NCBI GenBank assembly: GCA_018340805.1
Contig: JACMZG010001913.1
Coordinates: forward strand, 24,222,844 to 24,286,843
Origin: Microvelia longipes
Lineage: Eukaryota; Arthropoda; Insecta; Hemiptera; Veliidae
Direction of reading: 5' to 3'
Length of the DNA stretch: 64,000 nt
Part shown: positions 1 through 64,000 of the stretch, piece by piece
How positions within the stretch are numbered: the stretch's first letter is position 1
How the letters are laid out: every line of letters starts with the position of its first letter
Notes under the pieces: generated by a model
Told to the model about the DNA's origin: nothing
Seen by the model: only the letters and a program-made list of their open reading frames with translations
Databases searched by the model: none
Program-made: the position numbers and the translations under genes

Positions 1-130
1 CATATCATATCACCATTTATTGCAAATTGATTTTACTAATTATGCTTTTTCAAAGCATCCATGCAAATCGCATTGAGCTGTGGTTCTCCGGAGGGGAGTG
101 ACCCTTGATACATATTTATTAAATTTACAA

Positions 131-528
131 AACCTAGTGATGTTTAAATACTGACTACAGATGACAACTTATTTTCATAAATAAATATTATTATTCGTAA
201 TCTAATAATTTGGGAAACATATCCCACTCAATTTATGTAAAACAATAATAACATATAACATGCTCACAGGATACTAGACATTGCTAAGCATTAATAAACA
301 AAGGCCAGAAACTCTAAAAAACATCGACATTGCGAAATAGTGTTATAGAGTTACTGGCCTTTGCTTATTAATGCTTAGGAATGTCTAGTATCCTGTGAGC
401 ATGTTATATTTTATTCTTGTTTTACATAAATTGCGTTAAATATGTTTCCTAAATTAGATGACGAATAAAAATATTTTCTATGAAAATAAGATATTATCTG
501 TAGTCAGTATTTAAACATGACTAGTTTT
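131..528. repeat. Fold-back (inverted) repeat with about 190-bp arms
   Basis: The sequence at 131-318 is repeated in reverse complement at about 343-528, with a spacer of about 25 bases. Matching blocks include the ends of the arms (tgtttaaatactgacta against its complement near 500-520) and the inner block ggccagaaactcta. Arms are interrupted by small indels. It fits a non-autonomous fold-back DNA transposon, but no target-site duplication or transposase is visible. Confidence 0.75.
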
Positions 529-1594
529 TGTCAATTCAACATGAATATGTATCGAGGGTAGATAGCAAATATAGTTAGAGTATGAAGTAAACTGGAATAA
601 TATTTTTAATGTCTCATTATTGCACCATCATCAATTATATTGCAATCATGGAGACAAACACAAATTCTAATAGTAAATAAGAAGGACCGACGATATACAT
701 TTACGAAGCATAAATAGAGCATGAAGTGGATATATATAAGTAGGTATATAATGAAATAGTAAAAGAGTCGACAATATCTGTTATTCAAACCAAGACAGAG
801 GCTGGCAGCTTATCAAATTTCAGAATAGGTCTCTCTCATGCACACTACTTATTTTTCATTGGTCTATTAATAGAGTTATTACACCTCATTCTTAAATATT
901 TTAGGAAATTACGTAAGAACTCAAGAAATACGTAAATACCATAAGAAAATAATCACTTAAATTAAAAAACCCGTCCTAATAATTCATCTTAGGAGAGCCA
1001 CACGTCATGGGGAATGCTCTCAGAGAAAATCACCAAGATAAGAAGTGATCTATTTAGTGTACTCACCATATACTTTATCAAATCATTAAAAGAAAACTAA
1101 ATGAATAATAATCGAAATAATTAAAGTCCTCATATTTAATTAAGGACATAAAATAAGTAATAAACAAATACATATTAAGTGTACTCATGGAAAGAATGAC
1201 GAAATAACTACCATAACAATTGTTAATAACTATATTTAACTTAGAAATAAAAAAAATCGGAAATAGTCCCCAGTGTAAACTAGTCCTATTAGTAGTACTA
1301 ATAGAAATTAGTGATTTAATAAATAATTTCAATTCAGTAGTTTTTACTGTATTGGCAAAAAAGAGAGTACTTTATTTATGCCTAGGTAGTTACATTTATT
1401 TCATTGCGAAGGCAATAAAACTGCACTTTTCTGGCATTAATCACTTTAAGTAATTGTTGCTCGAAAAAAAACAAATTACAAAAAATTTATAAATTACTAT
1501 TATTAAAAAACTCACCGGGAATCCATTGACACGGTACATTACCTGAAACAGAAATATTTATTATTAATACTAAACAAAATATTATTATTCGTTT

Positions 1595-2230
1595 TAGCGA
1601 ATTTTCCTTTGGAAAAATCGCTAATGGGATAAAGTCATACCGGGAGCCAATTTTTTATTATTAACTATTTTATATCATAAGTCACTATACGGGAGGTATT
1701 TTACTCGTCATGCGTGCCAAATTTTTATATAGCTAAAATTATTCGGTCCCGTGTTTTATAAGTTTATAAAATTTTTGCAGAGACATTAATGAAAGTGTAT
1801 GACGTCATAATAAATAGTTTTCCGAAAGGCACACTAGACCTAAAGGTTAATTGGTACAATTTTCAATTTTTTAGCATAAACACATAATTTGGTACTTCAA
1901 GGACTTACAGACTTGGTAAAAACCTCTGATAAGGTCTTCAAAACATCTAATAATGATGAATTGAACTAATATCACTTAGAGTCCATCTATTTACACTTTT
2001 TATTGTATTATTCTGCTCAAAAAAATGTTTTTATAATAGTGTAAATAAACCATTTATTTATTATTTATTTAGGTGAAATTTCGGTTTTCATTTTAGTGTA
2101 AACACAAAAAGAAGGTCCGGTGGGAACAGCACTTGTTCAACCAGATCAGTGGGAATCACGACATTCCGCGTGCTCACTGATGTAATAGTGGCATAGTTTA
2201 GCAGGTGAAAAGATTAATAATGATGTTAGA
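1595..2230 (+). repeat. Diverged copy of dispersed repeat family A
   Basis: It contains the ordered family A landmarks in degraded form: tgacgtcataa, a following segment with actagacctaaaggtt, then gtgaaatttcggttt and a late segment near tacttttcctctttacctac. Insertions interrupt it. No coding capacity is seen. Confidence 0.4.
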
Positions 2231-3556
2231 ACTTAGTGCGATTACGATACTTTTCCTCTTTACCTACAAAGAAGGAAAAGTAAAATAACTTTAAAAATCA
2301 ATTTAATAAAGTCTAATTCCCTATATCTGTATTGGGAGGAAAGTAATAATAAATTATACAATATAAAGTCACTTGAGATGTTTTTTTCTTTAAAAATCTA
2401 GCCTCAAGACGTTTCATAAAGACATTCTTTTCATAATAGAATTTGCTTTTAATTTAGCTGGGAAAAATAGCGAGCAGTTTTCCTTACATTTTTTTTAATA
2501 TTAAGCCTTTAACGTCCTTTGCGCTTCAAAGTGAAGTAAGGCTTCATCCCTCTTAGTCGTACATGATACTCTAGAAAAATCTAGATGGTGTCTTTGAAAA
2601 TGTATAATTTAAATATGTGGTGCTTACGGGACTTTTCTTGCGGACCAAGTAATTCTTTATTTTCTTATAGAAAAATATATAATGAATACTTCTTAAGTAC
2701 ATGGTAATAAGTGTAATCTTCTTACGAACATTTACTAAAATAGTTCAATTTAAAATTAATAACAAACGCAGTTTATAATTCACATAAAATAGTATTATTC
2801 AATGTGCAACCTAAAACATACTTTATTACGTACACACATCAAATAATCGCGGATCGTATTAAGTTCAGATGTTGAATACGTTAGCGTGCAACCCTTTTGA
2901 CTATTACTGTTCATTTAACTTCAATTCCCTCATAAATACCAATTTCACCAAATAACTTTTCAAATATTTTTAATTTTTCTGCGTAACTTTATTACGCAAA
3001 GAAATCGCATTTGTATTAAACTAATATTTTGTTTTAACTTCCTTATAACCCGAGTTTTTTTACGCTTGAACCCATAGTATAACTTTTTTGTTTCTACCCT
3101 TCTAAATGCCACTCTACTGAAAACCCCGGCACACACTGCACCAGAGAAGATCTCGACACTTTCTCTTCACTTTACGGCACTGCACCTGTGACCAGGTCAT
3201 CGATCGGCTACTCTTACAGTGATGCAAATTTTGTTTATTCGCTGTTGTTTGTTTATTCGCAAGTCAAACGTGCTATATAAAAACACATATCGCATTTAAG
3301 TAGTTATGTAATATATATTGGGCAAAGAAATAACATAACATAACGTTTATTTCTAATAAGTACAACTTTTTTTACAATAAGAATCGGTATGCTTTTACAC
3401 ATGTACACAAAAAAAATAAAATAAAAAGTTATATAAATAAATAGTTAAAATTCTAAAGTTACAACAATAAATAACAATAAATAAGGATAAATATATTTTT
3501 ATTTATAAAGGACTTAATCTGGTATATGACTTTACTTGTTAGGTATTCCTTACATT

Positions 3557-4127
3557 CTGATGTCTATGCTTTCGATTTTACTAAATCGAACATTTTCCCC
3601 CGAATACCCATCTTATATATTTTAATTAACAAAATACGATGATCTACAAGATCAAAGGCTATATGATGATCTACAACCAAAAGAGCAATGACTTTTTGCT
3701 TTTTATCTTTGCGCAAATGAAATTGCGGTAAATTTCATTTGATATATCAGTGAGAGCAGTTATGGTTGACATGTTTTTCCTAAACCCATACTATGATGTG
3801 GACATTAAATTCATTTTCTAAAAATTCAACAATCTATTTTTATTGCTTTTTCAAAAATGTTTGATAAAATTGGGAGGGTTGATCCCGGTCTATAGTTTTT
3901 CATTTTAAAGGATCGCCTTTCTTAAAGAGAGCGTAACCTTAGCGTACTTCATACGTTCCGAGAACTCCTCCTGCTTAAACATTATATTAACCAAATAGCA
4001 TAGAGGCTTGGCTATGACTGATCCTATTCCTTTATTTAATTTATTATTTATATAAATAATGTCCAAACAGTTTTATTTTTTAGGCTATTAATAATTTTTT
4101 TAATTTCATTCTCAGTACACGGTTTTA
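3557..4127 (-). pseudogene. Jockey-like non-LTR retrotransposon reverse transcriptase fragment
   Basis: Read on the minus strand, several frames carry the start of a LINE reverse transcriptase. There is a pattern like AKVTLFKKGD followed by KNYRP (3880-3960), then LSNIFEKAIK, a MGLGKT/GFRKN-like block with a following LTDISNEIY segment, and an AFD-like VDHHIAFDLVDHRIL stretch near 3640-3680. That order (KGD, NYRP, SKIFEK, GFR, AFDxVDH) is the one found in jockey/CR1-group elements. Stops and frameshifts show it is dead, and it is 5'- and 3'-truncated. Confidence 0.8.
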
Positions 4128-5985
4128 AGAAAATGGATATATAAAAAAAGGAACTTGATTTAAACTTTGATCTATATGTGCTTTATCTACAGATTCAACA
4201 TTAATTCCCATACCTTTTATTTTCCAAAATTATTCCATACCTTTTATTTTGAAGTAAAAACCTTTCTAAAATGTGCTAATACTTTCCACAGCAAAAAATT
4301 AAAAGGTAAAAAATGATATAAGTATATAAAACAGTGATAAGACAAAAAAAACTAAAGTGAAGATGATGGATGATGCAGTACAAGTAAAACAAAAGCCACA
4401 GCGCCACAACTTTTCCCTCTATAAAACATAATTATAAACTTTCCTTTCTTTTATCATCTAAGCCAAGACCATCAATATTTAATAAATATTTGACACACAG
4501 TGAAGCTTCATTTTAAAACTTGATCAAAGTCATCAATATTTTATTTAGTTTTTAAAAAAGGATTTTCTCACTCCACGAGAGATCGCTATTTAGGCCTTTT
4601 TTGAAATAGCAACTAAGTTTTGATTAAAACAAATAAATCATGGGTTAGAAATTTATATTGAAATGGGACAAATTAAAATAATTAATAAGGCGTAAATAAA
4701 TGTCCGTTTTAGAATGGCATTTATTTATTTGATAAATAAATATTTGCATTTATTCATTTGCCTTTCCATCTACACTGATCAAAGAGAAGTCAACAATAGA
4801 ACAACCGTAATTAACGAAAGTTGGCTTTTACCCTAGGGCCAGACATTACTATGTAATTTTTAGCTTTTCAATCTGTAGAGATATTAAAGACACTAATAAA
4901 CCCCCTAACAGGACTCAGACCCTATAATATACCAATCTGCTACTAAACACTTTTATAAGATGAACAGAGAGGAACAAGTCGCTGAGAAGGCTTGATTTAA
5001 AGTATAATAGGCCTCTCCTACAAATAAATATCTTTGTTCCTTTCATTAAATATCAAGGAATATTAACAATCAACCAAACAGATTAATATACAACTGTGAA
5101 GCCTTAGATATGCCAGAAAGGCAGACAATGGAAAGAGCAGGGCTCTCGTCCCAGGATTTAAACTTGGACCAATTCAAAAGGACTTTTGAGGGTAACATGT
5201 CTGTTAAGAGGCTTAAACTGTACCTTCAACCAGAAGATCTTACCGATCAGCTTACATAAACTATAATGAGACAGCAATAGCAAAAACTTCAAAAATCTAA
5301 CTAAGAAATGAAGGAAATTAAAAAAATTTATATCCAAAAGGGAGAAAGAGTAAACTTTTCTTTTTTATTTAGGACAATATAGCGTACTATAATAAATAAA
5401 CACATACGCGTTATTTACCAGATGATAATGTGCTTTCACCCTAAAATCAGACTTCACTGTTTCGTAGGATGACTAAGGAGACAGCAACTAAACTTATTTT
5501 TATTTATTAAACTGATTAATTAGCTGCTAACCTAAATTTATTTATTTGTGGTTTAAGTTAAATTGGTTTCTTTAAGTAAAATTTTATGTTAACTACGCAT
5601 ATAAGGTTGTGGATATGGAGGAGCTTTTAAATTTAACCCATAGTTTCTTCCCTAATAAATCAAAAGATATTTTACACTTTAATACATTTTTCCCTATTGG
5701 AGGTAAAATCTTATAACTCACTACAGGAGACAAGTAACCAATAAGTCGTTGTTCCCGAGCAATATTTAAAATCTTCGGCTTAGCTAGGTGATTTAACTAA
5801 AAGGTGTTCTCAAAAAGCACCGACTAAAAAGTATGACTTTACTAATTGTCGTATAAAAGACACTTTACGCCTTCTACACAACTCTTATATTCGAAAGTCT
5901 TTAAGGGTAAATTCAGCCTTTCCCTAATGCAACATAGCTGTAAAGTGGTTGTTTTACTAAGAAAAATATAATTTCCAAGCCATAT

Positions 5986-6213
5986 TCGCTGTCGAGGTTG
6001 TTAAAGCGTTGACTGACCTTTGATACCACGGAGGTCTGAGGTTCGCATACCAGTTCACGCTCTCATTTTTAGAAGATTAATGTTCAAATAAATTATCGCC
6101 AACTTTAAAATACACTTGAATTGTAAAGGCTGCTACTTACACCTATGACTGTTCCAGCAGGGGCTATCCCTGCTGAGCCGCAAGGCTCTAAATGGGTATT
6201 ATTATTATTTATA
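5986..6213 (+). repeat. tRNA-derived SINE
   Basis: The head contains a pol III promoter-like pair: an A-box-like segment around aggttgttaaagcg and a B-box-like aggttcgcataccag near 6040-6058. A tRNA-unrelated body with ccagcaggggctatccctgc follows, and the element ends in (ATT)n at 6196-6213. The size (about 230 bp) and tail fit a SINE. A head copied from a Ser/Leu-type tRNA is inferred from the long variable region. Confidence 0.65.
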
Positions 6214-7539
6214 ATTTCCTCGTTTTGGTTTTCGTATTAAAAATATTTAAAGAAATAAAATCGTACTTAAAAGCCAAAATTGCACAATATAAAATTACAG
6301 AACTACAACCTTGATAAAAATTTACCTCCCCTTATTAATAAATAAAATTGCTTCTATTTCAAAAATAATAATTGTTTTTCCAAGACCAAAAAATAAAGAT
6401 TTAAAGAAACAAGTAATAAAAAAGGTTGAAATTTAATCCTTTTCCTGAAGCCCCGCTAACTAATTATATCCTGGGCTTAACCACTCACTCACCCATACCA
6501 CTTCCCACTTAAACCCCACTCTAATCTTACTTAGAGATGATGGGCTAAACGGATCTCTTTAAGCAACGGCTTATTTAAAAATAAAAAAAATGAATGGCTT
6601 ATTATGACTATAAAGCAGGTTTTTATACTAAAAATATTTTTGTAATTTTAAGGATTTAATTAAAAATTTGACGTACTTGTCCAAGTATAAACAATGAAAA
6701 ATCTAAATATAATAAGATATCTACCAAGATAATATTATTTTATAAAATATCATATTATATAACATGACCATACCATTCAATATGTTTAGTATCTTGCATT
6801 ATAAGGAAAGGAAAACGTTGAGAGATAAAAGGAATACAAATAGTAATCCACGCTTCGAATAGTACAGATACCAAAAAATGTTGGTATCTGTACCAAATTC
6901 TAATAATAAAATTTTGAAAAAAACGGAAAAAATCAGTACAAGGTATCGCTTGAGCTTAGTCAAAAGATCAGTTTTAATCCCAACGGTTACCCATTCCTCT
7001 ATTGAACAGACTGGATTTACGTTAGCAAAAGTAATCCGATAAAAACCAAGAATATAGTAGCCGAATTTAAATGAAATTTTGAACATTTTATAAACATCAC
7101 TCTCCTTTTTCATGGTTCTAATAGAGCTATCGCCAAAATGGTATCTACCCTCTACGTCAAATAAAAGGATTTGAATAATATATTATTTAATTGGCAATCG
7201 TTGAAGACGATTGCCTGAATAAGAAGTCTTAGCATAAGATTGCCAAACTAAGTATCTACGGTAACTAAACAAATTTATTTACACCATGATATAGACCTAT
7301 TCAACTAGACAATTGCTAAACACAATATGTAACCAATATCAGAGCATTAACAGAATTCTTTTGAAATACGTCTCCTGGAGAACTGGTGTAACAGGGACTC
7401 CATACTATCCTACAATAAACTATTATAATGTAAAGATTTCAGGTCTTCAAACTACGTCACGATCTCCTGTGACATGCGAGAATGTGGGCGTTTCGCTAAA
7501 TACTAAGTTCCGACTTTACTATTGAAATGGTCTCACCCC

Positions 7540-7714
7540 TATACTCCATTCGCCTTGGCCTTTTGTAAGGCCAAAACCGTGAGTAAATGTATGACTGTGG
7601 GAGGGGGAGAGTCCTTGCGATATTATTTCTTTGTGATGAAGGACACGAAGGGTCCGCACCCCCCGCACGAGGGGTCGCTTTTAGGGTCCGCACCCTAGAG
7701 GCGTAGGGTGCGGA
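7540..7714. repeat. GC-rich block with perfect hairpins, probable transposon end
   Basis: In an AT-rich setting this stretch contains an 11-bp perfect stem with a 6-base loop (7687-7714: TCCGCACCCTA, gaggcg, TAGGGTGCGGA). It also has an earlier hairpin ttggcctt/aaggccaa at 7553-7573 and a repeated ggtccgcacccc. It sits 173 bases before the first coding exon. Short GC hairpins at an end suggest a Helitron-like or other transposon terminus, but the Helitron CTRR end is not seen. Confidence 0.4.
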
Positions 7715-7887
7715 TTTACTATTTTTATAAGATAAAAATTTGTTAAATTATAGTGAGTGTCCTTATTCAAGAAATGAGTCCTATAAAAGTAAATCATGAA
7801 TAGTAAAACGTATCCACGAACACCAAAACTAACTTATACGCTTAAGTCGATTCTTTTTCTCTATGCAATTTGGTTGTTTTTTGCAGT

Positions 7888-8022
7888 ATGGAGCAGTTCG
7901 AGCAGCTGCTGACATGCTGTGTGTGTTTAGATAGATATCGTAATCCAAAATTACTACCATGTCAACATTCCTTCTGTATGGAGCCCTGTATGGAGGGCTT
8001 AGTCGACTACGTCCGTCGTCAG
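7888..8022 (+). CDS. tn: tn coding exon 1: start codon and first half of RING finger
   Basis: The acceptor tttttgcag ends at 7886, one base before ATG, so the 5'UTR is in at least one upstream exon. The exon encodes 45 residues with Cys10, Cys13, Cys25, His27, Cys30 and Cys34, the first zinc ligands of a C3HC4 RING. The spacing Cys30-x3-Cys34 is one residue longer than the usual C-x2-C. It ends in phase 0 at the donor CAG|gtaaga. Splitting the RING across an intron of about 2.8 kb is notable, because skipping exon 2 would destroy the ligase domain. Confidence 0.93.
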
Positions 8023-11000
8023 GTAAGAATATTCTCTTATTTTTGATGATATTTAATACAAAAAATAAACAAATCAGGTACGGAGTACCTCGGAACTGTA
8101 CTCACCACATTGGATTCGCTACTCTTAACCTTATTACTTAGGACTCGCATCAATTCTCGGATTAAAGAAGAATCGGATTTTCAATTGTTGTTCTTGTAGA
8201 TGATAACAGGCGAGCCAAATTTCAAATCGATAGCAATATGTTTCCGTGTTTTCTAGATTTTTGCTAAGTCATTGCTAGCGGCACGAGCCATTATAAGACA
8301 AATTATTTTCCGGCAAGCAGTACTAGAGGCCTTGAGATTAATTTTAGGTCTCGATGATTCAACTCTACTATAAATACACAGGAGCTAATAGAGTAACACA
8401 TACAGACAGACAACTTTGTGAAAACCACCTACGAGGTCTTAAAAACCTGAACGGATAATTCAGGTGGAATCTCTGTTGTTGAAGAATTGTTAGTGCAAAC
8501 ACAGTACTTTACTGTACCTGGGGTTTAAATGAGAAAAATAAAAAATTGTTTCACTCTCTTATATTTAATTATCAATGAAGCATTAGCAATGCATATTATA
8601 TTAAGCAATTGCAAGCATATTAGCAATGGAGCAAGGCCGAACTCAGATTGTTGCATGTAATATATTTAAACTGCCTTTGCGATGACATTTCATACAAATT
8701 TATATCTCTTGTTTGACAACACATTATAAAATAGGAGAAAAAAAAGATGTCACTCCACATAGCATAATATTATAAATAGTCCAAGAGGCAGGCCTAAAAA
8801 TATGACTCATTTGAACTACTTCAAACAATTTTTTTCTAAAAATATACCTTAAATTATAAAGGAAAAGTATAGTCTGTCTATCCAGAGTCTATGAGAGGAG
8901 GTATTCCCTTCATATGAATGCGCTCGCTCAAAATATAAGAAATAATGGCCAAAGAAATTCACTAAAAGCCAATATTTTTCAAAAAAAAAATTGCTGACTT
9001 TGCATAAATCAACCATTTTTGGTGTTTTTAAACAGCCATAACCTTTTTGTAGTCATCAGACTTTAATGATTAAACACTCGTTTATAGAACATTATATCAG
9101 CTTTAAAAAATGTTCTCTTTATGTTTGCAAACGACCCACAGTCTGGATAGGCAGACTATGTTTTTTCTGCATAAATTAAGGTATATTTTCAGAAAAAATT
9201 GGTTTGAATTAGTACAAAATTAGTCACATTCTTTCAAGTCCGGCTCTTGGACTAAATATTCATTGACATATTTCATAATTAAAAATTACTTTTAATTTAT
9301 ACTTTACAATTTATATTATTTGATTTGACCAAGTTTGCAAAACATGATTGGCTGACATAATAGTTATTTATGCCATAAGGCTGAGAAGTGTGTCTTTCTG
9401 TCACGCAATTATATCCCGAGCGAAGTCGGGAAAATTGCCAAGACATAAAGACATTCTCAGCCGGATGGCATACATTATTTTTTTGAGGTAGCACTCATTA
9501 AATAAACTGCGCTATATACTTAATTGAAAAAAAACAAACGTCCAATTAACTCCAATGGACACAATTTATATTGTGTCCACTACTCATGTTTGCAAAACTT
9601 GGAATATCAAGTGTTTTGCATGTAAAGAATGATAGCGGAAGGAACATCACTGGTACCGAGTGATTTCTTAACTTTATATTCTTCGTAATAGTTCAGATTA
9701 CTAGATTTATCGGCGCCCTGATGTGTTAGACATAACGAATCAGTGGTACATGACATCTTTTCGAGCCATCAATAATGACAAATATCGGATAATGGAACAG
9801 GTATAGCATAGTCTTTAACGACATTTGACCATTCCAAGCGTTTCTCGCAAATTATATTGTGTAAACTATTTATATGCTATAATAATTTATAGGACATAGA
9901 AATTAAAATTTTAAGGGCATATAATAAATGAAATACACATAGAAGCTTTGTGCCATGCCTGGCCAAGTATTTAAAAAAATACTTAAAAAAAAATAAGCGT
10001 TACCAATAAAATAATTTATGTAACTAGCGAAGCGAGAATTCTATTTTTAATAAGTGATGAAAGGATCATTAGTTTTAATTGCCTCTAAATGTATAGAAAT
10101 GTTAAAAATATCAATTCATAGGATGTCAGTTTTTCTCTCTTTTTCCGTTTAATAATTTAGTACTTTTCCATTTAAAACAAGTATTTTTAACATCATACAC
10201 TTTAATTAAATCCAGTTAAAAATCCGAGGAAAAGATTTTCTCTGTATATTAATTAGTATTATAATAAAAGGGACCATTTTAAACGAGGGTCTTTCAGTCA
10301 AAATTTAGAGGCTACATCAGTTTCATTTAGTTTCATGATTTAAGTCAATTAAAACTCTTTCTTTTTAAACATAATAACGTACCTAAATGGGTTTATTAGT
10401 TTAACAAATATAAAGTAAAGGAGGACGGTTGAATTAATTAAAATTTAATTCATTATGATCATATTTTGCGAAATTCCTAAGAACAAATAAGCTAATGAGA
10501 TTGTATGTATGTACGATATCCTAAACTAATCGTGGTATCAAAATGAGTACAAAATTATCAAAATTAAATACAATTTAGAAAAATTAACAGCAATAATCAA
10601 GCATTCATTTACAACTAATAATACTTTATTTTCCCGAATTACGAAATAAAATATTAAGCCCTCGTTTTAAAAAAAAAAAAAAAAGATTACTCGTTTCCGC
10701 AAGGCCTTTTTGAGAGCATAAACCAGCGTTCGGATTCGTAATAAATCGTTTAAAGGTTTAAATATCAACATTATATGTTTTTTAGGTAAAGTGTCCAGAA
10801 TGCCGAGCAGAGCACAGAATACCTTATCAAGGAATACAGGGTTATCCAACAAATGTAACCCTGCAGAGATTCCTAGAGCTACATATAGAAATAACAGGAG
10901 AACAGCCAGATCCTACCAGGTAACAATACTGCCCTTATTGATCTAACTTCGAATAGATAAAACATTTATTAACAAAGTGAGTAAGGGGAAATCTTGAAAT

Positions 11001-14000
11001 ATAATGCTAGGCAAAAAGAGGTAACGATGGAAAAAGATGGTTACTAGTTCAGACATTTTAGGACTTCTTCAGTCTGTCGAAAATCACACCTATAGAGAAT
11101 ACGGTGGTGAGGTTAATCCCGAAATCCTAAAGAGGTATTAGAGAATCAAACTACAGCCTCAGACCTCATATCACTGAGTTAAAATTAACGTATCCTCTCC
11201 ACCCTGTATTGCTACTGGTTTAGTCTCATCAAATGAACCGCATGTCTTTTCAGGTTAACAAAGTAGAAGAAGTGTTCGGTGAGCCTCTTATGTCTAATAT
11301 ATTTTCAGAAAGGGCTTTGAAAGTAGCTAAAGTAAGTGACTTTAGCTAAGTAAGTACGTAGTAAGTAAGTAAGTGAGGTGTATTTTAATTTTTAAAACAT
11401 CCTGAACCACATATTTGTTAAAATAATTAAAAAAAAAAGTTCAGCAGAAATATCTCAATTAATCGCAAAACCAAATTTAATTAATTTTAAAATGGACAAA
11501 AGACAAGTAAGCAGAAACCTCTATATTTAATAAACTAAGCAGACGCGTCACAATTTTTTATTTAATTTTTCAAAGAAAATGCCCTGAAATTAGCATAAAC
11601 TGAGCTTAAATGAGTACAAATAATGCTGTTTTTTGTAGTGTATGAGCTGTAGGGTAAATATGCGTCATTAGGTATAAGGTTACGTTTTATTCTTAAATTA
11701 TGTTATCTTAGATATTATAGTTATAACATCTCAATTCTTTCTTGAAATATTATTTCATCTAAATAATAAAAAAATATTAAAAAAATGAGTAAATAATTGA
11801 TTCTTATTTTTTTAAAAACCGAACAGAGCTATGGACTGGTCTCCACTACATCAGCTCAGGGCTGGTTTTATCCTAAAGATGAGGTGTATTTGCATAACTT
11901 AATATAAAGTTTATTTGAAAAAAAAAATGAATAGAATTATGTACTTTGTAAAATTATTTATACTGTTAATTTTCGTTCAAATACATATTGTTAAAAAAGT
12001 CCTTTGAAAAATTTGAAAAAAATTAAATAACAAGTTCTGACGGTACTGCTCAGAGTATTACATATTATATACCAAATAATTAAGCATAAAATTGATTGAT
12101 AAGCAAGAAAGCGCTCATTTCAATAACAATTCGCCCGGCTTGCAGGACCTCTGCGCCAGAATTTTATTATTTCCAAAGTGAAATTTTTATAAGGCATAAA
12201 ATATTTAAATTATCCTAGCATAGAAGCTACATGCCATTTACCTTTAATAATAGGTAAAACAAAGAAATAAGTTAATAGAACAGAGACTTTCAGACATTTA
12301 GAAACTCATCGGGCATATGGCACATAATAAGGTTCGCTAAAAGCAATAATTGTTAACAACTTCTAATGTTTTTTACACAAGAAATTTTTGCCCAAAGACG
12401 GCTCTACTTATTTTAACTCTGTTATCGAAGAGATTCTGATTATTTATATATTATAGCTATCATTTATATAATATAGTTCTAAACACGGCAATCTGTATAA
12501 TGCACTATTATCACATTAATTACCATTAAACAATTTTGTTAAAATAACATATGCTATAACACATTAACTAAATACGCATACATAAAATGCATTGTAATTA
12601 AATCTAACCTTCTAAAAGCTTTAATAACAAAGAAAATATTTCAAATTAATAAAAACAAACAGTAAAACCCTCGGGGGAATACTTGTGTTAAATATTATTT
12701 TAGGGGAAAAGCTACACATTGTTATTGTCATAATACAGGTGGAGAGGCTAAATGACCTCTTGCTTGCACATGGACTGGAATTGCGTTTAACTAAATACAC
12801 AGTAATATATTTTTTACATACTGAAGGTTTTCTACTTTTAAAAAAATTGTCGCATCTAAAAAAGCAAAAGTAGGTAAATTAAAACTTTTGAAATAATTAA
12901 ACATTAATTCAAAAAATCGGGTACGGAGTACCTCGGAACTTTTCCTCATCACATCGGATTCGCTACGCTCATCCTCCCTACTTCGGACTCGCTTTACCCG
13001 CCCTCAGATAGTAAATACATCTGTTTTATTCCCAGTGGTCACCCATCCAGGCAGTGACCACGCTCGACGCTACTTAACTTTGATGATCCAACACAATTCA
13101 TGGATATACGGGTCATATTAAAACGATACTTGGAGTACTTATTTTTACGTAAAGGTATATATACACTTGTACCGAATTTCAGCTCTATTAGATTATTCTT
13201 CGATTTATTACAATTTTTTTAAAATTTATACAAGTCATCTGATAAAATTTGAGCTAATGCTGATACTGAGATAAAGCATGGCACATTCGTTAGTCTTATC
13301 TACGCCTACATGTGTGCCAAATCTCAAAAGGATCCCAACATTTTTTTGCGTTTAATGATATTTCGAAATTTTTTATAGTCATTTTTGCGGGTTAGTGACG
13401 TCATAAAAATATTTTCCGGATAGCACAACTATACCTTTAAACATATAGTTTAAAGGTATAGTTATGCTAGAGAGTTGAAAGTTTCAACTCTCTAGCATAA
13501 ATACACTGCGAGCCACGATGAAAACACACACATTCACACACAGACAAACAACTTTGTGAAAACCACTCAGAACGATAAGCCGGTTTCGGATTTTTAGCAA
13601 ACACAATACTTCCTATATACCTACGGCATAAATAAGAAAAATTAAAAACTGCTCCAGGCATGAAACTAAGCGTCTACGATGATTTCATTCAAATATTACA
13701 TGCCATATGACAATTTTTACTTAAAATATAAAAATTAAAATATCAAATAAATAGCAATACGTGTATAATAATAATATATGGCAGTAGGGAAGAAAAGCCG
13801 ATTCTGGGCCCGTCTCCTCCTCACTCATAACCTTCCACCTGTAACCACCTATAACCAACCTTATCCACCTATAACCTCCCTTATCACCTCTCTTATCAAC
13901 CTATAACCTACCACTTGTAACCACCTACAACCTCCCTTATCACCTCTCTTATCAACCTATAACCTTCCACCTGTAACCACCTATAACCTACCTTATCCAC

Positions 14001-17000
14001 TAATAACCTTCCTTATAAGTAAGAAATTAAGTAAGAGGAATTAAGTAATTAATGCGATGACGTCACACTAATGCAATATTTATCGGGGAATACAGGTTTG
14101 GACACGTTTATGCGATGTCGTCACACTAATGCAAGTTATAACATGTTTCAACAGGTTTTGATATGTTTATGCGATTACGTCACACTAATGCAATTTTAAC
14201 AAGTTCAACAGGTTTTGACACGTTTATGCGATGACGTCACACTAATGCAATTTTTAACAAGTTCAACAGGTTGACATGTTTAGGCTCTGCGATAGCTCAT
14301 ATTGGCTCCAAATGGCTCCACATAGGCTCCAAATGGGATCCACATCGGCTCCAAATGGCTCATATAGGCTCCACAATGGTCATATAGGCTCCAAAGCGGC
14401 TCTAAATGGCTCATATAGGCTCTAAATGGCTCCGATATAGCTCCAATTGGCTCATATAGGCTCTAAAGGGGCTCTAATGGCTCATATTGGCTCCAACATG
14501 GCTCCTACTCGGCTCCAAATGGCTCATATAGGCTCCAAAGCGGCTCTAAAAGGCTCATATAGGCTCCAAAGCGGCTCATATTGGCTCCAACATGGCTCAA
14601 CCCTGGCTCATATAGGCTCCTACTCGGCTCCAATTGGCTCCTACTCGACTCATATAGGCTCAAAAGCGGTTCTAAATGGCTCATATAGGCTCTAAATAAC
14701 TTATTAAGGCTCCACATGGCTCATATAGGCTCCTACTCGGCTCATAAAGGCTCCGACTCAGCTCACATAAGCTCAAAAGCAACTCTAATTAGGCTCTGCG
14801 ATAGCAGAGCCTATATGAGCCAACGTGGAGCCTATGAGAGCCATTTGGAGCTATTAAGAGCCGAGTAGGAGTCTATAAGAGCCAATTAGAGCTGCTTTGG
14901 AGCCTTTTCCAATCCACTCAGATCCAAAAATAAATTTTTACCTTATGCTTTTAATGGTAATATTGAAATTAAAAATAACTGAATTAAATCTTAATATGAC
15001 GTATCGATTCTATCGAATTTATTTCTAGTAAAAAATTTAACATGTCCAGTACAATGCACTAGATTTGTATCGAAATCAGCCAATTTAAATGATCTTAAAA
15101 TAACTCATGCTTTGTGTTACAGTGGTCAAATAATGAGAAGATGCGCAGTATGTACTGAAAAGGCATACTGTATGCACTGCGCACACTGCAGTAAAGAAGT
15201 TTGTCCACAATGCAAAGCTGCTCATATGGATATTTTAAGAAGAGAAATAACACGTATTAATCACCAGGTAAAGTTTATAATAATTCTAATTATTAAACCT
15301 AATACTTTAATTCTGACAAAAATTGTCTGCAATAGATTGAGCCAGATTATTGCAGAAAATAAGTTTAATAGTCTAGGATCCAGACCTAATTAACGTGGTG
15401 CATTTTGTACTGTTTTGAACCATTTTTTTTTAAATTACACCTTGAATAATGAAAAAATCCAGAGGGGGCCTTTCATATGATTGCAAACGCTCAAATTTTC
15501 AGAAAATCACTATTTTTAGGTTTCTTGAAATAAAAGGTTCCCTGTGGGGAATCACTTCGTACAGCCAGCTCCCGTAGTATAAGAAAAATATTATAAGTAG
15601 AATAATAAACTAAACTATAAAGAAGAGGACGTAACAAATAAAAAAGAATTCTTTATCTTGTTTAGGTAACAAATTATCAAAAATTGATTACGTAATATCA
15701 TTATTTATTTATTATATCAATTAAATTAATTCATTATTTTTGGTTTTATCAGGTACGAAGGTCAGTAGGAAGGCTTCAAGATGTACTAGCAATTGTCGAA
15801 AAGAACATGGCAGCACTCCAACAAAACTGTGGTTCCGTTTCGGAAGAAATAGAAGAGATTTACCGTCGATTATCTAAAGCAGTTAAGGACAGGACGGAAT
15901 ACCTAAGAGAAGAAATCGGACGATATCAGAGCGTTGAGATGAAAAATTTAACCACACTTAAAGATAATATGGAAATGGAAATTTCTAATATAGAGAGTAA
16001 TTGTGATTTAGCAGATAAGCACATGCAGAGCGAGGATGTCGAGTGGGAAGACTGTGAATTATTAGACACTAAAGAGATATTTCTAAAAACAATAGATTTT
16101 CTAAGACACTTCGAAGCCGATTTAGGTGATTACAGCCGACGAGTTAGATTCGTCATGACACACGATCCTAATCAGCTTGTAATGCACGTGGCTACTTACG
16201 GTGAACTCAATATCCACATGCCACATCAGTTCATAGGAATGACAAACAACCAACAACTTCAAGCACCTGGGCCTGGGTTGATGAGATCTAAGAGCGATCA
16301 TAGACTTACAGCGCAGTATAGACAGCAAGATGATAGATACGATAGGGGTGATCCTGATGGTGGAAGGGTGTCACCGTTAGGAGGAAGAAAGTTTGGTGAG
16401 AGGTGAGTATTCAACATAAAATATAGGACTGAAAGACTAACGGACAAATAAAGGAAACATATAGAATAAACACACAGAAGCACTTTGGTTTCTAAACCAT
16501 GCCACGAGAGGCAGCCTCACAACTCTACGTCTACATTTGTTGATGTTGTTGATCTACAGTAGTTCGTTAGTCTTATTAATATTTTTGGAAGTGACATACT
16601 AACATGAGTCCCAAACCTCTTTATTCTTGTTTACATATAATTAGACATGTCAAACGATAAACGAATTAATATCGAAATTAATAATAATTCATTTTCCCTC
16701 ATTCAAATAATTAACCCCAGAATTTGCACACTATCAATCATCTAGGAAGCACACCCTCTGTACATGGCAGCACATATGACTAGTTCATAGGGTTCATTTA
16801 GACAGACCAGCTAGACTCTGGCTAGCGCCGAGTACTAGTTCACACTGTGCTTAGTTCATCTCGTCTTACTAGCTCCTCTAATCACATTAGTCTCACTTGC
16901 CCCGTACCCGTTTAAACAGTCTCACCAATCCCATCAGCTCGTCTAGCATCACCAGAGTCTAGCTAGGTTCAGCGCTTTAGCTAGTCCAGGGTCAACCAAC

Positions 17001-20000
17001 AGAGAACTCTGGCAACCCCGACGCCAGTGTGCACGATCTCGTTCTATATCCCTGATCTAAAAGTTGCATCTGAAGTTCCGCAGTGTTAATAGGAGACGTC
17101 TGTCTTCAAGAACCAAGCACTTTGTTCCTAGCAACTTATTATACGTTATTCGTGTCCCCGCCTTCGCTTTAACTATCCAAGTTTTCAGTTGGATAGTTAC
17201 AAGTTGCCGGCCTTTCACATAGAAAGGCCGGCAAAACCTTGACTTTTTTTGAGCTGGGGATAACTGAAACGTGGATCCAGACTTGTCTAGGATGAACAGG
17301 AACCAACCCTGCAGTAGCACCTAAGGGAACAGATGGGTTGGCTGGCCTTGAATTCAAGACATTCCGAGTGTACGGTACATGGGATAATCTCATGTTAAGC
17401 TCCTCCCTGGCTGGATTTGAACCATTGACCTCCAGGTCCAAAGGCGAGCGCTCTCTCACTGAGCAATCAGACTCGCGTAGACTAATATTATAATGATATT
17501 GGTGATGTAGAAATAATATATGCTCCGAAAAAATAATACAAAAAACTTATTATGATTCCGATACTGGGAATATTTTAGAAATTCAGCCTCACGTCTCAAC
17601 TTGCCACCCTGTTTAACATGTAAATACTGTCCTCTCTCAACGGTTTAGTAGAATCGTTCGCGAATATTCATTTCACCCCAGTTTTGCTCAGGGTAATAGA
17701 GTTAGGTGATCGATGGACAGGCGAGGCAATTATTAAGCTAGTAACAGTTTTGCTTTATTAAATTAAAATTACACAAAAAAAAGTTTAATGTCCTCTTAGC
17801 TTAGAAACAAATCATACAACTATAAAATGTCAATACTCGGTAATAATACTAAGTTATCAGTTATTGATTTATTTTTATAAATTTATTAGAAACTGAATAT
17901 TTTAAATGTATTTCTATAATTAAAATTGTACAGTAAAGGTCCCTAATTTCATTGTCAGATTTTCCTTTTGGAATTCACTTAAAGTGATACATTAATTAAC
18001 TACAACTAACCATTTATTAAGTTTTACGTATTAACTATTTCAGGTACGAGCGAAGAAATAACCAAAGACAAGACAGGGACTACGATGATTACGAAGAAAG
18101 ACCATCAGCACGAAGTAGGATCCGTTCAAGACTGCGACAACACAACGCTGACACTGATTCCGATAACGATACGACAGGAAGATCGGTCCGGTTCAGCGAT
18201 CCAGCACCTCCGCAGCGAGACAGAACTATCGATACGGAGGATGTGGCTAAGGGTCCTCTATCTGGAATCACAAGGCTCTATGACTCTCCAAGAGTTATGA
18301 AGAAGCTTCAAGATGCCCAGATTAAGAAGGACAAACCACCGACCCCAGTACCTGAGAAACCTAAAATTGTTCCTTTCCAGCCTCCTAAAGTTAAACCAGC
18401 AGGTAATTTTAAAATTATTTATTATTTTTAAGATATAAGATACAGTCTTTCATGTGGGCTAAGATAATAGATATGAATAAACATAATCGAAATCGTATTA
18501 TAAGTGACAATGCTAGTATTTAACTATACGAAACATATTTCATATATAAGTGATACCACACAATTAAAGATACAAACATTGTATCATGTAACAAACATAG
18601 TAAAAATAAATTTTTAAATATTTCGCTTAATTCAATGGAATTATTGTTATAACTAAACAATAACAAAAAATATAATAATCCCAGGCACAAAGCAAGTTAT
18701 TTCCCTGGGCCTTTCAGTTCCAGTAACCCAACGTCAAGTAAGTGAGGAGGATGAGATAGCAAAAGTAAAACGTCAAATGAAAAATGCTCCAGGTGAGAGG
18801 CCTGACACCGTACAAGAGAGACCCGGATCAGAGCGAGTATCGGCACTGAGGAGAGAGGAAGAACCGTCTTCGCCCACAAGAACATCACCGCAGGAGAGGC
18901 AGTCATCAGTTCAGACTTCCCAGGTATATAACCATGCCTTTTTCTTTTTTGAGCAAAAATGCTCGGTGAGTTTAAAGCAGTTCACCAAGAGAAAACAAAT
19001 AATGACGTATATTTTTAGGTGAGAGTAGTAGAGAGTGCAAGCGATAGCATGGTTGCGATAATAAACAATATTAGCAGTGTTATACCTTCTAGAACCTACT
19101 GTTCTGAATCCACAATAGAAGAAACATATTTGTGTTATATATGGCTCTGAGAAATACAGAGGTGACATCACTGGTTCAGGATGAGCTTTCTTCTCTTAGT
19201 AGGAGAGATATCCTCTAATATATCAACCTTTCAAAGAGAATCTTTGTAAAGGTAAAGCAGGCTAAAGAATCGGGACTGGCAACAAGGGCCCAACTACTGG
19301 CCTCACTTTGCCTTCCCACCCCATAACTACTACAACTACTACTACAGCTAAAGTGATGCTTACGTGGTCGAGGATGTTAACGCAACAGATGAACTTAAAA
19401 AATCAGGAAGGCCTGAAATTCGATATCGGATGTTGCACTCACAGGTTTTTATACAATTGAATTAATTCTTACATTGGCCATAAAGGATGCACAATACAAC
19501 CACCTCAGGTTGTTTCCCAAAGATTAAGTAGTAGCATTAGTACTCGTTACTCAATTTTTCAGGACTTTTCAAGGTAAATGCGCATATTTATTTCATAGGT
19601 TATACAAAACTATTCTCATCCTTCCTACATTGGCAGTGCACACCAGTTTTTACACTATTTTAAAGCTTAGCTTAACCTTATCAATAAAAGGGTTTAGAAC
19701 ATTTCTTTCAAAAAATTCAGAAAACAAATAATAACTAGTACTAATTTGTTTCAAAGGAAATTCACTTCAACTAGTACAGTTTGTTTTACGAATATTTTAA
19801 TTCACAGGTTGGGTCAGGTTCGGAAGAATCAGACGAAGGATCAGTACCGGCCAGCCCTGCCAGTCCACAACGTAAAACTGCTCCGCCTCCTCCACCACAG
19901 GTCCGACCACAGAGTGCATCCTCAAGAAGATCATCCACTGCATCCTCCACAGATACTCATCCTACTACTGGTAGGTTGTTTTACTTTTTTAATTATCCGT

Positions 20001-23000
20001 ATTCAGTTAGCGATTGTGAAAACATTAATTTTAGAAAAAATGTTCACTAAATCAAGGGAGTTTAGTTTAGTTAAGTATTTGTCTAGTTTTAGAGAATGTA
20101 TAATACTAAAATACCTCTATCCTAATTTTGTTTCTGCAAAATGTACACAATAACAAAAAGCACGAACATTTTGTGTTCTCAAAATATATGTTTTTCACAG
20201 GACATAACTGTGCATACTTAAAATGAAGAAAAAAAAAGCACTATACAAAAAGGAAAACTATTTTAGAGTTTAAACATTTAACAATGTTTCTGCACCCCAC
20301 TCTTTTCGCAACAGAAGAACATTGAAGTTCTGTATTATTTTCACAAATAAAAATAATATGAAACTTAGAGTGGTATATTATACAAGACAATTTATCAACG
20401 ACACTGCTTACACGCAATAACTTGAAATCTAAACGTTCATAGCAATCGTATGTTGAAGTTTCATAAAAATATTTCTTTATATTAAACCTGCTAAGAAACA
20501 AGAATTAAAATTCGATCAGTGATTGTAGTCAATGCCCTTTTAATTAGTTTTCTGAATGAGCTAGCTCATTTAAAAATATAATTAGAGGATAAGTTATTAA
20601 GCCTAGAAGCTTATCAGGAATCAGAAGAGCTGGGCCTGCTTAGGTGGTACCTAATCCCTACGATCAAAATACCAAAGTTATCAAACTTTTTAATTCAAAG
20701 TAACTATATTTATATGAATTGAAAGGACACGCAAGCTGAACCCTAAACATTACAAAAGAATTTCGCCTTCTCGGAAGGGTGAAATCGAGTGATGTCTTAG
20801 CAAACGAACTTGATAACAAAGACTTTAAGCTTTTTTATATATTTTTATGTAAAACCAAAAAGATATTAGAGAAGGCATAGCCAATCAGTAGGGGAGAAAA
20901 GCCGATTCTGGAGCCTCCTCCTCATCCTCCTCCACCACCTCCTCCTCAATCATCTCTTTATAGTTTTATACCCCCCCTCTTTTGCTTTGCATGAATAATA
21001 ACAGTAACATTAAATATGCTTGATGTGTAATAACAGTAACATTAAATATGCTTTGCATAGTGTAATAACAGTAACATTAAATATGCTTTGCATAAAAATA
21101 AATAGGTCCATATAGGCAGAAGCAGGATGATTTTAGGTATGATCAGTAGGACCAGACCACCCTAGATTATCAAGTGTCTCTCTTAGTAAAAAGCCTTCCC
21201 ACCACGTCAAGGTGGAGACACACCGGGAAGGTGTACAGTGCCCCGTCCTCGCACTGTACTATGGCGAACATCCTCTTTAAAAAAAATATCGCCTCTATAT
21301 ATATTTTGTATTTTTTATATTTTTTAATTTTTTTTTTGTATTTTTATTTTTTTTTCTAACGTATTTACAATTACACTACATCTCTTAGCGCCATATAGGT
21401 TTACGGGACGCTATGCCACGCCAGTGACCTTAAAAGATGGAATATTTGCGGTTTACGGGACGCTATGCCCACGCCAGGGACCGCTCTGAGGGTTTACGGG
21501 TCGCTATGCCACGCCAGGGACCCTCTTTTGGGTTTACGGGACGCCATGCCACGCCAGGGACCAATTATGGCACGCTTCGCCATACTAGAGTTCCATCTCG
21601 TATTTGCGGCAGCTGCTGAGACATGAGTTTAAGGCTATTTAACATATGATTAAACTCTAAGAATAAAACGCGAAAATAAATCCCTATAAATGAAACTCAC
21701 TTGTACACATGAAACCGTAGTAAATTTATGATTAAACCGAGTGCAGGTCCATTTTACGAGCCATTATACAAACTCCAGGAGCCGGTGTGGAGCCTATATG
21801 ACCCATTTAGAGCCGAGTAGGAGCCACTTTGGAGCCGATTTTGGAGCCATCTAGAGCCTAAATGAGCCATTTAGAGCTATATCGGAGCCATTTAGAGCCG
21901 GTGTGGAGCCGATTTGGAGCCATCTAGAGCCTAAATGAGCCATCTTGAGCCTATATGAGTCGAATAGGAGCCACTTTGGAGCCAAGTAGGGCCTATATGA
22001 GCCTAAATGAGCCATCTTGAGCCTATATGAGTCGAATTGGAGCCACTTTGGAGCCTACATAAGCCGAGTAGGAGCCGAGTTGGAGCCTATATGGAGCCAT
22101 CTAGAGCCGGTGTGGGCCTATATGAGCCATTTAGAGCCGGTGTGGAGCCAATATGAGCCATTTAGAGCTATATCGGAGCCATTTAGAGCCGGTGTGGAGC
22201 CAATATGAGCTATCGCAGAGCCTATATGAGCCGATTTGGAGTTGGGTTGCAGCTAATATGGGTTACCTGGAGATGTTGAAGCCGAATTTTTTAGCTTTCG
22301 TTTAGTAGTATATATATGAGCAAGTGGAGCTCCAACTTTAGTATTGAGCTAGACACCGAGCAGAGATGTTCTCCAAGATACGTGATTCGAGCCTCTACAA
22401 GAAGAGATTTGAAAACTTGACATTTAGTTGTCCAGACTGCTGTAAAAAGTTTGTACATAAAAAGAATTTACTTCGACACCAACGAGATAAACACTGTGAG
22501 GGGGTTGAACGCGAGGATGGTTCAGAGTTGGGATTCTACAAGGACGCCATTGCAGGTAAACATGATGAGTCAATTGAAGACAATAACTCTAGCGAGGGCA
22601 GTATGTGGATTCGGAAAAGGTAGAAAAGAAGAGAAGAGACGACGAGGAGGAGGATGAAGAAGATGATGAGGAGGATGAACCTATTGATGATGTAGTAAGT
22701 AACAAAGACACAGAAGAGCCAAAATAATTGAGATGTTAAATTTAAGTGAAACACATTATGATGAATCGATTGAGAGTATAGAAATATCACTCTCATTATC
22801 CGTACGCAAATCAAGCTAGACGCCAGAGAAGAGATACGGATTCCGATACAATACCAAGACATTTATACACTTCCGAGTGAATGTTTTTATATATTTGGAA
22901 CTATCATTTTTAAAAGAAGGAGGAAAACGGCACGGCGAAGCATAGACTCATCAACAACGCATTCCCGTTTTTATTCGACGAGATTCGGTATGAGATTTGT

Positions 23001-26000
23001 GGAGTCGAGATTGATAAAGTCAGAAACCCCGGAATGACTTCGACTCTAAAAGGCTTGCATCTCACGCGCCTATGCGTATTCCTTAACAAATATGGGATGG
23101 ACAATACCCTTCAATGAAGTACAAGAAGAATCATCCACCGGTACAACGTTTGTCTACCTTTTCCTCGTTACTCGGATTCGCGGAAGATTGCCGAAAAGTT
23201 TTGATAAACGTAAAGCAAGAAGCTAATTTTGGTAAGAGCGAGAAACGATTCAAATTGCTTTGTACAGCATGTTTCCATACGTCGATACGGATGCACGGGC
23301 AGAAGTTCGCGAGAAAGTTAAAATTGAACTATTATCGATTGTTGGAAAATACCTTACGTTTCGGTTAACGAAGTTCAGAAACTAAATTTAATTAATTATT
23401 TAAAAACAGAAAAAATTTCTCTCCATTTCCGAGCGTGGGATATGCACGAGTATCCGCTTTTACCTACGTCAACCGACAAGTATGGTCCGATTAAAACTTC
23501 GACTCAACTCGAGAAACCGCGATTTTTAATTTTGGCCTTTCAAAAAGGTAGAAATAACGTCGTCGATAAGGCATCCAGTTGTTTCGATCACTGCGACTTG
23601 ACAAATGTCAAGCTTTATCTCAATTCACGAGTGTTCCCCTACGATGATTTAAATTTAAATTCTCCCAAAATAAATTTGCTTTATTTGTACCACATGTACG
23701 CGGCGTTTCAAACGTCGTACTACAACACTTATCAGAGTCTACCGTACGTATGCTTTACAGATTTTAAGAATAAATGTCCTGTTGTAATCATTGATTGTTC
23801 AAAACAATCAGAGTCTATCAAAAAGGGTCCGGTAGATGTCAGATTAGAATTTGAATCTGAAAAAGATTTCCCGGCAAATACTACCGCGTACTGTCTATTG
23901 TTACATGATAGATTAGTTCAGTACAACCCCCTGACTAGCATTGTGCATAAATTGACATGAATAAACATGTCTGGTCGAGGGGTGGGGTATGTATAATAAA
24001 GAAAGCCAAGCAATAATAAATCAGTATTGCGCAAGATGTCGAACATTTACCATCTAAGTGACGGTAAAAGGTATTAGTTTGTTTAGTTAAAGGTATAGCT
24101 TTTTTGAGATTAGAACATGCTAAAAGAAGTGTGAACATTCACATGTCCGATTTTGAGATGATGAGATCCGCGAAAAATGAAATGATAATTATTTTTTGTA
24201 AAACGTAGTAAAGAAGATGACAACTTGATCAAAAATTTGGTTTAATAAAAGTAAGATTGGTTAATCCTAAATTTCACGGACGTCAAGTAATTATTCGTCC
24301 AATTTGTTCGTATGAAGAAGATAAAATATTTGTTGGTGTTGTTTTAAAAAAACCAGAGTGGGATTTATTTTCGAGTTTATTCTTAGAGTTTAATCATATG
24401 TTAAATAGCCTTACACTCATGTCTCAGCAGCTGCCGCAAATACGAGATGGAACTCTAGTATGGCGAAGCGTGCCATAATTGGGTCCCTGGCGTGGCATGG
24501 CGTCCCGTAAACCCAAAGAGGGTCCCTGGCGTGGCATAGCGACCCGTAAACCCTCAGAGCGGTCCCTGGCGTGGCATAGCGTCCCGTAAACCGCAATATT
24601 CCATCTTTTAAGGTCACTGGCGTGGCATAGCGTCCCGTAAACCTATATGGCGCTAAAGAGATGTAAGTGTAATTGTAAATACGTTAGAAAAAAAAATATA
24701 AAATACAAAAAAAAAATAAAAATATAAAAAATACAAAAAAAAAAAATTAAAAATATAAAAAAATACAAAAATATATATAGAGGCGATATTTTTTTAAAGA
24801 GGATGTTCGCCATAGTACAGTGCGAGGACGGGGCACTGTACACCTTCCCGATGTGTCTCCACCTTGACGTGGTGGGAAGGCTTTTTACTAAGAGAGACAC
24901 TTGATAATCTAGGGTGGTCTGGTCCTACTAGATCATACCTAAAATCATCCTGCTTCTGCCTATATGGACCTATTTATTTTTATGCAAAGCATATTTAATG
25001 TTACTGTTATTACACTATGCAAAGCATATTTAATGTTACTGTTATTACACTATGCAAGCATATTTAATGTTACTGTTATTTTCTATGCAAAGCAAAAGAG
25101 GGGGGGGGGTATAAAACTATAAAGAGATGGTTGAGGAGGAGGTGGTGGAGGCGGTGGTGGAGGAGGAGGACGAGGAGGCTCCAGAATCGGCTTTTCTCCC
25201 CTACTCCAATCTCCATTACATTGATAGGGCTCTTTGAAACCTCCTCCAAGAGTGAGATAAGGTTATAATAAATCAATTGTTTTCGGCTTGCCGCACAATG
25301 GCTGTATTTTGGTTTTTTATTTTAAACGTATTACTTTATAAGTTACTGTAATTTTGTTCAGTTTACTTGAATATATTGTTGTGGAAGGTGGTCAGATAAC
25401 TATAATTTAGGGCCTCTTTATTAATATCTCTAGGTGTAAAACCAACAAAATATATTCAAATATAGACTGACAAACTAGATAAAATAATTGCATTAACATA
25501 ATTTAAAAGATGCTATCTCATATTTCCTTAATATCTGATTGATGCTTCCTCTATTTTTCTAATCATTTTGATTTTTCTTCAGGCTTATTAGACTTGTATT
25601 TTCATGATGAGTTTAATTTACCAAATATATCCTCACAATGCACCGCATACATTCACAACATCGTCCTGCTAAATTTCACAGGATTTTCTGGTTGTATACA
25701 AATAAGTTCCAAAGAAGCTTCCTCATACTTTAATGCAACTTCCACTTCAATAAGATAATCCCTCATATGAAGGTACCGCATTAGATCCAAGTAGTTTCCT
25801 CATACTTTAATGTACCTTATACTTTAATAAGATAATCCCTCCCGCATTAGGTAGTGATAATCCCTCATATGTACCGATTAGATCCAAGTAGTTTCCCTCA
25901 TACTTTAATGTACCTTATACTTTAATAAGATAATCCCTCATATGAAAGTACCGCATTAGATCCAAGTAGTTTCCTGATACTTTAATGTACCTTATACTTC

Positions 26001-29000
26001 AATAAGATAATCCCTCATATGAAGGTACCGCATAAGTTCCAAGTAGTTTCCTCATACTTTAATGTACCTTATACTTTAATAAGATAATCCCTCATATGAA
26101 GGTACTGCATAAGTTCCAAGTAGTTTCCTCATACTTTAATGTACCTTATACTTGATACGATAATCCCTCATATGACAAAAGCGCATAATTTACCAGAATA
26201 TTTCTCATACTTTAATGTACCTTATACTTAAATACGATAAACTCTCATATGACAGTACCGCATAAATTACAAGTAGCTTACAAATACTTTAATGTAAAAT
26301 TAAAAAGGTCGTATTTACTGGAAGTTGAAGAAGCAATCGAAGAATCAGCTTATACATAAAACAATAATCATTCATATGTAAGTACCGCATAAGTTCCAAG
26401 TAGTTTCCTAATACTTTAATGTACCTTATACTTTAAGATAATCCCTCATATGTAAGTACCGCATAAGTTCCAAGTAGTTTCCTCATACTTTAATGTACCT
26501 TATACTTTAATACGATAAACCCTCATATGACAGTACCGCATAAGTTCCAAGTAGTTCCGTCATACTTTAATGTACCTTATACTTTAATAAGATAATCCCT
26601 CATATGAAGGTACCGCATAAGTTCCAAGTAGTTTCCTCATACTTTAATGTACCTTATACTTTGATACGATAATCCCTCATATGACAAAAGCGCATAATTT
26701 ACCAGAATATTTCTCATACTTTAATGTACCTTATACTTAAATACGATAAACCCTCATATGACAGTACCGCATAAATTACAAGTAGCTTACAAATACTTTA
26801 ATGTAAAATTAAAAAGGTCGTATTTACTGGAAGTTGAAGAAGCATCGAAGAATCAGCTACCTATACATAAATACAATAATCATTCATATGTAAGTACCGC
26901 ATAAGTTCCAAGTAGTTTCCTCATACTTTAATGTACCTTATACTTAATAAGATATCCCTCATATGTAAGTACCGCATAAGTTCCAAGTAGTTTCCTCATA
27001 CTTCAATATACCTTATACCTATACAAGTAGTTCCTCATACTTTAATGTACCTTATACTTTAATAAGATAATTCCACTATGTAAGTACCGCATAAGTTCCA
27101 AGTAGTTTCCTCATACTTTAATGTACCTTATACTTTAATAAGATAATTCCACTATGTAAGTACCGCATAAGTTCCAAGTAGTTTCCTCATACTTTAATAT
27201 ACCTTATACCTATACAAGTAGTTTCTCATACTTTAATGTACCTTATACTTTAATAAGATAATCCCTCATATGTAAGTACCGCATAAGTTCCAAGTAGTTT
27301 CCTCATACTTTAATGTACCTTATACTTTAATAAGATAATTCCACTATGTAAGTACCGCATAAGTTCCAAGTAGTTTCCTCATACTTTAATGTACCTTATA
27401 CTTTAATAAGATAATCCCTCATATTATATTACCGTATGATTTACTAGAAGCTTCCTTTATTTACCCGCTGCTCTTATTTTCCTAATACTTCCTTACAATT
27501 CATCGCATGCATTCTTTACATTTTCCGAACAAAAATCATTTTTTGCTGTGTTAATGATGGACTTAGTCTTCAATTAACTTAAAACTTCAAAAACTTAAAA
27601 AATGTTCCCCACAATTTATCAAATACTTTCTTATATTTCCTTGAGGGTGCCATTTAAAATACTTCTAAAAAATCAACCAAATACGGTTATTCAAATTTAA
27701 AATTAATACTTTCTCACCATTTATAAATAACTTACTTATATACTCGTACAATGCCAAGACCATATCATAATTTTCTAAATGGCTACTTACAATTTTCTAG
27801 ATGTCCATTAATTTTTTGAGGACATTTGTACATATATTACTCATAATTTACCACATTTCCTCATTAGTTACCTCAAAACAAGGATGCAAATTTAAATAAC
27901 CCCTTGATGATTAAGTAATTACAAACAAGTGATTTAAATAGAAACGTTCATTTTGAATGCTCTCAATTCATACATTTTTATATTACTAAAGAAGAATACA
28001 AAAATAAAAACTTTATTTCCACTAGATATTCCAAAATATCTGTAGAAGATTCTTTTTTAGAAACATTTAATAATCAAATACTTTTATATTTATAAATTGA
28101 AATCATTTTTATATTGAAAAATTGAAAGATAATAAGAATTTAGGACATGGTAGCTTAAATGAGTTCAATTTTTTCAAGTAATAATAGCTGAATAGATTGA
28201 AATTTGGATTATTGGTAATACATATTTTGGAGAGCCTGCGTCTCAATATACATCTCTAATATATTAATAAAAAGGTAAGCTTTAGAATAGAGCTCTATGT
28301 TCCTATAATATTTCATTTCATTAATTTTTATTATTACATTGTGTTATTCAATCCTAAATACACTTGAGATATGAGGGTTTAATCTAATTAAGTAAATTAA
28401 GAGGAGGATAATGCAGGGGAGTTTTATTTATAAGTAGAAAAAAAAACATTTCGTCTAAGCCAGTGATTTCTACATTTATAGAGAGAAACGTTTATAATTT
28501 AAATGAGGGCCATCGAAGGTAAAAATTTAAATTAAAATACATTCTTAATAAAATGTATGCATTAATTAATAATTAATATCTCCCTTAGTTATCAGCAAAT
28601 GCGAAATAAATGTGTGATCTGAGCCCGTTAAGTAGGAAATCAATTATAGCTACGTGTAAATTTTCCCTAAAAACTGAGGGGGCATATAATAAACGTGTAC
28701 CTGAAAATTTTTGGGACCTCGAATGGTAGCATATATTGCAAAAATAATATTGAGTTACTAATTTCCAGATCTGCTATTCCAACTAAGTTTCCAATCGTAA
28801 TAATTTACAATTTTTAAAACAAACCGTTTTGTTACTAATCAAATATAGAGTTGCTCCCAAGACCCATGGTCTAGTTTACCTCCTCCCACAATTTTAAAAA
28901 TAATTCTCCTCAAATAAATTCTTTATGGTTCTGCTCTCTGTTCTTCCTCTCTTTAGGCACCCTTGACTTTACTGAAACTAGTAATGCAGTCAGGATTTGC

Positions 29001-32000
29001 ACGCAGGACTTTTTTATAAATCCCTATAAGATATTATTATGAATGTTTATCATCCCTATAATTTAGACGTAAGCTAAATTTAATAGCAACGCCCAACAAA
29101 GGCAGATCATAGCATAAAAAACAATTTAAATTTGATATAAGGAGTCATTAAAAAATAAATACGCAACTAACACGAAAAATTAGAAGAAACAACTAAAAAT
29201 CATTAAATTCAAAAGAAATTATACACATACATTTAATTAATTTATTTCCTCCATATTTTCTCAATTAATCTTTATTCATGCGGCATAATTATTATTCAGA
29301 ACTTTTGCCTTTTTCAAAAATTAATGAGGGATAAAAAATGAAAAGTTTAAAAAATAATGAGATTTTTCCAACAATTTAACTCCAATAAATCATTAAATAA
29401 AGAGTGAAAACAGTTAAAATACTACAACGTTAAAACAACTTTTAATGGCTTTAATTAAATAAATAAATATTTATCTTTTAAGCTTTAAATACAATTATTT
29501 ATAAAGTTTGTAATTTAACAAGGTAAGTTATTTTTTAAAGTTAAATAAGTTCGTCAATGAAATCAAATGAACTTCTATTTGTATTTGAATTTAAAGGAAG
29601 CAAAGGGTTTATATAATGAAAAATTAAACAAGAAAGTTAAAGGAAAAGTTTGAAACATTTTATTTAACTTATAAATGATAGTTAAAAAACTAAAAAGAAT
29701 AATAAAATAAACACTTGGTTTGAAATATCTATCGCAATCACGCCCAAATCAGAAAGGATAAAATGAAACGAAATTTGATAGCACCACAGCACCGGTTTGA
29801 CGCATTCACAGCACTCTAAAGATACAACGACGAATAACAGTCGACAACTAAAAGTAGAGTCTAGTCCGGATTGAGGTATGAACTTACCTAAAAGTATTTT
29901 GAAAGTTTAAAGCTATTTTAAAAGAAGTCGAAATCATTAGGAGGAATCAGTTTAAAAGAAAGCCAATGGTCAAAGAAAAGCAAAAAATGAAATCTTAGAC
30001 ATTAATTTATTTAAAATTACAAAAAAAATTTACGAAATTTACTATAAAAAATATCTCAGGACACGCAACAGTCAATCTTAACCCACCAATGATATGCCCT
30101 GGAAGACCACCATAAAAGACTACTTTAACTTTTTGTAACATATGCAGAATAAGTCAAAAAGTTCCGAAAAAATTAATAGCCGGAACAAAGTCGAACTTAA
30201 TATTTTGACTTTGTTTGGTAATAAAGTAGTATTATTATTATTTGAACAAATAATCATTACGTAAATAGCTTAAAAAATTAAGCTCTGTAAAAAAGAAGTA
30301 ACTTCAGTGATAATGGAGTTAATTTTAATTAGAGTAGATGACGTCGTATCACCACTGAAAATAATATTTTTTAGCACTCCAGCCCAACGAGAGGCATTCG
30401 TGATAACCGTTAAACAAACAAAAAAGCCAAGTGATAAAAACAATAACGTCTTTTCACAACAGCGGAAGACGTTATTAGATATTCCACTGTTATTTACAGA
30501 AATCAAAGACTGATATTATAGAAGTCAAAGGATAGGTGAACAAGTCTTAAAGACACGTAATTGAAGACTAAATCCATCTTTAACACACCGATAATAGCGC
30601 TACTATTATCAAAGTCAAAAGGAAGATGGACAAGTCTTAAAGACACGTAATTGAAGACTAAGTCCATTTTTAACACAGCAACCTTCTCCTATGATTTATG
30701 GTGGCCTCTTGATATCTATAGTAATGTATATTGTTCTTTTATCATTTTTACTGTCTGAATTATACTGCGATAATATCACTGAAATGTTGTAAATATTTTT
30801 ACTGGAAATATTTAACAGTTTTAGTTTTGCTACATTAATAAACAGCTGGCTAAGATAATGTAATTAATATCAAGCAAGTTTGTGTTTTGTGGGTCACTCT
30901 TGTAACACTTTGTTTGTATTAATCAAAAATTAAATAATTTCTATGTGTTGAAAACTGCCAAGTTTGAAATTTAAAATTCATTAATTCAATTTAACAGCCT
31001 TTAATGTTATTAATAATTATATTTGAAAGATAAAGGCTTTACCTATAAATTAAAATACACTGACACACACAGGAAACACCAGGAGTGATAATGGCACAAA
31101 CGTTTCCCATAACGTGGATGAAAGACGAGGGAGTGCCGAAACCGGACCGTCACAGAGTGATGCCTCGAGAAATACAGGAGCTGCTTATACTACCGAAGAA
31201 TTAAAATTAAAACTACTCGAGCGAAGACTTGGCAGACCTTCGGGTTTCCAGAGCCGTTTTCTCAAAAAAGGTAAACACAAACGAATTATTCCAAAAAAAG
31301 GAAATACTACAAAAAAACTAATAACATAAAAGTATAATAACACAAAACATAAAAATTGCTTGATATTAATAAACATAATTTTTTAGATGTATTTAAAAAC
31401 TTTTTATCAAAATGTATGTTAGTAAAATTATCATAATAATGAGTTTAAAATGATTATATTTAAGGTTTTGTGTCATAAGGTGTCTTGAGCCCTTGAGTCG
31501 AAATGAACAGTTTTAACAATGTCCAATATAGGCTACTTCAAACGCTTCCTCTCGTTTTCGCTACTACCAAAATTGCCAAATTTTAAAATTTAAATTTTAA
31601 ATCGTTCATCGTTAAATATTATAATACTTCCTTCGTTTTTCTAATTAATTTAATAAATATCCATAATAAACCATTTTAAAACGATTAAAACAGTGTTACT
31701 TAATTCTTTGACTTAAAACGAAATTAAAAAGATAATGTTTATTAAAACAGCAAGGTTTTTAAAACAAAAGGTAAGTGATAAGAAAACAGTGATATCTTAA
31801 AATAATATTTGGACAAAAGGAGCACTACTAGAGTTATTTAGAGTCTCCAGCATAGAGATATATTACTAGAGGGGCCTTATTGGTTGAATTTTAAAACATT
31901 GGCAAAATAACCTGACTATATTTGATTATCTAAATAATCAAATAAATAGAATAGAAATACCGTAACTTAGCCGAAGGTTTAAAATACAGATGAAAAACAC

Positions 32001-33320
32001 AAACAATGTGCGGGAAACCGAAAACGATTTATTATAACCTTGACTCACTCTTCGGAGGAGGTTTTAATGAGATTACACAGAGCCCCCGAGAGCCCCAAAA
32101 AGATGATTCTAGCCTCTTTATGTATTGAGGTAGGATATGCCCTCTCTAGTATATAACTCTATGGCCTCCAGTCTCAAGTGAGACTGATGGAGACCAATTG
32201 CAATTATGGATAGGGTTACAAGCAAACTTATAGGTGGACTTAGTCCTTAAAGGGTGGCCTCTTCTGCCAATAAGTAGGCCAAGATAAAAAACCGTTCCGG
32301 AGTGACTAATTATATTTTACTTTTATACGCCATTTAATTAGGTTTTGATGGAAACTGGGTAAGTCGTTCAGTGGGTGTACTATTTGATTTGGAAACAAAG
32401 TTTCCTGTTTCTATAAGAGATAAGAAAGAAAAAAGTATTTAAATGTAAGAACTAATAAAACACTTGTTCGAACGATTTTCCTAACCTCAATATAATTTAA
32501 AAGGAAAGGAACGTTGGTACTCTAAACTTCTAAGATAGAAATTTTCCCTCAATTTGGACTCGTACCAAAATTAAAATTAAGTCTTGGCTTAGTAAAACAA
32601 TATTAGCGTCTTTACAACTTTTAGACCAGGGTTGAGTGAGATGGGATGGGTCGCCTTCCTGTGGAAGGGGGTAGTTAGAGGTTTTAAAACAAGGCATTTA
32701 ATTAATTCTGACAGAATAAAAGAGTTCGCAGAGTTTTATGTTAAACTTTTTAAATTTCAGGAATTGTCTAATTTTCAATTAAATCTTGAGGTTAAAGTCC
32801 TTTGACAGTCATAAATATTTAATTTTGAACAAGTCCTGATGGCCGTAGAAGTTAAAAAACTACGTTAAATTTCGTTAAAACCACAGCTATTTTTTACATT
32901 TAATAGCAGTGATTTTAACTTGTAGATTGTTTTGCGTAATTAGCTCACTTCCACAACACACATCTACAATACCTTAACATTTTTAGCGAATTTTCATCAT
33001 CAAGAAAATGACGCTTATAAAGTTGTAAGATGACGGAAGTTTAAAGGAGTGGGGGAAGGATCCATTCTATTTGGGGCTCCCTGATGTGTATTTTCCATAC
33101 ATCCCTCTTGATCCCTTCATAAGCATACTGTCCCAGACAGACAAGACAAAAATTGCACCCACGGACCACGGCGAGCTAAGCAGGCCGTAAAAATTAAAAT
33201 CATTATTGTATATTAGCTCCTCGTCTGTAGAAGAACTATGATAGAAACGTTACGTCTTTATTGTAAGTTTCTTATGTGTCTCTATTTATTTCTCTGTTAT
33301 TTAGAGATTTATTTATATAT

Positions 33321-33364
<44 letters not shown>

Positions 33365-36300
33365 ATATATATTGACGCGCCTGACCATAGTTCTTGCCTT
33401 AGATTACTCTAGTGTACACTGGAGTAACGTGCCGAACAAACCTTGTTCCATTTTCTTTATTTTTAACCATTTAAAAAAAATATAGGTACATCATTGAACT
33501 AGAGCTGATAATAACATGAAATTTAACGACTTTGTAGGTCTAAGTACTACCAGCATGCTAAATTTAATACTGATCCGATTATTATTCCGTTTTTTAAGAC
33601 TTTCGGAATATTTGCTTTCTCAATGAAGGTTAATGATGTAATAGAATAATAATTTACCGAATAGCCCAACAAGATCTAAAAAATGAATTTATACGTTTTA
33701 ATTCTGTACCATAAACTCACATATACCCCACCCCACCCCCCTCCGATGAAAAAAGCTCTGAGAGAAACCCGGCATGCGAACACAATCATAACACAACTTT
33801 GTAAATACTACATACTTAAGAGGCCTTAAAAAACGAATGAGTTGAATTCAGTAGAAATCCCGGTTTCGGATTATTAGTGCAAAATCAATACTTTTCCTAT
33901 ACACATGCAGTATAAATGAGGAAAATAGAAAATTAAAAACAAACACTTACAACGCTGGAAGTCTTGGTGTATTATTTCCAAAGTGTTTAATTAGATCGGA
34001 ATTTCGAGACACTTTCCCTGAGAGGACACTCACGACTCGCGCACTATTTCACTACACTGTGGCCTTAAACAGAATTACAGGAATTAGTCCGATCCCTCTT
34101 ATCTGATAGCTGAAAGTTGCAATCAAATGGTTGGCATTTACGTGCCTTCATAAATAAAATACTTGATTACAACTTTTAAGACCCACGCATCCACATGAAA
34201 GTCTAACTACCTGATCGAGTTATCTATAATAACTGTAAGTCTTAAGCCCGCGCCGCGCCGCGTCTCATGTAAACGCACTCGCGCCGAAAATCAATATAAC
34301 GCACTCGCGAACCGCATAATTAAATCTGACACTAATTAACCGCTGCTCCATCTGAAACATAATTCAATTTTTTTTTCAATAAAAAATTAATGCTGATTAA
34401 GATTAGTGTGAGTCTCCATTGTAGTTATAAGCGCACTATAAGACACTATTTTTAAGTTTATTAGGTAACTATTACTTCGTTCACACGTGGGGTTTGGCAG
34501 GGGGTTAAACCTTAACGGTTCACACGAAAGGGGTTGATCACGGGGTTGAACCCTCACCCACAAGAAACTTGTTATTTTAATGCATAACATTGCAATCTTA
34601 TAGATTAGTTATGTATTTTAATATAACATACACATTTTAATATACAAACAATTATATCAGTGGGAAACAAATTAAACTCTATCCCCTTGGTGGTTGAACC
34701 CAACTAGTTCACACGGTATTTTTTATTTTAAGTTTAGACTTTATGATAAAAAATAGGGTTGAGTTAGAGGGTTCAACCCCGTTCACACGACAGCTACAGT
34801 GGTGGTTGAAACCCCTAGGGGGTAGAACACGGGGTCGAACCCCATGCCACAACATGGCTTGTAGAAAATTCATGTAAACGTCTAATAAAATAGGTTTATT
34901 TTAAAAAATTGTTAAATTCGTTATTTACCAAATTTTAAATAAAATATAAACAACAATTTTAATGGGGATTGTAAATGACAAATTTTCCAAATTCGAACCT
35001 AATGTATTAAAGATTTTATTAACATGAACTTGCTACGAGACATGTAATGAAATATAGTTAGTTACTTATCACTTATTTATCAAATGGATATAACCACGTC
35101 TTTGAGAACCAGTAATCAAGAAGTATACACACTCAATGCATTTTATTACGATAGGTCATTATTATAAAGTAAAATTCAACCTATCAATGGTTATATTAAA
35201 AAAAAAATTCTTATCTGGTCATATTTTTGTAAGTATGAGACATAAGTAACTGCATAGTGTAAAAGCATTAAAAAGTTCTTCAACATAACCATTAAAAAGT
35301 TCTTTAACACAACCATTAAAAAGTTCTTTACCATAACCGTATGTTTTTAGTTCTTTACACAAAACGAATGTTTTCGTCATTAGGGATCTCTGAAACGATT
35401 TTTTTTGTGGTCCGAGGTTCGACTTCCGCCATGACGCCTATCCCATTAGCGATTTTTTTTCCTAAAGGAAATTCGCTAAAAAAATATATTTTGGATAGCA
35501 CAACTAGACCTAAAAATTAATTTTTGTTCCTAGTTTAAATTCTCGAGCATAAATACATTAGGAGCTACGATGATAATAAACACACACACACATGGAGACA
35601 GACAACTTTATGTAAAGGTTGTCAGTCTTGATATTACAAGAAACGGAAAATTAAGGTGAAATCTCGGTTTCGAATAATTAGTGTAAACACTTTTTCTTTA
35701 TATCTACGTTTAAAAATAAGGAAAAATAAAAATCATATTTTTTCACACGTCAGCTATAAAGCTTGCTCGCTTATTGGGACCAACTTTACTAAAAAAATAT
35801 TATTTTGGTTCAACATATAACATATTCTTTTCCAATTTAAATCTTGCTTCCAAAATATTGGCACACTTTCAACCTTTGCAAAATGAAGGTATCAAAAACG
35901 TTGAAAAGTGCCTAAAATGTGCATAATAAACATTAAAAGATATGTGACGCTTCAAAATGTTAATAATTTACTAGGAACCCAAGGTATACATTTTAGTTCT
36001 CAAATTTATCCTAAGTTTTAGCGATGACAACCTTCCTTGCATCCTTTAGCTACAAGGGAAAATGATACATATTACGTTGCAGTTTAGCATACGTTTAAAC
36101 AAGATAAATGCAACAATAGCTACTGTAGGAGGAAAATATTAGTTTGAATTTTCATATTGTGTTTTTGTTTTGTTTATACAGGCTCTGGGTGGGTGTCCCA
36201 AAAATAATACCGACAAAGAAAACTTCTCCATCCAAATGGCAGACAACATCATCATGCCAAAACAAACAGCCATTTTGGTTGAAAATAAACAAATCACACA

Positions 36301-38489
36301 ACCATAAATATCTAATTAGACAATGTTCAGGTTAGATAAAGCGAGAATGTTTTGCACGAAATAACGACTAAATTTAACGCCATGTATAGTTTAGATTAAC
36401 TCTTTTTGGTTTACGCAAGTTAACTCAGTGATTTTAAGAACAAACTATTGAAAATGGGGTTTTAAAATACAAGAATAATTTAACTCCAGCTCTACATTTA
36501 AAAAATTAAGACTGTCTTTTTTTCTTAATTTTCCAATAAATATTCTTTATTAAACTTGTAGTTCAATAAATATTCTAATAGATAAAAATTATGTTTTTAC
36601 TTGAAACCTTATGAAAAGAAGAAGCTTAAATTGTTCAGAACAATAAATTATTAAAATAATGCCGCCTATTTTTTATACTGATATTTGAACTAGAAAGATT
36701 TTTTCTCTGCATTTACTACTTTAGTAGAAAAGTAGTAGTCTAAGTCTGTAAGGCTTTGAAGAAGGGCAAGGTACCATATCTTACGTTCTAAGCAAATTAT
36801 GAAATGTCTTAGGCGACAAATCACTTTTAATTTTAATACTGCAGATTTATAGCCTTGTTTCAATATTAAAAAGCCTTAAAAATTAATGACAACATTTAAT
36901 AATAAGTACATTTATTAATATCATTCTTAAATTAATTAATTGAATAAATGAATATTAATATAATTCATTTTCAATCAAATAATTAAAATACTATCCAAAT
37001 TTGGTGAATATAAATAAGAAGGGAATTGCTATGAAAGAATTGAGTTCAAATTCAGCTCAGAACAGTAGATATTTATATTAAAGTGGGTAACCTCCACATC
37101 CTTCACAGGATTATTCAAGGAGATTACTAGTAAAGGGTAGTGGACTTTAAAATATCTCAAGTTCTAAGTAAAATACAAAAAAGAATCTATCTTTAATAAG
37201 GAAAAATCTAACATCTTCTCTAATTTTAATCTTGCACAATTTTCCTAAACATTAACGTGCAAAATTTGGAAATAAAAGCGAAATTTACTTTGATAGTGGG
37301 TTAGAAATTGTAGTTCTTAATTTGCATCAATTAAGAGCTAAAAAAATTAAAAACAGAATAAGAGAGTTTATTCATTAACTGAAATTTCTAAAATATCAAT
37401 AAAATAATTTAATTTCATAATAAATTAGTTCTGTTCTGAGGTATATCAATCTAAAATAAAACTGATTAATTTAATATAGACAAACATTTGGGACATATAT
37501 TTTAAATAATTTGTATATTTAGGAGGAATCAGTCCAAAGGAATTAATGGAGAAATACTAATTTTTCCGAGTTTTCGCTATAATTTTCAAAGCTTAACATA
37601 ATAAAATAAACTAAATTAAGGTTGTTAAATGGAGGTTTACATTCAGATATTAGAAAAAAAAATAGAGTAACAGACAAAGAAAGAATCATTGATAAAAGGT
37701 AAACAATCAATGTTGATGGGGTAAATTAAATTCTAAACAAAAAATTCCCTCATTGGGGCGTGACAATCTTGGTTTCAATTAATCGCCATTAATAACCAAA
37801 TTTAAAGTATTCGGAGTTCGGTTGATACCTTGTCACCTGACAAACATCTCATTTACACATTGTCATGCGTCACTATTTTCTAGCAACAGGTATTATATTG
37901 ATTGTAATTATAATGAGAAAAAAATACAGTCTTAGATTTTTAAATTCGAGCTTTGAGCAAGAAATACTTTTATTCTAGTATATTTTACCTCCTTTTCAGT
38001 GGAGTCTTAAAGATCAGACATTTTTAATAATCATTGTTTAGTCTCTGTCCAATGTTTTCATTTAACAAAGCAACTTGAAATAAAAGACTAAGAGTGGTAT
38101 TGCGATTTCTCAAGTAATACCATGCTTGAGATTGAGTAGAACTTTTCCTTGAGTTACACAGGATTAAGTCAACTCGATTCAAATATCTCTCACATACATA
38201 CCGTCCTTAGTACTAAATAACTTAATTTTACTTCAAAATCGCTAAACGAAATCATATAAAATAGTAAGGATATTTTAAAAACGTCTTCACCTTGCTAAGT
38301 CATGCTACGACACTAAAAGGTGGTCAGTTCATTTTACGAAGGGGATCTTCGAAAAGGTTTCTATACCACCAATTTATAAAAAAATATTAATATAAATATA
38401 TATGGAGTCTCTGTATATAATATAATAAAACCTAATTAAAGAACGAAGTATAGTTCTAATGTTAGCGAACTTTCGTCTAAACACTTGTA

Positions 38490-38566
<77 letters not shown>

Positions 38567-38571
38567 TATTA

Positions 38572-38604
<33 letters not shown>

Positions 38605-41600
38605 CATCTTACCATCCCCTTCTTTATAACCCTGATATCAATAGCCAATTTCTTTTTGGAGATCCGCTTATAAGGACATTTGCTAACTTTGACTAAGTAA
38701 ATCCGGTTGGTTAACAAATGAAATAAGAGAATAAAATCAATCCAGTCCTATCTACCTTTGCTAATGATTCGAGATTAAAATAGTATATTATACCAGGTAA
38801 AAGCACTCATCTAACTTGATTGGAACTAATACAAAATAAAGAATATCGATTGATAGAGACCAACAATCAAAATAATTTAAATTAAATATAGATGGTAAGA
38901 TGGTACATACAACCTAGCTGTACATTTGACCGTCCTTCATTTAAAAAAAAAAATCAGGAAGTAAATCATAGACAAAATAATGGAAGTTTTGATTCTTTTC
39001 TAAAATGTTTCTTTTTTTCGTCCCTAAATAAATATGTCTGAAATTAAAAACTTGAGTTACATCTAACTTAACTCTATAACCGCAAATCTTTGCGGTTTTA
39101 TTTCAACAAGGTTGCTCGAACTGCTCGCTCAGTAACAATCATAACGCCTTAAAACTAATTAACGAACACTATACCCATTGTAAATAAACAATGCATTCAA
39201 ATCTGCATTTAGTCTCCGATTATAACCCATCAGTGCACACGTTTTATTTTGTCCACTCAGCGTTTGTAAGCTTTTTTGCATATTTTTTGTTTATGCTCTG
39301 CAATTTAATATGTATCATAAAATGGATTTTTGTTTTCAATAATAAAGGTTAAGCTTTTAATTAAATTAATATTAAAATTTTATATAGTGAATAAATTCTA
39401 TAGATTTAAAAAAAACAGCAAGAATAATTTTACGAAAAATAATATTGGGAATGCAACACAAAATCACATCTGGAAACTGTTTTATCATTTGTAATTAACT
39501 CTAACTCAACATTCCTAGGTCTATTGGCGTCCGCAGAGTTGAGGTGCCCTTCCCGGAAATCGGGAAATAAACAAATCCGCTTTAAAATTAATGACATGAT
39601 TAAAATTAAAAACATAAGTTTCATTTATGTAAGCTTGACGAGGGAAAATGCATGATCCAGTCTTGGATCGCCTCACAAAGTATGCAACATAGTTTTAGAA
39701 ATTAATATAAGATACTAAAGCCGCAAAAACAACAAAATCATTAACATGCGGAGGCCTAATAATGCTATTAATAATATTTGGCAAAACTCGGCAGTATTAC
39801 ATTACTTTTATCTTGTTATTTACTTATCAAATGTCTTGTCATGGGTAAAAAAGATTAAAAGTTGAAAGAAGAGGAAACACTGATCAAGGTAGACAGATCT
39901 TAATGTATGTTACTATTACAATATACCTAAAAACATTCATTTCAATCGACGATTCGCAAAATTTATTTTCGAAAAAAAAAGGTCCAAAGATGTAAATGAT
40001 AGAATTTCTAGTAAATATTAATATATCTCTTAATTTTCTAGGTACAGGTGCTCGAACAGGTGTAAGCACACCACCAAGAGAAAAACCAAAAGAAGAAGAA
40101 GAATCAAGCAGCGAAGAAGAAACAAGCAGTGAAGAATCGGAGAGTGAAGAAGAACCACCACCACCTCCTAAACCAGTGATTAAACCAGAACCTGAACCTG
40201 TTAGAACTAGGGAACAACCACAGAGAAAACCTAGCAGAGACGAAACTACTACCTACACACAACCAAGGTGAGTTTCATGAAGGTAAAAACTATATTATAC
40301 AGAGAACACTATCCCCTCCTAAACCTGATCCTGAAACTGCAACCTAAAACTAATGAAATCAGAAGCCAAAGAAAGCTTTAAATAGTATCATTTTAACAGC
40401 TCTGTCTCTGTCAACTGCACTAAAATCAAAAAACGATCTTTTGACCACGAAAATATTTATAGTAATTATAATAATAACCATTAATATAAAATTTAATAAT
40501 AAAATGTTTCCTTTTATCTCTATTATTTTTGTACTGTTAAACAAATGTCATTGGCGAAAGCTAACTTCTTTGTAAATTTATAAAAAATTAAATTAAATTA
40601 AATATTTAAGAATATTAAATTTCTCTTATGAAAATTCTATAAAGAATGTATAAATAATTCATAAAAAGCATAAATTTACCTGAGACAACGCCGGGTCTGC
40701 AGTGCGACAAATCTACATATTTTTAATAATGAAAATTATCTAGAGGTAAAGAATGCTTTTTGGAAAGGTGTCGTGAAAATGACATTTTCTTAATGAATTT
40801 TTGAAGTCTTGAAGGGTTTCAGGTTTAAAAAGGTAAAGATTTTACTTGTTAAGACTTAAGACCTTTTTCCGATCTGACTTTAATTCAAAACAACCCACCG
40901 GTTGAAGGGTATTATGTCATCAAGAGTTTTTTCGAGAATATTTATTAAAACTTTTTCACTCCTTATGTTAAAGTAAGATTAGTAAATTTGTATTAAAATA
41001 GATTAGAAGCTCTCATGCGAGAAAAAAGAGGTAAAAATAAACTCTATGGTCAATTTTTTCCTCTTTAAAAATCAGTGGATTTAAAGCCTTTTAACGTTAT
41101 AGGAGATTACAGAATTTTCTTTAAAACAACTTTTTTTTGTTAAAGAAATAAACAATAAAAAATTGTTAAAGGGTCCAAATTGAATCTAAAATATTATTTA
41201 CAAAGTATAAATTTGTGAAGTGGTTTTTAAATAGGGTATAATTTCGTTGTCTTCAAAAGGTTGAAAGCAGCATAAGAAATGTTCTAGTAGTAGGGGCCAT
41301 GCTTCAGGGTAATAGTAGGCACGGATTTGGTGGAGTAGTTGACATGTTCTTAGGGGAAAAGCACTCATGGAATTGGGGGAGTAGTGGACGTGGTTTCATA
41401 GGAGTAGTAGGCATGGAATTAGGGGAATAGAGGACCATCGTAGACGAATATTCATGATTTATGGGAACAGTAGTCATGGGATTGGGGGAGTAGTGGACGT
41501 GGTCTCATGGGAGTAGTAGGCATGGAATTAGGGTAATAGAGAATCATCGTAGACGAATATTCATGATTTATGGGAACAGTAGTCATGGGATTGAGGGAGT

Positions 41601-44600
41601 AGTGGACGCGGTCTCATGGGAGTAGTAGGCATGGAATTAGGGTAATAGAGGATCATCGAAGACGAATATTCATGATTTATGGGAACAGTAGTCATGGGAT
41701 TGAGGGAGTGGGGGCAATGTAACAAGTGAGAATGGGGTTCATGGTATAAAACGAATAGAGGGTTATAGTAGTGTGGGAATAGTAGTAATAATTTGTGGGA
41801 ATAGTGGGATTGGGAAAGAAGGCGCCACTACATCAATGGAGTAAGGAGTATTAAAGGTTTAGTAGGCAAGGTAATACATGAATAAAAACCATGGTTGTAC
41901 AAGAGTTGAGGTCATGGTTTGGGCAGGAAGGGACCATGGTTTTGGAAGATTAGTGAGCGTTGTTATTCAGTTTAAATATACATTTTATACTATGTACTAA
42001 TGGTATACCATTCTATTCACAAGAATAAATAAATTTAGAAGTCAAGTTATTTAAATTTAGTAATACCTTCATAGTTCTTTCTTCATTAGCACTTATTGAG
42101 ATATTGAACATCTTATTGTTCTAAACTAAAGTCGAAAAAATTAAATGATTAAAAATAAAAATATCAAAGTGGTTCATATTTTTTTAAGGTCAAACCCCTT
42201 CCTCACAGTCTTTTAAAAATAAAAATTAAACTTTGTTGGTCAAATTCAATTAAAAACGCAATCTGAAGTTAATTAATTGGATTTTTACAAACTCCCCTCT
42301 CCATTTGAAGAGAAAAACTTATTTTTACGTATTTTTCTTGCAAAAATGATTAAATATTATCAACTTTTAGAGGATTTCCACATTTATACAGAAATGAGGT
42401 AAAATAATAATTAACAAAACAAAACAAATTAAGAAATAAACACTTGATAAAAACAACAGTTTTACAATTATTAAATAATTAAAAAATTGATTGTAAGGAG
42501 AATTACTTTATTAAGAAAAAATTAAGATACAAGAAATTAAGTCGGTGATTACAAGACTAAAATTATCCTTCAAAATACTAGACTAATATTTAACTTAAAT
42601 AAACTATAAAAAGACATAATCCAAATTTTACATTCCCTCTTTTATAATCGTAGGTAAGTAGAAAGGGCATTGCGTTTACCCTTAAAAAACTAAAACCGAG
42701 ATTACACACGGATATTGTAAAAAAAAATGATACTTTTGAAAATTAAATATAATATCATACCGACGACCCCATTAAAGCAATTTTCTTGGGGAATTTTCTA
42801 AAAACAAAAAGAATGTGACGAAGTTGTCAGACTGTTTTAAAAAGAACTGGCTTAATCTTAATTTATTAAAAGAAAATAATTAAGTAAAGGTTAGATATGC
42901 CTTTAGATATTTATTTATGATAATTTGTATATTTGTATGATACCCACCATGTTCAATGATTATAAATATAAACATTCAGATGCACCAACATTAAATCCTA
43001 AAAAAATAGATATGAAATGTAAACATTATTCAGAATGCACCAAACTTTATAATCCTCAAAAATAGATATGAAATGTAAACATTTAATATCTATCATTTCA
43101 GATGCACAGGTGCATCATTTCAGATCCACCAACATTTAATCCTCAAAAATAAGGGGAAAGCATGATGCTAGATATAGACTCTCGAAAATGATCTGTACCG
43201 CCAGTAAATTGACTCTTGCGAATTCAAATTTACCATAATTTTTTCTGTCACTATTACCCAAAAAAAGTAATTCTGTTACTACTCTCGGTAAACTTGAAAA
43301 GTTGAATTATAGCATACCATAATAATGCCTGTTTTAGGACTACATCAAATCACTCTAATCTAGTCATAAAGCTGACATAGTAATTTTTTTATAAGTCTGA
43401 CATTTATCAGAGACTTTTGTTAAAAACATAAAGAAAACATACTTTAACAAAAACCTAATGATACAAAAAATATTATTAACAAAAACCTATGATACATGTC
43501 AAACAATAGCTGCTTGATTAATAATGTCCGGATTAGTGTGATATTAAGTATCATATTACTAAGGATTTAATTTAGTTTTTGAAATAGGAATTATTATTTT
43601 ATGTTCTTATTTAACTTTTTTAAGTTACCAAATATTAGTAACAAAATTACTAAGTTTTCGTAATAGCTACTAAAGTAATTGTAAATCTAAACCTGCAAGA
43701 GATAATTCACTGGGAGTAGGGAGCATTTTCGAAAGCCAAAGACCATGTTCTCCAACATTTTTAAGGAATTATTTAATTGATGGATCTGAAATGTTTAACC
43801 CTGTATGTCAATGCTGTGTCAATACTACACAAAGTGGTACATTTCAAATACATCACCCTGATTACTAAATAGTCCTTATGTTGCCAAACAAAAGTCGGGG
43901 AAAAACCGGAAACTCATAATATACTATGATTAATTTATCAAAGTGTTGCCAAGAGATCGCGATTGGAAGGACTTCACATTTCTTTCATTATAATGAAGAG
44001 TATAAGGTCCTAATTTATAACGGAATTATAGACAGGATCTACCAATCAGAAGGTACACATTTTCTACATACCGATTGCATATCATGTTCCCATTACCGTT
44101 AAATACCCAATATAGATGACATACTTTAGAAGAATATCAAATTTGGTCACCATCTTATTGGGGCGATAGAGTATCAAATGGGAAATATAATTTAAAAAAC
44201 TATTATTCTAAAACAATTGAGGTCGATAATGTCAGTCCATCATGAACTGCTGATTTAACTGTAAGTTCGATGTAAATTTGTAAAGTGAATTTAGGTTTAA
44301 TAATACAGTTTTTTTGTAAACTCCAAGGGCGAGAAATAAATCAGATTCAAAAATCAAATATTGCAGCAGATTACATGCATCTATATGGTTCCTCCATTTA
44401 GAGTATCATAGAGTGACGCGACTTCTGGGTACTTCAATTCACACTATATAATTTTATTGATTAATATGTTCCGATTTTCAGTAATACATTCAGGTCATTT
44501 AAATGAATGACCTTTTACTCATGAAATACAGTGAGTCATAAATATAATGACTACACTACCGAGTAGTCCGATTTTCAGTATCATAGGTCCATTTAGATAA

Positions 44601-47600
44601 TTCATCCTTTCTCATCAGGAGATATAAATGAGCGTTCTCACCAATCGGGTCTTCATTAGTCCCGATTCTTCAAAGTTAAATTCATCAGGCCGTCATTGGA
44701 TTAATTAGACCTTATTATCTTCATCAGGATAAAAAGATGACTCATATCAAACCATAGTCCGATTTTTAGTCCTTGAGAAGTTATGAGAAAAAATAGGTAA
44801 TTAGGAAGGATAATAAATATTTAAAATCTATTGTACGACACACGGCTAAAATCAATTGACAGCGCGGAAAAATAGAGTTGGTGAACCAATTTGAAATTGA
44901 GAGCGTGGTTTTAACATCCAGACTAACCTCGATATCTGGGGACATATCCTCAAGCATTTAGTTTCTTTCTCCCACGCTCGCTCTGGCGTGATTAATTGGT
45001 GTGTCATATTCTAATACCACCCTGACCTGTATACATAATTATATGACTTGCAACACTATATAGTTATTTCAGATAAAAATATAATACGAGTTTTTTTGTT
45101 TTTCTTACAACAACTACGCATTTATTAAAAATATGTACACAGATTTTATCTAAGAGCTGACAGCAGAAAATATCGTATATTAGTGCAGATACAAAAACAC
45201 AGAACTAAGCCTCTTATTCATTATTCATGTATGTATTCTCAAAACAAAGTTACATGTAACAAACGGAGCCCAAAATAAGTAACATGTAACAAAGAGAGCC
45301 CAATTTCGTAGAGTGTATATCAGCAGTGTGATATGTTGTGGTCACTTAATTCTTGTTTTACTAAATGCAACTAATATGTATTGTCCTCATACTACACCAA
45401 GATTTCTAGTTGGTGGGTATTTCGATTCATTTCTTGATAGAGTTCCCGGACAAATTACATGTTATTCCTATCTTCATCATATTAAACAAATTAATATTAC
45501 CATTACCTTTGACATGCATTGAGGTTGATATTATGTAGGTACCTATTTTTGATGTACTCATGCTATGACTGTTTATCTCTGTCACAGTGACCGCTATTAT
45601 TCGCTGAAGCAGTGGAAAGATTTGTACGCGTCTTATGAGGATAGGGATTGTTGTTCTGGGATAGAGACCCTTTCTATTAGGGGGCCCATGGAAATTTAAA
45701 AAGTGTATTGGAAAAAATATAACTTGCATACCCCCGTCCCCCCCGAGGAAAGTAATATATTAGACTTTCCCGCATTTTTAAGCGGCTCAGGGATTTACTA
45801 ATTTTCCTATATAACTTTATTCGTGCTTCTTACCATGCTATGAAAAGTTAGCACATATAATTAAAACGCCCGAAGCTCTATTATAATTTTTTCAAAGGAT
45901 AGCGATTTAATTTGGTAGCTTCTCAGAAAATTAACAAAAAGCCTTTCGGTACTTTTTTTTTTCAATGGTTTTAAGGAAAAATCCTATTGTCACTCTACTT
46001 AGCTACAGCATGGTCTACCAATCACACAATCAAAATATACATAAATTTATGGATCTCAGGCCAAAAATCAATATTTTAGAAAAAGGGTAAGTGTACACAC
46101 ACACAACAGTGATAGTATATTATGTTAATATAATAGTATATATATTAATATATATTTCAAATAAGAAGCACCCTATAACTTTGATATGTATTGATATTGT
46201 ACAGTATAGATGATATTATTATAATAGACTTATAATTTAATATATTTATATATGAATATGAATAGGTATCGTATAGGAGACGAGCCCCGCTCTGATTATA
46301 TGGTTGCTATATATATAATAGGCACACTCTCACCCGAATGAATCAGGGAAAAGGCTTTATAAAAACACCAGCTTTACATGAAAACTATATATTTATTTCT
46401 CGCCAACGTTTCGAATTTAACTACAAAATTCTTCATCAGGGCCCTTTGCAACACAAGATAACATCAATCTATTTAGATAGTGTAAAATGAAAAATAGATA
46501 AATTAAATAAGAATGAGCAATAACAAAATAAACCAAGAAATTAGAGAACTTAATTTAAATATTTTTATATAAATAAAATTAAAACATTTTACTTACGAAA
46601 TAATCCACAGTCTTCATCTACTATGGGCCAGGAGACCCATGCAAATTTAAAATAAAAGTTTAAAAAATATAAAAACTAAGTCTAAATTAATTAAAATAAT
46701 TTGTCATAAAAATGAATTAAAAACAAAGAAAAAGTTAAACATTAAAGGTACAAACTAATAAAACATGATAAAGTTAAAAAAATGAAAAAAAGTCACAATA
46801 TAAAGCAGAAGAAGTACAGTCAACGAAGGTTAAAATATAGAAATGACAACATGAAACTAAACTAGAAGAAGTTTATGACAAGGCCTTCCTATATCCAAGA
46901 CACAGGAGGCATTGGCAAAACTTAAAATAACCTCAAATCAATGTAGCCAACACATATATAACCCAAAAGGATAATAAAAAAAAAATGTATATATATATAA
47001 ATAAAAATAAAAAAAAATTCCAATAAATAAATTAAAAAATAAAATGATGAATAAAGAATAATAGAATGTTTAATAAAAAAATAAAATAAATAAAAAAAAA
47101 AAAAAAAAAAAAAAAAAACCGCGACCATAAGATGCACCACACAGATGAACCGCCACAAAACCTTGTTCCTAGGCCCCCCCTCCCGGTAAAACTAAGATGC
47201 CACACCAAGGTACTGTCACGTACCTAAGCTTCTTAGAAAACATCCCAGCCCTTCCCTTAAGGCCTGCACACCAAGGGTTTGTTTTCACTCCTAGTCTCCA
47301 GCAGAAGAGAAACAAAACGAAATAAATAAATAAAAAATAAAATAATAAATTTAATAAAAATAAATAAATAAATAATGAAAATAAGTAAATAAATGAATAG
47401 AATAAATAATGAAGTAATAAATAAATAGAATGAAATAAGGTGAAAAGACTATAATGGCTTTATAATATGATTGTAACTGCCTAAGACATCCATTTATATC
47501 AGGCTACGATAATTACAGGTATTTACTTGTTTTTTTGATATATAATTTCCGCATTTTCACAACCACTTCATCTGTCCTCACAAGGATCAGAACGTAGATA

Positions 47601-49889
47601 GTCATGTTATCTAAATCAAAGTGATGTTTTAAATTTTTGAGCATGGATACAAAGTAGTTCTCACATGTTTCAGTCAATACATCCCACTTACTAGTAATTC
47701 AGTGTTGGTACTTCCCTGCTTTTAATGATATTGAGTACTTAACCTATGATAATATAATCACAATGTATCATCAGTGCAGTACAATTAACACGGTATATAA
47801 AATTGGACTTTAATGGCAAGGGAATCTCATCTTTAAGAGGCGTGAAACAAAAGAACGAATTTTTCACTCCTTAGAATAAAAGCGCAAGTTACACCAACTC
47901 TCTTCCTTAAAATTTACCAAGATCCTCACTTAGACCTTTTGACATAGGGAGTAACTTACTATAACGAACGAAAACTGGGTTGTCAGTATTAACGATTGGC
48001 CCTGGTTGTTCTTGCGCAATATCAACATCATTAACCCTAGACAAAGATTTTGTCCATAGACATTAGTTATTTAACCAACCGGATACTTGCTTATCTATTA
48101 ACATATTTCTCTACCCAACTTGTTTATTCTTGTTTATCAAGGTGTTATCCTGATTGAATATAATTTTGGTCATAAGATTAGTGACAACAATTTACTTTCT
48201 GGTGAAGGGTGGTATGAACAAAAACCCCAAGAATCCTACCCGAACAACAAGGCCTTTTGATACCAAATACCATCCAAACCATAAACGACTTTTCACCATT
48301 TCACTCCTAACTACTTAGTATCTAAAAGGGTATGTCACCACTATCCATTTCTCTAATTTCAAAAGGAACTGTAAGGCGAGAAATGAAAACTATTTAACTT
48401 AAAAATTACCAGCCTCTTCTACCTTATCTTTTAGAATTAATAGCAAACGTTGTCATCTCTATAAAGCTTTAAGAACATTATAATAATAAGCTAACTGGCC
48501 ACGTGTTTGATATAATATAGTTCATAGCTAACTCGTAGCCAAAGCAGGTGCTAAAGGAGATCCCATTTGTAATCCAAACAATTGCTTATAAATTTGTTAT
48601 TTCAAAAAAAAGGTACCCAGACGTTAACAAGAAATTCAAAGATTTCTAAGAACCTATCTTTAGGCATCTCGAGTGAAAGCACTAATTTCAACCCGCCTTT
48701 TGTGAAACTATTGCTAGGGTAGGACCAAGTCCATGCAGGAATAGTTGGTAAAGTTTAGCGTGCAAACCACATCAAACGACGTACAAATGTATGGGCAATC
48801 AGGTGACAACTACGTTGCTAATAGATTCTTTAAATTTATAAGAATTTTTTTAACTTCGTATGAATGTGAATTACAAACCTCACCTAATAGATATCCCCAA
48901 TGAACTTTCCCAGGTTGTAGGTTGGACTCAAAATTTACAACAGACAATTGGCCGCATGTCATCACCTCCGACATGGGCTTTGTTTCTTCTGTAAATTTTA
49001 GGCACCCATACAACCTGGGAGCCACAGCATTGAAAATATAAACGGCTCTCTCCAAAGCTTAGCTTAAGAAATATACTTATCATAATAACTAATATCTCGA
49101 AAAAAACCATTTGATTTTGTTGGAAGTAAGTAGAAGTGGGATCCCTACCATATTTTAAGGTTAAGTATTCCTCCATTCCAATGAATTGCTGGTTCATTTT
49201 CTGTTGTACATTTCCTCTCTTCATGGCTACTCTGTTTTGTTTTCCTTTATCGGCTCGACAATAACAATATCCTCAATTTTCTGCCAAAAATTTTCTTTGT
49301 GGCCTTGTATTTCCTTAATAATGGTGGTTTCACAACGGGTTTATTTGATCAGGACTACTTAATTTTTCGTCACAGAAATTTGTCATATTATTGACACAGA
49401 GACTACGCACAGCATCATCCTTTTTGTCCTCATCATCCTTTATGTTCCTGTCAAGCAAATCTCCAAATCAGCAATAAAGTCTTCAAGCAGGGAAGTTTCC
49501 TTTGCCAATAGGAAGACTCTAAACTCCTTACTACGGACCACGACACAGACATTTCTTAACGACTTCCGGTATTTCGACATCTGTTGCGATTAACAAGCAC
49601 TTATCAATCCACTCTAATTTTCTGTCTCGTTAGGAACGATGATCTCTTTCACCATATCTTGGTATTTACCCTCCACCATTCAACACTCTTTGTAAAAAAT
49701 TTGTCTCGAACCATTAACTGGCTGTCTTCAAAATCAGCGATTACAGCAGCAGGAACCAAGTCTCTCAAAGCATTTTTTACAGCATATATATATATATATA
49801 TATATATATTTTTATATATTATATATATATTATATATATAATATATATATAATATAATATATATATATTATGTATATATATATTGTATA

Positions 49890-49962
<73 letters not shown>

Positions 49963-50224
49963 AGTTCATACATACATACACAACATTACACACACACACA
50001 CAAAACACACACACATATATATATATATATTTTCATCAAAAATTGGAGATTTTCTCGTATTTTTAGAAAATTCAAAGAAAATTACGCAGAATTTAATTCT
50101 TAACAGTACAATAATGAATTTGTTAAAAATTGCGCCCGATTCTGAATTATAGAAAATAAGCTAATAGTTCCAAGAGCCGGATTGATATATATATTATGTA
50201 TGTATATATATATAATATATATAT

Positions 50225-50273
<49 letters not shown>

Positions 50274-53200
50274 TATATATAACAAATACACTTATTGAGT
50301 TCACCCCTACACAACCCAAAAAGGTTTGTGTTTCAGGCATTTTCAGTTATGTTCTGAGTAGTGGTTTTTATTATGCTGTCTTGTCTATCTATATGTGTGT
50401 GTATATGCCTCATTATCACTACATAAACGGACAGTCAGACTACCCCCTCCCCTCTCCCATAAGTGATTTTCTACTCAAAATTCACTAATGAACAGACTCA
50501 GACCTTTTTCCGCGTGTGCAGCTATGATAAATGAAATATGGTTGAGCTAATAGCATTTTCAGAAATATTTTAGAAATATTTTACAGACACGAGAAATCGA
50601 AAGGTTGTACATTGCTACAAAGTTATACAATGTGGAAAATCAAAAAGTTTTTTAATTTTAACTGTATACTGGAATATATTCATTTGCTGGTAACATGACT
50701 TCTTTAGAGCCTTAAGATGATAACTCCCAAATGGATTTATAGATTCAATAGCTCTCTTTACGTATAAAAATATTTCTACCCTACTTTATTTATTTAATAA
50801 TTTTAAGAGAATTTACAATGTTTAAATAATTTCATTTCATTAAGAACAAAAAAAAAATCATTAAAATAAAACGGAAAACAGATTAAAAAGATTTTTAGTG
50901 CAAACATAGTACTTTTCCTATACGCCTACGGAAGCGAGTAAGGTAAAGAAAAAATCTTTTGCAAGAATAAGTAATGAATATAAATGAAGTCTGAATCTTA
51001 AAGCTGAGACATAAAGGCGTTAATAAGTTCCCAGTGTTTAATTTCTATTAATAGAAATATAATTAAGGAATTATGTATTAAACAGTCGTGGATTATTAAC
51101 AAATTTATTATTGCATTGTTAAGAATTAAATTCTAGGTAGATTAATGAAGACTTCAGTCCTTTGAAATTTGTCTGTTATTTACATTAACATTAATAAAAG
51201 ACGTTTCGCCATCTTCAGGGTTAAACAATAAAAAAATACATCAAAACAAACAACCATTACCAAAAAAAATAATTAGTCGTGGATTATGATCACGATGAAC
51301 CGTTATCGATTTATTGTGAGGAACCTCCGAAATGTTCAAAACGAATATTTGGCAACTTCAATTTCTTACTAACACTGTTTCCATAGGAAAACTTGTTCGT
51401 TTTAAAAATTGCTAGTATAGTGATTATATTCAAAGCAATCAACATGAGGATTTCATATAATTATTATTAGAAGTTAACGAAAATAAATTAAACTTATCCT
51501 AAACAAAAATACGTAACCTTTTCCTTAATAACCTTAAATAGCCAAAATTGGATGAAATTAAATGCCAATATTTTATGTTAACTATAGTTCACGATGGGGA
51601 AGTAGTAGAAACACAGATACGACAGATAGTTCACAAAGTTCCTATAGACCGCTCTATGGCAGAGAAAGACCACAACCTCAAAGAGAAGAGAGTCCTCCAT
51701 CCTATATCAGAACAAGACCTACGGCAACAACAAGAGACGATGATGAGACAACCCCTCATAGGTAAGTTTACTAAAGAAATTTTTTAAGTAAAGGTGGAAT
51801 GAGGCGACATTTTCTATGAAATTTTTGGGGCAATAAAAGGTTACACTAATACCAGATTACAGCAGGTACCAACAACTAGTATTTTGCTCAATTTAATCTA
51901 TGCATTTAACTCCATAAAAAGTCTACAACATCATCTAGATCTGCTCAACCTCATTGAAGATTAAAGAGATTTTTTCCTAAAGTGGCCTTTATCTGTGTAG
52001 TTCCTATTGACTAGACGTTACAGCGAGCCATTTGGTTAACACTTCTAGTGTAATGTAATGTATAATTACTGTATAGGTAGGTATTTGAGTATAGCTAGTG
52101 AGAGAGGTGGGGAGTAATATTCTCGAGTCTCCAGCAACCAATAATCGAGAGGGGCTCGTCTCTATACGATACTATTTCATATCATAATAATATCAATATC
52201 ACCGTCAATCAAACATCAAAGTAGTGTTCTGAAAATACTTAACAACCTACACTTACTTTTTCTAAAATATTTTGATTTTGCTAGTATTCATTAATTATGT
52301 AGTTTTATAATTGCCGTAAAAAAGAAGATTTTTTTCGTTTAAAACATTTAAAAAAAGAAATAACACAATTCAAAAGCCTAACCAAGGAGAAAAAATAAAT
52401 TTGCGTTTAAACTTTCTTATGCAGATAATAACCGAGAAACTCATACACAACAACAAGACATTTCTTTTACTGAAATAGAGATAGAAGTCATCAGACATCA
52501 AGTTGTCTCTTCATTCATTGATTCAAAGTAAAATAATTGAAATAGAAGATAGAAGTCATTAGAAATCGAACCAAAATGTAATATGTAAAAGTACATTACA
52601 TTAACTATATAGTTTTATAGAAGCAATGTATAATTTAAAATAAAATACAATCATATACAGAGAGAAGAAAACAATTGATTTCAGTTCTATACAATTAAAT
52701 TACTTTAAATTTATTAACTATATACATAAAGATACAAAAAATACATTAACACGCATAAATCGGAGAACTAGACAAACACGATGGTCGATTGATTAATATC
52801 AATTAATATATTAATCAATTAAAATGATAATTAAAAGACAAGTCGCTTTGCGAGGTAAAATAAGGGTTGTTGTTGTTGTTTGTTTCGTATTTAATGTCCA
52901 TAACTGAATAAGAGGACTCTTATTGTTTTAGTGAATAATATTGTTTTTATTTTTCTTTGTTGAAGTAGTGTTAGCTTTTCTTTTGGTAGAGGTGTGGACT
53001 TTTGTTGTCGCTTCTTGAATTTTCTTCTGATATGTGCTGTGCTTCTTTGCTGATTTCCTATTGCTGAGGTGGCAAAGTCAATATGAATGGAAGTTAGAAA
53101 GAATTTAATTTTGGTTAATCTTTGTATTGTACATATTTCTTTTTCTTTCACTTTTTTAATTTATTCAATTATTGGTATGCTTTTTTTTTATATTTAGTTT

Positions 53201-56200
53201 GGTTTTGCTTTGACCTATGATTTCATTGGTAATAATAAAGTAACAAAATGTAAGATAAGCAGAAGGAAGAGAAGAAAAAAAATTAACTAAAAACAATACA
53301 GAGGTACTGTACTACAAAAATACAAATTAACTAAAAAAAAATACTAAAAAATACAAAGGAAAAAAAAAATTATTAGGAAACTAGTTAAAGTCCTTTATTT
53401 AGTTTTATATTTTAAATTTTTATGATGAGTTTATCTGTTTGGTTTGACATATGAAAGTAATAAAAAAAAATAAAAAACCAAAAGGGGTTTTAACAATTAA
53501 TTATTGATAGAGGTAACTCTATCTTTGTGACAGATTGCCATTAAAAATTATTATTAGAAGAAAAATAAATAGATAAAAAAAAAGAAAATTAAGTTTAAAG
53601 AGTGCTTTTATGTTTCTAACTTTGTTTAAAATGTAATGAAATTAGGGTCTTTCACCGCCAAGCCAGGTTTGTGCTGCCTTGCACAACTAGCATTGCTTGG
53701 TCCTAAAAGCTAAGGTTTATGCACAACTATTTACAATTTTATATTTATATTATTTACAATTACGCTAGTTTGGTAGTATACAAATGCTATAGTGCTGTAT
53801 ATATAATGTGCCAGGCGTACCAATGAATATGCGCACACATACGCACATGAACCCTCACATTGAATGCCTGCGAGTGAATGCACAACATGCAGACAGATAC
53901 ACTTTTTCACATTTTAACTAATGTATGCAGTGATACTCTCACTGCATATGCGTTCATACACATACACCTACTCTCACACATACATATTAATGTGCATACG
54001 GGTACACACACACCTACATGCACACTCATGCATCTCGTGCATATACACCTACAGACTCACATACACACTCACACACACAAACGCATTCTCACATGTGTTT
54101 TCACTTAAATATAACATCCACTTACTTACACCAAATCGTGCATGGAAAACTGCAAAATGTGAAGGGGTAGAATAGAAAGACCTTGTGGTTGACGAGGTGG
54201 GGGAACTGGAATCTTATAACTATATTCCTATCTCACTTCGAGCTGAAACACTAATATAAGTGTTAACCAAATGGCTCGCTACAACGTCTAATTTCCAATT
54301 GACTAGTATATAATAAATGAAAACGGAGCTACGCTTAGTTTAGACAGCAAGCTTTCCAACAGGTTAACTTCAAAAGCAATATAAGAGAGCAATGCAGGGA
54401 GAAGGAAGCTGAAAAGGTACAATGGTTGTTTTAGGAAACTAATTCTAGTAAATAACATCTACGTTCTGCTATCCACGAAATTTTACTACTGTTTAGAAAA
54501 TTCGTTGTTAATAATAATGCTTGCTTACAATTAATAAATTGTAATAATTTAAATTTCATTATTATTATTATTCAGAATTAAATTATTATCAAAATTAGAT
54601 TTTATTAGTTAAATTATTTGTAGCAGGTACGGAGAGAGAACAGAAAGACCCGAGAGGCCAGGGGGATTCACCAGTAGATTTTTAAATAAAAGTAAAAGTT
54701 CAGCGGCAGTAAGTCCTGAAGAGGAAGATCCGGGTCCAACAAGAAGATTTGGAGCAACAACTTCAGCTTCTTCTTCAGCCGCTAATACCTCTCCAAGATC
54801 TAGATATTCAGCACTTAAAGTTAGTAACTAATTTGCACAGAAAATAAAACTTTCGAATAAGTTTTGACTGAACTAACTTAAAACTTCGAACTGATTGTTC
54901 CACTACAGTTTTGTGAATTTAATTCCTTATTTGCTTAGGTCATAAACAAGCAACAGATAGATTCTTCAACTGAAAATATTTATTGATGGAAACAATAACA
55001 TTTTTTTGGCAAAATATGACATCGACAATGCAGGCATCCAAATAGTATGAGCTCGTTTCCCTTTGTCATGTCCCATTCTGTTTCGTTACGTCTAACTCAT
55101 CAGGGGGCTGACGTAGCCTGAACTCACACTGACCTTCAATTAAAATTCCCAAGAATATAATGTAAAGTATTTACCAGAGACGAGCGGTGCTCTCTTATCG
55201 CTATCATGCTTGACATCAAAACATATATTATTTGATACTACTGTCAAGCATTTTGCTCGTCCCATTTCTTAAATGTCTTTCGAAAAATTATATAGTGTCA
55301 ACTAATCATGTTTTGCAAAACTCGGTAGTACCAAATGATAAGTAAATTAGTTCATTTAACGAAGAAGAAAGGAGAATTCAAAAACTAAGTCAAAACCCGT
55401 AGTTTCCACATTCTGGCTTAAATTTTAGGTTCTGTCAATGTCAGGACCTTTTTGAATATTTCTTACAAATATAGTCACTTCCACAAGCCAGATTTCACTC
55501 CTTAACTTTTTAAGAACCGTAATAGAAACTAAAAATTACATTATTACTTATTACATACAGAATAATCTGACAAAACAAGATTTTTTTTTAGTTCTTTGCT
55601 TAAAGCACTTCTCAACACCCTATAATATATACTGTTAATGGTACTGTTCACAGGACAGGAAAGCTAGATTGGCGCGGTCCAAGAGTTCGCATACACTAGG
55701 AGATGAAGATGAAGAGGACGAATCACTGTCACCGTCAGCTTACTTAGCATCCCGATATGACTTAGCAAGAAGTCGATCTTCTCATCAGGTTAAATCTAGA
55801 GAAGCCAGTCCAGAGCCCACAACCCGAACTTCATTGTCTTCTAGTGAGTAACTTCTACTTTAATTTTTAATCGTCGGAAGAAATATTTTTGAATTCTTGA
55901 CAATGGCTAAATATCTCATTAATGATTGCAAAATAGTGACCAATAGATTTTTTAAAAAATATATAAGCATGGACAGCAGGACGATGCCCACAAATTGCAA
56001 TTAATTAGATCATAAAAAGATTTCTACTTTCCCTCATTTATACTGTAGGCATATAAGAAAAACATTTTGTTTGCACTAGAAATCCGAAACCTGGATTGAA
56101 TAATCCGTTTCAGGTGTTTTCAAGACCTTCTGAGTGGTTTCTCTAACAAAGTTGTCTGTAACTGTAAGAGTGTGACTGTTATCCTAGCTCCCAGTGTATT

Positions 56201-57642
56201 TATGCCACAGAGTTAATTCTTCAAATTTTAATATTTTGTTCATTAACCGGCAATAATGACAGCAAAAAGATCAAAAATTCATAAAACGTAAAGAAATGTG
56301 CAGATCGAAAATTTTAACACGCATGTAGTCATAAATAATGACTTACGATTAAAAATAGTTTAATTTTTAATAGTAAAAAATCGAGGATGAGGTAACTCGG
56401 AATTTTTCTCGCCACATTGGATTCGCTACGCTTATTCTCCCTAATTCGGACCCACTTCGCCAATATACCATTCGCCAAATTTATGCTGCGACACGTCTTC
56501 GTCCTCAAGTGTTAATTACTAGAATTTTATTCCCAGCGGTCATCCAGACAATGGCCTTCTGTCACTGAAAACCGTCGTTAGATCTTATCGTCTAGAAAAT
56601 CGTTTATAACTACGATGAGACACACATACGAAAACAACATGAAAACCTCTTGGGAGGTCTTAAAAACGCCTGAAACTGATAATTCAGGTGAGATTCCAGT
56701 TTCGGATTTTTATTGCGAACAGTAAGTTAAGCAACGAGGTCGAATTGACAGATGGGAATAAAAATAATATATTTCCTGTCTGAAGACAAGCGAAGCGAAT
56801 CGGAAATAGTAAAGATGATCGTAGCAAATCAGATTTGGTGAGAAAAAGTTCTTAGGTTCCCCATACACGATGTATTCTAATGTTAATTCAAAGCAAAGAA
56901 AGAAGTAAAATAGAATAAAAGCGAAAATTTTTAATACATGAATTTTTCAAATCGGTAAGAACAAGAATGAATGACCGAGCATAGAGTGTCCGTTCAATGC
57001 TTGAACATAAATAGAAAAATAGTCAATAAACTGTGAAAAAATCAAAAACCCTTAGATGAAACCTCTATTTTATTTTTAATTTTCAACATTTGAAGTCATT
57101 TTTCAACTTTTTAGACACAAAAACAGACGAGGGAATTAAAGAACGGTAAAAAAGCTTTAAGCGGTAAAAAAGTAGGGAACATTAAGAAAAAAATTTAAGA
57201 CTTGGACCAGAAAAGAAAGGAATATCAAAAATAAATTTCATTAAATATAATCACTTCATTAAATATAATTGTTCCAGCTTTTAAAAGTTTGTAGAATTAT
57301 AAATACCACTCAATTATTACAGATAACATTATTTAATGATCAAGACTTATTAGTTGATTAAAAATTTAAATGTGAATCTAGGTGCAAGTGGTTTAGGGTC
57401 AAGTTCGGCTGGATCATCAGGAGCAGGTACCAGCGGTGAAAAAGACGGTGCAGCTCTGAGCTCGTGGGCAAGATATCTTAAAAACAAGTATGGCGCACGG
57501 GGCAAAGAACCGGGTCAAGTCAGTGCTACTAATTCGAGAAGATTAAGCCTAGGTTTGCCACTAAGGCAGGATAGCGATCATGACGAGTCAAAAAACTCGC
57601 TAGGCTCCCCCACTTCACCCACACAACACCAACTTCATCAAG
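7888..57642 (+). CDS. tn: thin/abba (TRIM32-like E3 ubiquitin ligase), partial gene, exons 1-13
   Basis: Thirteen exons with GT-AG borders and matching phases join into one frame of about 1,022 codons. The protein has an N-terminal C3HC4 RING (residues 10-51), a B-box (97-124), a coiled coil (about 139-260) and then a long low-complexity linker rich in Ser, Arg, Pro and Glu. This order, and the sequence of the RING and B-box exons, match the insect thin/abba family, orthologous to vertebrate TRIM32. In Drosophila the protein sits at the Z-disc/costamere region and is needed for sarcomere and muscle integrity; NHL repeats bind partners and the RING supplies ubiquitin ligase activity. The NHL propeller is not in the window, so the gene is cut off at the 3' end. 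The start is the ATG one base after an acceptor. Confidence in the family is high; exon borders are by eye. Confidence 0.93.
8075..8560 (+). repeat. Dispersed repeat family A, partial copy in intron 1
   Basis: The copy begins tacggagtacctcggaact, continues with the cacattggattcgct segment, then acagacagacaactttgtg, the ggataattcaggtgg segment, and ends near ttaaatgagaaaaataaaa. These landmarks occur in the same order in the 12918 and 62050 copies. It is internally deleted compared with them. Confidence 0.65.
8778..9253. mobile_element. Non-autonomous DNA transposon with about 115-bp TIRs
   Basis: The left end agtccaagag... (8778 on) is matched in reverse complement by ...ctcttggact (to 9253). 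Similarity extends inward for about 115 bases through shared blocks such as aaaatataccttaa and tagtctg-ctatccag. Both ends are flanked by AAAT (8774-8777, 9254-9257), a possible 4-bp target-site duplication. No ORF is present. This is a 476-bp MITE-like element; its superfamily is not determined. Confidence 0.75.
10786..10919 (+). CDS. tn: tn coding exon 2: second half of RING finger
   Basis: The exon starts after ttttttag with Val-Lys-Cys-Pro-Glu-Cys, supplying the last RING ligands Cys48 and Cys51. A conserved segment containing IPYQGIQGYPTNVTLQRFLE follows; it links RING and B-box in this family. It enters in phase 0 and leaves in phase 2 (ACC AG|gtaaca), 134 bases. Confidence 0.92.
11331..11376. 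repeat. AAGT microsatellite
   Basis: Degenerate tandem copies of aagt/gtaa. Simple slippage sequence in intron 2. Confidence 0.7.
12918..13655 (+). repeat. Dispersed repeat family A, best-preserved copy
   Basis: In order: ggtacggagtacctcggaac, atcggattcgctacgctca, cactcatccaggcagtga-type segment, tagtgacgtcataaaaatat, tagcataaatacactg, acagacaaacaactttgtg, gataagccggtttcgga, caaacacaatacttcc, and a terminal aataagaaaaattaaaaa. About 740 bp and no coding capacity. A local inversion around 13431-13500 gives two perfect hairpins (see findings). Whether this is a long SINE, an LTR or a DNA element is not decided by the sequence. Confidence 0.75.
14054..14280. repeat. 57-59-bp tandem repeat, four copies
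   Basis: Copies start with gcgatg/gcgatt at 14054, 14112, 14171 and 14228. Each contains a gacgtcacactaatgcaa-like core and aacaggttttgacacg. The CRE-like gacgtcac core is repeated in most copies. Confidence 0.8.
14285..14915. repeat. GGCTC/GAGCC short-period array with an inverted junction
   Basis: The pentamer ggctc recurs roughly every 10-15 bases as ggctcatat, ggctccaaat and ggctctaaat. At about 14792-14812 the polarity flips through ggctctgcgatagcagagcc to GAGCC units. Open frames over it are repetitive Gly-Ser-Tyr peptides and not genes. Confidence 0.85.
15123..15267 (+). CDS. tn: tn coding exon 3: B-box zinc finger
   Basis: The exon follows tgttacag and restores the frame by completing a Ser codon. 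It encodes the B-box with Cys97, Cys100, Cys109, Cys112, Cys117, Cys120 and His124, then basic residues leading into the coiled coil. It ends in phase 0 at CACCAG|gtaaag. B-boxes of TRIM proteins help self-assembly and orient the coiled coil; that role is inferred from the family. Confidence 0.92.
15268..15752. other. Intron 3 of tn
   Basis: 485 bases, AT-rich, no feature recognised beyond the splice sites. Confidence 0.75.
15753..16402 (+). CDS. tn: tn coding exon 4: coiled coil and start of linker
   Basis: This is the largest exon (650 bases), entered in phase 0 after tttatcag. Residues 139-260 are a charged heptad-like segment typical of the TRIM coiled coil that dimerises antiparallel. 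The segment after it is a compact conserved stretch (FVMTHDPNQLVMHVATYG). From about residue 300 the chain becomes disordered, with a basic phosphosite-like motif MRSKSDHRL at 16281-16307. It ends in phase 2 at GAG AG|gtgagt. Confidence 0.93.
16403..18043. other. Intron 4 of tn
   Basis: Contains a tRNA-derived SINE on the minus strand (17000-17476). The stretch just left of it (about 16730-17000) is clearly GC-richer than its surroundings, with repeated ctag/agtt words and no coding frame. The remaining flanks are plain AT-rich sequence. Confidence 0.65.
17000..17476 (-). repeat. tRNA-derived SINE, minus strand
   Basis: On the minus strand the right end reads gcgagtctgattgctcagtg with a pol III A-box-like ttgctcagtgagaga. 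About 30 bases later comes a canonical B-box, ggttcaaatcc. The tRNA-like head (about 75 bases, cloverleaf degenerate) is followed by a body running left to about 17000. The body holds two adjacent perfect hairpins at 17171-17236. Open frames of 87 and 96 codons over it are the element's own sequence, not genes. The left border is approximate. Confidence 0.65.
18044..18402 (+). CDS. tn: tn coding exon 5: Arg/Asp-rich linker
   Basis: Acceptor atttcag and donor GCA G|gtaatt keep the tn frame through 359 bases (phase 2 in, phase 1 out). The segment starts with a Tyr/Arg/Asp-rich stretch. It then has a conserved-looking block with FSDPAPPQRD and SGITRLYDSPRVMKKLQ, and ends in a Pro/Lys-rich tail. 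No folded domain is recognised. The LYDSPRVMKKLQ block looks like a short binding motif or helix rather than random linker, but its partner is unknown. Confidence 0.88.
18685..18923 (+). CDS. tn: tn coding exon 6: disordered linker
   Basis: The exon starts after atcccag in phase 1 and ends in phase 0 at CCCAG|gtatat, 239 bases. It is rich in Glu, Arg and Ser, with VSEEDEIAKVKRQMKNAP near the start. No domain is seen. It lies only 282 bases after exon 5, by far the tightest exon spacing in the window. Confidence 0.85.
18924..19807. other. Intron 6 of tn
   Basis: 884 bases. A moderately GC segment at 19160-19450 has short inverted words but matches nothing I know. No exon-like frame in phase with exons 6 and 7. 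Confidence 0.6.
19808..19970 (+). CDS. tn: tn coding exon 7: Ser/Pro-rich linker
   Basis: Acceptor attcacag, donor ACT ACT G|gtaggt, 163 bases, phase 0 to 1. The segment is dominated by Ser, Pro and Thr with a run of five prolines (PPPPP), a possible SH3- or profilin-type ligand. A longer open frame over the same bases in another phase is a shadow. Confidence 0.86.
20887..21683. repeat. Left terminal inverted repeat of the Polinton-like element
   Basis: It matches 24359-25205 in reverse complement: ends, a C/T-rich stretch, three copies of taacagtaacattaaatatg, a caccttgacgtgg-type block, a T-rich stretch, and four imperfect copies of a module with ggtttacgggacgctatgcc (21410-21565). The inner limit is at about aaaataaatccc. 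Confidence 0.85.
21410..21565 (+). repeat. Tandem ggtttacgggacgctatgcc modules in the left TIR
   Basis: Four to five units of 40-60 bases, each with ggtttacggg, acgctatgcc and acgccagggacc. The mirror copy is at 24479-24645 in the right TIR. Confidence 0.8.
21760..22245. repeat. GAGCC short-period array in the Polinton-like element
   Basis: Dozens of GAGCC words at spacings of about 10-16 bases, in units such as gagccatttagagccg and gtgtggagcc. It ends near ctatcgcagagcc, which mirrors the junction word in the 14285-14915 array. The spacing keeps an open frame (22017-22208) that is not a gene. Confidence 0.85.
22366..22730 (+). pseudogene. C2H2 zinc-finger and acidic protein ORF of the element, one frameshift
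   Basis: The ATG at 22366 opens an 85-codon frame with a single C2H2 finger (C-x2-C-x12-H-x4-H within CPDCCKKFVHKKNLLRHQRD). Near 22600-22625 the frame is lost by a small shift. The next frame then encodes a strongly acidic run of Asp/Glu followed by EPIDDVVSNKDTEEPK and a stop near 22730. Zinc finger followed by acidic tail suggests one original DNA-binding or regulatory protein. Placement just before the capsid-like gene and inside the TIRs makes it element-encoded rather than host. Function not known. Confidence 0.65.
22917..23960 (+). pseudogene. Double-jelly-roll capsid-like protein, broken into several frames
   Basis: Open pieces in changing frames match the insect double-jelly-roll-like family (capsid-type proteins of Polinton-like and adintovirus-like elements). 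The first piece (about 22920-23110) contains NAFPFLFDEIRYEICGVEID. A second near 23160-23235 has SLLGFAEDCRKVLINVKQEA. A short piece at 23345-23388 ends at an in-frame TAA (23388-23390). The last and longest runs from 23391 to the stop at 23960 and contains TQLEKPRFLILAFQKG and LNSRVFPYDDLN. At least three frame breaks mean no intact capsid protein can be made. The C-terminal third is uninterrupted and least decayed. I recognise the family by pattern; a profile search would be decisive. Confidence 0.75.
24221..24478 (+). CDS. Small ORF of the element, possible PC4-like single-strand DNA-binding pattern, running into the right TIR
   Basis: The frame is open from about 24221 to 24478 but lacks a good ATG (TTG at 24257). 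It reads VRLVNPKFHGRQVIIRPI, then an acidic turn, then VGVVLKKPEWDLFSSLF. The order arginine-bearing strand, acidic linker, KK, then Glu-Trp helix resembles the PC4/p15 C-terminal domain, which binds single-stranded DNA, but the usual Gly-Lys-Lys-Gly-Ile core is not exact. From 24359 on, the coding sequence lies inside the TIR, so the left TIR holds a mirrored copy of its 3' half. It may equally be a chance frame. Confidence 0.35.
   Translation, partial: QLDQKFGLIKVRLVNPKFHGRQVIIRPICSYEEDKIFVGVVLKKPEWDLFSSLFLEFNHMLNSLTLMSQQLPQIRDGTLVWRSVP
24359..25205. repeat. Right terminal inverted repeat of the Polinton-like element
   Basis: Reverse complement of 20887-21683 with scattered substitutions. 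It is about 50 bases longer, because of A/T-run differences (24690-24780) and an extended G/A-rich stretch near 25125-25175. Confidence 0.85.
25730..27425. repeat. About 75-bp minisatellite array with higher-order structure
   Basis: Units carry tactttaatgtaccttatac, then taataagataatccctcata, then gtaccgcataagttccaag. About 20 copies, some truncated to half units. Two long blocks containing variant units and a unique aaaaaggtcgtatttactgg segment are repeated at an offset of 509 bases (gacaaaagcgc at 26174 and 26683; aaaaaggtcg at 26302 and 26811). Starts about 525 bases to the right of the Polinton-like element. Confidence 0.92.
30541..30690. repeat. Short direct duplication with a central palindrome
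   Basis: caagtcttaaagacacgtaa followed by ttgaagactaa occurs at about 30541 and again about 87 bases later. Between them lies gataatagcgctactattatc, an imperfect palindrome around agcgct. Confidence 0.75.
31073..31270 (+). CDS. tn: tn coding exon 8: linker cassette with SRFLKK motif
   Basis: The acceptor cacacacag ends at 31072, more than 11 kb after exon 7. The exon is 198 bases, divisible by three, and phase 1 on both sides, so it could be skipped without breaking the frame. It encodes polar linker, then a predicted helix (EELKLKLLERRLG) and SRFLKK at the donor. The SRFL motif recurs in exon 11. Confidence 0.84.
33311..33373. repeat. (AT)n microsatellite
   Basis: Nearly pure AT dinucleotide, with one aat interruption and one tta interruption. 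Confidence 0.95.
33745..33950 (+). repeat. 3' part of repeat family A
   Basis: Matches the family A tail: cacaactttgtaaa, aggccttaaaaaacg, aaatcccggtttcggatt, caatacttttcctataca, tataaatgaggaaaa. It directly abuts the GC-richer block that follows. Confidence 0.65.
33950..34300 (-). promoter_or_regulatory. Possible promoter and 5'UTR exon on the minus strand
   Basis: In AT-rich surroundings this stretch has a CpG-rich core (cccgcgccgcgccgcgtc, repeated cgcactcgcg at 34240-34310). Read on the minus strand, the downstream part contains gtgcgcgagtcgtgagtgtc and ends at a good donor, cagcgtt|gtaagt, near 33953. This composition and donor resemble an insect 5' non-coding exon. No coding frame is visible. 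It could be an antisense or nested transcript's start; RNA evidence would be needed. Confidence 0.3.
34479..34860. repeat. Cluster of gttcacacg and ggggttgaacccc words
   Basis: gttcacacg occurs at 34479, 34518, 34707 and 34781, each near a G-run/C-run word such as ggggttgaaccc (partly self-complementary). It may be a degraded inverted-repeat element. No ORF of interest. Confidence 0.5.
35270..35345. repeat. 25-bp tandem repeat, three copies
   Basis: Units of the form ccattaaaaagttctttaac with aca/ata spacers, slightly diverged. Confidence 0.85.
35395..35760 (+). repeat. Repeat family A, partial copy
   Basis: Contains ttggatagcacaactagacc, tagtttaaattctcgagcat, acacacacatggagacagac, ggtgaaatctcggtttcg and the aaataaggaaaaataaaaat tail. 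Confidence 0.65.
38491..38604. repeat. (AT)n microsatellite
   Basis: About 110 bases of AT dinucleotide with a few phase breaks. Produces Tyr-Ile open frames that are not genes. Confidence 0.95.
40042..40267 (+). CDS. tn: tn coding exon 9: acidic and polyproline linker
   Basis: Acceptor tttctag, donor CCA AG|gtgagt, 226 bases, phase 1 to 2. It encodes a strongly acidic Glu/Ser tract followed directly by five prolines and a Pro/Glu-rich segment. Acidic Ser/Glu tracts of this kind are typical casein-kinase-2 targets; that is inference. Its composition differs sharply from the basic linkers encoded by neighbouring exons. Confidence 0.87.
41280..41830. repeat. 109-bp minisatellite, about three copies plus diverged edges
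   Basis: catggaatta begins copies at 41412, 41521 and 41630, exactly 109 bases apart. Each copy includes gacgaatattcatgatttat, ggaacagtagtcatggga and a gtagtggacg segment. G-rich on the plus strand. Flanks contain more degenerate gtagtgg/gggagtag words. Confidence 0.9.
42960..43150. repeat. Short tandem around gatgcaccaac/atttaatcctcaaaaata
   Basis: Three to four imperfect units of about 50-60 bases with cagatgcaccaacatttaat, ctcaaaaatagatatgaaat and gtaaacatt. Confidence 0.75.
44470..44770. repeat. Degenerate repeat with tccgattttcagt and small palindromes
   Basis: The word tccgattttcagt(a) recurs at about 44470 and 44568, and as tccgatttttagtcc near 44758. A palindrome aggtcatttaaatgaatgacct lies at 44493-44514 and several catcagg words follow. 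The element type is not recognised. Confidence 0.5.
46380..49790 (-). mobile_element. Degenerate Penelope-like retroelement
   Basis: On the minus strand from 49790 leftwards, fragments in several frames follow the order of Penelope-like proteins. There is an ADKG-like motif (IVIV...KGKQNRVAMKR near 49230-49270), then a VPKIYR block with MRPIV (48940-49030), GLQMGSPLAPALA (48541-48600), DIPFLDT (48317-48340) and YHPSPESK (48193-48220). A weak GIY-YIG-like segment (SNFIYRVNC near 47790-47815) follows. A hammerhead ribozyme core sits downstream at 46400-46443, where Penelope-like elements carry one in their terminal repeats. Stops and frameshifts show it is inactive. A-rich sequence and a poly(A) run (47087-47118) lie in its non-coding part. 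Confidence 0.75.
46400..46443 (-). ncRNA. Hammerhead ribozyme core of the Penelope-like element
   Basis: On the minus strand, CTGATGA (46439-46433) is followed by one A. Then comes a perfect 6-bp stem II (GAATTT 46431-46426, AAATTC 46418-46413) with a 7-base loop, then GAAA (46412-46409) and CGTTGG. CUGAUGA-stem II-GAAA is the conserved hammerhead core, and hammerheads are established parts of Penelope-like elements. The single unpaired A before stem II and the undefined stems I/III make activity uncertain. Confidence 0.65.
49786..49965. repeat. (AT)n microsatellite at the 5' edge of the Penelope-like remnant
   Basis: About 180 bases of TA dinucleotide with interruptions, followed by a short (CA)n-like run (49985-50025). 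Confidence 0.95.
50185..50282. repeat. (AT)n microsatellite
   Basis: TA dinucleotide array with tta breaks. Confidence 0.95.
50890..50965 (+). repeat. Tail fragment of repeat family A
   Basis: atttttagtgcaaacatagt, acttttcctatacgcctacg and the aaagaaaaaat tail only. Confidence 0.55.
51588..51761 (+). CDS. tn: tn coding exon 10: Ser/Arg/Tyr-rich linker cassette
   Basis: Acceptor aactatag, donor CAT AG|gtaagt, 174 bases, phase 2 on both sides, so it is a skippable cassette. The residues are Ser/Thr/Arg-rich with SSYRPLYGRERPQPQREE. Two other frames over this exon are also open, but only this one joins exons 9 and 11. Confidence 0.84.
51762..54626. other. Intron 10 of tn
   Basis: AT-rich. Contains a dispersed-repeat fragment (52100-52180, inverted relative of 46266-46320) and a CA-rich low-complexity block (53826-54115). 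Nothing else recognised. Confidence 0.6.
53826..54115. repeat. CA-rich low-complexity sequence
   Basis: Degenerate cacata/cacaca words over about 290 bases. Open frames of Thr/His/Ile type across it are composition artefacts. Confidence 0.85.
54627..54819 (+). CDS. tn: tn coding exon 11: linker with SRFLNK motif
   Basis: Acceptor tgtagcag completes an Arg codon from exon 10. The donor is AAA|gttagt (GTTAGT is weaker than the other donors here), 193 bases, phase 2 to 0. It encodes GGFTSRFLNKSKSSAA, then an acidic patch, then Ser/Ala-rich sequence. The phase matches exon 12 exactly, which supports this donor. Confidence 0.84.
54820..55653. other. Intron 11 of tn
   Basis: Contains a hairpin at 55208-55253 (tgcttgaca / tgtcaagca with inner tcaaa / tttga) next to gacgagcggtgctc. 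No coding sequence. Confidence 0.65.
55654..55843 (+). CDS. tn: tn coding exon 12: linker with duplicated basic Ser motif
   Basis: Acceptor gttcacag, donor TCT A|gtgagt, 190 bases, phase 0 to 1. It encodes two near-identical basic motifs, LARSKSSHTL and LARSRSSHQV, separated by an acidic segment and LSPSAYLASRYD. The same motif occurs once in exon 4, so repeated phosphorylation or docking sites are plausible. Confidence 0.87.
56005..56225 (-). repeat. Repeat family A 3' part, minus strand
   Basis: Reverse complement of the family A tail: ccctcatttatactgtaggc, gtttgcactagaaatccgaa, aagttgtctg, agctcccagtgtatttatgc. Confidence 0.7.
56380..56870 (+). repeat. Repeat family A copy with the head sequence inverted at its right end
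   Basis: It starts with the family A head (ggaatttttctcgccacatt, ggattcgctacgct) and passes through acgatgagacacaca and ggtgagattccagtttcgga. It ends at 56770-56870 with the head again in reverse complement (gcgaagcgaatcgg, agcaaatcagatttggtgag, aaaaagttcttaggt). Confidence 0.7.
57382..57642 (+). CDS. tn: tn coding exon 13: last exon in the window, leading to the NHL domain
   Basis: The acceptor gaatctag has a poor pyrimidine tract, but the frame and composition fit. The donor is CAA G|gtactg, 261 bases, phase 1 on both sides. A Gly/Ser-rich stretch is followed by ALSSWARYLKNKYGARGKE, which looks helical and structured, then Ser/His/Gln-rich linker. The NHL repeats expected next are absent from the remaining 6.3 kb, so the next exon is outside the window. 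Confidence 0.84.
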
Positions 57643-59905
57643 GTACTGTTTATTTTATGTTAGGTCAATAGTAACTGGAGTAGGATAAAGTCAAAGAGAA
57701 AACAAAATAATATTAATTCATCCTGTTACTCTCAGAAAAATCGTCGTATCTTATTTCAGTATTCGTCGTATATGTATTCGTAATCTTACTTCAGTAAGAT
57801 TTCAGATACGCCAGAATAGCTCCTTTCCCATATGACCCAAGATTAATGAACATGGGAACTCTTTAGTTTTGCCAGTATTATACATTTACTTAATTATTAC
57901 CTTTTTTTAAAAAATATAAATTATTTAAACTATAAGTAATAGGTACACAAAATAATTATAAAGAAACAAAAAAAGTTGGCAGAGCATGTTTTCTTATAAG
58001 AAATATGCTTTTTACGTCACATATTGAAGACATATTTTAAGGCAATTGATCAACTTAAAAGGTTCCATTATAAAACTAATAATAACTTGATAAATCAAAA
58101 TCTAATTGTTAACACTATACTAAAAAAATAAGATGGCAACCAAGGCACTTAGACCTTTGATGTGGGTCCATTGTGCCGTTCTTGAGAGGTTAATATATAG
58201 GATAAGATATATAATACATAAATACATGAAATGAATAAAAAAAGATAGATGTCAAAGTCAAAATCTAATTGTTAATGCGTGTAACACTATAAAAAAATTA
58301 AGATGGCATCCAAGAAATTTTTTGGAACAAGAATCATGTATTTATTCTTGTTTTGTTCTTAATAATTGTTATTATTAAGAAATAATAAAATTTCTTAGGA
58401 AAATTAAAATTTCCTACACTTTTATTACATTCAAAGGGATTTTCAAAAGTTTCATTCCTGTGATATAATTATACCTACAAGTTAAAATCCCCTCATTATT
58501 ATCTATGTCTAGTACAGTTCACAAGCAATTGTAGGTTTATGGATAAATTTTAAAGCTAAAATCTATTAAATGTTTTAATGGTGTTGTAGTATAAGAAAGA
58601 GAATCTTAGCTTAATATCAGGCAGCATGATTTTATTTGTATCAAGACAGGTTTTCTCACCAGTTTTAAATAAATAATGTTGTTTATCTTCCCCGTGACAC
58701 CCTTAGCGAGTGAAAAACATGGTCTAAACACATTTAAAGCAACTAAAGCTAACATAATTTTCCAATCGCAATTTATAGACATGTAAAACCCCAACAGTCC
58801 CATTATATAAATAAATAACACAATAAATTAGATTTCAAACCAATTGTTAAGTAATGTGACTTTTAAACCAGCAATAAATTGTTTCCAAAACGCCTGGAAT
58901 TTATAGTTACACACTAAACTCTCAATACACGTGTGCTTTGCGTATTTAGTAGTATCATCTCTATGTCATTATAAGATAAATCAATAATAATTGTTTCTTT
59001 ATTTTATTTTTATTTATACTAAAGTGGAATAGAATTAACAAGTGACTTCACAGAGCATTTCAGGTTTACATGGACATTTCAAAAGATGAAACTTTTGGCA
59101 GCTAGGGCTACTTTTAACAATATTGTTATCGTAGAGGAGGTTGTGCTAATGTCATAAAGCCTGTCATTGATTAAAGTTACTTTGCGTGACAGAAATAAAA
59201 AAAATAATAATAAATAATCAAATTTGTATTTTCAGGCTTAAACAAAACAACACAGAGGGTTTCTTTACAAAATATTGTCACATTTAAATTTTTCTGTCAA
59301 TTACAGAGTCGCAGCCATTTTTAAAATATAGACTTTTTAAAAAATTGATTTTTTGAAACTTGCACTAGTTTTTTAGGGGATTTGGTTCACTTGTTATTCT
59401 ATTCCACTATAGTTTTTATACAATTTATACAAGTCTATTTGGAAATAAAAATATAAAAAAATTAAATTTTAGTAAAAAGATAAATATCTATTTCAAAAGA
59501 ATTATGGTGAAATATTATTTTTCCTACATACCAGTGGTATAAATGAGGAAAATTAAAAATGGCAGCTTTGTATGTAAATTATTAGCTACAATTTTTTTTA
59601 ATGTTAAGGTTACATTAGGAGCATTTAGAATGTGCAAACACTGAATCCTAAAAATTAGTTAGAAACTAATTTAAACTAAACTAATAAAAATGGTTCTGGA
59701 CTTTTGTTAATTTGATTTCATATCCTAATACCAACGAATAAACCAATCCTGGAGAGAGACAATTTAACACTATTTTACAGGTAACTATTACCCATGTATA
59801 GTAACTGTGTTACCTTATAGTTAAATTAGAACATGCCATAAAATATACAGTTTTAAATGTAACAATAAATCCTAAGAACTTTTAGGCTTTACACAAATAG
59901 TACTA

Positions 59906-60739
59906 CAGTCAGACCTCCATATAACGAACTTCTATACAACGAAAGTCTCTATGTAACAAATTTTTTTTACGTTCCCTTGAATTTTGTGTTTAAAAGTGTT
60001 TCTATTTAACGAAAAAAATTTCCAGAAATAAAGATAAAGACAAGACCTGCACACTTTCAAGGAATTGACCAAAACGGCACTTCTGTTTTTCTGTAATTTC
60101 CCAGAACAATTATTTATTGATTCTCGCCCTGCCTTATTCAATTTTGCGAAAATTTACAATTTTCTATGAAATTAGGATTAACACAGCATAGAACTAAAAA
60201 TCTTTCAGTTTTAATATGGTATTCGGTCAGGCCAGTTCGTTTGTGAAACTTTTTATTTGTTTGTAAATCAAGTTAATTAAAATGTCAAAATGGAAATCGC
60301 TGTCCCTTTCTAAAAAAAATCAATTTATTAAAAGATTCTGACGATGGAGTCAAAAACTAAGACTTGTCTCTGAAGTATAAAATCGCTCCTAGTTCTATAT
60401 CAACAATTTTAAAAAAATCGGGAATCTATAATTAGGTTATACGAAACGAGTGGCGATTTAAAAAAAGTTCTGGAGTATGCAAGTATGAAGACATTGATAT
60501 CGCAATTTTACAGTGGGGTGACAATGTTAAGGGACAAAAATATGCCTGTGACAGGACCGCTAATAAAAGAAAGAGCTGCTGAATATGCAACTGCAAGGTT
60601 ATTATTCATCCTATATATCCATTAAAATATCATAAAATAGTACAGAGTTATTTATTTTTTCAATTTCTATACAACAAAATTTCGATACAACAAATTTTTT
60701 CATTTGAACCTTTAAGTTCGTTATATAGAGGTCCGACTG
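59906..60739 (+). mobile_element. Internally deleted pogo/Tigger-like DNA transposon (834 bp)
   Basis: Ends cagtcagacctccatataac and the complement of gttatatagaggtccgactg form about 25-bp TIRs flanked by TA (59904-59905, 60740-60741), the pogo/Tc1-mariner target site. From 60282 the plus strand carries a decayed CENP-B/pogo-type helix-turn-helix start (SKWKSLSLSKKNQFIKRF), then pieces resembling the second DNA-binding domain ending in NMPVTGPLIKERAAEYAT near 60535-60595. Stops and frameshifts interrupt it, and the DDE catalytic region is missing. Confidence 0.85.
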
Positions 60740-62049
60740 TATATCCCAGTATCTTCCACCAAGCATTGAATTTGATTTGATTTTATAAGTTATTGTCTTG
60801 TATGTATTTATTTTATGTTTATAATGTGATGACTTGTTATATCTATTGTTAGAATATGTAATTAATAAATATATTAAGCTAGTATCAAACTTACTAATAA
60901 ATTTCTGCTAAAATAAAAATCATAGTTTCTTGGAAAACATTATAATTACTCTATTATATTATTCAATACTTAACAATTAACTCTTAACTTAACTTGACTG
61001 CTGCAAGTATATGAGAAGTATTTAAAAAGTTGATTGGTGGCATATGCTGAGATGTAGCTGCCGCTAGAAACTTTTTTTAACAGTGCTGCTCCCACATGCT
61101 GGGACCAACTTCAATTCAATTTCTCTTTATTAAAATAAAGAGAAAAATGGTTTGCAATAACTTATTTGTCAAATTTATGATAAATAAAAATATCAAGACA
61201 ATACAGGAAGCCAAGTGGAATTTCGCCCTTCCACATAATCTGAACAACCTTATAAGCATTTTCTAATGAAAATTGACCAATTCAGGATTTTGTATCAAGG
61301 TGGTTTTTGTATTTCTAGCATTATTAAAGAACTAAAGAGCTTATAGTGAACGTTTAGAAATTTGTGCTCAAGTCAAACTAATTCTAGTAGCAAATAGATT
61401 CAGCTTCCTCGTAGTAAGTACACCAGTAAACAGAGACTATTATGTCTATACAGAGACTATTATGTCTATTTTATCCCCAAAATAATTATCATGGGATATA
61501 TTTTTCTTATTATTTATCTTATGCTCTTAATATATTTCTGGTGAGCTTGATTACTTAGATTTTTGGAGTTAAATAATATTACAGGGTTCTATTATTATTG
61601 ACTTTATTTGATAAGTCCAGGTCACAATGGTTCTTTTTATGGTTATGGCTTTCTTTAATTAGCTACCTCTCAGTGACTTTTAGTTGGCTGCTGATTATTT
61701 AGAGAACAAATAAGGTCCATAATTATTACTCAATCTTATTTGTAAATAATAAGTGTATACATGCATTGTCAAACAATTAGTGATATCTAAAGAAGTACAG
61801 ACTGAATAAAGCTTACCAAAAAGAGAATTATTTTAGATGTGATATGAGTTGGCTTATCCAAAGAACAGTACAGGTCTCAGCAACTCAAAATTACAAATTC
61901 ACACAGCAAATTCAATTGCAGCAGTGCCTTATCACTTATATCCTGAAACACAATATTTTAAATCTCTTTCATTTCTAGTCATAGTCATACCTATACAAAT
62001 ATCATCTAAAAATAAATCTATTTTCTGGGTCAAACAATAAAATAAAAAA

Positions 62050-62725
62050 TTGTGTATGAGGTACTTTGGAACTTTTACTGTTAAACTTTTGACTCTCTTA
62101 GCTCATCCACCAAGTTTCGTTTTAATACAATAAGTATAAAAATAAATTTGGTGGATTTTAAAAGTTAAGCGTATGGATCATAAGCAGCAATGAGCGTATT
62201 TACTATCTGAGGACAAGATAATAAATACATCTGTTTACTTCAAGCAGTCACCCATCCAGGCACTGACTACGCTCATTGCTGCTTATGATCCATACGCTGA
62301 ACTTTTAAATAACATATACAGGTTATTCAATAAAAATTGAACTAATGCTGATAATGGGATGAAACTTAGCACATATGTTAGTCTTATACATATCTACAGG
62401 CACACCAAATTTCAATCGGATCACATTATTTTTCCACCATGTATGATTTTTCAAAATTATTGTTCAGTCATTATTGTGGATTAATGACATCATAAAAATT
62501 TATTTTCTTAACAGCACAACCTCAGAGTTTGATTTTTGTACAAAGTTTCAACTATCTAGCATATATACACTGGGAGCTACAATGATAACAACAAACACCT
62601 ACAGACTCACTCAAGAGGCCTTAAAAACACCTAAAACGGATAATTCTGGTGACATACCAGTTTTGAATTTTTTGCAAACACAATCCTTTTGCTATATACC
62701 AACGGTATAAATGAGGAAAAGTAAA
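62050..62725 (+). repeat. Repeat family A copy
   Basis: Ordered landmarks: gtatgaggtactttggaact, cagtcacccatccaggcact, taatgacatcataaaaattt, ctagcatatatacactggga, acaaacacctacagactcac, gcaaacacaatccttttgct, ataaatgaggaaaagtaaaa. It contains an internal 39-bp inverted repeat (62160-62198 / 62268-62306). Confidence 0.75.
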
Positions 62726-62759
62726 AATAGTTTAAAACATCAATAATAACACATTATGT

Positions 62760-63357
62760 CAAATATAATATAAACTAAAGATATATCATGTATTGCATAC
62801 ATGATTGTATACTATATCGGGTATGTATACTACACCACCATTAAATCCTTCCCCCAGGATATAATAAACTAAAGATATGGCATGCCTATAATTACTATAC
62901 ATGATACATATTCGGGTATGTATACTACACCACATTAAATCCTTCCCAGGGATATAATATAAACTAAAGATATTGCATGCCTTATATCTATACATTTACA
63001 CTATACATGATTGTATACTACATCGGGTGTATGTATACTACACCAACATTAAATTCTTCCCCTCAAGGATATAATATAAACTAAAGATATTGCATGCCTT
63101 ATATACTATACATGATTGTATACTATATCAAGTATGTATACTACACCACCATTAAATCCTTCCCCCCAAGGATATAATATAAACTAAAGATATTGCATGC
63201 GTTATATACTATATCGGGTATGTATACTATACCACCATTAAATCCTTCCCTCCAGGGATATGATATAAACTAAAGATATTGCATGCCTTATATACTATAC
63301 ATGATTGTATACTATATCGGGTGTGTACACTACACCACCATTAAATCCTTCCCCCAG
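62760..63357. repeat. 86-117-bp tandem array, six copies
   Basis: Units marked by taaactaaagata start at 62771, 62865, 62960, 63077, 63180 and 63266. Each includes gcatgccttatatactatac, tgattgtatactatatcggg, atgtatactacaccaccatt and aaatccttccccc. Unit length varies by deletion of one inner block. Confidence 0.9.
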
Positions 63358-64000
63358 GAAGTTGTCTCTTGTGGTTCATTTTTCCATAATTATTTCAGTG
63401 ACTAAACTTAATATGATAAAGTGTTTCCATTTTTGTAACTTAAAATTTGAATTATAACAAACCCTAGTATTACCTAAAATAGGTAATAGAGGTACTAAAT
63501 CATTCTTAGAAATTTGTAATCAATAACACCGTATTTCAGCAAATTTTAACCAAACAATTGTTTGATATATGTATATAATAGATTTTTGTTCAAACTATTT
63601 CTTTCATGTGGATTTGCCAAACATCCATGACATTTGTCAAACAATAGCTTGATGGAACATGGCAGGAAAAAGGTGATATTGATATCTGATTTCTTAGAAT
63701 TTAGCGCAGTTTTCTAAAATAGGCAATATCAATGTATTCTCTGATTTAAATTGTCAACATTACCAAAATTGGAAACACTATTACCATAATTGGGTAATAG
63801 TAACCAAAATAATAATGGTAAATTTGAACTTGCAAGAGTTAATCGCGGGGAGGTTGAGACAATTTGCAAAAGTCTAGGACTATGTTTACCCCTTATTTTT
63901 AGGGTTTTAATGTAGGTGCGTCTAAAATATTCAATACAGTATATGCTATACATAGTATAAATGTCAGAGAGTAGGATACATACATAGTCTAGTGCTATAA

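What the first reader, a model, noticed from the sequence alone, without database searches (positions are those of the whole stretch)
20881..25211. A 4.3-kb Polinton-type element with perfect 6-bp target duplication carrying a capsid remnant but no polymerase or integrase
Seen: identical CCAATC on both sides, AGT...ACT ends, about 0.8-kb TIRs. Inside are a zinc-finger/acidic ORF and a broken double-jelly-roll capsid-like gene. Known: 6-bp duplications and AG-starting TIRs are Polinton/Maverick hallmarks, and Polintons and adintoviruses encode double-jelly-roll capsids. Inference: a miniature, trans-mobilised or viral-particle-associated lineage that kept a capsid module while losing replication and integration genes. 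The clean TSD argues for insertion at this size rather than decay in place, although later internal deletion is also possible. The inside-TIR mini-gene set may be a distinct undescribed element family.
Basis: partly seen in the sequence, partly recalled or inferred. Interest (0 to 1): 0.88.

Follow-up and report, generated by a model that had tools for sequence, protein, structure and literature searches.

The report
Capsid-carrying mini-Polinton transposon family
A short virus-like jumping element, present in many copies of one layout in this probably insect genome, has lost its own copying and insertion genes but keeps a virus capsid gene joined to a zinc-finger piece, and appears to be moved by larger relatives in the same genome.

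Summary
Window 20887-25205 is a 4,319-bp element with AGTAGGGG...CCCCTACT ends, ~0.8-kb TIRs, a perfect CCAATC duplication, one C2H2 finger and a double-jelly-roll (DJR) capsid gene (PF21738). It is no one-off deletion: 16 of 20 further stretches fetched from the genome hold the short form (3.4-6.0 kb; 15 with capsid), and 14 of 17 short copies, window included, have perfect 6-bp duplications. The other 4 of 20 are long relatives sharing right TIR, right-end gene and capsid; two of them between them show B-type polymerase, A32-like ATPase and chromo-integrase by Pfam. So this is an amplified non-autonomous Polinton subfamily, probably replicated and inserted in trans. New here: in three siblings the finger runs in frame into the capsid, a fusion absent from the 120 listed capsid relatives. 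The capsid frame shows purifying selection (omega-like 0.15-0.24 at shared changes), but capsid alleles are shared with long elements, so conversion may explain much; the finger region shows little constraint. The 'broken' capsid may be partly assembly artefact: indels do not track substitutions, and 41 of 43 one-base insertions repeat a neighbour. Open: genome-wide counts, the long relatives' left ends, any function of the fusion.

The parts
20881..20886 (.). left target-site duplication CCAATC
   Evidence: identical to 25206-25211
20887..21684 (+). left terminal inverted repeat, 798 bp, starts AGTAGGGGAG
   Evidence: 785 matches, 5 mismatches to the right arm
21769..22249 (.). GAGCC-rich minisatellite between left TIR and zinc-finger frame; also in the 12 sibling copies measured (31-70 GAGCC/GGCTC per kb)
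22348..22620 (+). ORF piece with one C2H2 zinc finger; the acidic stretch that follows is out of frame in this copy
22735..23960 (+). double-jelly-roll capsid gene (PF21738), frame interrupted in the assembly; ORF pieces 22774-23037, 22914-23117, 23087-23368, 23328-23960
   Evidence: fold from a relative
24035..24478 (+). right-end gene of unknown function, running into the right TIR; full native frame seen in a long relative (L047:8579-9049)
   Evidence: no Pfam match above cut-off
24360..25205 (-). right terminal inverted repeat, 846 bp, ends CTCCCCTACT
25206..25211 (.). right target-site duplication CCAATC

Best explanation
The window element is one copy of an amplified, non-autonomous Polinton subfamily. 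Its founder joined a zinc-finger/acidic coding piece, just upstream of the capsid start codon, to the right part of a Polinton (capsid, right-end gene, right TIR), with loss of polymerase, ATPase, integrase and protease (junction and layout shown; that it arose by internal deletion plus capture is inferred). The short form keeps the TIR ends, so full-length Polintons in the same genome can supply protein-primed polymerase and integrase in trans. These copy the short linear molecule, which makes its two TIRs alike, and insert it with a 6-bp duplication (trans supply inferred; TIR likeness and duplications shown). The capsid stretch keeps exchanging sequence with the long elements. The simplest account of its good preservation is descent from, and recombination with, capsid genes under selection there.
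For: Siblings: 16 of 20 fetched stretches hold the short form, 4 of 20 the long one. 14 of 17 short copies have perfect 6-bp duplications at AGTAGGG-type ends; sizes 3,440-5,988 bp. No two copies share both flanks in register within 200 bp, although some flanks carry the same dispersed repeats at other offsets. Long relatives: DNA_pol_B_2 E 2e-27 and rve E 3e-13 with a chromodomain in L047, Pox_A32 E 2e-7 and DJR E 5e-77 in L042; the same AGTAGGGG motif at the capsid-side end in 4 of 4. TIR pair within a copy 98.65% alike on average, arms of different copies 96.6-96.8%; the own pair beats the best same-side arm of any other copy in 14 (finger side) and 13 (capsid side) of 17, and same-side arms are no closer than opposite-side arms. 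Exchange: 21 of 51 shared capsid polymorphisms of the short copies segregate for the same alleles in the long ones; 578 of 1275 site pairs fail the four-gamete test.
Against: The left end of no long element was seen: one is behind an assembly gap (L051) and in another no TIR lies within about 2 kb beyond the polymerase, so 'same element at both ends' is not shown. TIR likeness within a copy could also come from recent insertion or chromosomal gene conversion; in 3-4 of 17 copies it fails. Several frames of the long copies are interrupted in the assembly. The stretches were chosen by likeness to the window TIR (40 of 463 candidates scored; 23 arms of those 40 fetched), so the short/long ratio is not a genome ratio.
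Confidence: 0.8

Rival explanations
1. Functional satellite: the zinc-finger/capsid fusion protein is made and selected in the short elements themselves, for example to favour packaging of short genomes (the finger touching element DNA such as the GAGCC arrays) or to interfere with the helper's particle.
For: Finger and capsid N-part lie in one open frame in L033, L036 and L037; four finger ligands invariant in 17 of 17 copies; capsid kept in 16 of 17 short copies, one of them (L041) with an internal loss; capsid omega-like 0.15 for shared changes, 0.24 for shared changes at sites invariant in the long copies, 0.50 for singletons, against 0.13-0.17 in long copies; 2 in-frame stops in 21 copies.
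Against: Shared changes in the finger region are 12 nonsynonymous to 2 synonymous, as expected without constraint, though its singletons lean synonymous (17 of 47, P 0.011). The shortage of stops alone is not significant (singletons 2 against 5.5 expected, P 0.09; shared 0 against 2.8, P 0.06). No copy examined has the whole finger-capsid frame uninterrupted in the assembly. The right-end gene shows no codon-position bias in short or long copies. Only 5 long copies were compared, so alleles that look short-only may exist in unsampled long ones.
Confidence: 0.25
2. Solo decay: the window copy is a full Polinton that lost its middle after insertion.
For: Long relatives with the same right end exist; frame interruptions in this copy.
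Against: The finger-plus-capsid layout recurs in 15 siblings, at different sites with different 6-bp duplications.
Confidence: 0.03
3. Host-domesticated finger-capsid gene spread by duplication.
For: Finger-capsid fusion not seen in the listed capsid relatives.
Against: TIRs with different 6-bp duplications in 14 of 17 copies; no two copies share both flanks in register.
Confidence: 0.03

Closest known systems
Polinton/Maverick elements (polintoviruses)
   Same: AGT...ACT ends, long TIRs, 6-bp duplications, DJR capsid; long relatives here carry B-type polymerase, A32-like ATPase and chromo-integrase. End motifs and duplications as reported for vertebrate Mavericks (PMC8097293, passages seen).
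   Different: 4.3 kb instead of 15-20 kb (size from PMC4028283, passage seen); no polymerase, integrase, ATPase or protease found; finger joined to the capsid.
Non-autonomous deletion derivatives of DNA transposons
   Same: Own ends, no transposition enzyme, presumably moved in trans by a full-length relative, multi-copy (definition seen in PMC6431247 passages).
   Different: Keeps a structural gene whose frame bears the mark of selection, with a new N-terminal domain.
Virophages and Polinton-like viruses (Sputnik, mavirus)
   Different: Polinton-like viruses encode other replication proteins and mavirus a pPolB (PMC11071308, passages seen; for Sputnik from memory); here none was found, and the presumed helper is a Polinton in an animal genome.

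Membership tests
Polinton/Maverick | AG(T)...(A)CT ends on long TIRs | tested here: met
Polinton/Maverick | 6-bp target-site duplication | tested here: met
   window perfect; 14 of 17 short copies perfect, 1 (L033) in an AT repeat not definable, 2 (L035, L045) not found by the script
Polinton/Maverick | double-jelly-roll major capsid protein | tested here: met
   PF21738; fold of an 85% identical relative
[quoted passage not shown]
   none in 23 ORFs overlapping the window element; present in long relative L047
Polinton/Maverick | RVE integrase | tested here: not met
   none in 23 ORFs overlapping the window element; present in long relative L047
Polinton/Maverick | packaging ATPase and cysteine protease | tested here: not met
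   none in the window element. In long relatives the ATPase is found; the ORF I read as protease had no Pfam match, so that label rests on position and a recalled motif
Polinton/Maverick | minor (penton) capsid protein | tested here: inconclusive
   right-end gene and the 321-aa ORF of L049 have no Pfam match above cut-off; not folded
non-autonomous derivative of a Polinton | full-length relative with the same ends in the same genome | tested here: inconclusive
   same right TIR, right-end gene and capsid in 4 of 20 stretches; left ends not seen
non-autonomous derivative of a Polinton | several independent insertions of the short form | tested here: met
satellite virus / virophage-like | packaged particle dependent on a helper | not testable with these tools
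   needs experiments

The most novel reading that the evidence does not exclude
The short elements are capsid-bearing satellites of a Polinton virus in an animal: they borrow polymerase and integrase, but make their own chimeric capsid protein with an N-terminal zinc finger that biases packaging toward short genomes or spoils the helper's particle, and selection in the short lineage keeps that protein.
Probability: 0.2. Interest if true: 0.88.

Novelty: new variant of a known kind. Interest (0 to 1): 0.62.

Why it matters
Whether Polintons spread as transposons or as viruses rests on indirect evidence from their capsid genes. A non-autonomous Polinton family that drops its enzymes but keeps the capsid is a natural test: if the capsid is selected in the short form, particles matter to its spread; if only conversion keeps it, transposition in trans suffices. 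Such short forms may have been overlooked: one survey removed Polinton-like elements under 10 kb as incomplete (PMC4028283, passage seen). The finger-capsid fusion was not seen in the 120 listed capsid relatives.

Tried and rejected
Rejected: a unique decayed Polinton (siblings); chance duplication; segmental duplicates; no capsid homology. Origin of the zinc-finger/acidic piece: not found. It does not match the polymerase N-terminal fingers of the long elements significantly; protein searches with residues 1-82 of the L037 frame (4 candidates) and with the 129-aa L031 frame (1370 candidates) gave nothing at E 0.001. DJR relatives in viral contigs: 62 pattern matches, none confirmed. PHROGs: one unknown family at E 0.0013 for one capsid piece, the rest weaker. 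Genome-wide counts of capsid, polymerase and finger copies could not be had: the genome search answered once and not again. Of the 40 scored TIR arms, 15 beyond the window's two and the 23 fetched were not fetched as long stretches; five of these (L026-L030) were looked at in their 3.6-kb loci: three show the capsid side, one the finger, one only TIR.

Literature: paper searches listed no paper whose title or abstract start describes a short capsid-bearing Polinton family; the library lacks most subscription papers, and Repbase and Dfam were not searchable, so novelty is provisional.

Caveats on counts: the two-copy rule for 'shared' changes treats converted tracts as many events; the neutral expectation reshuffles change types over one native frame. 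The 'omega-like' figures are not a codon-model fit.

Full report
Observation. The element at 20887-25205 is flanked by CCAATC on both sides, begins AGTAGGGGAG and ends CTCCCCTACT. The TIRs are 798 and 846 bp, with 785 matches, 5 mismatches and 19 gap events. Between them lie a GAGCC-rich minisatellite (21769-22249), a C2H2 ORF, a DJR capsid gene in several ORF pieces and a right-end gene that runs into the TIR. PF21738 matches two of the six pieces scanned first above cut-off and one weakly; none of the 23 listed ORFs overlapping the element on either strand matches a polymerase or integrase.

The family. A search of the 664.6-Mb genome with the left TIR listed 78 matches from 40 scored of 463 candidates. 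I fetched 20 stretches covering 23 of those arms, the top ones after the window's two. Fifteen have the window's layout (TIR, GAGCC spacer, finger, capsid, right-end gene, TIR), one (L032) has the finger but has lost the capsid, and four (L042, L043, L047, L049) are long elements. With the window this gives 17 short copies, 16 of them with the capsid (L041 with an internal loss). The longest matching duplication is exactly 6 bp in 14 of the 17; L033 sits in an AT repeat, and L035 and L045 did not pass the script. In 200 bp of flank no two copies share both sides in register; some flanks carry the same dispersed or tandem repeats at other offsets. L032 also has a perfect duplication, but whether it lost the capsid before or after insertion is unknown.

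The long relatives. By Pfam L047 encodes DNA_pol_B_2 (E 2e-27) and rve integrase (3e-13) with a chromodomain, L042 a Pox_A32 ATPase (2e-7) and the DJR capsid (5e-77); L043 and L049 were judged from like ORFs, not scanned except one ORF of L049 without a match. The ORF between integrase and capsid had no Pfam match; I read it as the usual cysteine protease from its position and a GSVNCGHLC stretch, from memory. All four long elements end in the same AGTAGGGG motif at the capsid side. Their left ends were not seen: L051, upstream of L042, holds a further capsid copy, long-type as far as its short upstream stretch shows, and then an assembly gap; L049 with L052 shows no TIR within about 2 kb beyond the polymerase.

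The fusion. In the long elements the capsid frame starts MEVLNL and no finger was matched upstream (one 66-bp hit in L043 spans the junction). In L033, L036 and L037 finger, acidic stretch and capsid N-part share one open frame of 288, 423 and 437 aa. Of 246 relatives found with the L037 frame, the 120 listed cover at most 70% of it, and the four whose sequences I read start at the capsid methionine. Searches with the finger part found nothing at E 0.001.

Interruptions. Laid on the native 410-aa capsid frame of L031, 21 copies have 0-29 indel events but 2 in-frame stops in all. In the 19 copies compared, indels (1-29) do not track substitutions (19-43; Spearman 0.28, P 0.24; L031 is the reference, L041 left out as incomplete). 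Of 43 one-base insertions 41 repeat a neighbouring base, and 58 of 82 one-base deletions fall in runs of two or more, against 48% of bases. This looks like long-read consensus error in repeats, though slippage in the organism is not excluded. So 'remnant' may overstate the damage in this copy (20 indel events, no in-frame stop).

Selection. In the capsid of short copies shared changes fall 10/2/39 on codon positions 1/2/3 and singletons 31/17/43; in the five long-type copies 3/1/13 and 5/1/28. Omega-like ratios (shared, singletons) are 0.15 and 0.50 in short, 0.13 and 0.17 in long copies; shared short-copy changes at sites invariant in the long copies give 0.24 (19 synonymous, 10 not). Singletons are less constrained in short than in long copies (Fisher P 0.0005), and the shortage of stops alone is not significant (P 0.06-0.09). 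Against a selected fusion: the finger region's shared changes are 12 nonsynonymous to 2 synonymous (omega-like 1.6), while its singletons give 0.51 (P 0.011). The right-end gene shows no codon-position bias in either group (P 0.16-0.61). Capsid sequence is exchanged with the long elements: 21 of 51 shared polymorphisms carry the same alleles in both, and 578 of 1275 site pairs fail the four-gamete test.

Replication. The two TIRs of one copy are on average 98.65% alike (substitutions only); arms of different copies 96.6-96.8%, whether same side or opposite side. The own pair is the closest in 13-14 of 17 copies. The arms are thus mostly made alike within each element, as expected if each cycle copies a linear molecule through its paired ends, the scheme known for protein-primed replication (general knowledge). 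Recent insertion and chromosomal conversion remain possible.

Verdict. An amplified non-autonomous Polinton subfamily with a finger-capsid fusion, very probably moved in trans by long Polintons of the same genome. The structural claims are shown; trans supply is inferred; function of the fusion is open. Papers: passages of PMC4028283, PMC8097293, PMC11071308 and PMC6431247 were seen; all others only as search listings.

Noticed in passing
window 13783-14908: A second Polinton-type end (first 38 bp 85% like the element) followed by a foldback GGCTC/GAGCC minisatellite; no right TIR found. A truncated relative just upstream of host exons.
   Followed up: partly
window 14995-19022: ORF pieces that look like exons of a host TRIM-type gene (weak TRIM coiled-coil match, below cut-off); the element lies about 1.9 kb downstream of the last of these.
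   Followed up: partly
L051:90-1672 and L042: Two long-type capsid copies in the same orientation, separated by a run of N (L051 about 1727-2679), perhaps tandem Polintons.
   Followed up: no
L036:1010-1489 and 3960-4976: A short element with part of the capsid and right-end gene at both ends, in opposite orientation, as if its TIRs had been extended inward.
   Followed up: no
L032:438-3877: A 3,440-bp copy lacking the capsid with a perfect GAGAAC duplication.
   Followed up: partly
L049:8993-9346, L051:2693-2998: The polymerase region of the long elements starts with several C2H2-like fingers (by eye), without significant likeness to the short elements' finger.
   Followed up: partly
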